A stretch of 64,000 nt of DNA from Pseudemcibacter aquimaris (GTDB lineage: Bacteria > Pseudomonadota > Alphaproteobacteria > Sphingomonadales > Emcibacteraceae), in NCBI RefSeq assembly GCF_028869115.1, contig NZ_CP079800.1, forward strand, positions 2,108,001-2,172,000. The letters run 5' to 3'. The notes below the pieces were generated by a model. It did no database searches. It saw nothing but the letters and a program-made list of their open reading frames with translations, and had not been told where the DNA came from. Position numbers and translations under genes: made by a program. This document shows positions 1 to 64,000 of this stretch, piece after piece (within the stretch, counting starts at the first letter, position 1; each line of letters starts with the position of its first letter).

Positions 1-289
1 AATCAACACTACTTAATGCTCGTCCATGCCATGAAATATGCCCATGTGTATCGATTAATCCCGGAAGAACTGTGCGCCCCTCCCCATCCATACGTTCATC
101 TGCATTGATATCCGGATTAGCTTCTTTGAATGTCCTTAAAACCTTACCTTCATCATATTCAATTGCGGAAAACTGCTTTAATTTTCCGTCTTCCATAGTA
201 AAGCCATTAATATTGTATAAAAGTGTGCTGGCCTCGGCTGATGTAAATGCCATAATCCCCGCGGCAATAATGCTTGCTGATAATTTCAT
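1..289 (-). CDS. Amidohydrolase family protein, N-terminal part
   Basis: This gene runs off the left edge, so only about 96 residues are visible. The start is ATG at 289, preceded by AAGGGA. It begins with a hydrophobic Sec signal peptide (MKLSASIIAAGIMAFTSAEA), so the protein is exported. Residues near 79-91 read VLPGLIDTHGHIS, the HxH metal-binding loop that opens the TIM barrel in the amidohydrolase superfamily (imidazolonepropionase/dihydroorotase type). The substrate cannot be told from this fragment. The upstream hydrolase gene at 337-1137 lies on the same strand 47 bases away, so the two are probably co-transcribed. Confidence 0.8.
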   Translation of the reverse strand, partial: MKLSASIIAAGIMAFTSAEASTLLYNINGFTMEDGKLKQFSAIEYDEGKVLRTFKEANPDINADERMDGEGRTVLPGLIDTHGHISWHGRALSSVD

Positions 290-336
290 GTTCGTCCCTT
301 ATGATGTTTTTTAAGCCATCATACTGAATAACAAGT

Positions 337-1137
337 TTAAGGCAAACGTTTAAGAAACTCTTCTACCTCAAGCATATATTCTTCTTTAAATTCTTCTAGT
401 AGATGCCCACCATTTGGATAAGAAATATGGCTACATTGTTCACCGATTTTCTCGCAAATTTCCCATGCCATTGCCGTTGATGGCCATGCTTTATCCTTGC
501 CGCCGGAAAGAAGTAACGTTGGAATATCAATATCTTGAACCGGAATAAGCGCTTTTTTTACTTTATCCTTTTGTGTAAGCGAGGCCGCATGACGATTATC
601 AAGCCCAAGTTCATTTTGCTTTTCCCGTGAAATATATGGAACAAAGGGAATTGCTTTTCCGTCAAAGCTCCAGCTGGAAGGGCTCTGCATTATTTTTGAA
701 AAATCTTTTGGAAAACCTTGCCAAACAACCTTACTCGGTGCCATCGCAATGATACCTTTATATTCATCGGGATAGTGACTAGCCAGTACAAGTGATGCTT
801 CCGCCCCTTTTGAAAGACCATAAAGAATCACACCTGAACTTCTTTCATCAAGCCATTTCCTTGCCGTTTCAAAATATTCAATCGGGATCATTTCCAATGT
901 TTCTGGAAGACCTTCCTCACCATAATATGAAATAGCAAGAACATTATATCCCATCGCATTAAGGCGCGTTGCCGTTTCATGATCTTTGCCCATACCGGAA
1001 CCGGCAACAATTAAGATACCAATTTTATCTTTATTCCCTGCACTATAAAAATCGCCATTAAATGGAACGTTCTTCACCGTTTCCTGTGCATTTGCGACAT
1101 TAAAAATTACCCCAATAGCAATCAAAATTCTAAGCAT
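337..1137 (-). CDS. Secreted alpha/beta hydrolase, BAAT-C/dienelactone hydrolase-like
   Basis: A 266-residue protein with a Sec signal peptide ending in NVANAQ. The ATG at 1137 is chosen over in-frame ATGs at 1149 and 1179 because GGAAG lies at the right distance and the signal peptide starts there. The nucleophile elbow is GLSKGAEA, the acid loop GGKDKAWPS and the catalytic histidine is in NGGHLLEE, so the Ser-Asp-His triad looks complete. The order and spacing resemble the C-terminal domain of acyl-CoA thioester hydrolases/BAAT. The export signal argues for a periplasmic esterase or peptidase rather than a CoA enzyme. It probably shares an operon with the amidohydrolase downstream. Confidence 0.75.
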   Translation of the reverse strand: MLRILIAIGVIFNVANAQETVKNVPFNGDFYSAGNKDKIGILIVAGSGMGKDHETATRLNAMGYNVLAISYYGEEGLPETLEMIPIEYFETARKWLDERSSGVILYGLSKGAEASLVLASHYPDEYKGIIAMAPSKVVWQGFPKDFSKIMQSPSSWSFDGKAIPFVPYISREKQNELGLDNRHAASLTQKDKVKKALIPVQDIDIPTLLLSGGKDKAWPSTAMAWEICEKIGEQCSHISYPNGGHLLEEFKEEYMLEVEEFLKRLP

Positions 1138-1312
1138 ATTATCTTCCATAAGTTTTTGCGTAATATTAATTCGGATCAAATATTTTTGTTGAAGTTTGCG
1201 ATAAAGCTTTCAAAATTTGAGGTGAATGAATTATCGTTTCTTTATAGTTTCTTAATGACTCTATGAAATAAAAAGTAAATAACATTTAGTATGTTAAACA
1301 TTAGGAGTTGAT

Positions 1313-3742
1313 TTGACAGGGCCAGTTAAAGCTATAAACTTAAATTATATTGGTAATTGGGGACGCATATTTTCAGCAATAATTTTCACATTATTGCTAT
1401 CAATATCCGCAAATGCGCAAGTTTCAGAAACACTGGAAACCTTAACACCCGAAGAACGGGAATGGATTGCGGCAAACCCAGTCCTAAAAACAACCAATAA
1501 TATGGACCTGATCCCGCTTGATTTCGTTGAAAATGGCAGGCCCATGGGTTTCGCCATCGATTATTTAAATCTGGTCGCAAGTAAAATTGGCGTCGAATTA
1601 GAGTTTATAAATGGAAAATCCTGGATTGAGCTTGTTGATATGGCTCGAAATCGTGAAATAGATATAATTCATAGCTTAGTCCAAAACCCAAGACGCGACG
1701 AATTTTTGCATTTTACCACACCATATTTAAATCATTCTGTTGTAACATATGGCCGTGTGGGTGAACCCCGATTAAATAGTATTGAAGATATTGCAGATAA
1801 AAGAATTGGTGTCATCAAGGGTTGGGCAATAACGGATTATTATCAAAATAATCACCCTGAATTTACACTTATTGAATTCACAGGAATTCTTGATGCTTTA
1901 CGTGCAATTTCCAATAATGAAATTGACGTTATGACAGGTTCGATGATTGCCGTTGATTACTATATTTCACAGTACTTCTTGAGAGATATAGTAATCATTG
2001 GCGATGATTTTGCATTTAACACAAGCAACCTAATTAAACACCGATTAGCCAGTACAATAGACAAACCAATTTTACGGGATATCCTTCAAAAAGGAATGGA
2101 TGCTATCACAGATGAAGAGTACGAAGTTATCATCAAAAAATGGAACCTTGATCATGAAACCGAAGCCTCCATTGAATTGGGCCTAACGATTGAGGAGCGC
2201 ACATGGTTAGCTGCTAATGAAACGATAAAAGCGGCATCGACACCGGATACTGCGCCATTAGATTTTGTTAACGATAATGGCGAAATTTCCGGTATTTCAG
2301 GTAGTTACCTAAGACGTATCAGCGATCTTATTGGTGTAAAAATTGAGTGGGTAGGGAATAATACTTGGGCAGAAGGATATCAGAAATTATTAGATGGTGA
2401 GGCAGATATTATCTCGCTAATCATTCCTTATGAAGAGAGAAGAGAGGACGTCGAATTTACAGAAAATTATGCAAATACATCTTATGTAATTTTCGCTAGA
2501 GACGATGGTGCGCCACTTATTACCCTTGATGCAATGGAGGGTAAAAAACTTGTTCAAGTACGTGATTATGAAGTTACCAATAATATTAAAAGGGATTACC
2601 CAGATATTGAAATGGTTATAGTCGATACACCTGATGAAGCCGTAAAAACACTATCTGTTGGTGGTGCTGATGCCTATGTCGGAATTATCCCGGTTATGTC
2701 TTACCACATGGCCGAATATTCTCTTACCAATATTAGAGTAGCTGGTAGCACAGAATATAGAACCCCTTATGCTATTGGTATAAGTAAGGATAAGCCGATC
2801 CTTGCCAGTATTATGAAAAAAGCTATGCGCCATTTTTCAGAAACGGAAAAGGCAGAAATTAACCGTGAATGGCTTTCGCTTACAATTAATCAGGAACAGG
2901 ATTATACCCTATTATTTACTGTCACTTTAGGGGCAGCATGTATCATCATAATCGTATTATTCTGGGTTAATAAGTTAAAGCTTGAAATTAACCGCCGTAA
3001 AGCCGTCGAAAAAGAATTAAACCGCGCGTTAGATGTTCGTGCGACATTCTTTGGTCACATGAGTCATGAATTAAGAACCCCGCTCAACGCCATTATCGGT
3101 TTTGCTGAAATGCTTCCACTTCATGAGAAAAAGGATGATTATAATGAAAGGGTGCAGGAATATGCCGATTATATAACATCTGGTGGCAAGCATTTATTAT
3201 CGCTCGTGAATGACTTACTTGATCAGAATAAAATTGAAACCGGTGCTATTAAGGTATCAATTGAAACTCTTAAAATTGATGATTTGCTTAAAACATATAT
3301 CGCTGAACTTAACCCTATTACCAAAGAAAACAGTCAAACAATCGAGCTCATCACAAGTGAACCGATCGGAACCATCCAATCTGACAGAAGACTGTTCAAA
3401 CAAATCATCGTCAATATTCTTTCCAATGCACAGAAATATTCACCAAATGGGGAAACGATTACTATTCAGGTAACACCTGCAAATGACAATAATACTAAAA
3501 TATCCATCAAGGATAACGGCGATGGAATTTCAGAAGATATCTTGGAAGAATTGTCAGCATATAAAGATAAACAAAAAGCACATTTCATCGCAAACGCGCA
3601 AGGAACAGGACTTGGATTAATTATTGTTCATCAATTAATGCTAAGATTAGACGGCACATTGGATATTAATACGGAAAAAGGTAAGGGTACCGAAATAGCC
3701 CTTACCTTCCCAAACAATCATAAAAACGCTGGCGTTCTTTAA
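1313..3742 (+). CDS. Histidine kinase with two periplasmic SBP_bac_3 sensor domains
   Basis: An 809-residue membrane sensor kinase. The start is TTG at 1313; AGGAG at 1302-1306 sits correctly upstream and no ATG precedes the signal sequence (residues 13-35, ending SANAQ). Two solute-binding family 3 domains follow, about residues 45-280 and 295-522, each opening with a similar xEERxWxAANxxxK segment. A membrane helix spans about 532-553. The HisKA box is GHMSHELRTPLNAI with phospho-acceptor His585. The ATPase domain has N, G1 (DNGDGIS) and G2 (GTGLGL) boxes. The tandem sensor plan recalls BvgS/EvgS, but there is no receiver or Hpt domain, so its partner regulator is elsewhere. The ligand may be an amino acid or similar small molecule. 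Confidence 0.9.
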   Translation: MTGPVKAINLNYIGNWGRIFSAIIFTLLLSISANAQVSETLETLTPEEREWIAANPVLKTTNNMDLIPLDFVENGRPMGFAIDYLNLVASKIGVELEFINGKSWIELVDMARNREIDIIHSLVQNPRRDEFLHFTTPYLNHSVVTYGRVGEPRLNSIEDIADKRIGVIKGWAITDYYQNNHPEFTLIEFTGILDALRAISNNEIDVMTGSMIAVDYYISQYFLRDIVIIGDDFAFNTSNLIKHRLASTIDKPILRDILQKGMDAITDEEYEVIIKKWNLDHETEASIELGLTIEERTWLAANETIKAASTPDTAPLDFVNDNGEISGISGSYLRRISDLIGVKIEWVGNNTWAEGYQKLLDGEADIISLIIPYEERREDVEFTENYANTSYVIFARDDGAPLITLDAMEGKKLVQVRDYEVTNNIKRDYPDIEMVIVDTPDEAVKTLSVGGADAYVGIIPVMSYHMAEYSLTNIRVAGSTEYRTPYAIGISKDKPILASIMKKAMRHFSETEKAEINREWLSLTINQEQDYTLLFTVTLGAACIIIIVLFWVNKLKLEINRRKAVEKELNRALDVRATFFGHMSHELRTPLNAIIGFAEMLPLHEKKDDYNERVQEYADYITSGGKHLLSLVNDLLDQNKIETGAIKVSIETLKIDDLLKTYIAELNPITKENSQTIELITSEPIGTIQSDRRLFKQIIVNILSNAQKYSPNGETITIQVTPANDNNTKISIKDNGDGISEDILEELSAYKDKQKAHFIANAQGTGLGLIIVHQLMLRLDGTLDINTEKGKGTEIALTFPNNHKNAGVL

Positions 3743-4317
3743 TCCATTGCATCAATGGCTTCTAGAATAGCATCAATTTCCGGACGTTCTTTATAACTGC
3801 TGCCGTTCACGATCGTATCGCTTTCCACGTATAATTTATTCTTGATCACACCATCTGGGCTAATTAAGAATACGATAGGGTGTGGATATCCGTAATATTT
3901 TGATTCCGGTGATGTGCTGTCATTTAAAATGCCAAATTCTTTAATGACAACGGATCCAACATCTGCAAGAAGCGGAACGCTAAAGCCTTCTTTATCAAAG
4001 AAATCCTTTTGAATTTGCGGGTCATCATAACTGATTAAAACTGGTGTAATACCACGGTCAAGAAAATCCTGCGCCCGCTCATTAACCTCTTTTGCCTGTG
4101 TTTTACAATATGGGCACCAATCAACAGAACGCACGAAAAACAGCGCAATCCCGTTTTCACTTTTTAGGCTATCTAGGTTTTCGACTTGGCCACTGGTTGC
4201 CATCAATGATAAATCATGCGGGATTTTTGCGCCTGCATCCGGCCCTAATCCTTGTGCATTAGCATTCTGTGCGAAAAGCACCATAATAACGATTGGAAGC
4301 AATTTTAATATTTTCAT
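3739..4317 (-). CDS. Secreted thioredoxin-fold peroxiredoxin-like protein (AhpC/TSA)
   Basis: A 192-residue protein with a Sec signal peptide (cleavage near NANAQ) and AAGGG upstream of the ATG. The core is a thioredoxin fold with VDWCPYCKTQ, giving a CPYC redox pair near residues 72-75, followed by a peroxiredoxin-like PVLLADVGS... region and a cis-proline-like stretch near YPHPIVFLI. This fits a periplasmic thiol peroxidase or disulphide reductase of the AhpC/TSA or redoxin type. Its last four bases overlap the end of the convergent histidine kinase gene. The particular substrate is not evident. Confidence 0.8.
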   Translation of the reverse strand: MKILKLLPIVIMVLFAQNANAQGLGPDAGAKIPHDLSLMATSGQVENLDSLKSENGIALFFVRSVDWCPYCKTQAKEVNERAQDFLDRGITPVLISYDDPQIQKDFFDKEGFSVPLLADVGSVVIKEFGILNDSTSPESKYYGYPHPIVFLISPDGVIKNKLYVESDTIVNGSSYKERPEIDAILEAIDAMD

Positions 4318-4396
4318 TATTTTACCCTTATATTTATTTGAATGAAGGATAACTTTAATGATGCAGGTTCACCAATCACTTTTTTGTGTTTTTCTT

Positions 4397-6022
4397 TTAA
4401 CCGCGGACACGTGGTCTAAAATATAAATGCCATGGTGCAGGAATGTCTTCGAGCTTCATTTGAACCTCAATCAGATTTGGGCCGTCATGATCAAATGCTT
4501 CTTTTAATGCTGCGCGTAATCCTTCCGATGTATCCGTTCGGCACGATTTAACACCAAAACTTTCACCAAGTTTCACAAAATCCGGGTTAACGAGATCGGA
4601 TGCAATGACCCTGCCCTCGTGTGAGGTTTGTTGGATACGCTGAACATTGCCATATGCATTATCATTAAACACGATACAAACCATTGGGATATTAAACTGA
4701 ACCGCGGTGGCCAGTTCCTGAACGTTAAACAAAAAGCCGCCATCACCGGCAACTGTCACCACTTTTTTATCTGGATGTGCCACTTGTACCCCAAGGCCCG
4801 TTGCATAACTATGGCCCAATGTCCCCTGATAACTTGGGTATAGGTATGTGCGCGGGTTATAAACAGGGAAAGCATCACGGGATGCATAGCCCATCTGCGT
4901 TAGATCAGTTACAAAATGCCCATCTTCCGGTAATTCATCACGGATCACGTTTAGATATTCCACCTGTGGTGCCATTATGTTGATTTCTTTTTCAACATCA
5001 TCCTTGATTTGCTTTAACGTTTCAGCAGGCCACTTTGCATCGCAATCGCCAAGAGCATCGGCAAGTGCTTTTGCCCCCTTGCCAGCATCACATTCAATAC
5101 CCACATCGGGAATTCCAAAAATCTGCATTTCAATAGCATCAATATCAAGACGGATAACCTTCATATTTTCATCAACACCCCATCCATCAAGTTGCGGTGT
5201 CATACGCGTTCCAATACCAACGACCACATCTGCTTCTTTCCAGAAATAATGCCCTGCAACCGGTGCATATGCATATTCGTCGCGTGCATCAACGACACCA
5301 AGTGCATTGACCGATGGCACAACAGGTGCTTTTAAAACTTTAGCAAGTTCACGAACTTCTTCCGATGCATCAAGCGTTCCACCACCAATGAATAATACAG
5401 GACGCTTCGCATTACGCAGCATCTCGGCTGCCTTTTTAATTGTTTTATCCTTTGGCGCGCGTGGCGCACGTTTTTTAATGGTGATTGCTTCTGTAACTTC
5501 CGCCTGCATCGGCATAATGTCCATAGCCATTTCAATCTCAACGGGGCGAATACGGCCACTCGAAAGTTCATTGAATGCACGCGCCATTATGGATGGCGTT
5601 TCTTCCGGGCTATCTATTCGTCTTGCGAATTTGGTAATTTTTTCCGCAATTTCAATCTGGTCACGAATTTCATGAAGCTGTCCTGTGCCCATATTGATTT
5701 TATCGCTTGGGATTTGTCCGGAAATACACATCATTGGCGTATTACACGCATACCCCGTTGAAATAGCCGCCGTCGCATTGAGAAGACCCGGCCCCGGCAC
5801 GACGAAAAATGCACCGACACGCCCTGTTGATTGCGCAAAACCATATGCCATATACGCCGCACCCTGTTCATGGCGCGTGTGAATAATGCTAATTTCATCA
5901 GAACGGTCATACATTGCACTAAAGCTGTAATCCAGTTGTGCGCCCGGCACACCAAACACCTGAGTAACCCCATTTGCAATCAAGCTATCAACAATGGCCT
6001 GCCCGCCGGTCATTTTCGCCAT
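4397..6022 (-). CDS. Thiamine-diphosphate-dependent enzyme, acetolactate synthase/decarboxylase-like
   Basis: A 541-residue protein with the three-domain plan of the acetohydroxyacid synthase/benzoylformate decarboxylase superfamily. The N-terminal domain holds the conserved glutamate in RHEQGAAYMAYG (Glu52) that activates ThDP. The C-terminal domain has the ThDP/Mg motif AGDGGFLFN (about 426) with the partner Asn at NDNAYGN. No regulatory small subunit is nearby and it is not in an ilv context. It is divergent from an IclR regulator that fronts aromatic-ring genes, so a role in carboligating or decarboxylating a 2-oxo acid formed in that pathway is a reasonable inference. Substrate is unknown; annotation as IlvB would be unsafe. 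Confidence 0.85.
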   Translation of the reverse strand: MAKMTGGQAIVDSLIANGVTQVFGVPGAQLDYSFSAMYDRSDEISIIHTRHEQGAAYMAYGFAQSTGRVGAFFVVPGPGLLNATAAISTGYACNTPMMCISGQIPSDKINMGTGQLHEIRDQIEIAEKITKFARRIDSPEETPSIMARAFNELSSGRIRPVEIEMAMDIMPMQAEVTEAITIKKRAPRAPKDKTIKKAAEMLRNAKRPVLFIGGGTLDASEEVRELAKVLKAPVVPSVNALGVVDARDEYAYAPVAGHYFWKEADVVVGIGTRMTPQLDGWGVDENMKVIRLDIDAIEMQIFGIPDVGIECDAGKGAKALADALGDCDAKWPAETLKQIKDDVEKEINIMAPQVEYLNVIRDELPEDGHFVTDLTQMGYASRDAFPVYNPRTYLYPSYQGTLGHSYATGLGVQVAHPDKKVVTVAGDGGFLFNVQELATAVQFNIPMVCIVFNDNAYGNVQRIQQTSHEGRVIASDLVNPDFVKLGESFGVKSCRTDTSEGLRAALKEAFDHDGPNLIEVQMKLEDIPAPWHLYFRPRVRG

Positions 6023-6037
6023 AAGTAACCCCTATTC

Positions 6038-6047
6038 GTTCCGTTAT
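6038..6047 (-). promoter_or_regulatory. Putative operator copy upstream of the TPP enzyme
   Basis: Read on the minus strand this is ATAACGGAAC, identical over ten bases to 6960-6969 upstream of the HpaB-like gene. It lies 16 bases before the start of the TPP enzyme gene. Two copies facing the two outward transcription units around an IclR gene suggest a shared regulator site. The assignment to the IclR protein is inference. Confidence 0.4.
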
Positions 6048-6073
6048 TTAAGACATGGTTTCAATATTTGAGA

Positions 6074-6101
6074 TTTGCGTCATTATATGTATAATCGCAA
6101 A
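6074..6101. promoter_or_regulatory. Inverted repeat TTTGCG-N16-CGCAAA before the IclR gene
   Basis: Six-base half-sites TTTGCG (6074-6079) and CGCAAA (6096-6101) are separated by 16 bases, so their centres are 22 bases apart, about two helical turns. The element ends just before the ribosome binding site of the IclR gene, where an autoregulatory site would be expected. Six-base arms can occur by chance, so this is tentative. Confidence 0.3.
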
Positions 6102-6119
6102 CAATGGAAGGGTCATTAT

Positions 6120-6935
6120 ATGAATAACGAAAATAAAGTCACCGAAAATACATCCATGGTGCGGTCAATATCAGTCACTTTTCAACTGTTAGACACAATG
6201 GTACGAGCGGGCGAACCCATGCGGATCACCGAAATCGCCAGACAAATGGGCGAAAGCAAAGCAAAGGTTCACCGTCACTTAAGCACGTTAAGGTCACTTG
6301 GCGTTGTGGAACAGGAAAAAACATCGGAAAAATACCGTCTTGGCTGGAAACTATTTAAACTAGGTCAGGCGGCCTTTGAACAATTTGACCTTAAGGCCAT
6401 CGCCGAACCACATATGGCGCGATTACGCGACTTAACCGGACAATCAGCCGTCCTTGCGGTTGCTTCTGGTGGTGAAGCCGTGGTTATATCCAGCATGGAC
6501 AGTAGCGGTTCCACATCACTTAAGATATCAGCCGTTCCCGGAACTGTTCCACCACTCACGGCATCCGCACAAGGGCGAATTGTGCTGGCCTATTCATCCG
6601 ATGATTATAAAAATGAAGTCTTATCGAAAAACATCAAATCATATAACGACAAATCAATCACTGATGTAGATGAGATTAAAGCACGACTGGATAACATCAA
6701 AAACCGATTATATGAAACCGCGATCGAAGAAGTCATGCTGGGCTTTAGCACAATTGCCGCCCCAATACTGGATGCGGATAATAATTTAATCGGTACTGTG
6801 GGTATTATCGGATCCGTTCAATTTATTGCCGACCCGCCAACCCCACAGCAGATTGCACATGTTCAAAGTTGCGCATCAACCATATCCGCAACATTCGCAT
6901 CACGAGCGTACAAAGGGGTCGCCGATCCTTTTTAG
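6120..6935 (+). CDS. IclR family transcriptional regulator
   Basis: A 271-residue regulator. The ATG at 6120 is preferred because GGAAGGG lies seven bases upstream; an in-frame TTG at 6075 would run through a possible operator. The N-terminal winged helix-turn-helix is visible (RITEIARQMGESKAKVHRHL, about residues 35-54). The C-terminal effector domain follows, with the usual PLTASAQGRIVLAY segment around 140-153. It is divergent from the TPP enzyme and runs into the HpaB/LigAB/reductive dehalogenase genes, a position typical for IclR regulators of aromatic catabolism. The ligand would probably be the aromatic substrate or a ring-cleavage product. Confidence 0.92.
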   Translation: MNNENKVTENTSMVRSISVTFQLLDTMVRAGEPMRITEIARQMGESKAKVHRHLSTLRSLGVVEQEKTSEKYRLGWKLFKLGQAAFEQFDLKAIAEPHMARLRDLTGQSAVLAVASGGEAVVISSMDSSGSTSLKISAVPGTVPPLTASAQGRIVLAYSSDDYKNEVLSKNIKSYNDKSITDVDEIKARLDNIKNRLYETAIEEVMLGFSTIAAPILDADNNLIGTVGIIGSVQFIADPPTPQQIAHVQSCASTISATFASRAYKGVADPF

Positions 6936-6943
6936 TAGATTTT

Positions 6944-6971
6944 CGGAACAATGTATCATATAACGGAACAA
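6944..6971 (+). promoter_or_regulatory. Direct repeat CGGAACAA spaced 20 bp, upstream of the HpaB-like gene
   Basis: CGGAACAA occurs at 6944-6951 and again at 6964-6971, exactly 20 bases apart, so both copies face the same side of the helix. The second copy extends to ATAACGGAAC, which is repeated in inverted orientation before the divergent TPP gene (6038-6047). The pair ends 27 bases before the ATG at 6999. It is likely a regulator binding site; whether the IclR protein binds it is inference. Confidence 0.5.
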
Positions 6972-6998
6972 ATTTTCAATTATCCAACGGAGTAACAC

Positions 6999-8438
6999 AT
7001 GGCAATTCGAAGCGGCAAAGATTATCTGGAAGCCATATCAAAACCACGGGACATCAGAATTGACGGGGAAAAAGTAACCAATGTGGTAACCGATCCACGA
7101 TTTTCCTGTGGCGCACAAACAATGGCAAAAATATTTGATCTTCAATGCCGTGAAGACATGCTTGATAAAATGACATATGTGGAAAATGGTGAACGTTACG
7201 GCCTGTCCCACAAAATGCCGCAATCAAAAGACGATCTTAAAGCCCGTATGGATATGTTTAAAATCTGGTCCGATTTTAGCTGCGGTACATTTGGCCGCAG
7301 CCCGGATTACATGAATGTGTACCTTATGGCAATGTATGCCGCCGCAGATGAATTTGGCGAATATGCGGATAACGTAAGAGGTTATTATAAATATATCCGT
7401 GATAACGATCTTTCCATGACCCATACATTGATCAACCCACAAGTGGACAGATCAAAACCGGTCGAACAACAAGATAAAGACCTTGCCGCCAAAATCGTTG
7501 AAACAAATGACGAAGGTATCGTGATTAAGGGCGCAAGGATGGTATCCACCCTTTCTGCATATGCCGATGAAATCCTTGTGGTGCCATCAGGCATCATTCA
7601 AAATAACCAAGAAGCAAAAGATTACGCATTCGCATTCGGCATTCAAACAGATGCGCCGGGCGTAATTCATATATCAAGACCGTCCGTTATCCATCAAAAC
7701 GAAGGCCATAAAATGGATTATCCAATGTCGGGCCGATTTGATGAAACGGATGCAATGATCATCTTTGATAATGTGTTGGTGCCGTGGGAACGCGTATTCA
7801 CACACGGTGATGTCACCATGTGCAATGAATTTTATAAACGCACAAACATTGGCGCACATATCCTTGATCAATCAACGGTCAGAAGCCTTGCCAAGGCGGA
7901 ATTTTACCGTGATCTTGCCTTTACCATTGCGGACAGCACCAAAACAGATGGTTTCATCAACGTGCAAAACATGCTTGCGGAATTGATGACATCTGTGGAA
8001 ATGGTGCGTTCCATCATTGTCGCCGCCCACGCGGAAGCGAAAGAAACACATGGCATATGGGCCCCTAACCCGGCACCATATGCAGCACTTAGATTACGTT
8101 ATCCAGATATGTATCAACGTATGTGTGAGATTATCCGCATCCTTGGCGCAGGTGGCCTTGTTGCGGTACCAAGTTACGCCGAATTTGACAGTGACACTGC
8201 GAAATATGTTGAAAAATATTTCCAAAGCGCAAACGGCAGCAGCCGTGAACGCACCAAATTGTTCCGCCTTGCCGCCGATGCATCCATGTCAACATTCGCA
8301 GGCAGGCAGCAGCTATACGAACGTTATTATTCAGGCGATCCTGTGCGTGCGGCGGCAATTATGTATAATAACGCTGATAAGGAACCAAATAAGAAACGCA
8401 TCTGGGAATTTCTCGACGAATATGAAAAGAGCCTGTAA
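6999..8438 (+). CDS. HpaB-type FADH2-dependent phenol/4-hydroxyphenylacetate monooxygenase
   Basis: A 479-residue protein that follows the HpaB family along its length: KDYLEAI near the N terminus, GRSPDYMNV, HTLINPQVDR (HpaB has a comparable NPPIDR segment), DNVLVPWERVF and the C-terminal GGR/GRQQLYERYYSGD segment. These are group D flavin monooxygenases that use FADH2 from a separate reductase to hydroxylate phenols; relatives such as TftD, TcpA and HadA act on chlorophenols and displace halide. No HpaC-type reductase gene is seen in the window. The gene starts 63 bases after the IclR gene, with GGAG before the ATG, and overlaps ligA by one base, so it leads the operon. 4-hydroxybutyryl-CoA dehydratase has the same fold but is less likely here. 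Confidence 0.87.
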   Translation: MAIRSGKDYLEAISKPRDIRIDGEKVTNVVTDPRFSCGAQTMAKIFDLQCREDMLDKMTYVENGERYGLSHKMPQSKDDLKARMDMFKIWSDFSCGTFGRSPDYMNVYLMAMYAAADEFGEYADNVRGYYKYIRDNDLSMTHTLINPQVDRSKPVEQQDKDLAAKIVETNDEGIVIKGARMVSTLSAYADEILVVPSGIIQNNQEAKDYAFAFGIQTDAPGVIHISRPSVIHQNEGHKMDYPMSGRFDETDAMIIFDNVLVPWERVFTHGDVTMCNEFYKRTNIGAHILDQSTVRSLAKAEFYRDLAFTIADSTKTDGFINVQNMLAELMTSVEMVRSIIVAAHAEAKETHGIWAPNPAPYAALRLRYPDMYQRMCEIIRILGAGGLVAVPSYAEFDSDTAKYVEKYFQSANGSSRERTKLFRLAADASMSTFAGRQQLYERYYSGDPVRAAAIMYNNADKEPNKKRIWEFLDEYEKSL

Positions 8439-8821
8439 TGACAGACAAATTGATCGATATTGAAACGCCTGATGGTCCGGTAAAATTCACGTCTGAACTT
8501 TCGCAGCGCGCTTATAAGCTAAATGAAATTTGCTATAGCCTTAAAATAAAGGCAAACCGCGACCTTTTTCGTGCAGATTACAAAGCATATATCAAAGATT
8601 ACAATCTTTCCGAATTTGAAGAGAAAATGATTGATGACCGCGACTGGTTAAAAATGGCCCATTACGGTGTGAGTGCCTATGTCATAGGAAAAATGGTCGA
8701 TTGTTTTGATCAAAGCTTCATTGATATGGGCGCCGGTATGCGTGGCGAGACGCAGGAAGAATTCATGAAAAAACGCGCGCCACTGATAAAAAACGTCAAT
8801 CCGGATGAAGGGGATAAATAA
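8438..8821 (+). CDS. LigA-like alpha subunit of a class III extradiol dioxygenase
   Basis: A 127-residue protein with the LigA signature: an all-helical domain with SQRAYKLNEICYSLK near residue 27 and the DRDWLKMAHYGVSAYVIGK segment near 69. In protocatechuate 4,5-dioxygenase the alpha subunit covers the active site of LigB and helps bind the substrate. The ATG overlaps the stop codon of the monooxygenase gene (TAATG) and the stop overlaps the ligB start in the same way, so the three are translationally coupled. Substrate specificity (protocatechuate, gallate or another catechol) cannot be read from this. Confidence 0.9.
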   Translation: MTDKLIDIETPDGPVKFTSELSQRAYKLNEICYSLKIKANRDLFRADYKAYIKDYNLSEFEEKMIDDRDWLKMAHYGVSAYVIGKMVDCFDQSFIDMGAGMRGETQEEFMKKRAPLIKNVNPDEGDK

Positions 8822-9651
8822 TGGCAAACTTTGTTGGTGGCATTTGCACCTCTCATAACGGATCACTGATGCATGGGTGGGATAATCAATTACAGGATGA
8901 CCCCATTTGGAAACCTGTTTTTGATTCTTATATACCGGTTCAAGAATGGATCATTGATAAAAAAGTTGATGTATTATTTTTCGTTTACAATGATCATGTC
9001 AGCAATTTTTTCTTTGATTGTTACCCAACGCTTGCGATTGGCATCGCAGAAGAATATGAACATGCCGACGAAGGAAACGGACCACGTGACCTTGCGGTTC
9101 CCTATGGTGACGCGAAATTCTCACGCTACATGGCCGATGAACTCATCAAAGATGAATTTGATTTGACCGTATGTCAGAAAATGAAATTAGACCACGGCTT
9201 AATGGGACCAATGCCATATATGGCGGCGCAACCGTGGCCCGTAAAATTTGTGCCATTTTGTGTTAATGTTATTCAACACCCAATTCCATCAGCAAAACGT
9301 TGTTGGAAACTTGGCCAAAGCATCAGAAAAGCCATTGAAGCCTATCCAGAAGACATCAACGTTGCCGTTGTTGGAACGGGGGGCCTTTCCCATGAATTAC
9401 AAGGCAGCGGCTTTGGCCGTGTTGAGGTTGACTGGGATAATGAGTTTCTTGATAAATTTGAAAGCGAACCGGAAAGCATGCTCGACTGGCATGTTCAGGA
9501 ATTTATGGATCGTGGTGGTTCTGAATCCGCGGAAACCGTGATGTGGTTTGCCATGCGCGGTGCCATGGATAAAAATGTAAAACGCATTCACCGTAATTAT
9601 TACCGCGGGCTGCTGACCGGAATGGCCGTCCTGATATTGGAGAATGAATAG
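8821..9651 (+). CDS. LigB-like catalytic beta subunit of a class III extradiol dioxygenase
   Basis: A 276-residue catalytic subunit. It aligns by eye with LigB of protocatechuate 4,5-dioxygenase: His12 in CTSHNGS and the histidine in VYNDHVSNF (about 59) are expected Fe(II) ligands, the histidine in GTGGLSHELQGSG (about 192) is the expected catalytic base, and the glutamate in GGSESAETVMW is the third iron ligand. It should open a catechol-type ring next to a hydroxyl using O2. It differs from classical LigB in several active-site-proximal stretches, so a non-protocatechuate substrate is possible. It is followed after three bases by the reductive dehalogenase homologue, which points to a halogenated substrate. 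Confidence 0.9.
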   Translation: MANFVGGICTSHNGSLMHGWDNQLQDDPIWKPVFDSYIPVQEWIIDKKVDVLFFVYNDHVSNFFFDCYPTLAIGIAEEYEHADEGNGPRDLAVPYGDAKFSRYMADELIKDEFDLTVCQKMKLDHGLMGPMPYMAAQPWPVKFVPFCVNVIQHPIPSAKRCWKLGQSIRKAIEAYPEDINVAVVGTGGLSHELQGSGFGRVEVDWDNEFLDKFESEPESMLDWHVQEFMDRGGSESAETVMWFAMRGAMDKNVKRIHRNYYRGLLTGMAVLILENE

Positions 9652-9654
9652 CCA

Positions 9655-11007
9655 ATGAGATTTTTTTCCCGCCGTAAACGCCCCCAGCATATGGGCAAGT
9701 ACCCGATGGAAAAGATCAAGCGGGTTGATACGCCCACGACCCTTATTATTGAGGACGAGGTAAAACGCGTCCCCCGCCGCGCCGATGGCTTCGTACGCGC
9801 CGACCACGGTGATTTTGGCAAAAAACAACAGGCAGCCCGTGAACGCACCGGTTCATCCACCAAAAAAGGGGCAAAAGTCCCGCTAAATGGTGCTTTTGGC
9901 GATAACATCATGCCACTGATGAAAATGCATGACGGGGAAATTGCCGCTGAAAAGGCCCCAATTCCGGATGATCCCGAAACACTCGCCAATAATATTAAAT
10001 CGCTTGGATACTTTTTGGATGCCGATGTCATTGGTATCTGCGAAGCAAAAGAATATGCATGGTATTCCCATGATAAGGATGGCAATGCGATTGAAGCAAA
10101 ACATAAATACGCCATCGTCATGCTTATTGATCAGGGTTATTACACCAATGATGCCTCAACCGGTGATGATTGGATCAGCGGCACCCAAAGTTACCGCGCG
10201 TATTTAAGGGGTGCTGAAATCGGTAATATCATGGCGTCCTATATCAGGAACTTGGGTTATGGCGCACGTTGCCACAGCGCCATGGACAGCCAAGTCATGC
10301 ATTTGCCATTGATTATCTGGTCCGGCCTTGGTGAATTAAGTCGCATTGGCGAGGTTGCCATTAATCCGTTTCTTGGACCGCGTTTTAAATCCGTTGTCGT
10401 GACAACGGACCTTCCGATGGCAATCGACAAGCCCATAGATTTTGGACTCCAAAGCTTTTGCGAAAAATGCCGAAAGTGTGCCCGCGAATGTCCCGTTAGC
10501 GCCATTCCTTGGGGTGACAAGATTATGTATAACGGTTCTGAAATGTGGAAGCCGGATGTACCCAACTGCACCAGTTACCGTGTTTCCAATGCAAAAGGGG
10601 CCGGTTGCGGCAGATGCATGAAAACCTGCCCATGGAACAACGAAGGCATCATGGTGGAACGATTTGCGGTATGGTTATCGCAAAAATTCCCATTTACACA
10701 GAAATTCCTGGCTTGGCTTGATGATTATGTCGGTAATGGCAATCAAAACGAAAACCGCAGATGGTGGTTCGATCTGGATAATCAAGATGGCAAAATTATT
10801 GAACCCAAAGCCACAAATGAAAAAGGGATCAATCCGGATAAAAAAGAACCGAAAAACCACCGCGTATCAAATTATACCGTGGATCAATTGCCGCCCTTTG
10901 ATCATAAAGGTCCATGGCCATTTGACCGCAAAGGGGGTTGGGAATTGAAAGATAAATTAGAAAAACCGGAAGAAGCACGAAATCGGGTTAAAAACAAGCA
11001 ACCTTGA
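9655..11007 (+). CDS. Cytoplasmic reductive dehalogenase homologue (RdhA-like, cobalamin and two 4Fe-4S)
   Basis: A 450-residue protein with the RdhA core. The cobalamin-binding part includes GYGARCHSAM near 201 and GELSRIGEVAINPFLGPRFK near 226-245, then VVTTDLPMAIDKPIDFG. Two ferredoxin motifs follow: Cys269-x2-272-x2-275-x3-279-Pro and Cys305...318-x2-321-x3-325-Pro. Epoxyqueuosine reductase (QueG) is related, but the spacing of the second cluster, the TDLP..DKPIDFG segment and the lack of C-terminal HEAT repeats favour RdhA. There is no Tat signal (an RR occurs but no hydrophobic stretch follows) and no RdhB anchor gene, as in the soluble catabolic RdhAs of aerobic bacteria such as NpRdhA and BhbA. 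Unlike those it has no fused reductase domain, so electrons must come from another protein. It likely removes halogen from an aromatic intermediate for LigAB. Confidence 0.82.
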   Translation: MRFFSRRKRPQHMGKYPMEKIKRVDTPTTLIIEDEVKRVPRRADGFVRADHGDFGKKQQAARERTGSSTKKGAKVPLNGAFGDNIMPLMKMHDGEIAAEKAPIPDDPETLANNIKSLGYFLDADVIGICEAKEYAWYSHDKDGNAIEAKHKYAIVMLIDQGYYTNDASTGDDWISGTQSYRAYLRGAEIGNIMASYIRNLGYGARCHSAMDSQVMHLPLIIWSGLGELSRIGEVAINPFLGPRFKSVVVTTDLPMAIDKPIDFGLQSFCEKCRKCARECPVSAIPWGDKIMYNGSEMWKPDVPNCTSYRVSNAKGAGCGRCMKTCPWNNEGIMVERFAVWLSQKFPFTQKFLAWLDDYVGNGNQNENRRWWFDLDNQDGKIIEPKATNEKGINPDKKEPKNHRVSNYTVDQLPPFDHKGPWPFDRKGGWELKDKLEKPEEARNRVKNKQP

Positions 11008-11079
11008 AAAAGGGCGGTAAACGGCTAAACTACCATTGGGGAGCATAAGTAAAACTCAAAATACTCAGGGGAGGATCAA

Positions 11080-12438
11080 TTGAGTTCAGAAGAAGCAAAC
11101 GTCACCGAAGCACCCATAAGTGCAGATGACAATGAACAGTCCCTGGCATACGCATGGAGCGTAACTGCAATCCTTATGATTGCCTATACATTTTCCTTCC
11201 TTGACCGGGAAATTCTTTATTTATTGGTTGAACCGATTAAGGCGGCATTTGACCTGACTGAATTTGAAATGGGATTATTGATGGGCCCCGCGTTTGGTAT
11301 TTTTTATACCGTGATGGGTGTGCCACTTGGATGGGCAGCAGATAAATTCAACCGCACCCATATCATTACCATTGGTGTTTCTGCCTGGAGTGCGCTTACC
11401 GCAGCATGTGGCCTTGCCGGAAGCTTTATTCAATTATTCATTGCCCGTATCGGTGTTGGCGTCGGTGAAGCCACCCTGACCCCAAGTGCGGTATCGCTAA
11501 TTTCTGATTATTTCCCGAAAAACAAACTTCCCTTTGCCATGAGCATCTATTCTCTTGGTGTTTTTGTGGGTTCTGGCCTTGCCATGATGGGCGGCGCATA
11601 TGTGTTAAGCCTGATTGAAGGGCAGGTATTTAACTGGCCAATCGTTGGCGAGCTGGATTACTGGCAAGCAGCCTTCATCATGGTTGGTGCACCGGGCTTA
11701 TTGCTTGCGGCTTTAATCTTTTGCCTTAAAGAGCCAAAACGAAAAGAAATGGCAAAAGACGAAAGCGGTAAAGATAAAGCTGCGTCCATGAAGGAAGCCT
11801 TTAAATACATCTGGACCAATAAAAAACTATTCCTGAATTTCTTTGTGGGTGGATCGATCATTGCGACAATCGGATATCACACAGCGTGGTATCCTGAATT
11901 ATTCGTTCGTACGTGGGGCTGGACGAAACTTGAGGCTGGACAAGCAATCGGCATGTCATCCATTTTTGGTGGTACGGCAGGTCTTGTGCTTGGTGGAATG
12001 TATATGTCCCGCATGACGGATCAGGGCAAAAAACACATCGCACTAAGCCTTGCGCTTGCAAGCGCGCTTTGTATCGGCCTTCCGACAATCTTTATGCCGT
12101 TAATGCCAAATGGCATGCTTGCGGCGGGATTGATGATTGCATCGAAATTTTTCGTGGGTATTCCGCTGATTACCGGAACAACCGCGATCCGTATGTCGGT
12201 TCCAAACCAAATGCGCGGTCAATTCACAGCGATTTATTTCGTTTTTGTCGGCCTTTTTGCAACAAGCCTTGGGCCAGTTATTCCGGGTTTCTTTACCACA
12301 TACGTGTTTAATGAAAATCTTGAAATGCTGAAATACTCACTTGCCATATCTGCGGCACTTGTGGTTCCGATCGGCACGTTCCTGATTTGGAATGCGCGTA
12401 AAGAATATATCAAGGTGGTCTACGCGGACGAGGAGTAA
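11080..12438 (+). CDS. MFS transporter, Spinster-like/aromatic acid uptake type
   Basis: A 452-residue protein with about twelve membrane helices and the MFS loop GWAADKFNR between helices 2 and 3. Helix 1 carries FSFLDREIL, the pattern common in the Spinster-like and organic-anion MFS groups. The start is TTG at 11080, chosen because GGGGAGG lies just upstream and no ATG precedes the first helix. It is 72 bases after the dehalogenase gene on the same strand, so it may import the pathway substrate or export a product. The substrate is inferred only from position. Confidence 0.85.
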   Translation: MSSEEANVTEAPISADDNEQSLAYAWSVTAILMIAYTFSFLDREILYLLVEPIKAAFDLTEFEMGLLMGPAFGIFYTVMGVPLGWAADKFNRTHIITIGVSAWSALTAACGLAGSFIQLFIARIGVGVGEATLTPSAVSLISDYFPKNKLPFAMSIYSLGVFVGSGLAMMGGAYVLSLIEGQVFNWPIVGELDYWQAAFIMVGAPGLLLAALIFCLKEPKRKEMAKDESGKDKAASMKEAFKYIWTNKKLFLNFFVGGSIIATIGYHTAWYPELFVRTWGWTKLEAGQAIGMSSIFGGTAGLVLGGMYMSRMTDQGKKHIALSLALASALCIGLPTIFMPLMPNGMLAAGLMIASKFFVGIPLITGTTAIRMSVPNQMRGQFTAIYFVFVGLFATSLGPVIPGFFTTYVFNENLEMLKYSLAISAALVVPIGTFLIWNARKEYIKVVYADEE

Positions 12439-12458
12439 TAACAAAACAAGGAGGGTAA

Positions 12459-12977
12459 ATGAAGAAACTAAAATTAAGTGACTGGACCAGCATCGCCGAA
12501 ATTATCGGAATGGTGGCTGTAATCATATCCCTTATATTTGTTGGCTTTGAAATAAGACAAAATACAGCACAAGTCGAAGCGGCATCGATGAAATCCAGTT
12601 ATAATTTCATTGATCTTGTTTATAAGCTTGGTGGCGACCCTGCAAGCAATGAAATCATCATAAGAGCTCTGAATGACTTTGATGATCTTACCATTGGTGA
12701 AAAAGCACTATTCGATAGCTATATCACAACGATCGGCATGGAATTCGATGTCGCGCATGATCTATACCAAAGAGGTTTCCTCGATGAAGAATTATACCTT
12801 ACGTACGAGGAACTTTGGGCCCGAGTAATGATGTCGCCGGGTTCAAAAGAAATGTTTGAAATCACAAGACAAGGCGCGCCACCGGAAATCCAGCGTATGA
12901 CCGACATGGTCATCGTTAAATACGCGCACCTTGATCCATTAAGTGAATATTATAAATTCGAACCCGGGTATAAATAA
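12459..12977 (+). CDS. Small membrane-anchored protein of unknown function
   Basis: A 172-residue protein that I do not recognise as any characterised family. It starts with a short cytoplasmic stretch and one hydrophobic helix (about residues 10-30, AEIIGMVAVIISLIFVGFEI) followed by RQNTAQVEAAS and a soluble, acidic helical domain rich in Tyr and Met. Similar single-helix proteins with the SLIFVGFEIRQNT pattern are common hypothetical proteins in marine bacteria. It follows the MFS gene after 20 bases with AGGAGGG before the ATG, so it is probably the last gene of the aromatic operon. It ends six bases before a convergent hydrolase gene. Confidence 0.7.
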   Translation: MKKLKLSDWTSIAEIIGMVAVIISLIFVGFEIRQNTAQVEAASMKSSYNFIDLVYKLGGDPASNEIIIRALNDFDDLTIGEKALFDSYITTIGMEFDVAHDLYQRGFLDEELYLTYEELWARVMMSPGSKEMFEITRQGAPPEIQRMTDMVIVKYAHLDPLSEYYKFEPGYK

Positions 12978-12983
12978 AATCTC

Positions 12984-14072
12984 TTATGATCCCGGCATAA
13001 TGTAATTTAACATTATGTCTTTAACAGTTCGGCTGCTGACACGGTAACGGTTTAAAAACACGATCACTGCCACATCTTCATCAATATAGCGCGAGAAATA
13101 CGCGACAAAACCAGCAACTTGTCCGCTGTGATTTGTGGTTTTTAATCCGCGGTCCAGCTCCAGATCCCACCCAAGGCCATATTCCATATCACGGCCATCC
13201 GGCAAAATTGTCGTTTCCCACATGATTTTTTTGCTTTCTTCGCTTAACAGATCATTGCCATAAAGCGCATGATCCCATTTCGCCATATCCGCCGCAGAGG
13301 ATAATAATCCACCTGCACCGAGGGTTGATGACGTTTCGGTTGCGTTGCGGTTAATCAGTTCACCATTACGGTTTACCCAATACCCTTCCGCACGTCCCAT
13401 GATGATGGCTTCTGGATCGGCAAATCGTGTTTGTGACATGCCAAGTGGCTCAAAAATACGGCTCTCAAGAACCTTACCAATTGGCATTCCATCAACACGT
13501 TCAACAATCATGCTGGCAAGATAATGGCCCGTATTGGAATAATACCATCCCTGCCCCGGTTCAAAATCCACCGGTCGGCCGCTGGCGATTTTGATGATAT
13601 CTTCTGGAGTCATACGCAGACGGTAAACATCATATGTATAAATTTCTTCATAATCTGGAATGCCGGACGTGTGGTTAAACAGTTGCTTTACGGTTACACC
13701 GACCCATTCGCTTGGTAAGTTTGGTAAGTATTTTTCAATTTTATCATCAAGGTTCAATTTGCCTTCTTCCACTTGCAGCATCGCGGCGGCGGCGACAAAT
13801 TGCTTGCTGATGGAACCGATTTCAAACACATGATTTTCATCAACATCAACATCCAGTTCCACATTCGATTTACCGTATGTGCGCACAAAATCCAGCTTGC
13901 CGCCTTTTGCAACTGCAACAAGGCCGCCCGGAATATTATTATCACGCATATATTTTCTAATCTCGCGGTCCATTTCACGAAGATTAGCCTGCCCCGGTTT
14001 TTTATACGCATTCTGCGCGAAGGCCGTTTGGGCAATCAAAAGCAACGTAAAGATAGCTGTTAAAATTCTCAT
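12984..14072 (-). CDS. Secreted serine hydrolase, beta-lactamase/class C PBP fold
   Basis: A 362-residue protein. The ATG at 14072 is preferred to one at 14090 because AAGGG lies upstream and the signal peptide (MRILTAIFTLLLIAQTAFAQ) starts there. Active-site motifs are all present: SISK (SxxK) in FEIGSISKQF, YSN in GWYYSNTGHY, and HSG in TNHSGQVAG. This family includes beta-lactamase-like esterases and D-aminopeptidases, so beta-lactam resistance should not be assumed. It is the last gene of a minus-strand run starting at 19204 and lies 33 bases after the deacylase gene. A perfect 8 bp inverted repeat sits inside its last codons (12996-13017) and could help end transcription. Confidence 0.87.
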   Translation of the reverse strand: MRILTAIFTLLLIAQTAFAQNAYKKPGQANLREMDREIRKYMRDNNIPGGLVAVAKGGKLDFVRTYGKSNVELDVDVDENHVFEIGSISKQFVAAAAMLQVEEGKLNLDDKIEKYLPNLPSEWVGVTVKQLFNHTSGIPDYEEIYTYDVYRLRMTPEDIIKIASGRPVDFEPGQGWYYSNTGHYLASMIVERVDGMPIGKVLESRIFEPLGMSQTRFADPEAIIMGRAEGYWVNRNGELINRNATETSSTLGAGGLLSSAADMAKWDHALYGNDLLSEESKKIMWETTILPDGRDMEYGLGWDLELDRGLKTTNHSGQVAGFVAYFSRYIDEDVAVIVFLNRYRVSSRTVKDIMLNYIMPGS

Positions 14073-14105
14073 GGGTTTTCCCTTATTCATTTTTGTTTCA
14101 TTTAA

Positions 14106-15122
14106 TTAATCATCCATCACCAGATAGAAAAGGCAATCTTTTTTGGCGATCTCCGGGCGTGGTGTTACCATAAATAAACGCAATGTTTTCTTTGTAAATA
14201 ATTTTCCATTATCCACATAAAATAATTCATCCTTGATATCATGGCCCGTATCATCAATGGCGGTAAAATAATCAAGTCCCTTATTACCGACCCACCCCAG
14301 AAAACATTTTTTGTCGGTCACACCAAAATTATGTACTTCTATATCTGCTTCTAATGTAACATCAATCCCGTCTAATGGTGCTTCTGAATATCCAATGGAT
14401 ACATCATCCTTAATTTCAAATCTTAATGGATGCGCATATATATTTAATGGCTGGTTATTATCAACAAATAAATCATCGTGCGTAACCAGCTGATTGATCG
14501 CATCAATTGCTTTTAAATCTGCACTTAAATCAAAACTTCCACCACATTCAAGCGTCAGTATCGGGCAACCAACATCTGCCTCCATAATCGATCCAAGGCT
14601 TAAGTCCGTTTGAATTAAACGGCTTGAAAAATTCTTGGCATAAATTTCATAAATGCTGTCGTGACCAGAACAGATTGTAAAATCGGGACCAGAACCGGAC
14701 GTGTTATGAACATCAATCATGGCTTCTGGCTTTAATTCAGAAATACGTTCAAGAATATTTTTGGCAAGCATTCCATTCATACATTCGAACGGCGGGCGAA
14801 AGCATCTGTTCATATCCGGCTCACCGGGCAGATAACGATGGGTAAAATCCGGTTCAAGAAGCGCCGCTTTAACCGAACAAATCATAAAGCTGATGTTGGT
14901 TAAGGGCTGCTTTCTATTCGCATCCGTTAAATAATTGAATATGGCCTTTACACCGGATGGTTCATTACCGTGCAGCAAAGTTGTCATTACACGGGTTCTT
15001 GATGTGTCTTTACCGGTAATATCAATCCAAGTAGGGCCATCAAGGTGATATAAAAATTCAATCACACTGTGGCCCAGAAAGTCCGCATCTGGATTGCTGA
15101 TTATATTGATCGTATCGCGCAT
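14106..15122 (-). CDS. Aspartoacylase/succinylglutamate desuccinylase-like zinc deacylase (M14 family)
   Basis: A 338-residue cytoplasmic protein. The zinc motif is LLHGNEPSG (His51, Glu54), with the third ligand in MIDVHNTSG (about 138). PDMNR (about 107) is the usual substrate-binding Asn-Arg segment. TLECGG (about 190) carries the probable catalytic Glu. These define the AstE/AspA branch of carboxypeptidase M14, which removes an acyl group from the amine of an amino acid or peptide. It is not in an ast operon. Its start codon overlaps the stop of a GCS2-type ligase (TAATG), so the two enzymes are made together and probably act on the same small molecule. Confidence 0.8.
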   Translation of the reverse strand: MRDTINIISNPDADFLGHSVIEFLYHLDGPTWIDITGKDTSRTRVMTTLLHGNEPSGVKAIFNYLTDANRKQPLTNISFMICSVKAALLEPDFTHRYLPGEPDMNRCFRPPFECMNGMLAKNILERISELKPEAMIDVHNTSGSGPDFTICSGHDSIYEIYAKNFSSRLIQTDLSLGSIMEADVGCPILTLECGGSFDLSADLKAIDAINQLVTHDDLFVDNNQPLNIYAHPLRFEIKDDVSIGYSEAPLDGIDVTLEADIEVHNFGVTDKKCFLGWVGNKGLDYFTAIDDTGHDIKDELFYVDNGKLFTKKTLRLFMVTPRPEIAKKDCLFYLVMDD

Positions 15123-16612
15123 TAAATTGTTGTCTGCCAGTCTATAATTGATTTACCGGATTGCTGTTGTTCAATATATTTTAATGTCATGGCATGGCAC
15201 GCTTCCGGTTGGCTTAACCCTTGTTCCATATATTGTTCCAGAACATCCAACTGCCAGGTTGCACCGTTCGCGCGCCCTTTAAGACGTTCTTTTATATTTG
15301 CCGCATATTTTAATATTTCATCATGATCAACGCCTATCATCTCTAACCCTTTTTCCATAAGGGGCAGTGTTTCTTCGATCACATCGGTAATATTTCTTTC
15401 TTGTAATTCTGATTGTTTCTGGCTTGGCCAGATGATACGGGCATCATATCCCGATTGCGCAGCACGGTAAAAATTATGTTCTGCGAAACGGAATGGCATG
15501 GACGGTAAAATATCACTGACATCATCCCTTATCCCCATGGTCAGGCCAATGATGAATGCCGCGCTTGCCATCATGTCTTCTATCGATGGGCCGGATGGTA
15601 ACGCCCTGAATTCAATACGCAGGTGCCCTTCGTTCTTCGCGGAATATACCGCCCTGTTCCATGGCCATGTTGTCCCAAGATGAAGGCTCAGTTCCTCTAA
15701 TTTCGGTAACCTTCCTTGTTCAAGCGCCTCAAATGGATCCTCTTCATCAATAAGCGGAATGATAGACGGAAACAGCGCCACTGTTTCTGCAAATAATTCA
15801 TGAACGCTTTCGCGCACCCATCCATTACCAAATGAAATTCGGGATGGCTGACGCCAGCTTACATCATCCTTGTGGCGGTTATCGATGCTATGGCGGAATA
15901 AAGCGATACGCGATTCTTGCCATAAACGATGCCCCATACATATCGGGGAATTTGCCGATAACGCCACCGCAATTGGCGTCACCAGCTGCGCCGCATTAAA
16001 AGTATCGGCAAATCTGTTTGGGTCCATTCGCATATGAACTTGAAATGATGTGTTTGCCCCCTCAAGTGTGATATGGTCGCATTCCATTTTTAAGGGATCA
16101 ACACCATTCATATTGACCTTAAATGGCCCACCGCGAAGGTTCTGTAGTTCACGGTTTAACATGTGATAGCGACCCACATCGGTCATATTTTCAACATCAA
16201 AATTTTCTTGAACCAATGTTGGCAGAATTCCGACAAGGGCAATATTCGCGTGCCTTTTCTTTGCTGCATCACAAAGCTTCTGAAAACCGCCTTCTGCGTC
16301 TTTTTGCATCGCGCAGAATGGTTTTCCCTCTGCCTTAACAAAGGGAAGATTATATTCCAGATTAAATTTATTTATTTCGTGACAGAATAATGGGTCATCA
16401 AGATCCGATAACAATTCCATGTTAATCGGTGACACATCCCCACGTTTATCAACAATACAGCTTTCAAGTTCCGCGCCAAGGGTAATTTCGCCCTCCCCAA
16501 AACCGGGTTTCGCAAGGGCGATTTTTAAGGCATCAAGATTTTCATAAAGCCGCTCGGTAAACCTGCGTTGATCTTCCTGCTTTATTTCGAAAATATCTAT
16601 GTCACGTCCCAT
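15122..16612 (-). CDS. GCS2-type carboxylate-amine ligase (glutamate-cysteine ligase family)
   Basis: A 496-residue protein of the glutamate-cysteine ligase 2/YbdK superfamily. Visible signs are GAELESCIVD near residue 46, HITLEGANTSFQVHMRM near 178, and EGHLRIEFRALPSGPS near 328, which line the ATP/Mg site. It should form an amide bond between a carboxylate and an amine with ATP. There is no gshB beside it, and the C-terminal helical extension (about 420-496) is longer than in YbdK. It is translationally coupled to an aspartoacylase-like deacylase, so a glutathione role is doubtful and a different N-acyl or peptide product is more likely. Confidence 0.8.
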   Translation of the reverse strand: MGRDIDIFEIKQEDQRRFTERLYENLDALKIALAKPGFGEGEITLGAELESCIVDKRGDVSPINMELLSDLDDPLFCHEINKFNLEYNLPFVKAEGKPFCAMQKDAEGGFQKLCDAAKKRHANIALVGILPTLVQENFDVENMTDVGRYHMLNRELQNLRGGPFKVNMNGVDPLKMECDHITLEGANTSFQVHMRMDPNRFADTFNAAQLVTPIAVALSANSPICMGHRLWQESRIALFRHSIDNRHKDDVSWRQPSRISFGNGWVRESVHELFAETVALFPSIIPLIDEEDPFEALEQGRLPKLEELSLHLGTTWPWNRAVYSAKNEGHLRIEFRALPSGPSIEDMMASAAFIIGLTMGIRDDVSDILPSMPFRFAEHNFYRAAQSGYDARIIWPSQKQSELQERNITDVIEETLPLMEKGLEMIGVDHDEILKYAANIKERLKGRANGATWQLDVLEQYMEQGLSQPEACHAMTLKYIEQQQSGKSIIDWQTTI

Positions 16613-16645
16613 GACACACCTCTTATTTAACCATATGGTTTAATA

Positions 16646-18136
16646 CTATTCCATGTCCGCTAATATGAAATCGCGCATTTCGCGGCTCATTTTTTCAAGT
16701 GACGGCTGATGGATATAAATCATATGGCCCACTTCAAAGTAGCTCATTTCAATACGCGACTTATCAAAGCCAAATTGATTGAATGTCATTTCCGCACCGT
16801 GAAATGGTGTCGCCATGTCATAATATCCATTGGCCACATAAATACGCAGGTCTTTATTTTCCGCTTGCCCCTGCGCCAAGTCATCGGCGACATTGGCGTC
16901 GCTACGTTCACCTTGCCAATCCCAACGGCCAATACCACCCAGAATATTATATTTTCTGCGGATACCCTGAACATCAAGTTCATTATGCATATAATGCATT
17001 AACCCTGCCGTATAAGCCGCATCAATCCCCGCCGCCGACGGATCATATGAATATGTTCTGTTGTTGCCGCTTCTTTCATTGATGGTATATCGGCCATCCA
17101 ATCTACCGACCGATTTACGGTCATTACGCATCACTTCAGCGCGGTATAAATCCGGTGAAAACTTCATATCCACATTTTCAAGATATTGCTTACTTAGCCC
17201 CGTATAATCATGAAGTTTTTGAATGATTGCTGCACGTTTTTCCGGTGCAAGTGATGAACCAAGGAAAAGCGCCGGTGCATATTCATTGATTGTGAAATCA
17301 CGAACCTCATCAAGGAATTCTTCGATCGATCCTTTCTTATCCGCAACTAAGTCATGATACCAGCTCGTCGCCGCCATGGTCGGCAGATAAGCAAGATACC
17401 CATCAATATGACTGTCGGCCATATCGCGGCTGTTAAAATCAAGCACCGCTGAAATAAGGATCACACCATTAAAGGCAACATCAGTCCAACCGCCCTCAAG
17501 TTCATTGATGAGTGCTGCTGCACGGGTCGTGCCGTAACTTTCGCCCGCCAGATATTTTGGTGACTGCCAGCGGTTATTTTCCGTCAGCCAACGATATATA
17601 AAGGTACCAACGGATTTCGCATCCTGCGCAACGCCCCATGCATCTTTACCATCAGATTTTCCAAGCGTTCTGGAATATCCAACACCAATCGGGTCAATGA
17701 TTACCATGTCTGACACATCAAGGATTGAAAGTGGATTATCCGCAATATTAAATGGCGCCGCCCCGTCATCTGTCGCATTATCATCCAACACAACACGCTT
17801 TGGCCCAAACACTCCCATATGAAGCCACACGGATGATGAACCCGGCCCACCGTTAAAGATAAATGTAACAGGACGATTTTCACCAGCACCACTATCCGTA
17901 CGAATATATGACACATTCCAGATCATACCCGTGACCTCGTCCGTTTTTTCATCATACATCAATGTTTCTTGTGCCGTTGCCGTATAAGAAACATTTTCAC
18001 CATTGATGCGCATTTGATGTTCTGTCACAAATTTCGCTGGATTTTCCGGTGTCGGTATATTTTTTGGCTCTTCCTGCGCGAACGCCGCAGAAACAATAAA
18101 AATCAAACCAATAAAAATTGAAAATAATTTATTCAT
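16646..18136 (-). CDS. Secreted serine carboxypeptidase, peptidase S10 family
   Basis: A 496-residue protein. The ATG at 18136 is chosen because AAGGGG precedes it and the signal peptide (ending VSAAFAQ) begins there. The S10 hallmarks are NGGPGSSSVWLHMG (oxyanion region), GESYGTTRAA (nucleophile Ser), the catalytic Asp in GYYDMATP and the catalytic His in EVGHMIYIH. S10 enzymes trim C-terminal residues at acidic pH and are widespread in bacteria of this type as periplasmic peptidases. It lies between the NagB-II-type gene and the GCS2-type ligase in one minus-strand run with gaps of about 40 bases or less. Confidence 0.92.
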   Translation of the reverse strand: MNKLFSIFIGLIFIVSAAFAQEEPKNIPTPENPAKFVTEHQMRINGENVSYTATAQETLMYDEKTDEVTGMIWNVSYIRTDSGAGENRPVTFIFNGGPGSSSVWLHMGVFGPKRVVLDDNATDDGAAPFNIADNPLSILDVSDMVIIDPIGVGYSRTLGKSDGKDAWGVAQDAKSVGTFIYRWLTENNRWQSPKYLAGESYGTTRAAALINELEGGWTDVAFNGVILISAVLDFNSRDMADSHIDGYLAYLPTMAATSWYHDLVADKKGSIEEFLDEVRDFTINEYAPALFLGSSLAPEKRAAIIQKLHDYTGLSKQYLENVDMKFSPDLYRAEVMRNDRKSVGRLDGRYTINERSGNNRTYSYDPSAAGIDAAYTAGLMHYMHNELDVQGIRRKYNILGGIGRWDWQGERSDANVADDLAQGQAENKDLRIYVANGYYDMATPFHGAEMTFNQFGFDKSRIEMSYFEVGHMIYIHQPSLEKMSREMRDFILADME

Positions 18137-18175
18137 AATCGCCCCTTTAGAATTTGTTTTAAGTACCATACGGTT

Positions 18176-19204
18176 TTAAATGGTTTCTGTCACTTTCTTT
18201 AAATGTGGTGGCTCATCCGGGTTAAGGCCCCTGTGTCTGGCCAGCTTTTCAATAAATTGATAAAAACTGATTATCAATAATAGTGGATCCGTTGCTGGGT
18301 GCCCCGATGAAACAAAGGCAAGCTTTTCAGCACTACATACTTTTTCCGATGTAATATAACATTGCCCGCCCTGTTCACCCAACATTTGAACGGATTGGAT
18401 CATGGATTTTTCCGAAGCATCTCGCGCGGCAAACGCAATAACTGGAAATTCTTGACCAATAATGGATTTAGGGCCGTGCATGACCTCTGCCGAACTATAT
18501 GATTCAGCGTGTATCTGGCATGTTTCCTTAAATTTCAATGCAGCTTCGTTGGCGATGGCCCATGCTGGTCCACGCCCAAGGCAGTATATTGAACTGTGAC
18601 CATTTAACCCATCCAACAATATATCCCAATTCGTTTGAAATACATCGTTTACCTGTTCTGGCAATTTTTTGATTGCTTCTAATAATTCACGATTATTTTT
18701 CCAATATGCGACAAACAATAATCCAGTAACAACTGAACTAACGAATGTTTTCGTGGCGGCCACGCTTCGTTCATTGCTAGCTTTAATATCAAGAGCATGA
18801 TCACACACATTCGCAAGGGGCGATGTCACATCATTGGTTATGGCAATTGTGCGCGCGTTTCCTTTGCGGGCCATTTCTGTCATGTGGACGATATCAGGAC
18901 TTTGTCCCGATTGCGATATCGACAGGCTTAATGCGCCTGACATATCAAGCTTTGCGCCATAAATGGATGAAATAGATGGGCCAATCGATGCAACAGGAAC
19001 ACCTGCATATAGTTCAATAATATATTTTAAATATGTTGCCGCATGATCAGATGAGCCGCGTGCAATGGTCGTAACATATGGCACATGATGTGCGCCAATA
19101 TTTTCTGCGGCTGTTTTGATACCATTTTCTGAATGTGAGATCAGATTTTCAAGAATATCAGGAATTTCTCTTATTTCCTGTTTCATGAATGTTTGCTTTT
19201 GCAC
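18176..19204 (-). CDS. nagB-II: Double-SIS glucosamine-6-phosphate deaminase, NagB-II type
   Basis: A 342-residue protein with two SIS sugar-phosphate isomerase domains and no glutaminase domain. The first has ARGSSDHAATYLKY and SISQSGQSPDIV, the second GRGPAWAIANEAALKFKE and SSAEVMHGP, and it ends LNPDEPPHLKKVTETI. This matches the Shewanella-type NagB-II deaminases, which convert glucosamine-6-phosphate to fructose-6-phosphate and ammonia, better than GlmS. The start is probably GTG at 19204, with AAGGG six bases upstream; an ATG at 19186 is the alternative. No nagA, nagK or NAG transporter is in the window. It heads a run of peptidase/amide-metabolism genes, which may hint at cell-wall or peptide-linked amino sugar turnover. 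Confidence 0.82.
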   Translation of the reverse strand: MQKQTFMKQEIREIPDILENLISHSENGIKTAAENIGAHHVPYVTTIARGSSDHAATYLKYIIELYAGVPVASIGPSISSIYGAKLDMSGALSLSISQSGQSPDIVHMTEMARKGNARTIAITNDVTSPLANVCDHALDIKASNERSVAATKTFVSSVVTGLLFVAYWKNNRELLEAIKKLPEQVNDVFQTNWDILLDGLNGHSSIYCLGRGPAWAIANEAALKFKETCQIHAESYSSAEVMHGPKSIIGQEFPVIAFAARDASEKSMIQSVQMLGEQGGQCYITSEKVCSAEKLAFVSSGHPATDPLLLIISFYQFIEKLARHRGLNPDEPPHLKKVTETI

Positions 19205-19266
19205 ATTATTCCCTTTTTAATCTTGCTTGATATATTTCTATATCAGATAGGCAAAAAGGCAATCAT

Positions 19267-20418
19267 TTAATCAAGTGTTCTTTGGTACCTGATCATTGCA
19301 AATATGGACACAACCACCATAATGACGCCCAAAGGCCAGAATGAATTTAGCAGATCTGCACCATCCGCCCCCTTAAGCATAACGCCCCGCATCAAACGCA
19401 TAAAATGGGTTGCCGGTAAACATTCACCGATAATCTGTGCCCAGCGCGGCATGCCCAAAAACGGGAATAGAAATCCGGATAGCAAGATTTGCGGTAACAA
19501 TAAAAAGAACGTCATCTGCAATGCCTGCATCTGTGTTTTTGCAATGGTGGAAAAGAAAAAACCAATCAGCAAATTCACGATGATATACATGCTAACGGCG
19601 CTTAATAACACGACATATGACCCGGCCATGGGAATATCAAACACAAATGTCGCAGCCGTCATCACGACGGCCGTTTGTACATATCCAATAATCACATATG
19701 GCGCCACCTTGCCGATCATCATTTCAATGGGCCTTAATGGCATAGCAAGCAGGTTTTCCATGGTCCCGCGTTCCTTTTCACGGGTAATGGCCACCGCCGT
19801 AATCATGGTCATCGTCATGGCAATTATAATACCCAGCAACCCTGGAATAATATTATATTGTGTGATCCCCGCCGGATTATATCGTTTATGCATTATAACA
19901 TCCACCGTGGGTGGCTTATCCGCCAAATGGGATAATGAACCCGATAAATCACGCATGAGCCCAGATTGCACAATCTGTTTCATGGAATTAACCGCCCCTG
20001 ATGAGGCCGATGGATCGGTAGCATCAGCAACCAGCAAAACTTGCGGATTATCGCCACGCACCAAATCTCTTGAAAAATCACCCGGTATCATAAAGATAAA
20101 ATTGACCTTGCCTTCACGCATTAACTGTTCGGCCTCTGCTTCGGTATTCGGTCTATAGGCGATATTCATGAAGGTCGAATTTTCCGCGGCCGTGATGATT
20201 GACCGTGAAAATGTTGATTGATCATGATCAATTAATGCAGCAGGAAGATGCCTTGGATCAGAATTAATCGCAAAACCAAATAAAACAAGCTGCATGATCG
20301 GCACACCAACCATCATGGCAAAAGTCATACGGTCACGCCTCATTTGCACGAATTCTTTTAAAAGAACCGCTTTGATACGCGCAAATGAAAACAATCTTGC
20401 CTTTAGTAATTTCATCAT
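19267..20418 (-). CDS. ABC-2 type efflux permease (YbhS/YhhJ-like)
   Basis: A 383-residue inner membrane protein. One N-terminal helix (about 32-52) is followed by a large periplasmic domain (about 55-190) and five C-terminal helices, the layout of YbhS/YbhR/YhhJ permeases. TREKERGTMENLLAMP (about 213-228) is the usual coupling segment. The start overlaps the ATPase gene by four bases. With the ATPase and HlyD lipoprotein it forms an exporter for drugs, lipids or other hydrophobic compounds. Only one permease gene is present, so it should act as a homodimer. Confidence 0.9.
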   Translation of the reverse strand: MMKLLKARLFSFARIKAVLLKEFVQMRRDRMTFAMMVGVPIMQLVLFGFAINSDPRHLPAALIDHDQSTFSRSIITAAENSTFMNIAYRPNTEAEAEQLMREGKVNFIFMIPGDFSRDLVRGDNPQVLLVADATDPSASSGAVNSMKQIVQSGLMRDLSGSLSHLADKPPTVDVIMHKRYNPAGITQYNIIPGLLGIIIAMTMTMITAVAITREKERGTMENLLAMPLRPIEMMIGKVAPYVIIGYVQTAVVMTAATFVFDIPMAGSYVVLLSAVSMYIIVNLLIGFFFSTIAKTQMQALQMTFFLLLPQILLSGFLFPFLGMPRWAQIIGECLPATHFMRLMRGVMLKGADGADLLNSFWPLGVIMVVVSIFAMIRYQRTLD

Positions 20419-21344
20419 TGGAAATTATCCTCCGATCCACCCATCAGATGAATGAACACCTCTTCAAGGCCGGGTTTACGTTCTTTCCAATTCAGTTTTT
20501 CATCATCGAAATACGGTTTAACTGCATCCTCCAACGCCTGTTTATCAAGGCCACTAATGTGAAGTGCGGTACCAAAACGGGCGATATGTTCAACACCCTT
20601 TACACCATCAAGTTTTTTGGTGAGTGCAGCTAACCCTTTACCCTCGACACGCCAGGTATAAAGACCAACCCGATCAACAAGTTCATCACTTGGTGCATCG
20701 ATTAATTTTTTCCCGTAGGCGATATAGGCGATATAATCACATTGAACTGCTTCATCCATATAATGGGTCGATACAAGAATGGTGACACCTTTATCCGCCA
20801 CATCATGTATGGTGTCCCAAAATTCGCGGCGCGCTTTTGGGTCCACTCCGGCCGTTGGTTCATCCAATAATAATAAATCCGGTTCATGCATCATACAGGC
20901 GGCCAAGGCAAGACGCTGTTTCCAGCCACCGGAAAGTGTTCCTGCAAGCTGATGGGAACGTCCGCTTAAACCCAATTCATCCAACGCTTCATCAACGCGT
21001 GTTTTGCGGTTATCCATTTCATACATACGCGCCACAAATTCCAGATTTTCCCTGATGGTCAGGTCTTCCCATAACGAGAATTTCTGCGTCATATACCCGA
21101 CACGCTTTTTAATGTCTGCGCTTTCTGTAATCACATCGAAACCAAGGCATTTACCCTCACCCTCGTTTGGGACCAAAAGCCCGCAAACCATACGAATTGT
21201 TGTTGTTTTACCGGAACCATTTGGCCCTAAAAACCCGTAAACGGCACCACGTGGCACGGTCAGATCAAAATCATCAACGACTTTTTTATCGCCAAAAACT
21301 TTGGTCAGACCCTTTACATCAATGACAGTTTCAACATTATTCAT
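20415..21344 (-). CDS. ABC transporter ATP-binding protein (YbhF/CcmA-like)
   Basis: A 309-residue ATPase. Walker A is GPNGSGKTTT (about 39-48), the signature LSGGWKQRLALA, Walker B LLLLDEPTAGVD and the switch histidine in VSTHYMDEA. A C-terminal extension after about residue 215 is typical of drug-export ATPases of this group. It overlaps both the permease and the HlyD genes by four bases, so the operon is tightly coupled. The exporter is probably controlled by the TetR regulator at its head. Confidence 0.93.
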   Translation of the reverse strand: MNNVETVIDVKGLTKVFGDKKVVDDFDLTVPRGAVYGFLGPNGSGKTTTIRMVCGLLVPNEGEGKCLGFDVITESADIKKRVGYMTQKFSLWEDLTIRENLEFVARMYEMDNRKTRVDEALDELGLSGRSHQLAGTLSGGWKQRLALAACMMHEPDLLLLDEPTAGVDPKARREFWDTIHDVADKGVTILVSTHYMDEAVQCDYIAYIAYGKKLIDAPSDELVDRVGLYTWRVEGKGLAALTKKLDGVKGVEHIARFGTALHISGLDKQALEDAVKPYFDDEKLNWKERKPGLEEVFIHLMGGSEDNFQ

Positions 21345-22282
21345 TGAAGGTTCACCTTAACCGGTTGACCATTGTGAAAACTTTCTGGGTTTTCCGGCAT
21401 CGCTTCCACCAGATAAACAAGCTTCACCCGTTCTTTTTCAGAAAAAATAACTGGTGGCGTAAATTCTGCCTGATCCGCAATGAATATAATTTCACCACTA
21501 AGTCCGCCTTCGCAATTATCACAAGAGAGTGAAACTTGATTACCAATTTTAACATTACCAAGCATTGGTTCAGGAACAAAAAATCTGATGCGTTTTTGCT
21601 CTGGTGGTAATAACGCGAGCACAGGTTGATTTGGCCCCGCTACTTCGCCAACACGTCTATAAATCGTTTCTATTCTGCCGTTTGATGGTGCAACAACGCC
21701 ACGGTCACGCAATTCCGTTTCCGCACGAACGATTGCAGTTTTCCTTGCATCAAGTTCACGTTCAGCGGCCCTGATCACATCTTCACGTGCAGGAAGCCTT
21801 ACAATATCAAGTCTGCTTTTTGCTTCTGTGTGTCTGGCGCGGCTTGCTTCAAGAACGGCTTGGTCCTGATCTAGTCTGGCCGTTGAAAAAACACCACGTT
21901 CCACAAGATCCTCTGTTCGTTCAAATGTTTGCTGCGCAAGTTTCAAGGCGGCGGCAGCTTCGCGTAAAGTTTCTTCGGCCGCTTGAATTTCTTCTGGGCG
22001 CCCACCTTTTTTAAGGTTTTCAAGATTAGCCGCCGCTGCATCGCTTGCTGCGATCACTTCGGCAAGGGCAGCTTCGGCACGTTCACTATCAACGGCAAAT
22101 AGCATATCGCCTTTTACTACTTGATCCCCTTCTCTTACATTAAGGGTGGTAAGTATCCCGCCTGACCTTGGCGCGAGATTAAGCTGCCTTCCTTCGACAT
22201 ATCCTTGTAAGGCATTATCATTTGTCTGTTCTGAACAAGCCAATACCAATAATGATAAAAATACAGTTGTCATCTTTTTCAT
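21341..22282 (-). CDS. HlyD-family periplasmic adaptor, lipoprotein (YbhG-like)
   Basis: A 313-residue membrane fusion protein. The lipobox LVLAC at residues 12-16 predicts a lipid-anchored protein. A barrel/lipoyl half (about 28-60, GGILTTLNVREGDQVVKGD) is followed by a long coiled-coil hairpin rich in Ala/Glu (about 70-185), then the second lipoyl half and a beta-barrel. This is the adaptor that joins the inner membrane ABC pump to an outer membrane channel. No TolC gene is in the window. GAGGTGAC precedes the ATG, which overlaps the regulator gene by four bases. Confidence 0.9.
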   Translation of the reverse strand: MKKMTTVFLSLLVLACSEQTNDNALQGYVEGRQLNLAPRSGGILTTLNVREGDQVVKGDMLFAVDSERAEAALAEVIAASDAAAANLENLKKGGRPEEIQAAEETLREAAAALKLAQQTFERTEDLVERGVFSTARLDQDQAVLEASRARHTEAKSRLDIVRLPAREDVIRAAERELDARKTAIVRAETELRDRGVVAPSNGRIETIYRRVGEVAGPNQPVLALLPPEQKRIRFFVPEPMLGNVKIGNQVSLSCDNCEGGLSGEIIFIADQAEFTPPVIFSEKERVKLVYLVEAMPENPESFHNGQPVKVNLQ

Positions 22283-22950
22283 AATGTCACCTCTTTTGAC
22301 ACTAATATGCCGTTTAAAAATATATCCAGATGTTCTTCAATGATCACTTTCACTGGAATTTCATTTGTTTTATTTTGATTAAATACACCATTCCAAATGA
22401 CCTGCGTTATGATCACACCCATTAACGTACGAATGGAAACTGGCACATTAACATCCCGAAATTCATTACGTTCAATGCCACGGGTAATAACCGCTGTAAC
22501 CGCTTTCATCACAATTTCCACAATTTCACTGCGGTAATATTCTGCAAGTTCTGGGAAACGTCCGGATTCACCAATGATGATAAGCGGGATTGCCCCCGCC
22601 TGTTCACCGATCATTTGCTCACCCGCAATCAGCAACATTTTTTTAAGCACATCCGCAGCAGGCTCATCGGTACATTCATCACAAACATGTTCTGCGATTT
22701 CTGATAACTTTAATGCAATAGGCAGAATTGATCGCTGAACCAGCGCTTTCAACATTTCTTCTTTACTTTTGAAATATAGATACACTGTGCCTTTGGATAG
22801 CCCGGCATGTTTTGCAATATCCTCTATCCGTGCGCCCTTAAACCCTTTCGTGCGAAACTCAATAAGCGCGCCATCAAGTATATCATCAGGGCGATTTTCC
22901 GGCTTTCTACGCCACTTTGGCTCTACTTCTTGTGTTTGCAACAATTTCAC
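22279..22950 (-). CDS. TetR family repressor of the HlyD/ABC efflux operon
   Basis: A regulator of about 223 residues. The N-terminal TetR helix-turn-helix is clear: RIEDIAKHAGLSKGTVYLYF (about 41-60). The C-terminal ligand domain resembles the TetR_C group found with efflux operons. The start is uncertain: GTG at 22950 is directly after AGGAA, whereas TTG at 22944 has that same sequence at a better distance. Being first in a four-gene overlapping operon, with a 30 bp palindrome 25 bases upstream, it is very probably autoregulatory. Confidence 0.9.
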   Translation of the reverse strand: MKLLQTQEVEPKWRRKPENRPDDILDGALIEFRTKGFKGARIEDIAKHAGLSKGTVYLYFKSKEEMLKALVQRSILPIALKLSEIAEHVCDECTDEPAADVLKKMLLIAGEQMIGEQAGAIPLIIIGESGRFPELAEYYRSEIVEIVMKAVTAVITRGIERNEFRDVNVPVSIRTLMGVIITQVIWNGVFNQNKTNEIPVKVIIEEHLDIFLNGILVSKEVTL

Positions 22951-22974
22951 TTCCTACGAATCTAATTAACTCAC

Positions 22975-23004
22975 AATAAATAAATAACCGGTCATTTATT
23001 TATT
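22975..23004. promoter_or_regulatory. TetR-type operator, 30 bp palindrome
   Basis: A palindrome centred on CCGG between 22989 and 22990. Fifteen-base arms pair with a single mismatch; the core reads ATAACCGGTCAT and the flanks are AAT-rich. GACCGGTC-like cores are common in operators of AcrR-type TetR repressors. It lies immediately upstream of the TetR start, so it is expected to control the efflux operon. Confidence 0.75.
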
Positions 23005-23202
23005 TTCAAGTAAAAATTATTGAGCACTCATGATCTTCCCTTAACAGTTTATTAAAAAAATACCTCTATTACTTAATATGTAAAAATTTAATAAAAGTAG
23101 TTGTGCGGCGTAAAAGTTGAAATGCACAAATAGGGTAAATGGTTTAAATACAAAGACTTCCTGTCGGATATCAAAGCAGACCTATAAGGAATTAATTCGG
23201 GT

Positions 23203-24855
23203 ATGAGTACGAGAGTAAAAACACAAAAATTACTGATCGTTGGTGAGTTGCCGGCCAAATTTAAGTCCGTGGAACTACTTACTCAAGAACTTGATATCGA
23301 AGTATTAACAGCCGAAACCGCAAAAGAAGGCCTTTCTGCAACAAATGAGCATGATTTTTCTTTAATCCTTATTGATATTAAAATGCCAGATATGAATGGC
23401 ATTGATATGATCAAAGCCTTACGCGAAAATCAACAAACCTTAAAAACACCTGTCATCGTCATTACCGAATCTTATGACAATGAGCCTGCCCTTTTAAAAA
23501 GGATTGATCTTGGTGCTGTTGACTTTATTACAAAAGAGATCAACCAACATATCCTGATTTCTAAGATCAAAGTTTTTCTTGAGCTTGATAAAACAAACAG
23601 ACAAATGAAAGATTTGCTTGCAACACTTGAAGAACGCGTCGAGGAAAAAACAAATTCCCTTGAACAAGAATTCGAAGAAAGACAACGCGCTGAAGAAAGA
23701 GTTACAAGATCAGAAAGAAGGCTACGTGCAATTGTGAATACTGCATCCGATGGCATCTTTATGTTTAACGATAGCGGCCTTATCCGCTTTTGGAATGCCG
23801 GTTGTGAAAAAATATTAGGTTATTCAAAAGAAGAAGCACTAGAGCTCGCACTAGAAAACATTATTCCTTACAATAATAATTTTCCCAAAAACAGAACCCT
23901 TTACGAAACATTTAGCCAGAAAAACATTACCCCTTCCCCGGCACTTATTCTAACTGCGAAAGATAAAAAGGGTAATGAAACACAAATCGAATTATCACTA
24001 ACCGGTTGGGAAGCAGAAGCTGGCGGCTGGAACCATGTTGCCGTATTTCGCGATGTTGGCGAACGCATTATATATCAAGAAGCACTCGAAGAAGCCGTAG
24101 CGACTGCGAACGAAGCGAACCTCGCTAAAACGCAATTCCTGGCCAATATGTCACATGAGCTGAGAACACCATTAAATGCCATTATCGGTTTTAGTGAATT
24201 AATCCTGGACCACAGATTAAAATACCCAAAAGCCGAAGAGATCGAAGAAGACATCAATATCATTCACGCATCTGGTAAGCATCTTCTTGCCCTTATCAAC
24301 GAAGTCCTTGATATTTCAAAGGTAGAAGCAGGCAGAATGGAACTTAACATCTGGCCTGTTGATCTTCCTCCGCTTATTAAAACGGCCTGTCAGGTATCTG
24401 ACAACCTGATTAAGGAACGAAATAACGAATTGATCATCAATTGCCCTGAAGATGTAAAGGTTATGAATCTTGATCCTAAAATCATCAAACAAATCCTGAT
24501 GAATTTGATTAACAATGCCGCCAAATTCACCAAAGACGGGACAATTACCGTTAATCTGACACAAGAAAAAAAGATGAACATGTTATGGGCGAAATTTGAT
24601 GTGATCGATACCGGTATCGGAATCAAAAAAGATTCGCTTGATCTTGTGTTCGAACGTTTTTCCCAAGTTGATGACAGCCACACCCGTGAATATCAGGGAA
24701 CAGGGCTTGGCCTTGCGCTTGTTAAGACTTTTGTCGAATTTATGGGCGGCAATATTTCCGTAAAAAGCACATATGGTGAAGGATCAACATTCACAATGGA
24801 AATCCCAGATAGCGAAGCAGCAGGCCTTAAAGAAAGCCAAGATGCCGTCGCGTAA
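23203..24855 (+). CDS. Receiver-PAS-histidine kinase hybrid sensor
   Basis: A 550-residue soluble kinase without membrane helices. Residues 8-125 form a receiver domain with phospho-acceptor Asp58 in LIDIKMPDMNG. The usual acidic pair near residue 14 reads GE instead of DD, and the conserved Lys lies in ITKE, so metal binding may be weakened. A coiled coil (about 127-172) leads to a PAS domain (about 172-285, AIVNTASDGIFMFNDSG). HisKA has MSHELRTPLNAIIGF with His318. The HATPase domain has DTGIGIK and GTGLGLALV. The kinase has no adjacent response regulator and stands alone between the TetR promoter region and a hydrolase gene. Confidence 0.92.
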   Translation: MSTRVKTQKLLIVGELPAKFKSVELLTQELDIEVLTAETAKEGLSATNEHDFSLILIDIKMPDMNGIDMIKALRENQQTLKTPVIVITESYDNEPALLKRIDLGAVDFITKEINQHILISKIKVFLELDKTNRQMKDLLATLEERVEEKTNSLEQEFEERQRAEERVTRSERRLRAIVNTASDGIFMFNDSGLIRFWNAGCEKILGYSKEEALELALENIIPYNNNFPKNRTLYETFSQKNITPSPALILTAKDKKGNETQIELSLTGWEAEAGGWNHVAVFRDVGERIIYQEALEEAVATANEANLAKTQFLANMSHELRTPLNAIIGFSELILDHRLKYPKAEEIEEDINIIHASGKHLLALINEVLDISKVEAGRMELNIWPVDLPPLIKTACQVSDNLIKERNNELIINCPEDVKVMNLDPKIIKQILMNLINNAAKFTKDGTITVNLTQEKKMNMLWAKFDVIDTGIGIKKDSLDLVFERFSQVDDSHTREYQGTGLGLALVKTFVEFMGGNISVKSTYGEGSTFTMEIPDSEAAGLKESQDAVA

Positions 24856-24932
24856 AAACATCTTGTATCAATAGTAAATATCTTTACTCTGTCTCTATAT
24901 TGATTAGCACGTTTAGGACTATACCCAAGAAT

Positions 24933-26324
24933 ATGGCCAAAATAATATCTGCATTTTTTCTATCATTCATATTAATAGCTTGCGAAACCGAGCAACCTTC
25001 ACCTGCAAAACTTGAATTAAAGAAAAAACTTGATGATCTGGTTAATGTACCAGGTGATGCACCAAATGAAATTTCCGGCGTTGAAATGATCCTTATTAAA
25101 AACGGAGAAAATGCTTTTGAACATGCCGCCGGTCTTGCTAGACGCACCCCCAGCGCAGAAGTACCACTTACCAATGATCATAAAGTGCGCATTGCATCCA
25201 TTTCTAAATTTGTCCTTACAACCGCTTTTATGACATTGGTCGAAGAAGGAAAAGTAGGTCTTAATGCTGACATTTCAGAATATCTTGGATTTACATTAAG
25301 AAATCCAAATTATCCCGATACCCCCATTACAATAAAGCAACTAGTAACGCATACATCATCCATCCGTGATGGCGCCTATTATTTCATGGGGCTAACAGAA
25401 GATTTTAAAGATTTCTTTATTCCGGGCGGTGAAAATGATCGCAGCGCAGAACATTATGATAACGGAAATCATTTCGCCAGCGGTGAAAACCGTGGCCCCG
25501 GTGAATATTTCACATATTCAAATCTGAATTTCGGTATTCTTTCCGGTATTATTGAAAATGTAACCGGCACGCGCATGGATCTTTTTGTGAAAGAAAGCCT
25601 TTTTGACAAACTAGGAATCACTTCAAGTTTCAGCGTTTGTACGCTTCATGAAAATAATTTCGCGGCTATGGCAACCCTTTATCGCCGTGGTGAAGGTGGC
25701 GTAACATGGGACCCACAGGGGCCATGGATTGAACAGGTGGATGGTGACCCAATTGGGTGCTATTATGAAAGTGATGCATTCGCGCGCAATGAAACGCCTG
25801 ACCTTTCACCGCTGGAAAATTATGTCCCTGGGAAAAATCCTACATTATTTTCCCCACAAGGGGGGCTTCGTGTTTCATCACGTGACTTGGCAGTAATAAT
25901 GAAAATGTTACTGAATGATGGTGTTCATAACGGTGAACGAATCATTTCCAAAGCATCAATAAATGAAATGATGAAGACCGTATGGAAATATGACCCAATA
26001 ACAAATAATGGTCACACTGGCGGCGAAGCAGCAGAAGGTGATAGCAGTTCAGCTGGCATGATGACCGCATACGGCCTATCCACCCATATTCAGGATTTAA
26101 AAGATTGGGGCTTAACCGAAGATAGTCGCGTACTTTACGGCCATCTTGGAACAGCTTATGGTCTTGAAGGGCAATTCTGGTTTGATCCACTAACAAACGA
26201 TGGCATTATCGTCTTTATTACCGGATCTGGGGATGACCCAAGCAAAGCAAAGGCGACAATTCCACTTCTGGCTATTGAAGAAAGGTTATTGCGCCTAGCC
26301 TTAAAAGGATTGGATGACCTTTGA
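24933..26324 (+). CDS. Beta-lactamase-fold serine hydrolase, lipoprotein
   Basis: A 463-residue protein. The ATG at 24933 opens a lipoprotein signal (FFLSFILIACE, lipobox LIAC); an in-frame TTG at 24900 would add eleven polar residues ahead of it. Motifs are SISK in RIASISKFVLTT, YSN in FTYSNLNFG and HLG in YGHLGTAYG, giving a full class C/esterase-type active site. A roughly 60-residue insertion between the YxN and HxG motifs separates it from typical AmpC. Function is likely an esterase or peptidase in the periplasm. Unlike the paralogue at 12984-14072 this one is lipid-anchored. Confidence 0.87.
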   Translation: MAKIISAFFLSFILIACETEQPSPAKLELKKKLDDLVNVPGDAPNEISGVEMILIKNGENAFEHAAGLARRTPSAEVPLTNDHKVRIASISKFVLTTAFMTLVEEGKVGLNADISEYLGFTLRNPNYPDTPITIKQLVTHTSSIRDGAYYFMGLTEDFKDFFIPGGENDRSAEHYDNGNHFASGENRGPGEYFTYSNLNFGILSGIIENVTGTRMDLFVKESLFDKLGITSSFSVCTLHENNFAAMATLYRRGEGGVTWDPQGPWIEQVDGDPIGCYYESDAFARNETPDLSPLENYVPGKNPTLFSPQGGLRVSSRDLAVIMKMLLNDGVHNGERIISKASINEMMKTVWKYDPITNNGHTGGEAAEGDSSSAGMMTAYGLSTHIQDLKDWGLTEDSRVLYGHLGTAYGLEGQFWFDPLTNDGIIVFITGSGDDPSKAKATIPLLAIEERLLRLALKGLDDL

Positions 26325-26332
26325 TATAAGAA

Positions 26333-26740
26333 TCATCCATTTTCCGCTTCAAACACATCATCAATTGGAATTTGAATACCATTTGCAATGTGATTTGTCC
26401 GTGCAGCAAGTGAGACGATCTTGATTAGTTCTGCATGCTGATCATCCGTCATTCCCTTTGCTTTTGCCATTGCTGTGTGGGAATGGACACAATAAGAACA
26501 GCTGTTTGCAATAGAAACTGCAATATAAATCATTTCTTTTGTTACTGGGTCAATTGCCGACGGTTCAGCCATAACCCTTTTTACATCTGCCCATGTGCGT
26601 TCTAGTAAATCTTCATCGAATGCGATATATTTCCACATATTATTGATAAAATCTGAATTTCTTGTTTTTCTGATATCATCAAAAACGGCTTTTACGCGTT
26701 CATTTTCTTCCAAATTTTGGACAGGTTTAATCGTCGACAT
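26333..26740 (-). CDS. Carboxymuconolactone decarboxylase/AhpD-like protein
   Basis: A 135-residue helical protein of the CMD superfamily. The redox motif SCSYCVHSH (about 81-89), CxxC followed by His after two residues, is the AhpD peroxidase-type active site, not that of true carboxymuconolactone decarboxylase. It probably works as a small alkylhydroperoxidase-like thiol protein. It is convergent with the lipoprotein hydrolase and separated from the Pho-box promoter of the porin by a divergent arrangement. Partner reductase genes are not visible. Confidence 0.85.
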   Translation of the reverse strand: MSTIKPVQNLEENERVKAVFDDIRKTRNSDFINNMWKYIAFDEDLLERTWADVKRVMAEPSAIDPVTKEMIYIAVSIANSCSYCVHSHTAMAKAKGMTDDQHAELIKIVSLAARTNHIANGIQIPIDDVFEAENG

Positions 26741-26888
26741 TATTTTTCATTCCTTTTCAACATAATGAAATATTTCAGTCACTTTGCTCGTTTAAAAACG
26801 AACTTGCAAGTTCCTATTAACCATAAAGCAACAATTACGATGTATAGTGAAGCAATAAATTATTATCAATTATGCTTGAGTCACAATT

Positions 26889-26921
26889 TTGTAATGCATG
26901 TGTAATAATTCTGTAACATTT
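26889..26921 (+). promoter_or_regulatory. Pho box upstream of the phosphate porin
   Basis: Three 7-base units recur every 11 bases: TTGTAAT (26889), GTGTAAT (26900) and CTGTAAC (26911), each followed by a four-base AT-rich spacer. This is the periodicity of PhoB sites (CTGTCAT-N4 repeats). A -10-like CATAAT lies at 26934-26939, at the distance expected when the Pho box replaces the -35. It should switch on the porin under phosphate limitation. Confidence 0.75.
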
Positions 26922-26977
26922 CCCACATAAAAGCATAATTAATTTGTAACAATCGGTAAAACACATAAGGAATGATT

Positions 26978-28174
26978 ATGTATACACCAAAATTTAAGCA
27001 TGTAATGCTAGCAACAGCAGCTCTTACATCATCCATGTTTGCTTCTTCAAATGCAGCAAATGCACAAGATTTTAAAGTGAACTGGAAAGGCGCACCGGAA
27101 ATTGAAAGTGCAGACGGCAATTTCAAAATGAAAGTACGTGGCCGTATGTTCGTTGATTGGGGAACCCTATCCGACAGCAACGGTACATTCGCTGATAAGA
27201 CAGAAGTACGCCAAGCACGTATCGGCGTTGAAGGCCTTATGGCTGGCGACGTAAAATATAAATTCGAAGTTGATTGGGGCGAAGGCGGAACAGAAATTAA
27301 AGATGCTTATATCGAATGGGCGTTAGACCCTGTTTCCGTAATGGCCGGTCAATTTAAAGTTCCGGTATCATTCGAAGAGATGTCATCAACACGTCACACA
27401 CTATTCATCGAACGTGCTGGTTTTACCGATGCATTCAAATTTGGCCGCCAAGTCGGTCTAACGGCGAACGTTGATAAAAACGACTTTACATTTATCGGTG
27501 GTGTTTATCAGGGTGAATTTAACAACGGCAATGACAAGCAAGGCCGCACTTACGCTGCACGTGCAACTTATGCACAAAGATTTGATGGTGGCTTAGTTCA
27601 CATTGGTGGTTCTGCTTATAAACGCGAAAATGACGAAAATGTCGAACCAACAATTCGTTATAGCCATCGCCCTCACCTTCATTTATCACCAAACAAATAC
27701 ATCGACACAACAGCTCTTGATGCAACATCAGATACATTCGTTGGTGGTGAACTTGTAACGATCGTTGGCCCACTAAACGTACAGGGCGAATGGGGATGGA
27801 TGACAGTTGACGCACCGACAGGTGGTACAAGTTCAACATTCCAAGGCGGATATGCAAGCGTATCATACTTCCTAACCGGTGAAACACGCGGTTACAAAAA
27901 AGGTATGATCGACCAAGCACAAGTTATTAACCCAGTATTCCAAGGCGGCGCTGGCGCATGGCAACTAGCAGCACGTTATGACGTTGTTGATCTAAATGAC
28001 GCCGATTCAGGCGTTATGGGTGGTAAACAAACATCATATCAGTTTGGTGTTAACTGGCATCTTAACAATTTCGTACGTATCCAAGCGAACTATGTAAAAG
28101 CGGATATTGATGGCGGTGTAAACGACGGCGAAAAGATCGATGCATTCGGCGTTCGTTTCCAAACACACTGGTAA
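26978..28174 (+). CDS. Phosphate-selective porin, OprP/OprO family
   Basis: A 398-residue outer membrane protein. The ATG at 26978 is preferred to 26972 because AAGGA lies at a usable distance only from it. The signal peptide ends NAANAQ. The mature protein opens with GNFKMKVRGRMFVDWG, has EVRQARIGVEG and KYKFEVDWGEGG, and ends in the aromatic residue of FGVRFQTHW, as expected for a beta-barrel. This matches the porin O and P family. The Pho box upstream and pstS downstream support phosphate or polyphosphate uptake. It carries its own terminator at 28204. Confidence 0.9.
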   Translation: MYTPKFKHVMLATAALTSSMFASSNAANAQDFKVNWKGAPEIESADGNFKMKVRGRMFVDWGTLSDSNGTFADKTEVRQARIGVEGLMAGDVKYKFEVDWGEGGTEIKDAYIEWALDPVSVMAGQFKVPVSFEEMSSTRHTLFIERAGFTDAFKFGRQVGLTANVDKNDFTFIGGVYQGEFNNGNDKQGRTYAARATYAQRFDGGLVHIGGSAYKRENDENVEPTIRYSHRPHLHLSPNKYIDTTALDATSDTFVGGELVTIVGPLNVQGEWGWMTVDAPTGGTSSTFQGGYASVSYFLTGETRGYKKGMIDQAQVINPVFQGGAGAWQLAARYDVVDLNDADSGVMGGKQTSYQFGVNWHLNNFVRIQANYVKADIDGGVNDGEKIDAFGVRFQTHW

Positions 28175-28203
28175 CAGGCAATCATAATAAAACATGATAA
28201 AGG

Positions 28204-28232
28204 GGCGGATATCATATCCGCCTTTTTCTTTT
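28204..28232 (+). terminator. Rho-independent terminator after the porin
   Basis: GGCGGATA pairs with TATCCGCC around a TCA loop, followed by TTTTTCTTTT. It ends the porin transcript before the separate Pho-box promoter of pstS. Confidence 0.88.
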
Positions 28233-28265
28233 AAAAACAATCACTTATTAAATTGTGACATATTT

Positions 28266-28298
28266 GTTTAACGTAATTGTCACAAAACTGTAACGCAG
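28266..28298 (+). promoter_or_regulatory. Pho box upstream of pstS
   Basis: TTGTCAC (28277) and CTGTAAC (28288) lie 11 bases apart, with a weaker unit GTTTAAC (28266) exactly 11 bases before. This fits PhoB binding. A -10-like TACTAAT lies at 28302-28308. The site is about 70 bases ahead of the pstS start. Confidence 0.75.
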
Positions 28299-28368
28299 AT
28301 TTACTAATGTCTTTTTAAGAAAGAAGAGTGATTCTTTTATTATGTTTGAATTTTTTTATTGGAGAAAA

Positions 28369-29409
28369 ATGATGTACAAAAAACCTACGCTTAAAATGAT
28401 CGGAATGGGTCTGGTAGGTCTTTCCATGGTTGCCGCTGCAGAAGCACGTGACCAAATCCGAATTGTAGGTTCATCTACAGTGTTTCCATTTTCAACGGCA
28501 GTAGCCGAAGAGTTTGGTCGTTCAACATCTTTCAAAACACCTGTTGTTGAAAGTACTGGTTCAGGTGGCGGTCTAAAGCTTTTCTGTGCTGGCGTTGGTG
28601 AAAGCCACCCTGACATTACCAATGCTTCACGCGCAATCAAAAGTTCAGAAGTTGAACTTTGTGCGTCAAACGGCATCAGCGAAATCATTGAAATTAAAGT
28701 TGGTTATGACGGTATTGTTTTTGCAAACTCTAAAGAAGGTGCCCAAGTTGAATTTTCATTAAAAGACATTTGGACAGCGCTTGCGAAAGAAGTTGTGGTT
28801 AACGGTGAAATCGTTCCAAACCCACATAACACATGGCAAGATGTGAACCCTGCTCTTCCAAATACAAAGATCGAGGTTCTTGGCCCTCCTCCAACATCTG
28901 GCACACGTGATGCATTTGCTGAGCTTGCTCTTGAAGGCGGATGTGAACAGGTTCCAGAAGTTGCGGCACTTAAAAGTTCAGATAAAGGTCGCTATACAGC
29001 ACTTTGTCACACAATCCGCGAAGATGGCGTATATGTTGAATCAGGCGAAAATGACAACCTGATCGTTGGTAAGCTTCAGGCAAACCCAAATGCATATGGC
29101 GTTTTCGGTTATAGCTTCCTTGAAGAAAACAGTGACGTTATCCAAGGTAACGTTGTTGAAGGATCAGAACCAACATTCGAAAACATCGCTGATAAAGCAT
29201 ACAAAGTATCACGTTCGCTTTTCTTCTATGTGAAGAAAGCACACATCGGTACAGTACCAGGCATTCAGGAATATCTATCTGAGTTCCTAAGCGACAAAGC
29301 GATGGGTGATTTTGGTTACCTTGCTGAAAAAGGTTTAATTCCGCTTCCGGGCGCTGAACTTGCAGATGTTCAAAATACTGCAACGAACCTTATTCCGCTA
29401 AGTAAGTAA
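28369..29409 (+). CDS. pstS: Phosphate-binding protein PstS
   Basis: A protein of about 346 residues. The start is one of two adjacent ATGs, 28369 or 28372, after GGAG at 28361. The signal peptide ends AAAEA. The phosphate site is visible in VGSSTVFPFS (near the mature N terminus), ESTGSGGG and the PTSGTRDAF loop. It is the periplasmic receptor of the Pst ABC transporter. A hairpin after the gene (29428-29452) separates it from pstC, which usually allows the binding protein to be made in excess. It is controlled by the Pho box at 28266-28298. Confidence 0.95.
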   Translation: MMYKKPTLKMIGMGLVGLSMVAAAEARDQIRIVGSSTVFPFSTAVAEEFGRSTSFKTPVVESTGSGGGLKLFCAGVGESHPDITNASRAIKSSEVELCASNGISEIIEIKVGYDGIVFANSKEGAQVEFSLKDIWTALAKEVVVNGEIVPNPHNTWQDVNPALPNTKIEVLGPPPTSGTRDAFAELALEGGCEQVPEVAALKSSDKGRYTALCHTIREDGVYVESGENDNLIVGKLQANPNAYGVFGYSFLEENSDVIQGNVVEGSEPTFENIADKAYKVSRSLFFYVKKAHIGTVPGIQEYLSEFLSDKAMGDFGYLAEKGLIPLPGAELADVQNTATNLIPLSK

Positions 29410-29427
29410 CTTTGTGAAATAAATATG

Positions 29428-29460
29428 AAAGGCCAGTCTTATACTGGCCTTTCTTTCATT
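29428..29460 (+). terminator. Terminator/attenuator between pstS and pstC
   Basis: AAAGGCCAGT pairs perfectly with ACTGGCCTTT around CTTAT, followed by CTTTCATTTTT. It probably stops most transcripts after pstS; read-through would express pstCAB and phoU at a lower level. Confidence 0.85.
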
Positions 29461-29520
29461 TTTATTCTATACAACGATTGATTAACTGATAACGATTACT
29501 TAAATAGGGCATCCCAATAA

Positions 29521-30891
29521 ATGAGCGTCTTTTCATTACTTATTTGTCTGTTTTTATTGCTGTTTTCATTTTACTATGTCGGCAAGAAAAAATCGTTACA
29601 GGTATCTAACGGCGATATAAAAATACTTCATTCCCTGCCGATTCACTATGGTTGGTCCGCGGGAATTAACAGCTTTATACCCGGTTTTATTGTTTTATCG
29701 ATCTGGTTCATCTTTGGTAATTCAATTTTGGACAGCATGCTTTTAACCAATCTTGGTGACAAGACCACTGGTCTTGCACCGTTTGAGCTAGAAAATCTTT
29801 TAAATTCTGTAAAGGGCTATTTTAATGCTGAAACCCCGGACCAAGCATTATTGTCTCACGCAGAATATTATGTTGATACATCAGAAAAACTAGCATGGGC
29901 ATTCTTTTTAGCCGGTCTTGGCCTTAGCTGCTTTAGCGGTTACCGCACCCTTTCAAGAATGAACCCGCACGTCAATGCCAGAAATAATATCGAAGGCATT
30001 GTTCGTACTATTCTTCTGATCTTTTCAATCATCGCCATTATCACGACAATTGGTATTGTCTTTTCGTTGTTATTTGAAAGCATCCGCTTTTTTGACCAGG
30101 TATCCATAACCGAATTTGTATTTGGCACACAATGGAGCCCACAAACAGCCATCCGCGCCGATCAGGTCGGAAGCTCTGGCGCATTTGGCGCCGTACCGCT
30201 TTTTGTTGGTACAATGCTCATTACCATCATCGCCATGATGATCGCGGGACCTATCGGGTTGCTATCTGCTATTTACATGGCTGAATTTTCAAGCAAACGC
30301 GTTAGAAAAATTGCAAAGCCGCTTTTGGAAATTCTTGCTGGTATCCCAACTGTTGTTTACGGTTTTATTGCCGCGCTTGTTGTTGCGCCGTTTATCCGTA
30401 ATACAGGTGAGCTTCTCGGTCTTGAAATCGCATCGGAAAGCGCACTTGCCGCAGGTATCGTTATGGGCGTAATGATTATTCCGCTTATTTCATCATTATC
30501 AGATGATGTGATCAGTGTGGTTCCACAGAATTTACGCGAAGGGTCACTGGGCCTTGGCGCGACCAAAACAGAAACCGTATTAAAAGTAATCTTGCCATCC
30601 GCCCTGCCCGGCATTGTTGGCGCATTATTGCTCGCGACATCCCGCGCCATCGGTGAAACCATGATTGTGGTTATGGCCGCCGGAATGGCCGCGAACCTTA
30701 CCATTAATCCGTTAGAGGCCGTCACAACCGTTACCGTGCAAATTGTTGCGCTGTTAACCGGTGACCAAGAATTTGCGAGTGCTAAGACACTATCTGCGTT
30801 TGCCCTGGGGTTAGCGTTATTTGTAACAACGCTCGCGCTAAACGCTCTCGCACTATACATCGTAAGAAAATACAGAGAAGAATATGACTGA
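29521..30891 (+). CDS. pstC: Phosphate ABC transporter permease PstC
   Basis: A 456-residue permease, longer than the roughly 320 residues of enterobacterial PstC because of an N-terminal extension with extra membrane helices and a periplasmic loop (about 1-150). The core has six helices and the coupling segment LREGSLGLGATKTETVLKVILPSALPG split around residue 340, with RAIGETMIV. It overlaps pstA by eight bases. It forms the inner membrane channel with PstA. Confidence 0.95.
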   Translation: MSVFSLLICLFLLLFSFYYVGKKKSLQVSNGDIKILHSLPIHYGWSAGINSFIPGFIVLSIWFIFGNSILDSMLLTNLGDKTTGLAPFELENLLNSVKGYFNAETPDQALLSHAEYYVDTSEKLAWAFFLAGLGLSCFSGYRTLSRMNPHVNARNNIEGIVRTILLIFSIIAIITTIGIVFSLLFESIRFFDQVSITEFVFGTQWSPQTAIRADQVGSSGAFGAVPLFVGTMLITIIAMMIAGPIGLLSAIYMAEFSSKRVRKIAKPLLEILAGIPTVVYGFIAALVVAPFIRNTGELLGLEIASESALAAGIVMGVMIIPLISSLSDDVISVVPQNLREGSLGLGATKTETVLKVILPSALPGIVGALLLATSRAIGETMIVVMAAGMAANLTINPLEAVTTVTVQIVALLTGDQEFASAKTLSAFALGLALFVTTLALNALALYIVRKYREEYD

Positions 30892-32230
30892 TACACCGGA
30901 AACAGAACAGCATATTGCCAAGAAAAAGCACAAGGCAAAAGTAGACTGGAATTCCCAGGAACAGTTAGACAGGCTTGCTTCGCGTTATAGAAAAGAAAAA
31001 CTTTTCAAGACGCTAGCGATCTGTAGCCTTGGAACGGCTATCGGTGCACTACTTGTCGTGCTGATCAGTATTTTCATTACTGGTTTTAGCGGCTTTACTG
31101 AAACACGCATTACAATGAACATCAACATGGATGAAGCCGTCATCGGTGATATATCAGCCATGAATGATGAAGAGCGCAGTGCTCATGTTGCAGGTATTAA
31201 CGCCAACAGAATGCTCATTAGTGCATTACAGGAAAAGTTTCCTGATGTCACAAGCCGCCGTGATACATTTGCTATGCTGCGTCTTTTCAGTGTTGGCGCA
31301 CAAACCGACATTCGTGATGCAATCCTCGTTGACCCATCAATCATCGGGCAAACAGTTTCCATTGATTTGAAAGCTGGCAGTGACGTTGACATGTTCTTAA
31401 AAGGAAAAATTTCCCGCGACGTAGAGGAAAGCGACCGTAAAATTTCAGACATGCAAATCGCATGGGTCGATCAATTTTCTGAAGAAGGTAGCATTAAACA
31501 GGGCTTTAACTGGGGCTTTTTCACCAGCGGTGATAGCCGTGAACCAGAACTTGCCGGCATCTGGAGCGCAACTGTCGGTTCATTCCTAACCCTGATGGTG
31601 ACATTCTTTATATCCTTCCCAATTGGTGTTGGGTCGGCCATTTATCTTGAAGAATTTGCGCCAAAAAATAGGCTGACTGACCTGATTGAAATTAACATTA
31701 ATAACCTTGCTGCGGTTCCGTCGATTATTTTCGGTCTTCTTGGTCTTGCGATCTTTATTAATATTATGGAATTACCGCGTTCTGCACCACTTGTTGGTGG
31801 TTTGACGTTAGCATTAATGACGTTGCCAACCATTATCATTACGGCACGTGCCGCCATTAAAGCGGTTCCGCCATCCATTAAGGAAGCGGCCATCGGCCTA
31901 GGCGCATCGCATATGCAAACGGTATTCCATCATGTATTGCCTTTAAGCATGCCGGGTATTTTAACAGGTGCGATTATTGGAATGGCGCAGGCACTTGGTG
32001 AAACAGCACCGCTTCTTATGATTGGTATGGTGGCCTTTATTGTGGATACACCATCCGGCATTTCAGAAGCAGCAACAGCCCTTCCGGTACAGGTTTATTT
32101 ATGGGCGGATAGCCCGGAACGCGGTTTCCTTGAAAAAACAAGTGCCGCAATTATGGTATTATTATTATTCTTGATTATAATGAATGGTTTAGCCATTTGG
32201 TTGAGACAAAAGTTTGAGAAAAAATGGTGA
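30884..32230 (+). CDS. pstA: Phosphate ABC transporter permease PstA with long N-terminal domain
   Basis: A 448-residue permease. After a charged N terminus and a first helix (about 45-65) there is a periplasmic region of about 150 residues of the DUF3333 type seen in alphaproteobacterial PstA. The permease core follows, with [19 protein letters not shown] and [14 protein letters not shown]. It overlaps pstC and pstB, so the three are translationally coupled. Confidence 0.95.
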
Positions 32231-33042
32231 ACAGGATGAATGTTATGGATATGAATGAAAGTCATCAAGCCACAGAATTAAAAGCCGACCCAAAAATGGT
32301 CGCAAAAAACGTTAATGTTTTTTATGGCGAAAACCATGCACTTCGTGACATCAATCTGGATATTAATCCGAATGAGGTAACAGCCCTTATCGGCCCGTCT
32401 GGTTGTGGTAAATCAACATTCCTAAGATGCCTGAACCGCATGAATGACACCATCGAAGGGTGCCGCGTTGAAGGTGCAATTACACTGGATGACAGAAACA
32501 TCAATGATAAAAAAATCGATGTTGTTCAACTTCGCGCACGTGTCGGTATGGTTTTTCAAAAGCCAAACCCGTTCCCAAAATCCATATATGACAATATTGC
32601 TTATGGCCCACGCATTCACGGTATCGCCAACAGCAAAGAAGAACTAGATGATATTGTTCATTCAAGCTTGAAAAAAGCCGGTCTTTGGGACGAGGTACAC
32701 GACAGGCTTGACGCATCCGGCACTTCTCTTTCCGGTGGTCAGCAACAGCGTCTATGTATCGCAAGAACGATTGCCATTGAGCCAGAAGTCATCTTGATGG
32801 ATGAACCATGTTCCGCGCTTGATCCAATTGCGACAGCGATTATCGAAGAGCTTATTGAAGATCTTAAAACACGTTATGCCATTGTTATCGTAACGCATTC
32901 CATGCAACAGGCAGCACGTATTTCACAAAAAACGGCATTTTTCCATTTGGGTAAATTAATGGAAGTTGGCAACACAACTGACATTTTCACAAACCCAAAA
33001 CACGAAAAAACAAAAGATTATATCACTGGACGTTACGGTTAA
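32224..33042 (+). CDS. pstB: Phosphate ABC transporter ATPase PstB
   Basis: A 272-residue ATPase. Walker A is [12 protein letters not shown], the signature [13 protein letters not shown], and Walker [14 protein letters not shown]; the conserved FQKPNPFP segment is typical of PstB. The ATG at 32224 overlaps the pstA stop by seven bases; ATGs at 32236 and 32245 are alternatives. It powers phosphate uptake and probably takes part with PhoU in signalling to PhoR, which is not in this window. Confidence 0.96.
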
Positions 33043-33076
33043 TTAACGATACGGTTGATCATCAAAGGAAGAAATC

Positions 33077-33796
33077 ATGTCGAATTCACATATAGTCAGT
33101 TCATTTGACGAAGATATTAAAGAATTGCGTGCCAAAATAGTTGAAATGGCAAATTTTGTTGAAAAGCAATTTTCATATGCTGAAGAGGCACTGTTAAACC
33201 AAGACCTTGATCTTGCGAAAAAAATTCGCGAGCAAGATAAAATTGTCGATGACATGGAACAAAACATCGAAAAAAAAGCAATTGAACTGATTGCGATCCG
33301 TTCACCAATGGCGGATGATCTTCGGGAAATTATTTCCGCGATTAAAATAAGCACTGCTCTTGAACGTATCGGTGATTATGCAAAAAACCTATCCAAACGC
33401 GTAACTGTTCTTCATGAATCTAAGAACTTAGAAGCCAATTATTCAGTTATTAGCCAAATGATTTCCATGATCAACATCATGAATAAAGATGTTGTTGATG
33501 CCTATGTGAATAGAAACGCAGAAAAAGCGATCGCCGTATGGTCTCGTGATATGGTTGTGGATAACCTTTATGATGGTCTATTCCGTCAAATGCTGACCTA
33601 TATGATGGAAAACCCAAAATCAATCACACCGGCAACGCATTTATTGTTTGTTGCCAAAAATGTTGAACGCGCTGGCGATCATATTACAAATATTGCTGAA
33701 TTGATTTATTACATCATCGAAGGCACCCAACTTGAAATGGTAAGACCAAAAGGTGACCTAAGCAGCGAAGCAAACGTAGAATTTAATGCCGATTAA
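33077..33796 (+). CDS. phoU: Phosphate signalling protein PhoU
   Basis: A 239-residue helical protein with the two three-helix PhoU repeats. The metal-binding motifs E(D)xxxD are seen as ISTALERIGDYAKNLSKR (first repeat) and FVAKNVERAGDHITNIAE (second). It represses the Pho regulon when phosphate is ample. It follows pstB by 34 bases with AAGGAAG before the ATG. phoB and phoR are not adjacent, unlike in many alphaproteobacteria. Confidence 0.95.
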   Translation: MSNSHIVSSFDEDIKELRAKIVEMANFVEKQFSYAEEALLNQDLDLAKKIREQDKIVDDMEQNIEKKAIELIAIRSPMADDLREIISAIKISTALERIGDYAKNLSKRVTVLHESKNLEANYSVISQMISMINIMNKDVVDAYVNRNAEKAIAVWSRDMVVDNLYDGLFRQMLTYMMENPKSITPATHLLFVAKNVERAGDHITNIAELIYYIIEGTQLEMVRPKGDLSSEANVEFNAD

Positions 33797-33851
33797 ATCC
33801 TAAATTCACGAAAAAGTGACTTTTCGTTGCTTGATGAAATCAAACATAAAG

Positions 33852-33886
33852 CCCTAGTATTTGATGATAAATGCTAGGGTATTTTT
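33852..33886 (+). terminator. Terminator hairpin that also contains the next gene's ribosome binding site
   Basis: CCCTAGTATTT pairs with AAATGCTAGGG around GATGAT (one G-U pair), followed by TATTTTT. It looks like the end of the pst-phoU transcript. The AGGG in the 3' arm (33876-33879) is also the only Shine-Dalgarno-like sequence for the ATG at 33887, seven bases away. The hairpin could therefore mask translation of that gene in read-through RNA. Confidence 0.7.
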
Positions 33887-34630
33887 ATGAGATCATTACA
33901 TTTTCTGCTTTGTTATATAGCACTTTTTTCCATATCAGTTTCACAGGAAACTGAAATCAAAACTGGTTCATATATTATCAACAGCACGACTACCGAAATT
34001 GCAGGACAAAATATTGCCACCACAAATCAGGCAATCATCCCCCATGACGAAAAGCTAACTTGGGAAATAACAGTCCCAGATAATTATTCATCAGAAAACC
34101 CACCAGGAATTCTTATCTACATAAGCCCCGAAAATGAGATCAACATCCCACGCGGATGGCTTGACATTACGAAGGAGAAAAACCTGATCTGGATCGCAGC
34201 GAGAAATTCAGGAAATGATATTTATACAATGAAACGCATCCTGCTTGCGATGACAGGCATTCAATACGTTCAAGACCGTTATAAATTAGATTTAAATAGA
34301 ATTTATATTACCGGTTTTTCCGGTGGCGGTCGCGTGGCCAGTATCATGGCAAGTCAAAACCCAAACATATTTAAAGGGGCCATTTATAACTGTGGGGTAA
34401 ATTTCTGGAATAACGTTAGTGATAATAATCTGGATATGATCAAAGAAAACCGATATGTATTTATTACTGGTTCAGAGGATTTTAATCTTAACGACACCAG
34501 ACAGGTTTATAGCAAATATAAAAAAGCTGGTGTATCAAGCGTTGACCTGATGGTAATACCGCGAATGGGGCATAGTAATCCAAGAAGCAGCAGGTTAAAA
34601 CGAGCTATTGAATTTCTGGACGGCTCTTGA
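33887..34630 (+). CDS. Secreted alpha/beta hydrolase, tandem family member 1 (catalytic residues kept)
   Basis: A 247-residue exported protein with a Sec signal peptide (about residues 1-20). It is the only one of five tandem paralogues (33887-37867) with a plausible triad: Ser145 in GFSGGG, Asp198 in GSEDFN and His229 in RMGHSNP. The core resembles small esterases of the polyhydroxybutyrate depolymerase/feruloyl esterase (LpqC-like) group. Shared family features are the STxxEIxGQ segment near 33, the W-x-V-P segment near 59-64, LIWIAARNSGN and the closing EFLD. The ribosome binding site lies in the terminator hairpin of phoU. Substrate unknown. Confidence 0.8.
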   Translation: MRSLHFLLCYIALFSISVSQETEIKTGSYIINSTTTEIAGQNIATTNQAIIPHDEKLTWEITVPDNYSSENPPGILIYISPENEINIPRGWLDITKEKNLIWIAARNSGNDIYTMKRILLAMTGIQYVQDRYKLDLNRIYITGFSGGGRVASIMASQNPNIFKGAIYNCGVNFWNNVSDNNLDMIKENRYVFITGSEDFNLNDTRQVYSKYKKAGVSSVDLMVIPRMGHSNPRSSRLKRAIEFLDGS

Positions 34631-34732
34631 TTTTTTACTATTTTCATGCAATTATTTAAATAAAGCAACTTAGAATATATATAATTAACCCTATAGTTGC
34701 ATAAATTTAAATAAAATCACCTCGAGATTGAT

Positions 34733-35446
34733 ATGATTATCAGAAACATCTTCATTCTGTTTTTATTGGGAATAACAACTGCTTTCGCCCAAACATCCAA
34801 AACAGGTGAATTCATTATCACATCTACTCCTGCTGAAATCCTTGGGCAGGACGCCGCGCAATATAATGATTATATTGCAACAGATGATAACATCTCTTGG
34901 GAAATTTACGTACCTGAAAATTATGACGCATCGAACCCTGCTGGTGTAATGGTTTATGCGGGTGCGCCGAATGATGTTCGCCCCCCTGTCGGCTGGTTAA
35001 GTGCGATGAAAGACAGCAACCTAATATGGGTCGCCGCAAGAAGATCAGGCAACGGGTCATCCATCCATCAGAAAAAATTACTCGCGATGCTATCTGTGCC
35101 GATGATCCAAAAAGAATATAATATCGACGACAGTCGAATTTATATTTCCGGCGAAGGTCGCACCGCCAGTAGAACCGCGCTTGAATACCCGGAAATGTTC
35201 AATGGCGCAATTTTGCTTGGTGGCAAGTTATGGGAAGATAATGCGGACGAAAAACTTAAAAAAGCCCTGAAAAACCGCTACGTATTTGTCACAAGAGAAA
35301 GACACATTGTTCCACAAGGAAACAGATACGCCTACAATAAATTTAAAGCCGCCGGTGTTGAAAACATCCAACTTCATTTCCTTAGAGGCAGGCAACGTTT
35401 CGACAGAAGAGATTTATTAAACTCGATTGAATATCTTGATCAATAG
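34733..35446 (+). CDS. Secreted alpha/beta-hydrolase-like pseudoenzyme, tandem family member 2
   Basis: A 237-residue exported protein (signal peptide ending TAFAQ) clearly related to member 1. The nucleophile elbow has changed to SGEGRTASR, with no Ser in the GxSxG position. The acid loop has become TRERHIVP and the region that should hold the His reads RGRQRFDRRD. All three catalytic positions are therefore lost while the fold-forming core (ISWEIYVPENYD, NLIWVAARRSGNG, RIYISG) is well kept. It is closest to member 3. This suggests a binding or structural role rather than hydrolysis. The 102-base upstream gap has no obvious terminator. Confidence 0.78.
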   Translation: MIIRNIFILFLLGITTAFAQTSKTGEFIITSTPAEILGQDAAQYNDYIATDDNISWEIYVPENYDASNPAGVMVYAGAPNDVRPPVGWLSAMKDSNLIWVAARRSGNGSSIHQKKLLAMLSVPMIQKEYNIDDSRIYISGEGRTASRTALEYPEMFNGAILLGGKLWEDNADEKLKKALKNRYVFVTRERHIVPQGNRYAYNKFKAAGVENIQLHFLRGRQRFDRRDLLNSIEYLDQ

Positions 35447-35510
35447 GAATAAAGTGGTATTTTCTTATAAATAAACATTCATTTTATTCTAAAAACTAAT
35501 TGGGGCCTTC

Positions 35511-36248
35511 GTGATTAAAAAATCTTTTGTTATTTTGATATTATTGTTGAGTACTGTTTCTGCAAATGCTCAAAAAACTGGTGAATATATATTAACCTCT
35601 ACACCTGAAGAAGTGCTAGGACATGATGCCGAGCAATTCAAAAACATTATTGATGCTAATGCCAATTTATCTTGGGAGGTATATGTACCCAAAAGATATA
35701 ACCCGGATAAACCGGCAGGGATAATGGTTTTTGCAGGCGCGCCAAATGATGTAAGACCGCCACGGGGTTGGTACAGTTCCATTGAAGATAAAAACTTAAT
35801 TTGGATCGCTCCAAGAAGATCAGGCAATGGATCAACAATTCAACAAAAAACGATGCTTGCAATGATGGCTGTTTTACAAATAACAAAAAGATACTCAATC
35901 AACCCTGATCGCATTTATATTTCTGGTGAACCTAGAATTGCGAGTAGAGCAGCTCTTAATTACCCCAATATATTTAAAGGTGCAATTTTCAGCAGTCTTA
36001 ATTACGGCGATAACAATGTCTGGGATGAGAACGCAGATGAGAAAATCCAAAACGCATTGGATAATAAATTTGTTTTTGTTTCTTCAAGCAAAACCAGAAT
36101 TCCACAAACAATTGGATATGCATATCATAAATTTGTAGAAGCTGGAGTTCGTAAAGTAGAATTTTTGTTACTTAACAGCCAAGGCCGTATTGTCGTTAGG
36201 TTTGATCGCCGTAGAATTTTAAAAGCAATTAACATGCTAGATCAATAA
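35511..36248 (+). CDS. Secreted alpha/beta-hydrolase-like pseudoenzyme, tandem family member 3
   Basis: A 245-residue exported protein (signal peptide ending SANAQ) most like member 2: both share AGAPNDVRPPxGW and RRSGNGS. The nucleophile elbow is SGEPRIASRAA, without Ser; the acid loop is SSSKTRIP and the last motif is GRIVVRFDRRR. So it also appears catalytically dead. Conservation of arginines (RRSGNG, FDRRR) in members 2 and 3 may mark an acidic ligand, which would be of interest next to phosphate genes, but this is inference. Confidence 0.78.
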   Translation: MIKKSFVILILLLSTVSANAQKTGEYILTSTPEEVLGHDAEQFKNIIDANANLSWEVYVPKRYNPDKPAGIMVFAGAPNDVRPPRGWYSSIEDKNLIWIAPRRSGNGSTIQQKTMLAMMAVLQITKRYSINPDRIYISGEPRIASRAALNYPNIFKGAIFSSLNYGDNNVWDENADEKIQNALDNKFVFVSSSKTRIPQTIGYAYHKFVEAGVRKVEFLLLNSQGRIVVRFDRRRILKAINMLDQ

Positions 36249-36266
36249 GTTATTGGAGACTTATAA

Positions 36267-37034
36267 ATGCTAAAACAAATATTCATTTTTTTATTTTTTC
36301 TTGTAAGCCAACCTGTACTTGCACAAGAAAGCGAAAGAAATTACCGAACTGGTGAATTTGACGTAAAAAGCACCATTGTGGACCTTCTGGGGGAAAAGAC
36401 AGCCAAATCATATGAACAAATCTTTGATGCAGATGAAGAATTGCTTTGGAACGTCTTTGTACCGGCCAATTTTACACCGGAAAACGCAGCTGGTGTAATT
36501 GTTTATTTCAGCGACAAATATCCAAACCAAGTTGAATCAGGCTGGAAAGGTGCCGCCGAAGAGAAAAATTTCATTTGGGTCTCCCCTAAAAGGGCAAGGA
36601 ATTTCACCAATAGAAAGAAACTATTGTTAGGTGTGCTTGCAACGCCCCTTATTGAATCATTATATCCAATCAATGGATCAAGGGTTTATGTTACAGGCGA
36701 CCGATCTGGTTGTGATTTGGCGAGTAACGCAGCAAGGATTTATCCGAATATATTCTCAGGCGCCATTTATAACAGCTGCAAGGCAGAAACCTGGAAGAAA
36801 GAATTGCCACCCGGCATCGACCTTATGAGAAAGCATAGATATGTCTTCATAGCCAGCGCACGCAGCGAAAACAACCGAGAAATCAGAAGATCTCTGATAA
36901 AATATAATAAATCCGGCATAGAAAATACACAGTTCAAGCTACTGTCATCACTTGATGGTAATGTGAAACTAAACAATAATCATATCAGAGATATAGTCGC
37001 ATACCTTGATGGCGATATTGAGTCAGTCAATTAA
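36267..37034 (+). CDS. Secreted alpha/beta-hydrolase-like pseudoenzyme, tandem family member 4
   Basis: A 255-residue exported protein (signal peptide ending PVLAQ). The elbow reads TGDRSGCDLAS: a Ser occurs, but one position away from GxSxG and followed by Gly-Cys. The acid loop is SARSENNR and no Gly-His is found near the C terminus. It shares with member 5 a cysteine pair (SGCD/DGCH and NSCK/ATCL) that could form a disulphide, and the phrase KHRYVFIAS/NNRYVFIAS. It begins 18 bases after member 3, with TTGGAG before the ATG, so these two are certainly co-transcribed. Confidence 0.77.
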   Translation: MLKQIFIFLFFLVSQPVLAQESERNYRTGEFDVKSTIVDLLGEKTAKSYEQIFDADEELLWNVFVPANFTPENAAGVIVYFSDKYPNQVESGWKGAAEEKNFIWVSPKRARNFTNRKKLLLGVLATPLIESLYPINGSRVYVTGDRSGCDLASNAARIYPNIFSGAIYNSCKAETWKKELPPGIDLMRKHRYVFIASARSENNREIRRSLIKYNKSGIENTQFKLLSSLDGNVKLNNNHIRDIVAYLDGDIESVN

Positions 37035-37114
37035 AGTATTTTTGAATGAGTTTATTTAAGATATGATATATGTAGAAATAAAATTACTGTTAAAAAAATG
37101 ATGGTTTCTAGAAG

Positions 37115-37867
37115 ATGATCAGCCGTATAATTATTGTCACAATATCACTCTTATATTCAAATTCCTTATTCGCTCAAGATGATAGAAGAGACATCACAGG
37201 ATATAAAGAATACACAAAATCAAGTGGGGAAATCATCGGCAATGATGCCATTCCATTTGAAGCTGTCCTTGCAACAGATGAACAGTATAAATGGTCCGTA
37301 TATATTCCAAAAGGATATGATAGTAGCAAACCACCTGGCATTCTTGTTCATATAACAGAGCGCAACCAGGCGAATATGCCATTTGGGTGGGAATCTGCCA
37401 TGGATGACAAGAACCTGATCTGGATTTCCATGAATAAAGTTGGACGTCTTCCGCAAAATAAGGAAATGTTATTAACCGTTCTTGCTGCGCCACTGATCGA
37501 AAGTCAGTACAGTATAAACCCTGACAGGGTTTATATTGCAGCATCAACAGATGGCTGTCATCCGGCCAGCGCGGCGATGCAGGTTTATCCAACTATCTTT
37601 AAGGGAGCAATTTATGCAACATGCCTTCCTATTAATTGGCGAAATGATACACCCGACACGATCGAACTGATGAGAAACAACAGATATGTTTTTATTGCCA
37701 GTAAAGAGCAGGATATCAGACAACAAATGAGACGGTCATACCGTAAATATACCAATTCAGATTTTGAAAATGTTGAATTTATAAACGTTCCCGACCTTAT
37801 TTACGGCAAAAGCATCAAACGACGCAGATTGTTAGACGCGATTGAAATCCTGGATTCCAGAGATTAA
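37115..37867 (+). CDS. Secreted alpha/beta-hydrolase-like pseudoenzyme, tandem family member 5
   Basis: A 250-residue exported protein (signal peptide ending SLFAQ). The elbow reads AASTDGCHPAS, not GxSxG; the acid loop is SKEQDIRQ and the C-terminal histidine is absent. It pairs with member 4 through the DGCH and ATCLP cysteines. The ribosome binding site is weak. It is the last of the array and ends ten bases before a convergent amidase gene. The five genes probably arose by repeated duplication, with members 2-3 and 4-5 as sister pairs. Confidence 0.75.
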   Translation: MISRIIIVTISLLYSNSLFAQDDRRDITGYKEYTKSSGEIIGNDAIPFEAVLATDEQYKWSVYIPKGYDSSKPPGILVHITERNQANMPFGWESAMDDKNLIWISMNKVGRLPQNKEMLLTVLAAPLIESQYSINPDRVYIAASTDGCHPASAAMQVYPTIFKGAIYATCLPINWRNDTPDTIELMRNNRYVFIASKEQDIRQQMRRSYRKYTNSDFENVEFINVPDLIYGKSIKRRRLLDAIEILDSRD

Positions 37868-37876
37868 TACCATCCA

Positions 37877-39484
37877 TCATTCATAAACATAAGGCAGGAA
37901 TTTTGGTTTCCTCCTGACCTTTGTCGCATTTTCAAAAGCGTATGCCGCTTCGATCATCATTGCTTCTGAATACGCCCTTCCGATGAATGATAATGATACA
38001 GGAAGCTCATGAATATACCCCATTGGGACCGTAATTGACGGATAGCCGCTAACCGCGGCATAAGACGACGTACCACCCCCACTTGGATGGTCACCATTAA
38101 TTACATCCTGACTATTTGCAGGGTTTCTTGAAGGAAGCACAATCAAATCCAAATTATGTGCATCCATCAAATCATCAATCACCTTTTGCATGGCTGGTTG
38201 GTTGCCTTGTGCTGCTTCTAAATACTCCTGATCCGTTAGCGGCCCTTTTTCCTGTGAATCTAGAAATATTTCCTGCTTAAAATATGGCATTTCTTCATCC
38301 GCATGCTCAATATTAAAGGCAATCAATTCTTCAAGCGTTCTTGTTTCCACCGCGTCAGGAGTATTCTTTAAATACTCGTTTAGGTAATGCTTGAATTCAT
38401 AATCGAGCACTGTTCCTTCATTTTTACCGATCCCTTCCCTGCTGCCAAACTCAAGATCATCAATGATCACAGCGCCATGTGCTTTCATGGCTTCAATATT
38501 TTCATTAAAAATTTCCGGTAAATCATCATGCATTCTAAAAGGGGATCTAATGACACCAATCCGCTTACCGCTTAAACCATCCGCTTTTAAATGATCTTCA
38601 TATGCGACCTTAACATCCGGCTGGCTTAATGTGGCTGGGTCCTCTGCATTTTGGCTAACCATCGCCGTTAACAAATATGCTGCGTCCGCAACCGTTCTGG
38701 TCATCGGCCCTGCGGTGTCCTGTGTTGCCGCGATTGGAATAATTCCTGTACGGCTGACAAGTCCCACTGTTGGTTTAATGCCAACGATACCGTTATACGC
38801 AGCCGGACACACCACCGAACCATCCGTTTCGGTCCCAACGGTCACCGCAGCCATATTGGCCGCAGCAGCAGCCCCTGACCCTGAACTGGAACCACAGGTA
38901 TTGGCGGTAAGCAAATATGGATTTCTGGTTTGACCGCCCATGCCACTCCAACCGCTTGAGCTGTTTGTTGAACGGAAATTAGCCCATTCGCTTAAATTCG
39001 CCTTACCAATAATAATTGCACCGGCCTCACGAAGACTCGCGGCGAGTGGTGAATCCTCTTTTGCATAGTTATCCTTTAACGCAATTGATCCTGCCGTAGT
39101 CGGCATATTGTCCTTGGTATCAATATTATCCTTCAATAAGATCGGTATTCCATGCATTGGCCCGCGCGGGCCTGTCTCTTGACGTTCTTGATCAAGCGCA
39201 CCCGCAATAGCAACAGCATCCGGATTAACGGATATAACAGCGTTAAGGCGTGGCCCTTTTTTATTGAGCGCTTCAATACGACCAAGATATAATTTAACCA
39301 CCTGTTCCGCTGTATAGGTACCATTTTTATAGGCTTCGTTTAATTCAGCGACGGTAATTTCATCCAAAACAAAATCATTAATCGATATTTCGGCTTGGCT
39401 AGTTTCCTGTTCATTATTTACTGGTATTTCTGAACATGATGATAATACTGCCATTAACACAAGTGTCGCTAAATTCTTATTCAT
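37877..39484 (-). CDS. Amidase signature family hydrolase, lipoprotein
   Basis: A 535-residue protein. The N-terminal lipobox LSSC (LMAVLSSCS) predicts a lipid-anchored periplasmic enzyme. The Ser-Ser-Lys triad of the amidase signature family is visible: Lys in ILLKDNID (about 117), the Gly/Ser-rich GSSSGSGAAAAANM (about 193-206) with cis-Ser, and the nucleophile Ser in GTETDGSVVCPA. It therefore hydrolyses amides in the periplasm and is not GatA. The start is one base after the mtnA stop and AAAGGGG precedes the ATG, so it is co-transcribed with mtnA although no link in function is known. Confidence 0.88.
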   Translation of the reverse strand: MNKNLATLVLMAVLSSCSEIPVNNEQETSQAEISINDFVLDEITVAELNEAYKNGTYTAEQVVKLYLGRIEALNKKGPRLNAVISVNPDAVAIAGALDQERQETGPRGPMHGIPILLKDNIDTKDNMPTTAGSIALKDNYAKEDSPLAASLREAGAIIIGKANLSEWANFRSTNSSSGWSGMGGQTRNPYLLTANTCGSSSGSGAAAAANMAAVTVGTETDGSVVCPAAYNGIVGIKPTVGLVSRTGIIPIAATQDTAGPMTRTVADAAYLLTAMVSQNAEDPATLSQPDVKVAYEDHLKADGLSGKRIGVIRSPFRMHDDLPEIFNENIEAMKAHGAVIIDDLEFGSREGIGKNEGTVLDYEFKHYLNEYLKNTPDAVETRTLEELIAFNIEHADEEMPYFKQEIFLDSQEKGPLTDQEYLEAAQGNQPAMQKVIDDLMDAHNLDLIVLPSRNPANSQDVINGDHPSGGGTSSYAAVSGYPSITVPMGYIHELPVSLSFIGRAYSEAMMIEAAYAFENATKVRRKPKFLPYVYE

Positions 39485-39485
39485 C

Positions 39486-40565
39486 CTATGCCCCTTTCAT
39501 GAGCTGTTCCAATGCATCCTTATATGGTGCTGTGATCATTCCTTTTTCAGTAAAAATCCCTGTTACCAATTCATTTGGCGTTACATCAAATGCAGGGCTG
39601 CGTGTTTTGGTGCCTATTGCGGCAACATCTTGCCCGAGAATGGTTGTCACTTCCGCGCCGTCGCGTTCTTCAATCGGGATATCTGCGCCCGTCGCCGTAT
39701 GCATATCAATCGTACTGGATGGGCAGGCCACATAAAATGGAATACCGTAATGTTTCGCAAGGATCGCAACACCCAAGGTGCCAATTTTGTTAGCAACATC
39801 ACCGTTGGCAACAACACGGTCCGTGCCCACGATTACCATGTTAATTTGCCCGGTCGCCATCATATGGGCCGCCATATTATCGGTGATTAACGTTACATCA
39901 ATACCCGCCTTATCCAATTCCCATGCGGTAAGGCGTGCACCTTGGAATAGCGGTCTTGTTTCATTGGCATAAACCTTGAAATTCTTACCCTTATCATGGG
40001 CCAGATACATTGGTGCTGTCGCCGTGCCGAGTATGGATGTGGCCAGTGACCCTGCGTTACAATGGGTCATAATGCCCATACCGTCTTTAATTAACGGTTC
40101 TGCGACCTTGGCAAGACCGTAACTGATCGCCTTGTCTTCTTCATGGATCAATTCTGCTTCACGGATCAAGGCATTTAACATTTCATCGTTGGAACCAGAT
40201 ATATTCTGATCAAGACATTCCACCATCCGTTTCATCGCCCAATTCAGATTAATGGCCGTGGGACGTGAGCTGTCCAAATAATCGGCTTGTTCTTTCACTT
40301 TCTGAATAAATTCATCTGATGACAGGTTCACATGATGTCGCATTTCCACACACAATCCATATGCCGCCGAAACGCCAATCGCAGGGGCACCACGCACCTT
40401 TAACCGTTTGATGGTGTCCCAAACCTGTTCTGCGTTTGTATGGTGCTCCATGACCGTTTTATGCGGCAACAATGTCTGATCAAGGATGTAAAGTTCACCA
40501 TCTTTCCATTCGATCGATAACGGCAAGTCATCAGCAATAATTGATTTGTCCGGCAATATTTCCAT
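39486..40565 (-). CDS. mtnA: Methylthioribose-1-phosphate isomerase MtnA
   Basis: A 359-residue enzyme of the methionine salvage pathway, converting methylthioribose-1-phosphate to methylthioribulose-1-phosphate. Family marks are RGAPAIGVSAAYG near residue 58, the catalytic Cys in MTHCNAGSLAT (about 165) and the catalytic Asp in GTDRVVANGDVANKIGT (about 248). eIF2B-like proteins share the fold, but these residues point to MtnA. AAGGG directly abuts the ATG, which is too close for a ribosome binding site, so a TTG at 40556 is a possible true start. No other mtn gene is nearby. Confidence 0.93.
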   Translation of the reverse strand: MEILPDKSIIADDLPLSIEWKDGELYILDQTLLPHKTVMEHHTNAEQVWDTIKRLKVRGAPAIGVSAAYGLCVEMRHHVNLSSDEFIQKVKEQADYLDSSRPTAINLNWAMKRMVECLDQNISGSNDEMLNALIREAELIHEEDKAISYGLAKVAEPLIKDGMGIMTHCNAGSLATSILGTATAPMYLAHDKGKNFKVYANETRPLFQGARLTAWELDKAGIDVTLITDNMAAHMMATGQINMVIVGTDRVVANGDVANKIGTLGVAILAKHYGIPFYVACPSSTIDMHTATGADIPIEERDGAEVTTILGQDVAAIGTKTRSPAFDVTPNELVTGIFTEKGMITAPYKDALEQLMKGA

Positions 40566-40648
40566 CCCTTTATTTATAGTTATTTCTTTTCATAACTTAA
40601 TATGTTCTCTAGTATAAACGCAATCTTGAAACATATAAAAATATTCAA

Positions 40649-41791
40649 ATGAAAATACTCTCTTTCGCTATTCAATTTCCAAACGCTGTCGAACCGGGAT
40701 CAGGCATCAACATTAAAAACCTGATGCTGGCGATGAATAAAACCGCCAACATTAAAAGAACCGTTATCGCGCCAGTACCGCACTGCCCCCGCTTAAGAAA
40801 AATCACAGACAGATATCAGGCTTATGAACGACTAGATGAAAGTTACATGGTCGATGATATTGAAATTCATCACCCAAGATATGTTGATTATCCATATGAG
40901 TTTTTAAACAACGAAATCAAATCAATCATTAAATCCATTGATGAAAATGATCTTGCTTGTCAAAGCAGTTCATTTGATTTGATCGAGGCACAATCATTAT
41001 ACCCCGATGCGCTTATAGCCCACCATTACGCAGAAAAATACAATAAGCCATTATTATTAACCGCACGTGGCGACGATGTTCATTTCTGGATGGATATCAA
41101 AAAGCACCGGGATAAAATCTTTTCCGCAATTGATTACGCCAGCAAACTGATCTGTATCAGTGGGTGTTTAAAAGACGAATTGACCCATCATGGCATATCA
41201 GATAACAAACTGTCGATCATTCCAAACGGCCTTGATCAAGATACCTTTAATTTAAATGTTGAAGCCAACCCATTACGGGAAAAATATTACCTGTCTGTCG
41301 GCGAATTATCCATCAGCAAAGGGCAGCATGTCATTCTTGATGCCTTCGCAAGTCTCTTGAAAAAACGGCTGATCATCGTCGGTGATGGTGAACAAAGACG
41401 CGCATTAAAACAAAGGGCAAAAGATCTTGGCATCGCGGGACGGGTTCAATTCATCAAATATCTCGATCAATCAAAGCTTGCCGAATTTTACAAAGGGGCA
41501 ACGGCCACCATTCATATGTCAGATATGGAATCGATGCCATCGGTGATTAACGAGGCACTCGCCTGCGGGTCACCAATCATCACAACAAATGTCGGTGATA
41601 TCGCTGATATTATCAATGATGAAAATGGTTTCCTGCTTGATGCGCAGGATGATTATTTGCTTGTCCGTGCCGTCGAAAAATTAAAACATAAAGATTATGA
41701 CCAAAACACAATTGCCAAGTCATCAATGACCAATAACTGGCAAGATACTGCACAAAGCAACATCAATATTATCAATGAAATTCTAAGCTGA
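40649..41791 (+). CDS. Glycosyltransferase, GT4-like family
   Basis: A 380-residue protein with two Rossmann domains. The N-terminal domain opens with FPNAVEPGSGINIKN, a GT-B acceptor loop. The C-terminal domain has IPNGLDQDTF (about 189), SVGELSISKGQ and the EX7E motif region ESMPSVINEALACGSPIITT, placing it in family GT4. It probably transfers a sugar to a surface polysaccharide or lipid. It is a single gene, divergent from mtnA, with no other cell-surface genes nearby. The acceptor is unknown. Confidence 0.9.
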   Translation: MKILSFAIQFPNAVEPGSGINIKNLMLAMNKTANIKRTVIAPVPHCPRLRKITDRYQAYERLDESYMVDDIEIHHPRYVDYPYEFLNNEIKSIIKSIDENDLACQSSSFDLIEAQSLYPDALIAHHYAEKYNKPLLLTARGDDVHFWMDIKKHRDKIFSAIDYASKLICISGCLKDELTHHGISDNKLSIIPNGLDQDTFNLNVEANPLREKYYLSVGELSISKGQHVILDAFASLLKKRLIIVGDGEQRRALKQRAKDLGIAGRVQFIKYLDQSKLAEFYKGATATIHMSDMESMPSVINEALACGSPIITTNVGDIADIINDENGFLLDAQDDYLLVRAVEKLKHKDYDQNTIAKSSMTNNWQDTAQSNINIINEILS

Positions 41792-41831
41792 ATTTCTTGA
41801 ACTAATTTTTTAATTTTATTGGAAATTTAAA

Positions 41832-41908
41832 TGGTCGGGGAGACTGGATTCGAACCAGCGACCCCCTGTACCCAAAACAGGTGCGCTACCAGGCTGCGCC
41901 ACTCCCCG
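41832..41908 (-). tRNA. tRNA-Pro (anticodon TGG), CCA encoded
   Basis: Read on the minus strand, 77 bases start CGGGGAG and end CTCCCCG-A-CCA. The D arm has GCGCAGCCTGGTAGCGC, the anticodon stem CCTGT/ACAGG encloses TTTGGGT, giving anticodon TGG, and the T arm has GGTTCGAATCC. All four stems pair. It closely resembles other bacterial proline tRNAs. Confidence 0.97.
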
Positions 41909-41996
41909 ACCGAGAAAGCAATTTGTAAAAACAAATTGTGGTTGGGTTAATACGCGAACTATGAAGAAGGTGCAAGTGTTATTTTACTAAAAATGA

Positions 41997-42485
41997 CTAT
42001 TTTGTTGCATTTCCAAATGTGGAGTAGATTAACTCGTCCCCTACATCAATTCCTAGTTTGTCTGCAAGCCCACCATTAACCTCTAAAACCGCTTTTGCAA
42101 GACCGCCGGAACGGATTAACGAGAGCGATCTGGGCTGCGCCATTTTTTCGATTCTCATGATTTTCCCAGCTTCATCAACGAATATAATGTCCAGTGGAAT
42201 AAAGGTATTTTTCATCCACATGCTGATGCGCTTTTTATTGTCATAAATAAAAAGCATACCGTTCATTTCAGGAAGTTCTGTACGGAACATCATGCCATAT
42301 TGTCTATGGCTGTCATCCAGTGCCAGTTCGATGTCAAAATCGTATGTGTTATCTTTGCTGATTATGGAAAGTGTGTCTGTTGGAAATTTTTGCTGTGCAT
42401 TCGCAATATTGGCCACAAAAAACAAGCCAATAAGTGCAATAAATATCCTTTGGATAAACCCGCTTACAATCACTTTAGAACTCAT
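41997..42485 (-). CDS. DUF192 family secreted protein
   Basis: A 162-residue protein with a signal peptide (about residues 12-30, ending NIANAQ) and a single DUF192 domain. Typical segments are YGMMFRTELPEMNGMLFIYD, WMKNTFIPLDIIFVD and VLEVNGGLADKLGI. The function of the family is not established. AAAGGATGG precedes the ATG. It lies between the double cold-shock gene and tRNA-Pro on the same strand, which I believe is a recurring order in alphaproteobacteria. Confidence 0.9.
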   Translation of the reverse strand: MSSKVIVSGFIQRIFIALIGLFFVANIANAQQKFPTDTLSIISKDNTYDFDIELALDDSHRQYGMMFRTELPEMNGMLFIYDNKKRISMWMKNTFIPLDIIFVDEAGKIMRIEKMAQPRSLSLIRSGGLAKAVLEVNGGLADKLGIDVGDELIYSTFGNATK

Positions 42486-42595
42486 AAATCCATCCTTTCT
42501 TCTGACAAAATTCTATTGTCAAAAATCATAATGACAGCAAAGATTGGCAATTTAAAGGCCAAACTTTAAAAAGAAGTTTTGGAAACTTAAGTGAA

Positions 42596-43207
42596 TTATG
42601 CTTCTGCTTTAATGGCATTGACCATAAGGCCACGTTCACCATTCCCCACAACAACTGACAGTTCCTGTCCAGGAATCAGTTGATCCATTTCATAATGGCG
42701 AAGTACTTCCATGTGAATGAAAATATCTTGACCACCGTCCCCACGGTTTACAAATCCGTATCCACGAACCTTGTTAAACCATTTAACAACTACGTCAACA
42801 TAGTCATCATCAGAATAAATTGAATCGTCAATTGTAACTTTATTTTCCGGTTCGGATTTTTCAATGGCTGTTGAAAGATCGAAGCTAAGGATTTTCACGG
42901 CCTGACGTCCTTTTGGACGGTTGGCTGATAGACATACGACTTTCGTTCCTTCTGGTAAGGAACCACGGTCATGTTCTTTCAAAATGGAAAAATGAACCAG
43001 AATGTCGCCTTTATTGCGATTTTCTGTATCATCGGCTTCGATGAAGCCATACCCCTTAACATCGTCAAACCATTTGATTGATCCGACTATTTCGTCAAAA
43101 TGTTCGGATACTGAACTTGTTGCGTCATTACCTGAAACGCTTGTTGAGCCTTTTTGAAGTTCAACGTCTTCGTCAGTAGTCAAACCTTTTATCGCGCTGC
43201 TACTCAT
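42596..43207 (-). CDS. Cold-shock protein with two CSD domains
   Basis: A 203-residue protein. The ATG at 43207 is chosen because GGGAAG lies upstream; ATGs at 43231 and 43243 are alternatives. Two cold-shock domains are visible: first VGSIKWFDDVKGYGFIEADD (about 42 onwards, RNP1-like) and second VVKWFNKVRGYGFVNRGD with DIFIHMEVLR. The linker of about 35 residues is acidic. Twin-CSD proteins of this size are typical of alphaproteobacteria and bind single-stranded nucleic acid. The first domain lacks one RNP2 phenylalanine (VHFSIL). Confidence 0.93.
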   Translation of the reverse strand: MSSSAIKGLTTDEDVELQKGSTSVSGNDATSSVSEHFDEIVGSIKWFDDVKGYGFIEADDTENRNKGDILVHFSILKEHDRGSLPEGTKVVCLSANRPKGRQAVKILSFDLSTAIEKSEPENKVTIDDSIYSDDDYVDVVVKWFNKVRGYGFVNRGDGGQDIFIHMEVLRHYEMDQLIPGQELSVVVGNGERGLMVNAIKAEA

Positions 43208-43539
43208 TTTTTTTACTTCCCATTTATCCATAACTATATACATACTTATGCTATTATTTTTATCGCTTAACAGTCACTTTTGCAACTATAACTTAAATAA
43301 TTCACATCAAAAGTTTGCCCTAAATCATTGGAAACAATTCCATAATTTAACTTTTGTAGTATACCATAGTTATATTTTCCATAATATGCTCGTGATTACT
43401 CTATAAAAAAAAAGCCCTTAAATCAAGAGATTACTCTAAACCAATCTATTGTAAAACCCCATTTATTAAGAATAAGTTAATATTACTATACACTTAAACG
43501 CACAAAAAAAGTACTTTTTTGTCACAATTTTGCAACAAA
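43208..43539. other. Long intergenic region, promoter and 5' leader of the cold-shock gene
   Basis: This AT-rich stretch of about 330 bases has no open frame worth calling. It should carry the promoter and long 5' leader of the cold-shock gene, as is usual for csp genes. It holds a ten-base direct repeat GATTACTCTA at 43394-43403 and 43429-43438, and an AT-only palindrome around AGTACT at 43503-43521. I see no tRNA or known riboswitch. Confidence 0.4.
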
Positions 43540-43564
43540 AAAGGCAGCTTCAAAAGCTGCCTTT
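43540..43564 (-). terminator. Terminator of the alanine/sodium symporter gene
   Basis: AAAGGCAGCTT pairs perfectly with AAGCTGCCTTT around a three-base loop. On the minus strand it is followed by TTTTTTGTTGC, 28 bases after the symporter stop codon. Confidence 0.88.
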
Positions 43565-43591
43565 CTTTAATATATTTAATAATTATCTGAT

Positions 43592-45253
43592 CTATTTTAT
43601 TTTATCAGCATAATCATTGACCATTTCTTTAACCTCTTTACGCATCACAAACATACATATCACGTTCGGTATAGTCATGAAGGCCACTGTAATCGCAGCA
43701 AAGGTCCAGATAACAGTTGTATCCGCAATCGACGCTACAAAGAAACCAATCACATATACAACACGGTACGGCATAACAGCAGACTGACCAAATAGGTAAG
43801 TTATCGCCCTATCGCCATAGTATGACCACGCAACCGCCGTTGAGAAAGCAAAGAGCGCCAGTGAGATCGCAACGATATATTGACCACTGTCCCCTAAGAA
43901 GCTTTTGGTAAAGGCTTTACTTGTTAGTGCCGCTGAATGGATAAGTGATTTACCTTTAACAACAACTTCGCCGTCATCGAGCTTACCACCCGTAACAGAA
44001 ATCTTACCGGTAAATGGCTGATCATTTTTGCTAAAGACCACATCTTCTGCCACAGAACGCGCGTGAAGCACTGTAACACCACCAGAAGTCAGCATACCGT
44101 TCATCACATCAATTTCGCCTGTGTGTGTGGTAATTGTCGAACCTTCAACCACGTTAAGATGCTTGAATAACGCTTCACGGTCTGCTTGTACCGCATCATC
44201 ATAAACACCATTAATAATGCTGAAATCAGATGTCTGGAATGTTGTATCGTGTTTTTCTGTCCAAACACCTGATGATAGGATCACAAGCCCCGTAAGCGTA
44301 CAAATCATGATGGTATCAATGAATGGCTCAAGTAATGATACCATGCCTTCTGATACCGGCTCTTCTGTAATTGCGGATGCGTGAGCAATAGCAGATGAAC
44401 CCTGCCCTGCTTCGTTTGAGAACAGGCCACGGTTAACACCACGGTTAAAGGCAAACGCGAACGTCGCACCAAGGAAGCCACCAAGTGCCGCACTACCGTT
44501 AAAGGCATCAGCGAAAATAGAAACGAATGATGGCACAACATTTTCGATGTTAGCGAAAATCACACAAAGTGCACCAACCAAATATAATAACGCCATGGAC
44601 GGAACAACACGTGATGCGAAGTTCGCAATACGTGTAACACCACCAATAATCACGAAAGCAAGCAACACCGATGCAACAATACCAGTCATCCATGCTTCGA
44701 TCCCGAATGTTTCATTCATAGCCTGCGCAATGTTATTAACCTGTGGCATACTGCCTGAACCAAAGGAACTAAGGGCCGCTGCAGCCGCGAACATCGCCGC
44801 CAAAGGCTTCCACCCCAAACCACGGTCCATCACATACATCGGACCACCAGCAACAGTACCATCATCGGTTTTAATACGGTATTTATGGGAAAGTGATACT
44901 TCCACAAATTTGGTTGTCATACCCATAAAGGCGGTCGCGAGCATCCAGAAAATAGCAGCCGGACCACCAAGATAAATGGCAAGACCAACACCACCAATAT
45001 TACCCGTACCGATCGTACCGGATAACGCCATGGACATCGCCTGGAAATGGGATGTCTCACCTTGCGCTTTATGCTCTTCAAACTCTTTATCTTTGCCAAG
45101 AAGTACGCCCCAAGCATGCTTAAAGAAGCGAATTTGTGGAAACTTAAGATAAATGGTGAAGAATAAACCTATACCGAGTAGGTAGAACGGAAACCATGGA
45201 GCACTACCGATAAAGCTGTCGATAGAGACCAGAAAATTATTAACTTCTAACAT
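43592..45253 (-). CDS. Sodium:alanine/glycine symporter (AGCS family) with a large extra loop
   Basis: A 553-residue membrane protein. AGCS marks include [13 protein letters not shown] (about 78-90), [21 protein letters not shown] split around 271-291, and WSYYGDRA near 476. It moves alanine or glycine with Na+. Between the helix at about 316-332 and the one at about 455-475 lies a soluble segment of some 120 residues (TTFQTSDF to SKAFTKS), where typical members of about 450-480 residues have only a short loop. The insertion is rich in Val, Gly and Thr with regular beta-like spacing. AGAGGGAA precedes the ATG. Confidence 0.92.
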
Positions 45254-45433
45254 TAATTCCCTCTTATTTTGATGAATTTAATTCGTCAGTTTCTGACTTG
45301 TTATAAATTAGTGCACAACACTATAGGGATTCTGGAGCTAGGTATAGGAATTAATGTATTTTTTTAACAAATCCGTAAAATTTACGAAATATTCCTAATG
45401 ATCACTCTTAATCCAGAAAAAATCCGAAAATAA

Positions 45434-45460
45434 AAAACCCGGCTTTAAAAGCCGGGTTTT
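45434..45460. terminator. Bidirectional terminator after the NhaD-like gene
   Basis: AAAACCCGGCT pairs with AGCCGGGTTTT around a short A/T loop, with T-rich runs on both sides. It lies 24 bases after the stop codon of the minus-strand antiporter gene. Confidence 0.88.
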
Positions 45461-45483
45461 AAAAATTTCTATGTTCTTAATTC

Positions 45484-46821
45484 CTAGTTTACAGGAGCTG
45501 TAAACCAATCGAAGAATGTAGAGAACAAGATTGTTGAAACAACAAGTGTCAGGAACATCACTGGAAGACCTTTTTTCATCCAAAGGCCAGGTGTGATTGC
45601 CATTTTCGGGTTTCCTGTTTCACGCGCAAGACGCTCGGAAATTGTAACGATGTAAACGTTGGCTGTTGAACCAATGTGTGTACCGTTACCGCCCATGCCA
45701 ACACCGATAGCAAGTGACCACCATAGTGGTGATACGTTAATGCCTTGTGTTTCTAGACCAAGAATAATTGGAATCATCGCCGCTGTGAACGGAATGTTAT
45801 CAATCGCAGCAGATAGAACCGCAGCAACCCACATAAGCATGATAGAAGCCATTAGAAGGTCTTCACGAACCATTGGCAGGATTTGTGTACCAACATATTC
45901 AAGGAACTGACTGTGTTCAACACCACCGATCAGAATGAAGAGCGAGATAAAGAAGAGTAGTAGAGAAATCTCAACTTGCTCTAGTGACTCATCAACTTCG
46001 ATGTGACGGCTAGCAAAGAATAGAAGCGTTAGACCAAGTGCTGATACTTCCCATGGTTCCATGTGCAGCGCACCGTGAGCCATAAATAGTACAGTCATTA
46101 GACCAAGAATAGCTAAAGCAGAATACCAAACTTTCTTGTTTGTAATTGGAATTTCTTCAATGTCTTGCCAGTCTTTTGGCTTCTCAGCAAGTTCTTCTTT
46201 AAATAGATACTTAAGAGCGACAAGCACAGTTAACCATGCAACAAGCACAGGAGGGCCCATGTGTACAAGGAATGTGTTAAATGAAATGTTCGCAGCAGAA
46301 CCGATCATTAGGTTAGGTGGATCACCAACAAGTGTTGCAACACCACCTGTATCAGATAGTAGAGCAGCAGCCATTAGGTATGGCAGTGGAGAAACATTAA
46401 GTGTACGAGCAATCATGATAATGAGCGGGCCAAAGATAACCACTGTTGTCACGTTATCAAGCAGAAGACTGATTACTGTAACCGCTGTACCGATCAGTGC
46501 AAGCATCATGTAAAGGCGACCTTTACTGAAACGTGCCAGTTCCACAGCAAGGTTTTGGAAACCACCAGTTGGGATCATGATAGCAACGATTGTCATCATA
46601 CAGCCAAGTAGGAAAATCACGTTCCAATCCACAGCTTCATAAGCTTGTTCTACGCTATAAAAGCCCATTTCCTTACCGATAAGTAGGATTGTGCCAGCAC
46701 CAAGCATCGCGAACTTAGCACGGTGGAAACCATGCACATGCTCTGTAAAAATACCGATGAAGGTCACAGCGAGAATAATTCCCGAGATCAACATCGTGTT
46801 ATTAAAGACTAATTCATGCAT
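45484..46821 (-). CDS. ArsB/NhaD-type ion transporter (probable Na+/H+ antiporter)
   Basis: A 445-residue membrane protein with about twelve helices of the ion transporter superfamily. LLDNVTTVVIFGP (about 120-132), TGGVATLVGDPPNLMIGSA (about 158) and the second inverted half AAIDNIPFTAAMIP with GNGTHIGSTANV (about 385) give the two-fold pseudo-symmetry of ArsB/NhaD. The DPPN and DNIPFTA motifs favour NhaD- or P-protein-like antiporters rather than arsenite export; no ars gene is near. It probably helps keep Na+ balance, which suits a marine host and the neighbouring sodium symporter. Confidence 0.88.
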   Translation of the reverse strand: MHELVFNNTMLISGIILAVTFIGIFTEHVHGFHRAKFAMLGAGTILLIGKEMGFYSVEQAYEAVDWNVIFLLGCMMTIVAIMIPTGGFQNLAVELARFSKGRLYMMLALIGTAVTVISLLLDNVTTVVIFGPLIIMIARTLNVSPLPYLMAAALLSDTGGVATLVGDPPNLMIGSAANISFNTFLVHMGPPVLVAWLTVLVALKYLFKEELAEKPKDWQDIEEIPITNKKVWYSALAILGLMTVLFMAHGALHMEPWEVSALGLTLLFFASRHIEVDESLEQVEISLLLFFISLFILIGGVEHSQFLEYVGTQILPMVREDLLMASIMLMWVAAVLSAAIDNIPFTAAMIPIILGLETQGINVSPLWWSLAIGVGMGGNGTHIGSTANVYIVTISERLARETGNPKMAITPGLWMKKGLPVMFLTLVVSTILFSTFFDWFTAPVN

Positions 46822-47086
46822 TAAAATAACTCTTTGTTTAAATTGTTAATTTTGAAAAATTTAGAAAAACCAAAGAGAAAGAATATCAAAACGCAAATCA
46901 TCACTGAAATTCATTTCATTGTAGTTTTCTTGTAGATTCCCTCGTACCCTAAATTTTGGAGGAATTTAGCATTATTTCGGGGAAATGCAATCAAAATCGA
47001 AGGAAAAGAGTCTGTTTTTAAGGCTTAAGAGCTGCTTTTACAGATCAAGGGTAGACATGGAACTTCATATATATTAGTCGTAAATC

Positions 47087-47524
47087 ATGATCGATAAATT
47101 ATACCAGAAAACCATCCTAAAACATGCCGCAAATGCCACTGGGCATGGCGCACTCGAAGAAGCCGACCATAGCGCCATGGTACATAATCCAATGTGCGGG
47201 GACCGAATAAAAGTTTATATAAAACTTGAAAATGGTGAACTGGTTGATTTTTCCCACGAGGCAAAGGCCTGCGCCCTTTGCCAAGCAAGTGCATCCGTTT
47301 TAGGGGAACATTTTCAAGGACTTACAATTGATAAAATTAACACCTTGATTGAAAGCATTAAAAACTCACTAGGTGACCCAAACGGCCCAGAACAAAACTC
47401 TTGGCCCGATGATAAATGGGCCGCACTCGATGTCTTTAATGTTGTTAGGGACCATAAAAGCCGCAAAACATGCGTCACCCTACCCTTTGATGCGTTAAAG
47501 CAAGCACTCGAAGAACATTCATAA
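47087..47524 (+). CDS. IscU/SufU-like iron-sulphur cluster scaffold protein
   Basis: A 145-residue protein of the NifU N-terminal (IscU/SufU) family. The three ligand cysteines are in HNPMCGDRI, ACALCQAS and KTCVTLPFDAL, and an inserted stretch between the second and third is like SufU rather than IscU. It may assemble Fe-S clusters or act as a sulphur acceptor. No sufS or iscS is next to it. The ribosome binding site is not obvious. A weak inverted repeat (CTAAATT/AATTTAG, 46951-46971) lies upstream. Confidence 0.87.
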   Translation: MIDKLYQKTILKHAANATGHGALEEADHSAMVHNPMCGDRIKVYIKLENGELVDFSHEAKACALCQASASVLGEHFQGLTIDKINTLIESIKNSLGDPNGPEQNSWPDDKWAALDVFNVVRDHKSRKTCVTLPFDALKQALEEHS

Positions 47525-47590
47525 AAAATGTTTGCAGAATAGCCCTTTAAGACGTATTTTTAAATAAACACAACCATAAAAGAGGGCATC

Positions 47591-48418
47591 ATGGAAGAAT
47601 TCATTGCAGAATACAGCGAAATGCTAGTTGAACTGGGCACGACATACGGTCTTAATATCGTTTTTGCCATTTTAATACTGATAATCGGTCTTTGGATCGC
47701 GGGAAGAATTAAAAATCTTGTATTAAAAGCCTGTAAAAAAAGCAGCAAAATCGACGATACCCTTGGCGCCTTTTTCTCTAGCCTTGCCAGATATGTCATC
47801 ATTATCTTTACCGTTCTTGCGGTACTTGATCGTTTCGGTGTCGAAACGGCAAGTCTTATTGCGATACTCGGTGCCGCATCCCTTGCCATTGGTCTTGCGC
47901 TACAAGGCACCCTTAGCAATGTTGCTGCTGGTGTCATGCTGCTTATCTTCCGTCCTTTCAAGGTCGGGCAATTTGTTGATGTCGCGGGTCATGCGGGAAC
48001 CGTTAAGCATCTGGGTCTATTTGTAACGGAAATGGCCACTGGTGACAATGTTAAGATCATCATTCCAAACGGGCAAATCTGGGGGGCTTCTATCAAGAAC
48101 TTCTCTGCCAATGACAAACGCCGTGTCGATTTGGTTATTGGTATCGGTTATGACGATGATATTGATAAGGCAATTGCAGAAATCGGTGCCATCATTGATG
48201 CGGATGCACGCGCTGATAAAGACCCTGATCCATCAATTTTTGTTGGTGAACTTGGCGCAAGTTCCGTTGACCTTGTGGTGCGTGTCTGGACAGACAGTGG
48301 CAATTACTGGCCGTTAAAAGCCGACCTTACCAAAGCCATCAAACAAACATTTGATGAAAAAGAAATCAGCTTCCCTTATCCACAACAGGACGTACATATC
48401 GTTTCAAGTGTTAAGTAA
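47591..48418 (+). CDS. Small-conductance mechanosensitive channel MscS
   Basis: A 275-residue channel with three membrane helices. The pore helix TM3 is AILGAASLAIGLALQGTLSN (about 96-115), with the Gly/Ala pattern of MscS, followed by the beta domain PFKVGQFVDV and the alpha/beta domain ending in PYPQQDVHI. It opens on membrane tension during hypo-osmotic shock. GAGGG precedes the ATG. It is followed after two bases by a sensor kinase gene, so it may be the first gene of that operon. Confidence 0.95.
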   Translation: MEEFIAEYSEMLVELGTTYGLNIVFAILILIIGLWIAGRIKNLVLKACKKSSKIDDTLGAFFSSLARYVIIIFTVLAVLDRFGVETASLIAILGAASLAIGLALQGTLSNVAAGVMLLIFRPFKVGQFVDVAGHAGTVKHLGLFVTEMATGDNVKIIIPNGQIWGASIKNFSANDKRRVDLVIGIGYDDDIDKAIAEIGAIIDADARADKDPDPSIFVGELGASSVDLVVRVWTDSGNYWPLKADLTKAIKQTFDEKEISFPYPQQDVHIVSSVK

Positions 48419-48420
48419 GC

Positions 48421-49527
48421 ATGAGTTTAGAAAGCTTCATAGAAAAACAATATAAGCAAAAAGAAAGCTTATTCTGGAAATTACAAGTCGCGGGCTGGCT
48501 CACTTTCGGGGCCACCCGCGCACTTAATTCATTTGCCCTTGGTGATGATATTAATTTCCAGCTTATTGTTGCGGTTTCTGTGGTCAGTGGCTTTCTGATT
48601 ACAATTCTATTAAGGCTTGTTTATAGAAAATTACGCTCAAGCAACCTTCCCGCATCAACCATGGTGCTTTCGATTATCAGCTGCATCGTTGTGTGTGCGG
48701 TTATTCTTAGCGCGATTGACATCTGGATTGTCGTGCAGATTTATTTCATCGACTTACTGGTCAATGATTTTGCCGGGCGTAGCCTTTATAACGTTTTTGT
48801 ATTGTTAATCTGGACGGGTGCCTATTTCATTATCAATTATCATTTCTTGCTGTTAGAAGAAAAAGAAAAAACCTTGCAAGCTGTCGCACAGGCCCACCAG
48901 TCGCAGTTAAAAATGCTGCGTTACCAGTTAAACCCGCATTTCCTGTTTAATACGTTAAATGCGATTTCAACCTTGGTGCTTACCAATCAAAGTAAAGAAG
49001 CCAATGGCATGCTTACTAAATTAAGCGCGTTCTTACGCTTTAGTCTGGTAAACCAGCCACAGCAAAAAATCACCATTGAGGAAGAGGTTTATGCCCTTTG
49101 GCTCTATCTTGATATTGAAAAGGTTCGCTTCCAGGAACGCCTCAAAATTGATTTCAATATCGCCGATGATGCAAAACAGGCCTTAATCCCCAGCCTGTTA
49201 CTGCAGCCGTTAATCGAAAACGCCATTAAATACGCCATTGCCCCCATGGAAGACGGCGGTACAATTTCATTAAGTGTGAAACGAGACCGTAAGATTTTAA
49301 AAATTCTTCTGTGTGATACTGGCCCTGGTCTTCCGAGCGAAGAAGAAATGAAAAAGACGAGAGATGATTCAAGTGGCGTTGGACTTGCCAATACAAAAAC
49401 CAGACTTCTTGAACTTTATCCAGGCAATCATAATATTGCCATAAACAACCGCGAAGAAGGGGGCTTACAAATTTTCATTGCATTACCGTTTGAAACCGCG
49501 GCTGAGGGAAAGGAAACAAATGAATAA
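48421..49527 (+). CDS. LytS/AlgZ-type sensor histidine kinase
   Basis: A 368-residue kinase with four N-terminal membrane helices (about 22-150) and no large periplasmic domain. The His_kinase (PF06580-type) box QLNPHFLFNTLNAI has the phospho-acceptor His in NPHF. The ATPase domain shows LLQPLIENAIKYAI and DTGPGLP with GVGLANTKTRL. It overlaps the LytTR response regulator gene by eight bases, so the two form one system. Confidence 0.93.
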   Translation: MSLESFIEKQYKQKESLFWKLQVAGWLTFGATRALNSFALGDDINFQLIVAVSVVSGFLITILLRLVYRKLRSSNLPASTMVLSIISCIVVCAVILSAIDIWIVVQIYFIDLLVNDFAGRSLYNVFVLLIWTGAYFIINYHFLLLEEKEKTLQAVAQAHQSQLKMLRYQLNPHFLFNTLNAISTLVLTNQSKEANGMLTKLSAFLRFSLVNQPQQKITIEEEVYALWLYLDIEKVRFQERLKIDFNIADDAKQALIPSLLLQPLIENAIKYAIAPMEDGGTISLSVKRDRKILKILLCDTGPGLPSEEEMKKTRDDSSGVGLANTKTRLLELYPGNHNIAINNREEGGLQIFIALPFETAAEGKETNE

Positions 49528-50329
49528 GATCAGAACCCTTTTGGTTGATGATGAACCACTTGCCTTACAAGGTTTAAAAATCAGATTGGAACAATTTGAT
49601 GACTTGGAAGTGGTGGATACGGCATCCAATGGCCGCGAAGCCGTTAAAAAAATCCGTTCTGAAAAACCGGATCTTGTGTTTCTGGATATTCAAATGCCGG
49701 GCATGGGTGGTTTTGATGTGGTTAAGGCGCTCGCTAATGAAGAATTGCCGATCATCATTTTCGCCACCGCGTTTGACAAATATGCTATTCAGGCGTTTGA
49801 AACCCACGCAACCGATTATTTGTTAAAACCGATTGAAGAAGAAAGACTTGAACAGGCGATAAGCCGCGTTCGTGAACAAATTTCCGAACATATTGCCATT
49901 GAACAGAATGCGAAGTTGATCGACCTGATCCGTAATATGGATGATCCACCGGAAATTGAACTGTCGGAAATTCTGACGGCGGACGACATCACAACCAAGA
50001 AACAGTTTGAAAGCCAGTTCAGCATCAAAGATCGCGGTGAAATCACGCTGGTGAGCGTCAGCAGCATTCAATGGATTGATGCGGCCGGTGATTACATGTG
50101 CTTGCATACAGACAACAAAACACACATATTGCGTGAAACCATGAAAAACATGGAAAAGCGCCTTGATCCGGATGTGTTCAAACGCATCCACAGATCAACA
50201 ATTGTGAATATCAATATGATTGAAAAACTAGCCTCCAGCGCGGGTGGCAAATATCTGATTACCTTAAAAAATGGTTCAGAATTACAAGCCAGCCGCAATT
50301 ACCGGGAGTCCTTAAAGCAGTTTTTATAA
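49520..50329 (+). CDS. LytTR-family response regulator
   Basis: A 269-residue regulator. The ATG at 49520 follows AGGAAA and is in the end of the kinase gene. The receiver domain has LLVDDEPLA, the phospho-acceptor Asp in VFLDIQMPGMGG (about 54) and the Lys in LLKPIEEE. The C-terminal LytTR DNA-binding domain (about 165-269) has DAAGDYMCLHT, HRSTIVNINMI and LQASRNYRESLK. It should bind direct repeats. Targets are unknown but may include its own operon and the small secreted protein after it. Confidence 0.94.
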   Translation: MNKIRTLLVDDEPLALQGLKIRLEQFDDLEVVDTASNGREAVKKIRSEKPDLVFLDIQMPGMGGFDVVKALANEELPIIIFATAFDKYAIQAFETHATDYLLKPIEEERLEQAISRVREQISEHIAIEQNAKLIDLIRNMDDPPEIELSEILTADDITTKKQFESQFSIKDRGEITLVSVSSIQWIDAAGDYMCLHTDNKTHILRETMKNMEKRLDPDVFKRIHRSTIVNINMIEKLASSAGGKYLITLKNGSELQASRNYRESLKQFL

Positions 50330-50349
50330 ACATAAAAAGAGAGGGAAAA

Positions 50350-50853
50350 ATGAAAACATTACTTTCAACCATGATCGCGCTTTGCGTGATGATAACCACT
50401 GCGTCCGCGCAGGAATTTAATCCGAATTTCGTCACCCCCTCTCAAGAAATCAGGATCAAGGAAGAAGTCAAACTGATCGTTGACCGCTATTACACATATT
50501 TTTCTGCAAATCAGATGGATAAATTCCCAAGTGAAACCCATACAATCCCTTGGGCAGTACTCGGTACAGATCGCATTTACATGACGGCGGAAGAATCCAA
50601 CGATTTTTATTATCAATCTTACGCCAATATTAAGAAAAATAATCCGGAATATGACCGTTCCGAATTCACCATTCAAAAAACCTGTGTTCTTTCACCAAAT
50701 ACAGCATTCGTCAGTGGCTATAACACCCGCCGCGCGGCCGACGACAGCATCATATCCATGAACGGAACAGTATATATCATGGTCCGCACCGAAAACGGTT
50801 GGCGCATTAACAGCTTTGCTGGCAAGCCACTGGATAAAGTTGTCAGTTGTTAA
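50350..50853 (+). CDS. Secreted NTF2/SnoaL-like protein
   Basis: A 167-residue protein with a Sec signal peptide (about residues 1-20, ending TASAQ). The mature part has the cone fold typical of SnoaL/DUF4440 proteins: a first helix with VKLIVDRYYTYFSANQMDKF, then strands with TAFVSGYNTRR and MVRTENGWRINSFAG. No catalytic residues can be assigned. It starts 21 bases after the LytTR gene with GAGGGAAA before the ATG, so it is probably part of the same operon and may be a target or accessory of it. Confidence 0.75.
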   Translation: MKTLLSTMIALCVMITTASAQEFNPNFVTPSQEIRIKEEVKLIVDRYYTYFSANQMDKFPSETHTIPWAVLGTDRIYMTAEESNDFYYQSYANIKKNNPEYDRSEFTIQKTCVLSPNTAFVSGYNTRRAADDSIISMNGTVYIMVRTENGWRINSFAGKPLDKVVSC

Positions 50854-50936
50854 AGAAAAAATTCTAATAACAACAACAATCAGATAGGAATTTGAATTTT
50901 ATATATCCATAATGTGTTTATAACAAAGGATATAAT

Positions 50937-52358
50937 ATGAAGTTTGATTTAGATCAGAATACAAGAAAAGAAATTCTTATTGCCGTAACGGAGAAACTCG
51001 AGGATTATTACGCCAATACTAAAGCTTGTAAAATTACACCAACCATTGATGTTGCGAATATTAAAAATCTTGTAAGCCAAGTAGATTTAATTAATGGCAT
51101 GGATAATTTTGAAGCAATTGATTACGTTACGAAAAATCTAAAAGAAAACTCAGTACATACACCGCATCCAAGTTATTTTGGTTTATATAATCCCCGTTCA
51201 AATTACGCAGGTATAATCGCCGATTTGATTACGGCATATTTTAATCCTCAGTTAGCCGCATGGAGCCACGCCCCTTTTGCGGTAGAGGTTGAAGCACACT
51301 TAATTGCTGAACTTGCTTCAAAGTTTGGATATTCGACCAATAAATTTGACGGTGTCTTTGCAACAGGCGGTAACGAAGCAAATCAGACAGCTGTCTTGTG
51401 TGCACTTAACAACCAATATCCAAATTTTAATCGTGACGGCATCTTTTCTGTTTCAAAGAAGCCTATTATTTATTGTTCTGAAGAAGCGCATCATTCCGTG
51501 CATAAAGCAGCAAAAACGGCAGGTTTAGGATACAATAGCGTCATTCCAATACCAGTTGGCAACGATCAAAAGTTAGACACCACGATTTTAAAGGAAAAAA
51601 TAGAGGTATCTACCCAGTCCAATCATGCACCATTAATGATTATTGGTACGGCTGGAACAACAGGGGCAGGCATTATTGACGACCTGGTTGAGATTAATAA
51701 TATCGCAAAAGAGTATAATATCTGGTTCCATGTTGATGCTGCTTATGGTGGTGCTGCCGCTTTAAGTGAGAAACTGAGAAACCAGTTAAAGGGTATTGAA
51801 TTAAGCAACTCAATTACTTTTGATGCGCATAAATGGATGTCCGTTCCAATGGGGGCAAGTGTCTTTATTACATCACATCCTAATATTCTCGCTAAAACAT
51901 TTAGTATTTCTACAGAATATATGCCAAAGGATGCCGACAAATTAGAGGTTGTTGACCCTTACTGCCATTCAATTCAATGGTCACGTCGATTTATCGGATT
52001 AAAATTATTTCTATCATTATTATTTTATGGTTGGAAAGGTTACGAGGAAACGATTAACCATCAAGCCGATATGGCAGACTTGCTTAGAAATAAATTAACT
52101 AACAATGGCTGGGTCGTATTAAACAAATCCAACTTACCTGTCGTTTGTTTTACCGATGAGAAAAATAAAAACGATCAAAACTTCACAACCCAGATTCTGG
52201 AAAATATTTATGAGAACGGCAATTCGTGGTTATCAGTATACCCTATCAATAACATAAACTGTTTTCGTGCATGTATAACCAATTACAATACGACTGAATC
52301 AGAATTAGATGAATTAATTGAAGAACTGAATATTGAAAGAGATAAATATACCAAATAA
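50937..52358 (+). CDS. Group II pyridoxal-phosphate amino acid decarboxylase
   Basis: A 473-residue PLP enzyme of the aromatic amino acid/glutamate/diaminobutyrate decarboxylase family. HPSYFGLYNPRSNYAG near residue 76 lines the substrate site. The PLP contacts are HVDAAYGGAAA (Asp over the ring) and TFDAHKWMSVPMG (Schiff-base Lys). Family members decarboxylate Tyr, Trp, DOPA, Glu or 2,4-diaminobutyrate; the sequence alone does not tell which. It is a single gene, with AAAGGA before the ATG, somewhat more AT-rich than its neighbours. Confidence 0.87.
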   Translation: MKFDLDQNTRKEILIAVTEKLEDYYANTKACKITPTIDVANIKNLVSQVDLINGMDNFEAIDYVTKNLKENSVHTPHPSYFGLYNPRSNYAGIIADLITAYFNPQLAAWSHAPFAVEVEAHLIAELASKFGYSTNKFDGVFATGGNEANQTAVLCALNNQYPNFNRDGIFSVSKKPIIYCSEEAHHSVHKAAKTAGLGYNSVIPIPVGNDQKLDTTILKEKIEVSTQSNHAPLMIIGTAGTTGAGIIDDLVEINNIAKEYNIWFHVDAAYGGAAALSEKLRNQLKGIELSNSITFDAHKWMSVPMGASVFITSHPNILAKTFSISTEYMPKDADKLEVVDPYCHSIQWSRRFIGLKLFLSLLFYGWKGYEETINHQADMADLLRNKLTNNGWVVLNKSNLPVVCFTDEKNKNDQNFTTQILENIYENGNSWLSVYPINNINCFRACITNYNTTESELDELIEELNIERDKYTK

Positions 52359-52403
52359 TTAAAGGCAGGCCTTTGACCTACCTTTAACTAAATTGACTGA
52401 TCC

Positions 52404-53300
52404 TTAATTCAAATGTTCGTTAAAGAACTCGATAGTTCTGCCCCATGATAACTCGGCCATTTCCGGGTTATAACGCCCGGTACTATCGTTATGGAAACCG
52501 TGCCTCGTATCAGGATACATATGCATCTGATAGGGGGCGTTGTTGGCTTTAAGCACTTCCTCATAGGCAGGCCACGCCGCATTAACACGTTCATCAGTTT
52601 CCGCAAGCTGGATCATCACCGGCCCTTTAACATTGCCGACAATATCATTTCGTGCAGGTGTCCCGTAATATGGCACTGCCGCATCAATCACATCCGGCAG
52701 GCTCGCTGCAAGAAAGTTGCTGATATAACCGCCGAAACAGAAACCAACCACACCGACTTTGCCACTTGAAAGCGCATGGTCATGCAAGAAATTAGCGGCG
52801 GCGATAAAATCTGCCTCGATTTTACTGCGGTCAAGGCTGCGTTGCATAGTTCGGCCCTCATCATCATTGCCGGGATAACCACCAAGCGGATGAAGCGCAT
52901 CCGGTGCAAATGCCACGAAACCAACCTTGGCAAGTCTTCTGGCGACGTCCTTTACATATGGATTAAGCCCCCTATTTTCATGAACAACCAATACACAAGG
53001 TGCCGTTGCGCCATCTGCCAGTGATGATGGTTGAACGAGATAGCCGCGCCCTTCCCCATGGCCATTTGGCGATGAGAATGTCGCATAACTCGCTTTAATA
53101 TCTTCGTCGTTAAAATTAACCTGTTCCGCAAGTGCATAATTGGGGATAAGCGCACTGGTTAACATCGCCATTGTAATACCACCCTTGGCCAATGTACCGA
53201 GCCTATCCATAAATTCACGGCGGTCCATCATTCCGTGTGCATAGGCATCGTACCAATCGAATGCCTCTTCCGGAATGTTGAATTGAATTTGTCCTGTCAT
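52404..53300 (-). CDS. Dienelactone hydrolase family protein with Tat-like N terminus
   Basis: A 298-residue protein. The dienelactone hydrolase core (about 90-298) has the Cys nucleophile elbow GFCFGGY, the Asp in AETDERVNAAW and the His in DTRHGFHND. Ahead of it is a leader of about 55 residues with DRREFMDRLG and a following hydrophobic stretch ITMAMLTSALIP, which may be an internal Tat signal as in YghX-type proteins. The substrate is unlikely to be dienelactone given the export signal. AAAGGAA precedes the ATG. It follows no aromatic gene cluster here. Confidence 0.87.
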   Translation of the reverse strand: MTGQIQFNIPEEAFDWYDAYAHGMMDRREFMDRLGTLAKGGITMAMLTSALIPNYALAEQVNFNDEDIKASYATFSSPNGHGEGRGYLVQPSSLADGATAPCVLVVHENRGLNPYVKDVARRLAKVGFVAFAPDALHPLGGYPGNDDEGRTMQRSLDRSKIEADFIAAANFLHDHALSSGKVGVVGFCFGGYISNFLAASLPDVIDAAVPYYGTPARNDIVGNVKGPVMIQLAETDERVNAAWPAYEEVLKANNAPYQMHMYPDTRHGFHNDSTGRYNPEMAELSWGRTIEFFNEHLN

Positions 53301-53402
53301 GATTATTCCTTTCGATTATACCCCGAGTCATTGTGACAAGAGTTCCACCCTATGGAAAAGAGTACCCGAAAAGAAAAAAAAAGCAAACTTGGTAACAAAA
53401 AA

Positions 53403-53422
53403 GGCGGATCACATGACCCGCC
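53403..53422 (-). terminator. Terminator of ggt copy 1
   Basis: GGCGG and CCGCC pair with a TC/GA extension and one mismatch around CAT; T-rich runs lie on both sides (TTTTTTGTTACC on the minus strand, TTTTTTTT on the plus). Confidence 0.75.
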
Positions 53423-53449
53423 TGTTGATTTTTTTTATAACCGAATTGG

Positions 53450-55198
53450 TTAGTCGATACCAATCGCCGCAGCGTCCATGCTACGGATATCCGCCGCACC
53501 ATAGAAAATGCCGTCTTTATACATAATGTTGCTTAAAGAACCCAATGTGAATGGCATTGGTGCAAGTTGATGGCCCATGTTGGTCAGGATATTTTTGGTA
53601 TCCTGGCTAACGCCTTCTTCAACCATAACCGCATCCGGCAGCCATTGATGGTGAATACGTGGCGCCGCAAGCGCATGCATGGCATTCATATCAAATTCCA
53701 CAACGTTAAGAACTGACTGCATCACAACAGTAATAATTGTACTACCGCCTGGTGAGCCTGTTACGAAGAATGGCTTGTCGTCTTTTAGAACGATTGTCGG
53801 TGTCATTGATGAAAGCGGGCGTTTCTTTGGTTGAACGCTGTTTGCTTCACCGCCGATAAGACCGTAACCATTTGGTGTACCCGGCTTCGCAGAGAAGTCA
53901 TCCATTTCATTGTTCATCAGGATACCTGTACCCGCAGCCATCATGTGGCTACCGTAACTGAAGTTCAGTGTGTAAGTGTTACTTACAGCGTTACCCCATT
54001 TATCCATAACGGAATAATGTGTTGTGTCTGGGCTTTCTTTCACAAGATCAAGCGCAGGTGCAACGTCCGTTGAACGACGTGAGCGATCTTCTGGGATAAG
54101 TGCACGAACCTTGGCTGCATATTCCTTACTTGTTAGATCAGCAACAGGAACATCTGAGAAATCAGGGTCACCAAGATATTTACTACGATCTGCATATGCC
54201 TGACGCATTGCTTCGATATAAAGGTGAAGCATTGCTGCGCTGTTGTGACCTTTTGATTTAAGATCATCATTTTCAAGCATATTCATCATTTGCACCAAAT
54301 GAACACCGCCTGATGATGGTGGTGGCATTGTTACAACTTTATAATCTTTATATGTGCCAACGATTGCTTCACGTTCCTTGGCAACGTAATTTGCCATATC
54401 AGCTTCCGTGATCAGACCGCCTTGGGCCTTGCTGTCGGCTGCGATACGTTTTGCGATCTCACCTTTATAAAAGGCATCAGGACCACCGTCCATGATTTGC
54501 TTCAGTGACCATGCAAGGTCGTCTTGCTTAAGAATTTCACCAAATTCATATGATGAACCATCTGCCTTATAGAATACTTTCGCTGCAGCTTCGTTCTGTG
54601 CCAGACGTTCTTTACGGCCGTTAAGAGAGTTCACAAGATAGTTATACATTGGGAAACCATCTTTCGCGAGCTTATATGCCGGCTCAATCACTTGTTTCAG
54701 TGACATTGTACCGTATTTTTCAAGCGCCAGTGACATACCGGCTACTGTACCCGGTACGCCAGATGCAAGTGGGCCATATTTTGAACGGTCGTCATTCACT
54801 GAACCGTCTTCGTTCAGATACATGTCACGGTGTGCTTTTGCCGGTGCCATTTCACGGTAATCAATTGTGATTGATTTATTTTCTTCCGCTAGATGAACAA
54901 CCATAAAGCCGCCACCACCGATGTTACCGGCTTGTGGGTACGTCACTGCAAGGGCATAACCGACAGCAACTGCTGCATCAACCGCATTACCGCCCTGTGC
55001 AAGGATATCTGCACCAACTTGTGAAGCGATTTTTTCGCGTGATGCAACCATGCCATTTCGGCTAACGACCGGAACAAAACGGTCCGTTGTATTCAAACGT
55101 GGCGTGTTTGCCGCACCACCGCTGCCCATCTGAGCAAGGACCGGTGAAGCAACGAAGCTCACGATTGCTGAAATGATAACAAAAAGTCTAATTTTCAT
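53450..55198 (-). CDS. ggt: Gamma-glutamyltransferase, copy 1
   Basis: A 582-residue periplasmic enzyme. The ATG at 55198 is preferred to 55228 since AGAGAG precedes it and the signal peptide (ending SPVLAQ) starts there. It is made as one chain that self-cleaves before the Thr of TTHYSVMDKWGN (about residue 392), which becomes the N-terminal nucleophile of the small subunit. GNIGGGGFM and VPGTVAGM are further marks. It removes or transfers the gamma-glutamyl group of glutathione and similar compounds. It is one of three paralogues within 7.6 kb and is closest by eye to copy 3. It has its own terminator. Confidence 0.95.
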   Translation of the reverse strand: MKIRLFVIISAIVSFVASPVLAQMGSGGAANTPRLNTTDRFVPVVSRNGMVASREKIASQVGADILAQGGNAVDAAVAVGYALAVTYPQAGNIGGGGFMVVHLAEENKSITIDYREMAPAKAHRDMYLNEDGSVNDDRSKYGPLASGVPGTVAGMSLALEKYGTMSLKQVIEPAYKLAKDGFPMYNYLVNSLNGRKERLAQNEAAAKVFYKADGSSYEFGEILKQDDLAWSLKQIMDGGPDAFYKGEIAKRIAADSKAQGGLITEADMANYVAKEREAIVGTYKDYKVVTMPPPSSGGVHLVQMMNMLENDDLKSKGHNSAAMLHLYIEAMRQAYADRSKYLGDPDFSDVPVADLTSKEYAAKVRALIPEDRSRRSTDVAPALDLVKESPDTTHYSVMDKWGNAVSNTYTLNFSYGSHMMAAGTGILMNNEMDDFSAKPGTPNGYGLIGGEANSVQPKKRPLSSMTPTIVLKDDKPFFVTGSPGGSTIITVVMQSVLNVVEFDMNAMHALAAPRIHHQWLPDAVMVEEGVSQDTKNILTNMGHQLAPMPFTLGSLSNIMYKDGIFYGAADIRSMDAAAIGID

Positions 55199-55266
55199 TT
55201 TTTTCTCTCTATAATGTAAACGCTGCAAACATCCTGCATATCAGAATTGATTCTGCAATAAAAAAA

Positions 55267-55280
55267 GGCGAAAAACCGCC
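55267..55280 (-). terminator. Terminator-like hairpin between ggt copies 2 and 1
   Basis: On the minus strand GGCG pairs with CGCC around GTTTTT and is followed by at least six T. A second, perfect hairpin (ACGGCGGCA/TGCCGCCGT) at 55381-55400 directly follows the stop of ggt copy 2. Together they probably end its transcript. Confidence 0.65.
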
Positions 55281-55418
55281 GTTTCCGGAAAGTTTCCGAA
55301 AACCATATTAAAATTAACACGTTATCCGGAAGTCTTACGATATCTTCTCTCTTTATAGGATAAAATACCCACTAGCAATAACGGCGGCAAATGCCGCCGT
55401 ACATCAATTTTTTAAAAT

Positions 55419-57224
55419 TTATTCATTAAGTCCCACTGTTCCAGAATCCATGGTCCGTGGATCACTTGCACCATAAAAATAACCATCCTTATACATGATA
55501 CTGTTGGTTTGGCCTAATGTCTTAAATCCAATGAAGCCCCCATCTCTCATGGATTTAATATTATGTCCCATGCCTTGCAGGATATTAAATGTATCAACGC
55601 TTAAGCTTTTCTCGGCCCATATTTCATCAGGCATCCATGAATGGTGAATACGGGCCTTACTTGATGCAGCGGTGATGTTCATATCAAATTCCAAGACATT
55701 CATAATGGTTTGGAAAACTGTATTGATGATTGTTGGACCACCCGGTGAACCTGTCACCAAATATGGCGTACCATCCTTAAACACAATTGTCGGGCTCATA
55801 GATGATCGCGGGCGTTTAAATGGTTCTTGGGCATTGGCTTTACCGCTAATGTTTCCATTTTCATCCGGTTCATACGGTAAGTGGTCAAAATCATCCAGTT
55901 CATTGTTAAGCGCAATACCGGTCCCCTTTGCCATCATGCCCATATAAAACCCATAGTTAATGGTGTATGTGTTGCTGACCGCATTGCCGTCTTTATCCAT
56001 TACGGAAAAATGCGTTGTGTGATTTCCTTCTTTTACCAACCCTTCTGTTGGCGCCACTTCCGATGATTTTCTGGCGCGATCGGTTGGGAATTTTGCACGC
56101 AATTCTTTCGCGTATTCCTTATCAATTAATTTTTCAACCGGCACATCATAAAAGGCAGGATCACCCGCATATTTGCTGCGGTCCGCGTATGCTTGACGCA
56201 TGGCTTCGATATATAAATGCAATACAGCAGCGCTGTTATGGCCCATTGATTTTAGATCATCATGTTCAAGCATATTCATCATTTGAATAATGTGGATACC
56301 ACCGGATGATGGTGGCGGCATGGTCGCAAGCTCATATCCTTTATAAGTTCCAAAAACAGGTTTTCTTTCGATCGCTTTATAGGCGGCCATATCATTCATG
56401 GTGATGATACCGCCGTTTGCTTCCTGGTCGGCGACGATTTTTCTTGCGATATCACCTTTATAGAAAGCGTCTGGCCCCTGTTCCATAATTTGCTTTAGTG
56501 AGGTCGCTAAGTTTTTCTGTTTTAAAATTTCGCCGTATTTATATGTGCTGCCATCTTCTTTATAGAATGTAATTCTGCCTTCCGGATCATTGATCAAAAG
56601 GTTCTTGATGGTCGCCAATGTTTTTTCCATATGAAAATTAATTGGAAAACCGTCATTCGCGAGCCTATATGCTGGCTCGATTAATTCACTTAAGCTCATG
56701 GTGCCGTATTTTTCAGCGGCCATTGCCATACCGGCAACCGTTCCCGGTACACCAACCGATTTACGGCTCATCATTGATAGCATCGGGTTTAATTCACCAT
56801 TTTCAACATATAAATCATGTGTCGCTGCACCAGCCGCAACCTCACGGTAATCAATCGTTGTGGTAAGGTCCTGTTCCGCCATATGGATCATCATGAAACC
56901 ACCGCCGCCAATATTACCGGCTTCCGGATGAACAACCGCAAGCGCAAATGCAACCGCAACCGCCGCATCAACGGCATTGCCGCCCTTGGCTAATATATCC
57001 GCGCCGACCTTTGTTGCGATGTTATCCCTTGCGGATACCATTCCATTTGTAGCAATTTGCGGTACAAAGCCATCAACATCGGTATAGTTTGGCATCTTAT
57101 GATCATATTCAACCTTTTTGCCCGACATCATTTCGATCAATGTCGATAAATCCTGCGCATTCGCCGTTAGTGGGGCGATTACAAAGGCCAGAACGACCAT
57201 CACATTCGCAAACAGTTTTTTCAT
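55419..57224 (-). CDS. ggt: Gamma-glutamyltransferase, copy 2
   Basis: A 601-residue periplasmic enzyme. The ATG at 57224 follows AAAGGAAAA and starts a signal peptide ending TANAQ. Autoprocessing should occur at the Thr in NHTTHFSVMDKDGN. It differs from copies 1 and 3 by an extra segment after the signal peptide (STLIEMMSGKKVEYD) and by a DGGFIGFKTLG stretch near the C terminus. The TetR gene 40 bases upstream is on the same strand, so the pair may be one operon under TetR control. Confidence 0.95.
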   Translation of the reverse strand: MKKLFANVMVVLAFVIAPLTANAQDLSTLIEMMSGKKVEYDHKMPNYTDVDGFVPQIATNGMVSARDNIATKVGADILAKGGNAVDAAVAVAFALAVVHPEAGNIGGGGFMMIHMAEQDLTTTIDYREVAAGAATHDLYVENGELNPMLSMMSRKSVGVPGTVAGMAMAAEKYGTMSLSELIEPAYRLANDGFPINFHMEKTLATIKNLLINDPEGRITFYKEDGSTYKYGEILKQKNLATSLKQIMEQGPDAFYKGDIARKIVADQEANGGIITMNDMAAYKAIERKPVFGTYKGYELATMPPPSSGGIHIIQMMNMLEHDDLKSMGHNSAAVLHLYIEAMRQAYADRSKYAGDPAFYDVPVEKLIDKEYAKELRAKFPTDRARKSSEVAPTEGLVKEGNHTTHFSVMDKDGNAVSNTYTINYGFYMGMMAKGTGIALNNELDDFDHLPYEPDENGNISGKANAQEPFKRPRSSMSPTIVFKDGTPYLVTGSPGGPTIINTVFQTIMNVLEFDMNITAASSKARIHHSWMPDEIWAEKSLSVDTFNILQGMGHNIKSMRDGGFIGFKTLGQTNSIMYKDGYFYGASDPRTMDSGTVGLNE

Positions 57225-57264
57225 AACTTTTCCTTTATATTCTATCCCCAAAATCAATTAATCT

Positions 57265-57855
57265 TTATTTGAATAAATGGTCCACATATGACCCAAGCCC
57301 ATTTTCCAAAACATCTTCAATATCATTATGATCAAATTCTTTGACGCAATTTAAGATTGGCCAAAAAATAAGCCCGTCCATCAATGCCACCAAATTACTA
57401 GCGGCGATCCCGGTATCAATATCAATGATTTTTCCATCGGACTTTGCATCATTAAGCCAGATGATTAACTGGCTTAAATTGCTAAGTTCTTCATATTCGG
57501 GGGCAAGTTCTTTTTTACGCAACGCTTCCATCACAAGCGCGCGATAAAGTTTCATATTTTCATCATTGGTGACATTTTCGATATAGGCACGGAAGAAATC
57601 AAATATTTGCTTTTTCGGGCATTCACCATTTTCATATTTCGGTAGTGGTTGTGCGGCATATTGTTCTTCGACAATATTCATGACTTCTGAAAACAAATTT
57701 TCTTTTGAACTAAAATGGGCGTACACCGTTGGCCGTGTTACACCGGCCACATCCGCAACCATCCCTAATGAGGAAAACTGAACACCAACATCCTTATAAC
57801 ATTCAATCGCAGCATTCAAAATGCGCTTGCGGCGTTCGATCGTATCTTTTCTCAT
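57265..57855 (-). CDS. TetR family regulator beside ggt genes
   Basis: A 196-residue regulator. The helix-turn-helix is MVADVAGVTRPTVYAHFSSK (about 33-52). The C-terminal domain is of the AcrR_C-like type with EYEELSNLSQLIIWL. AGGGAAAG precedes the ATG. It lies directly upstream of ggt copy 2 and may control it. The upstream region has AAAGTTA-rich repeats (AAAAGCTACATAACTTTT around 57892) that might form an operator. Confidence 0.9.
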   Translation of the reverse strand: MRKDTIERRKRILNAAIECYKDVGVQFSSLGMVADVAGVTRPTVYAHFSSKENLFSEVMNIVEEQYAAQPLPKYENGECPKKQIFDFFRAYIENVTNDENMKLYRALVMEALRKKELAPEYEELSNLSQLIIWLNDAKSDGKIIDIDTGIAASNLVALMDGLIFWPILNCVKEFDHNDIEDVLENGLGSYVDHLFK

Positions 57856-57947
57856 TCAAACTTTCCCTATAAAACTGATGAAAAGCTACATAACTTTTAC
57901 ACTACTGTAAAGAAAAAGTTATTATTTTCATTTAATCCTTTGTTTCC

Positions 57948-57990
57948 AAACAAAAAAAGCGAGCCATTGGCTCGCCATTTTCTTCTCTTT
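57948..57990. repeat. 43 bp repeat A with terminator hairpin
   Basis: It contains GCGAGCCA/TGGCTCGC, a perfect stem, preceded by AAACAAAAAAA. It is nearly identical to 59179-59221 (same order: A-tract, GAGCCATTGG hairpin, C/T-rich tail). On the minus strand it serves as the terminator of the orphan gene at 57998-59086. Confidence 0.8.
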
Positions 57991-57997
57991 GATATTT

Positions 57998-59086
57998 TTA
58001 TATTTTTTTTGCAGAACTACCTAGAGGTAATCTCAACCACTCAGAAAAATTATACAAATCATGACCAAAAGGTTGGCCATCATTTTTCTGCTTTTGATTA
58101 AAATTATTTTTATAATATTCAAAATTTGACAGCCCTTTTGTGGGATAAATTCTTGGGCGCTCATCCATTTGAATAGAATGTAGTTTTGGCCTAGCATCAA
58201 TTAAAGCTAATGCCAATTCTTCAGCAAGTTTCGGCTTGAGCATAATTGTTACGCTATTCTTCATATCCTTTCTTTTTGGAGTAAAAAATTTCCCACGAAA
58301 ATAGCGATCAAATTTTTTCATATTATTAAAAAATACAGGTTTTGAAATATAGATGTTTAAGCCTCCCCAAGTACTAAATTTGAAATCAAAAACACAATCT
58401 TTCATATAAAACCCATATATGCTTTGAGTAACCAAATTTTCCCTTAGTAAATTAAATTCCAAATTCTTAAGAAAAACAATTGCATCCTTATCTGAACGAA
58501 TAAAATATGGCATTTGACTAATAGTATTTATAAACTCATCCTTATTTTGATGACTAATTTCAACTCCATTCTCTAATACTTCCACTGGTAACCTTGTCTC
58601 ATTTACTGAGGTTTCTGGAATAACGAACTCCCAATCTTTAGGGTCTCTTTCAATTGGTATTAACCCGTCAAAATCATAATTTCCTTTCAACTGATAAAGG
58701 AAATTACTTGTAAGCCAAACCATTCTATCTGCATTCCAAATTCCACTTTCCCAAAAACCAATTAAGTAAATGTGATACGCATTCATAAATTTGAAATGTT
58801 CATGTTTTTTTAAAATTGGGCAGACATCAATCAATAACAATAAAATACGGCAACATAATGCATAATTTTCTGTGCCCTCTTTAATACTGATCTCTATTCC
58901 GTGAAGGTTTTCGCCATTAAGAAAATAATCTAAAGATAGAGTACTTCTAAAGTCAGGATCTTCGTAAATTATAGTTTTGGGAAATTCGTTATTTCCTATA
59001 AATCGCATAGACTGTTTCGACAACAGGTGTTTTACCGTGTTCGTGCCTTCATCAATTTCAAAAGTATCTTCAATTATATTCGACAT
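57998..59086 (-). CDS. Orphan protein of unknown function, AT-rich, inserted in the ggt cluster
   Basis: A 362-residue protein that I do not recognise. It has no signal peptide, membrane helix or obvious catalytic motif. It is rich in Phe, Tyr, Asn and Lys. Segments such as LHGIEISIKEG and MVWLTSNFLYQL suggest a mixed alpha/beta soluble protein, perhaps repeated, since HFKFMNAYHIYLIGFWESG-like aromatic stretches recur. By eye its base composition is clearly lower in GC than the ggt genes on both sides. It is bracketed by two near-identical terminator-like repeats (57948-57990, 59179-59221), which with the composition suggests later acquisition. A toxin/antitoxin, immunity or defence role is possible but unsupported. 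Confidence 0.65.
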   Translation of the reverse strand: MSNIIEDTFEIDEGTNTVKHLLSKQSMRFIGNNEFPKTIIYEDPDFRSTLSLDYFLNGENLHGIEISIKEGTENYALCCRILLLLIDVCPILKKHEHFKFMNAYHIYLIGFWESGIWNADRMVWLTSNFLYQLKGNYDFDGLIPIERDPKDWEFVIPETSVNETRLPVEVLENGVEISHQNKDEFINTISQMPYFIRSDKDAIVFLKNLEFNLLRENLVTQSIYGFYMKDCVFDFKFSTWGGLNIYISKPVFFNNMKKFDRYFRGKFFTPKRKDMKNSVTIMLKPKLAEELALALIDARPKLHSIQMDERPRIYPTKGLSNFEYYKNNFNQKQKNDGQPFGHDLYNFSEWLRLPLGSSAKKI

Positions 59087-59178
59087 AAATTATTTCACTA
59101 TTGCAACGGCAATATGCCCCCCATGTTGATAATTTCCAAATGAACTATGATCAAGTTACTATTCTCGGTCAAGTGACT

Positions 59179-59221
59179 AAACAAAAAAGACGAGCCATTG
59201 GCCCGCCTTTTTCTTTCTCTT
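59179..59221. repeat. 43 bp repeat B with terminator hairpin
   Basis: Partner of 57948-57990. It reads AAACAAAAAAG, then CGAGCCATTGGCCCG with one G-U pair, then a T/C-rich tail. It may serve as terminator for ggt copy 3, about 100 bases from its stop. Confidence 0.8.
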
Positions 59222-59223
59222 AT

Positions 59224-59306
59224 GTCATAGCCCGACTTGATCGGGCTATCCATTATTGACATAAATCTATCCTTGTATGGATTACCCGATCAAGTCGGAT
59301 AATGAC
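59224..59306. repeat. REP-like palindromic element, 28 bp arms
   Basis: Arms at 59224-59251 and 59279-59306 are reverse complements at 23 of 28 positions, and each arm is itself a small hairpin (CCCGA-CTTGA-TCGGG and CCCGA-TCAAG-TCGG). The centre is AT-rich. The style GTCAT...CCCGACTTGATCGGG...ATCCA is like the intergenic palindromic repeats of many alphaproteobacteria. It sits between ggt copy 3 and the orphan gene, right next to repeat B. Confidence 0.7.
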
Positions 59307-59317
59307 CTATATACGTA

Positions 59318-61057
59318 TTACTCTAACCCAATGGTTCCCGCATTCATATTACGCGGATCATGGGAACCATAGAACCAGCCATCGCGCCAGACGATACTGT
59401 TCATGCTGCCGAGAGTACGTCGTCTATCATTCAGTTTATGCCCCATACCTTCCAGAATATTAATAGTGTCCTGACTAATCCCGTTTTCAAGGGATGTTGC
59501 ATCTGGCATCCATTGGTGGTTGATACGTGGCTTGCTGCTTGCGGCGGCCACATTCATATCAAATTCAATCACATTCATCACCATTTGGAAAACGGTGTTG
59601 ATGATTGTGCCACCACCCGGTGAACCGGTCACAAGGAACGGCTTGCCATCCTTTAACACGATAGTCGGTGTCATCGATGAACGTGGGCGCTTATGTGGTT
59701 CCTGCGCATTAGCCTTACCACTGACGTTACCATTTTCATCGGCCTTATATGGTTCATGATCGAAATCATCCAGTTCATTATTCAGCAGAATACCTGTATT
59801 CGCGGCCATAATGCCGTTACCATAACCAAAATTCAGCGTATACGTATTACTGACTGCATTACCCCATTTATCCATCACGGAATAATGGGTTGTTTCCGGG
59901 CTTTCGTATGCAAGGTTTTTGGTCGGTGCAACTTCGGAACTTTCGCGGGCGCGGTCCATCGGGATGCGGGCACGAACCTCTGCGGCGTAATCCTTATCAA
60001 TCAATTTATCAACCGGAACATTAAAGAATGCCGGATCACCCGCATATAACGAACGATCGGCGTAGGCTTGACGCATGGCTTCAATATATAAATGAAGTGT
60101 CGCTGCACTATTATGACCTTTTGATTTAAGGTCATCATGTTCCAGCATATTCATCATTTGAACCATATGCATTCCGCCGGATGATGGTGGCGGCATGGTT
60201 GCGATTGTATAATCCTTATAGGTACCCATTACTGGCTCACGTTCATAAACCTTATAAGCGGCGAAATCTTCCATGGTTAAGAGGCCATCATTGGCCGCCA
60301 TGTCGGCAGTAATGCGCTCCGCGATTTCGCCTTTATAAAATGCATCTGTGCCGTGATCCATAATCTGTTTTAATGACCAGGCGAGATCTTCCTGAACCAA
60401 TAATTCACCGGCGCGGTAAGTGCTTCCATCCGGTTTATAAAATACTTCTGCCGCCGCAGGATCAGCACCAAGGCGTCGTTTACTGCGATTTAAGGATACT
60501 TCAAGGTTTGTGTATACAGGGAAACCCTCTTTCGCCAGTTTATAGGCTGGCTCGATGATCTCTTTCAATGACATCGTGCCATATTTTTCAATCGCATGTG
60601 CCATCCCCATAACGGTACCCGGTACGCCGGATGATTGACGGCTGTATTTCGCAAGTCTGTTATCCACTTTACCATCAACCACATAAAGATCATGACGCGC
60701 TGTGCCTGCTGACATTTCGCGGTAATCAATGGCGACCGTTTCATTTTTATCAGCCAAATGAACAACCATAAAACCACCGCCGCCGATGTTACCGGCCGAC
60801 GGATACGTCACCGCAAGCGCAAAACCAACTGCTGCGGCTGCATCAATGGCATTTCCGCCTTGTGCCAAAATATCGGCACCAACCTGTGTCGCGATACTTT
60901 CACGGGCACTCACCATACCGTTCTTGCCCACTACAGGGACAAAACCGTCACTTGAACTATATTCCGGTGGCTTATAATCATCCTGCGCACGGGCAGGAAG
61001 AATGGCAAATACGACCACATGGATCGCAATCAAAAATGATGTGAATAGTTTATTCAT
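59318..61057 (-). CDS. ggt: Gamma-glutamyltransferase, copy 3
   Basis: A 579-residue periplasmic enzyme with a signal peptide ending LPARAQ and AGAGGA before the ATG. Autoprocessing Thr is in ETTHYSVMDKWGN, identical in context to copy 1. GNIGGGGFM, PPPSSGGMH and PRSSMTPTIV are shared by all three. It is nearer to copy 1 than to copy 2 in the small subunit. With three paralogues the host likely has a large capacity for glutathione or gamma-glutamyl peptide use. Confidence 0.95.
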   Translation of the reverse strand: MNKLFTSFLIAIHVVVFAILPARAQDDYKPPEYSSSDGFVPVVGKNGMVSARESIATQVGADILAQGGNAIDAAAAVGFALAVTYPSAGNIGGGGFMVVHLADKNETVAIDYREMSAGTARHDLYVVDGKVDNRLAKYSRQSSGVPGTVMGMAHAIEKYGTMSLKEIIEPAYKLAKEGFPVYTNLEVSLNRSKRRLGADPAAAEVFYKPDGSTYRAGELLVQEDLAWSLKQIMDHGTDAFYKGEIAERITADMAANDGLLTMEDFAAYKVYEREPVMGTYKDYTIATMPPPSSGGMHMVQMMNMLEHDDLKSKGHNSAATLHLYIEAMRQAYADRSLYAGDPAFFNVPVDKLIDKDYAAEVRARIPMDRARESSEVAPTKNLAYESPETTHYSVMDKWGNAVSNTYTLNFGYGNGIMAANTGILLNNELDDFDHEPYKADENGNVSGKANAQEPHKRPRSSMTPTIVLKDGKPFLVTGSPGGGTIINTVFQMVMNVIEFDMNVAAASSKPRINHQWMPDATSLENGISQDTINILEGMGHKLNDRRRTLGSMNSIVWRDGWFYGSHDPRNMNAGTIGLE

Positions 61058-61152
61058 TATATATCCTCTTCCCTATAAAAAACTGAAGCGAGCTTAATAT
61101 GATTAAAGCCCGCTTGCAATGGAATTGAAAATTATAATGATTTTAAACTGAA

Positions 61153-61632
61153 TTATTTAACCGGTGTTGCCATAACGCGGCGTCTTGTATTGCGGCGTGC
61201 TTTGCGTGGTTGTTGTACCTGATAAGCTTCAACACAATGGTTTGCGCAATATGGGAATGTCGGCTGTGATGGCTTGCCACAAAAATGGAAATCCGGCTCG
61301 CCCGGATGACCGATCGGCCATTTACACATGCTTTCCGTCAAATCAAGGATGCTAACCTTCCCAGTCGCAGGGGCTGCTTTCGCTGTCGCTGGTGCTTTTT
61401 TCGGCGCTGCTGTTGCAGCAGCGGCGGCCTTTTTCTTTTTCGCGGCAGCAGCACGTTTGGCAGGATCAGATTTAACAGGCGACGGGCGTGATGCAAGTCC
61501 CATACGGTGTGCCTTACCAATAACAGCATTACGGGTAACCCCTTCTGCAAGTTCTTTGGCAATTTGGCTCGCGCTTAGTCCTTTATCCCATAATTCACGG
61601 AGTTTTTCGACGCGCTCATCAGTCCAGGCCAT
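61153..61632 (-). CDS. gcrA: GcrA cell-cycle regulator
   Basis: A 159-residue protein. The N-terminal helix-turn-helix MAWTDERVEKLRELWDKG with SASQIAKEL and RNAVIGKAHRMGL is the GcrA family signature. A basic Ala/Lys-rich linker (about 55-90) leads to the C-terminal domain that binds RNA polymerase sigma70, with CKWPIGHPGEPDFHFCG and YCANHCVEAY. GcrA activates promoters carrying methylated GANTC sites during the alphaproteobacterial cell cycle. GAGGATC precedes the ATG. I see no GANTC site in the 200 bases upstream. Confidence 0.96.
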   Translation of the reverse strand: MAWTDERVEKLRELWDKGLSASQIAKELAEGVTRNAVIGKAHRMGLASRPSPVKSDPAKRAAAAKKKKAAAAATAAPKKAPATAKAAPATGKVSILDLTESMCKWPIGHPGEPDFHFCGKPSQPTFPYCANHCVEAYQVQQPRKARRNTRRRVMATPVK

Positions 61633-61832
61633 ATTTGATCCTCATTATTATTTTTCACAAAGGCAACATATAACATACTTATTTAAAGAATGCCCAAAAT
61701 TTTTTCATCAAGCCAAAATCTTTAATTAAGAAAGCAGCTATTTAATATTCTTGGCCACTCACGTCAAGTTGAGATTGCGTCGCTTATCCCTTTTACTCTA
61801 TAAGTAGCACAGAATAAAAACAGGAAAAAAAG

Positions 61833-62648
61833 ATGTCATCAGCTGATCATAATGTAAATGAATTTCGTAAAAAACGCCTTGGATCGTTTAACTGGTCCGG
61901 CTTTCGCACACTTTATGAAAAAGAAGTCCGCAGATATATTAAAGTATTCGGCCAAACTGTCGGTGCGCCGGTTGTAACCACATTGATGTTTATGATGATC
62001 TTTACACTCGCCCTTGGTGGTGAAGGACGATACATGGGTGATGTACCTTATGCCGTTTTCCTGGCACCAGGACTTATTATCATGTCAATGTTGCAAAATA
62101 GTTTTGCCAACACATCATCATCGATCATCGGTTCAAAAATGCAGGGCAATATTATTGACATCCTGCTTGCACCAATCGGTGCCAAGGAAATCACAATGGC
62201 TTATGCCTTTGGTGGTATGACACGCGGTCTTATGGTTGGATGTTTTGTTATGGTCGCCATGAGCATCATGACAGACGTCAGCTTTATGAACATCTGGGCG
62301 ATATTATATTTCGGCATTTCCGGCACCATGATGCTTTCACTGCTTGGTATTATGACAGGGATTTGGGGCCAACGTTTTGACCAGACATCCGCCATCAATA
62401 ATTTCGTGATAATGCCGCTGTCTTTTCTGTCGGGTACATTTTATTCCATCGATCGCTTAAGCGGTGTTTGGTATCAAATCAGCCAGGTTAACCCGTTCTT
62501 TTATCTGATTGATGGTTTTCGTTATGGTTTCACCGGACAGGCCGAAGCAAACACAATGATTGGTGTGCTTTATATTTTGGCGATTAATGTCACATTGTGG
62601 GTCTGCTGTTACAGAATGTTCAAAAGCGGTTATAAATTACGCGCGTAA
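61833..62648 (+). CDS. ABC-2 type permease without adjacent ATPase
   Basis: A 271-residue membrane protein with six helices of the ABC-2 permease type (YadH-like), including QVNPFFYLIDGFRYGF near the C terminus. It lacks an ATP-binding partner on either side, although such a gene may be elsewhere. AGGAAAAAAAG precedes the ATG. It lies between gcrA and argD on the strand of argD, an order I recall from other alphaproteobacteria. Substrate unknown; YadGH-like export of a lipid or drug is one option. Confidence 0.87.
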   Translation: MSSADHNVNEFRKKRLGSFNWSGFRTLYEKEVRRYIKVFGQTVGAPVVTTLMFMMIFTLALGGEGRYMGDVPYAVFLAPGLIIMSMLQNSFANTSSSIIGSKMQGNIIDILLAPIGAKEITMAYAFGGMTRGLMVGCFVMVAMSIMTDVSFMNIWAILYFGISGTMMLSLLGIMTGIWGQRFDQTSAINNFVIMPLSFLSGTFYSIDRLSGVWYQISQVNPFFYLIDGFRYGFTGQAEANTMIGVLYILAINVTLWVCCYRMFKSGYKLRA

Positions 62649-62732
62649 GGTAAAAATATTACATTTTTTACTTGAATTTACGGCGAATATAGTTCAAAAG
62701 ACCCTTCTTTGAACAAAATAATATGCGTCAAC

Positions 62733-63929
62733 ATGAGTGAAAAACAAAATAATATATCGCACGTATTGCCAACCTATTCCCGTATGAATGTAAAATTCGA
62801 GCGAGGATCAGGCGCGCATTTATATGATGAAAACGGTGATGATTATGTCGATTTTGGCAGTGGCATTGCTGTGAATTTGCTTGGTCATTGCCACCCGAAA
62901 ATGGTTAAGGCTTTAAAAGATCAATCTGAAAAGCTGTGGCATACATCCAACCTGTATATCATGTCGGGCCAGGAAAATCTGTCTGACAGATTAAGCAAAC
63001 TGACATTCGCGGATAAAATGTTCTTCACCAATTCCGGTGCAGAATCCGTTGAATGTGCGATTAAAATGGCGCGCCGTTATCATTACTGTACTGGCAACGT
63101 GAATAAAAATCGCATCATTACATTTGAGGGCAGCTTCCATGGCCGTACGCTGGCGACCATCGCCGCAGCCGGGTCAGCAAAGATGTTAGAAGGGTTTGGC
63201 CCTGACCTTGATGGTTTTGACAATGTGCCTTTCTATGACGATATGGCCGATGTTGAAAAGCATATTACAGATAACACTGCCGCAATCATGATTGAACCCG
63301 TTCAGGGCGAAGGCGGCATCAGAAACGTATCAGACGAAAATTTAAAAACACTGCGTAAACTGGCCGATGATAATGGCCTGCTTCTTATTTTTGATGAAGT
63401 ACAATGCGGTGTTGGCAGAACCGGTAAATTATTCGCCTATGAACATGCGGGTGTCACACCTGATATTATGGCCATTGCCAAGGGCATAGGCGGCGGTTTC
63501 CCGCTTGGTGCCTGCCTCGCGATAGAGGACGTGGCATGCCACATGACAAAAGGAACCCATGGGTCCACATATGGCGGCAACCCGCTTGCAACAGCAATGG
63601 GCAGTGCCGTTCTTGATATCATCGAAGAAGAAAAAATTCTTGATAATGTGAATGAAATGTCGGCTTACCTTTGCGATCATTTAGAAACGCTCCGACGACG
63701 ATATCCGGACATTATTGATTTGGTTCGCGGGCTTGGCCTTATGATTGGCGTAAAGCTTAAAATCGAACCACCGGTGCTCGTTAGTGCCGCACTTGAAAAT
63801 AAATTATTACTGGTGGGGGCGTCTGATAATACAGTTCGCATGTTACCGCCGCTGAATGTAACGAAAAAGGATATTGATCTTGCAATAGAACGTCTTGAAA
63901 AAAGCATCAAGCAAATCCAAAATTCATAA
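62733..63929 (+). CDS. argD: Acetylornithine/succinyldiaminopimelate aminotransferase ArgD
   Basis: A 398-residue class III PLP aminotransferase. Marks are FGSGIAVNLLGHCHP, TNSGAESVECAIKMAR, GSFHGRT, EPVQGEGGI, FDEVQCGVGRTG and the Schiff-base Lys in AIAKGIGGGFPLG. It makes acetylornithine in arginine synthesis and can serve in lysine synthesis. The ATG at 62733 is taken over a TTG at 62709; neither has a strong ribosome binding site. argF starts 18 bases after the stop, so this is the argDF operon. Confidence 0.93.
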   Translation: MSEKQNNISHVLPTYSRMNVKFERGSGAHLYDENGDDYVDFGSGIAVNLLGHCHPKMVKALKDQSEKLWHTSNLYIMSGQENLSDRLSKLTFADKMFFTNSGAESVECAIKMARRYHYCTGNVNKNRIITFEGSFHGRTLATIAAAGSAKMLEGFGPDLDGFDNVPFYDDMADVEKHITDNTAAIMIEPVQGEGGIRNVSDENLKTLRKLADDNGLLLIFDEVQCGVGRTGKLFAYEHAGVTPDIMAIAKGIGGGFPLGACLAIEDVACHMTKGTHGSTYGGNPLATAMGSAVLDIIEEEKILDNVNEMSAYLCDHLETLRRRYPDIIDLVRGLGLMIGVKLKIEPPVLVSAALENKLLLVGASDNTVRMLPPLNVTKKDIDLAIERLEKSIKQIQNS

Positions 63930-63947
63930 GATCAGACATAAAAACAA

Positions 63948-64000
63948 TGAGCAATCATAACTTACTAGAAAATCACAGACATTTTCTTGATATATCATCA
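63948..64000 (+). CDS. argF: Ornithine carbamoyltransferase ArgF, first 17 codons
   Basis: Only the start of the gene is in the window. The frame from ATG at 63948 reads MSNHNLLENHRHFLDISS, where RHFLDIS is the typical N-terminal segment of ArgF (RHFLDL). It is 18 bases after argD on the same strand. The call depends on this segment and the argD-argF order. Confidence 0.8.

Follow-up and report, generated by a model that had tools for sequence, protein, structure and literature searches.

Introduction

Pseudoenzymes are homologues of enzymes that lack the conserved catalytic residues (PMC10211241). They are well studied in eukaryotes and far less so in bacteria. Neuroligins and NDRG proteins are non-catalytic alpha/beta-hydrolases. 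The gibberellin receptor GID1 arose from hormone-sensitive lipases through loss of the catalytic His and changes in the surroundings of the pocket (PMC3531792). All three are eukaryotic and in detail unrelated to the array described here, which resembles GID1 in that an alpha/beta-hydrolase has been kept after losing catalysis. GID1, however, retains the Ser and Asp, whereas in the array the nucleophile elbow is either deleted (P2 and P3) or re-used to place a Cys (P4 and P5). GID1 is the nearest functional parallel by analogy, not by membership. The nearest PDB relatives by both sequence and fold are the small secreted esterases of the PHB-depolymerase, feruloyl-esterase and Thermotoga EstA (3doh) type. 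Their fold is predicted for the whole array; their GxSxG nucleophile, GxxD acid and final His are shared by P1 only, while P2-P5 lack the triad. In the open papers searched we found nothing similar to a bacterial array of dead alpha/beta-hydrolases and no earlier description of this family. We describe such an array from the marine alphaproteobacterium Pseudemcibacter aquimaris, a well-preserved bacterial case of the pseudoenzyme phenomenon.

Results

Five tandem paralogues with predicted export signals

The window analysed is a stretch of 64,000 nucleotides (contig NZ_CP079800.1, positions 2,108,001 to 2,172,000). A preliminary description, made from the letters alone, had proposed a tandem array of five secreted alpha/beta-hydrolase paralogues at 33887-37867, and five complete, co-directional ORFs of 237-255 codons are indeed found there on the plus strand: P1 (33887..34630, 247 aa), P2 (34733..35446, 237 aa), P3 (35511..36248, 245 aa, GTG start), P4 (36267..37034, 255 aa) and P5 (37115..37867, 250 aa). 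Intergenic gaps are 18-102 bp and no strong terminator was seen between the five genes. P2-P5 share 28-36% identity with P1, and 29 columns are invariant in the alignment of the five. The core motifs listed in the preliminary description are present approximately, with departures in P5 (RVYIAAS, lacking the Gly), P3 (NKFVF) and P4 (HRYVF). Read off the sequence, all five N-termini carry a hydrophobic signal sequence that ends in a typical AxA/SxS-Q site and lacks a lipobox Cys, and the proteins are predicted to be exported, P1 being secreted or periplasmic. Residues 122-178 of P1 match the Pfam family Peptidase_S9 (PF00326) with 40.9 bits against a gathering threshold of 22.6, and no Pfam family reached its cut-off in P2-P5. 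PHB-depolymerase thresholds were not reached either, with P1 scoring 18.1 against 23 bits for PF10503 and P2 20.1 against 150 bits for NF050058 (scl-PHA depolymerase, type 1); the latter gives weak, sub-threshold matches in 25 of 26 family members. The P. aquimaris genome (3.37 Mb, one contig) contains no clear member other than P1-P5, apart from two sub-threshold matches.

P2-P5 have lost the catalytic triad in different ways

P1 possesses the nucleophile-acid-His triad and GxSxG elbow of an active enzyme, formed by GFSGG (S145, codon 34319-34321), GSED (D198) and MGHS (H229). All three residues are invariant in 12 of 12 P1-clade proteins from eleven genomes. P2-P5 do not possess this triad. 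In P2 and P3 the elbow is shorter by three residues, the Ser among them (ISG---EGR), a deletion found in every member of the P2 clade, where the Asp is replaced as well. At the Ser position P4 has Arg and P5 Thr; the Asp position is occupied by H, T, S and Q in P2, P3, P4 and P5, respectively, and the final His is missing from all four. Across the wider group formed by P4, P5 and a further dead clade, Y, the Ser position is R, Y, N, A, T or S, and the positions of the acid and the final His never read D and H. No complete Ser-Asp-His set is present in any member of the P2/P3 or P4/P5/Y clades. The preliminary description had reserved S145, D198 and H229 for the first member, with numbering that proved exact, and had members 2-5 losing Ser, acid and His differently, both of which agree with these findings. 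A His near its old place is still visible in some P2-clade relatives (G088 and G042) and missing in P2 and P3; this suggests that in the P2 clade the His drifted off after the Ser and Asp had been lost.

P4 carries an added C149 paired with C171, and P5 an added C148 paired with C170 (P5 numbering). In the P4/P5/Y clade, C148 is new and invariant, lies three residues past the old Ser position and occurs together with C169 in every member tabulated. The cysteines that had been proposed as a shared mark of P4 and P5 are therefore real, but C169 is also present in P1 and only C148 is new. P2 and P3 contain no Cys at all.

The inactive copies are older than the radiation of the genus

The group to which the relatives belong is recorded as Emcibacteraceae/Kordiimonadaceae (Alphaproteobacteria). 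Of 14 genomes in the genus, 11 encode members of the family and three lack it altogether. The recurrence of the array in relatives, proposed earlier as a check, was borne out: in most of them its site is flanked by the Porin_O_P/pst-phoU side and, at the other end, by mtnA and a secreted amidase. Most array genomes combine one P1 copy with at least one dead copy in a constant gene order. P2, P4 and P5 have orthologues at the same syntenic place in relatives within the genus. P2 orthologues occur in most relatives having an array, P4 orthologues in G082 and G046, and P5 orthologues in G058, G082, G088 and G064; G082 and G100 have identical contigs (C190 and C349), probably through contamination of one of the two draft genomes. 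Because these orthologues carry identical lesions, the sequences place inactivation before the radiation of the genus.

The tree supports the P2 clade (100/98), the P4/P5/Y clade (100/98), P5 (100/99) and P4 (100/99), and these clades hold several species. When it is rooted on distant active relatives, all dead sequences fall on one branch (89/79, which is not decisive), so that catalysis may have been lost only once. The sister relationship of P2 and P3 suggested in the preliminary description is compatible with the tree (77/96); P3 evolves faster than P2 and is probably a later duplicate of it. The second proposed pair, P4 and P5 as sisters by recent duplication, is rejected by an AU test (p-AU = 4.7e-6).

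Beyond the genus, few genomes carry the family (8 others of 401 sampled from the order and 4 of 385 sampled from the class); it occurs there as a single copy, in most cases of the active type. Other Alphaproteobacteria (G039, G074, G089, G706 and G618) have a lone active relative that is homologous over nearly the full length and carries a P1-type triad. Unlike the array genus, they have no tandem dead copies, and among the genomes sampled tandem dead clades are found only in this genus. One genome of another alphaproteobacterial family (G490) encodes a minus-strand ORF (L103) with GFGGG, an independent replacement of Ser by Gly; the triad is retained in L106, a further copy from that genome. 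The Y clade occupies a separate conserved site (L089:8300-9671 and L087:4549-5938). In both genomes the neighbouring protein starts MVNFSPLKTVFTQTIARG and may be acetyltransferase-like.

Purifying selection maintains the inactive clades

Under GY codon models, in which identical proteins were counted once, omega is 0.026 for the active P1 clade and 0.015, 0.033, 0.029 and 0.030 for the dead clades P2, P4, P5 and Y, values that are inexact because synonymous sites are saturated (dS). An omega of 1 is rejected (2 delta lnL 207 to 771), costing 103-385 log-likelihood units in the dead clades. A plainer count agrees with the models: differences at third codon positions amount to 0.59-0.63 and those at second positions to 0.19-0.30. 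Between the window and relatives, dead P2 is 55-65% identical in full-length pairs (51% for one copy), active P1 51-56% and P5 49-51%. By this measure, conservation is higher in dead P2 than in active P1, and P5 comes close to P1.

Open reading frames are intact in 19 full-length dead copies. An in-frame TAG interrupts one P4 orthologue in a draft genome, and a P2-type copy, the second such copy in a draft genome, is split by an IS-like sequence at a contig end (L073:9220-9363). The latter has a near-identical counterpart (L075, from a different draft genome) that remains intact as far as its contig extends. These two broken copies and the three genus members without a copy indicate that the array is dispensable somewhere. 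The earlier proposal that the dead copies are kept intact is upheld by the low omega values, the rejection of neutrality and the lesions common to orthologues across the genus; frameshifts or relaxed selection in relatives had been named as the signs of decay, and the tally of intact and broken copies speaks against it. Since the triad has been lost while the genes are kept intact by selection genus-wide, P2-P5 are, judging from their sequences, probably proteins that have taken on a new, non-catalytic task and are not duplicates in decay.

The fold is predicted to be retained, and the old active-site face loses conservation in P4/Y and P5

Structure prediction, a check proposed in the preliminary description, was run for P2 and P5. 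With input alignments that contained active paralogues, AlphaFold returned an alpha/beta-hydrolase fold for both (pLDDT 87.8 and 90.3). The best PDB matches of the two models are alpha/beta-hydrolases, namely the esterase 3doh, the S9 peptidase 4q1v and the esterase LC-Est1C (3wyd), with E about 1e-10 and TM (query) about 0.6 for the top matches. The assignment to the fold thus comes from models for P2 and P5 and from Pfam for P1, and P2-P5 are predicted to keep a P1-like fold. In the P2 model, strand 5 (131-141) runs directly into helix C (142-151), which fits the deletion of the elbow.

We compared conservation on the two faces of the fold, defining the active-site face as the loops at the C-terminal ends of the strands and the opposite face as the other loops, from secondary structure and not from coordinates. 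Both faces are about equally conserved in P1. Relative to P1, conservation in P4/Y shifts by -0.29 on the active-site face and +0.02 on the opposite face (p 0.0005), and in P5 by -0.14 and +0.05 (p 0.02); the shift between faces in the P2 clade is not significant (p 0.23). Because P4/Y and P5 lose conservation on the active-site face while the opposite face stays, the sequences indicate a constrained fold with an old active site that has not been preserved; it has either been reshaped to make other contacts or is just unconstrained. The loss of conservation could reflect relaxed constraint instead of a new binding site. A ligand pocket conserved in all dead members, for which the active-site face should be the most conserved, was rejected as the reverse was found. 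We also dropped a shared Arg-rich anion-binding pocket, since K+R on the active-site face rises only from 0.11 to 0.17 and net charges scatter.

The phosphate operon is a neighbour of the array in the window

In the window, Porin_O_P-pstS-pstC-pstA-pstB-phoU lies upstream on the same strand, and the array begins 90 bp downstream of phoU. Most relatives have, between phoU and the array, a tandem pair of AEC-type transporters (PF03547) oriented divergently on the other strand (e.g. L072:11840-13673). The window and G091 lack this pair at the site, and a 45% identical AEC homologue is encoded elsewhere in the P. aquimaris genome. The adjacency of phoU and the array in the window looks like the result of loss of the AEC pair. 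A terminator-like hairpin on the plus strand (33851..33880; 13 pairs then ATTTTT; -19.4 kcal/mol, z -5.3) lies between phoU and the start codon of P1. Hairpin and T tract (33851-33886) end at this start codon (33887), so that there is hardly space for a separate ribosome-binding site. The odd start or control of P1 translation may reflect recent deletion of the AEC pair. Seven relatives share a conserved motif, TCACGAAAATTTTAC, located 52-98 nt upstream of the array, with statistics that are biased because it was chosen from the same sequences; a weak copy with 3 mismatches is present in the window (33806..33820, plus strand) as a candidate control element. The motif may be the array's own control element.

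Two genomes, G100 and G064, have no phoU and still hold family members at the locus. A phoU-like gene was not found in the genus genomes G049, G032, G116, G064 and G100, four of which are more than 90% complete, and the high-affinity phosphate system has possibly been lost in part of the genus. The array lacks the stable linkage to pst-phoU expected of a Pho regulon member and is unlikely to be co-transcribed with it. Membership of the phosphate operon was rejected on synteny, on the absence of phoU in these two genomes and on the terminator, and the link to this operon drawn in the preliminary description is not supported.

Discussion

Residue loss and retention by selection, as read from the sequences, qualify P2-P5 as pseudoenzymes. 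With moderate confidence, we regard P1 as a small secreted or periplasmic serine esterase-like hydrolase and P2-P5 as ancient exported pseudoenzyme paralogues for which binding is the most likely mode of action. P1 would act as the hydrolase, and P2-P5, exported with a P1-like fold and incapable of the Ser-Asp-His mechanism, would be kept by purifying selection for a non-catalytic role. Binding of a ligand or of another protein would take place at the remodelled former active-site side and would not be alike in the P2 and P4/P5 clades, with the remaining fold serving as a stable carrier. In P4 and P5, the place of the nucleophile elbow as a structural clamp may have been taken by a probable C148-C169 disulfide. 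We infer this disulfide, the binding role and the binding site; a binding or sensing function of P2-P5 is plausible.

The pairing of one P1 with at least one dead copy in constant order in most array genomes would fit P2-P5 acting as regulatory or structural partners of P1, inactive subunits of hetero-oligomers that tune the active hydrolase, and heterodimers of pseudoenzyme and enzyme are a known mode (PMC10211241). Yet G064, which is 99% complete, keeps only a P5 orthologue, with pst, the amidase and P1 gone from the locus; G039 carries P1 alone; and dead copies also occur away from P1 (G088C106, G058C115 and G091C346). The first two cases argue against an obligate partnership or strict regulatory subunits, and we consider this explanation unlikely. 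A role in a phosphate-starvation system, in which the dead members would sense or bind phosphate compounds, draws on the position of the array just behind phoU on the same strand. The link is poor because the AEC pair intervenes in most relatives, two genomes without phoU keep the family and a strong terminator-like hairpin separates phoU from P1, and we give this explanation little credence.

The invariance of C148 close to the old Ser would suit a relocated active site, for example with a Cys nucleophile at 148 in P4 and P5, and migrated catalytic residues are known from other pseudoenzymes (PMC10211241). However, C148 occurs only together with C169, as would suit a disulfide-bonded pair in an oxidising compartment, the dead clades show no conserved acid/His pair, and P2 and P3 have no Cys; with the cysteines paired in one group and missing from the other, a shifted Cys active site is very improbable. 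That P2-P5 are decaying duplicates, preserved only briefly, might be read from the in-frame TAG, the IS-split copy and the faster evolution of P3. Neutrality is nevertheless rejected in each dead clade, the intact copies have persisted despite saturating synonymous divergence, and the lesions are common to orthologues of several species. For P2, P4 and P5 as clades decay is refuted on these points; it could still hold for P3 alone, and for the array as a whole we regard it as scarcely credible.

The preferred reading of P2-P5 as exported, non-catalytic binding proteins has a practical side, in that four of the five genes would be called hydrolases by homology or missed altogether by Pfam, which is a warning for annotation. 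More tentatively, P2-P5 might be genus-specific exported receptors or binding proteins derived from a secreted esterase. Following the loss of catalysis, two or more ancient lineages would have changed their former active-site face, one by elbow deletion and one by a Cys-clamped elbow, to suit different ligands or partners. If true, GID1 would have a bacterial counterpart in such an exported receptor family. In a small, genus-conserved locus that records intermediate steps, an active enzyme is found next to two ancient lineages of dead copies, and the fate of an alpha/beta-hydrolase after loss of hydrolysis is therefore directly testable.
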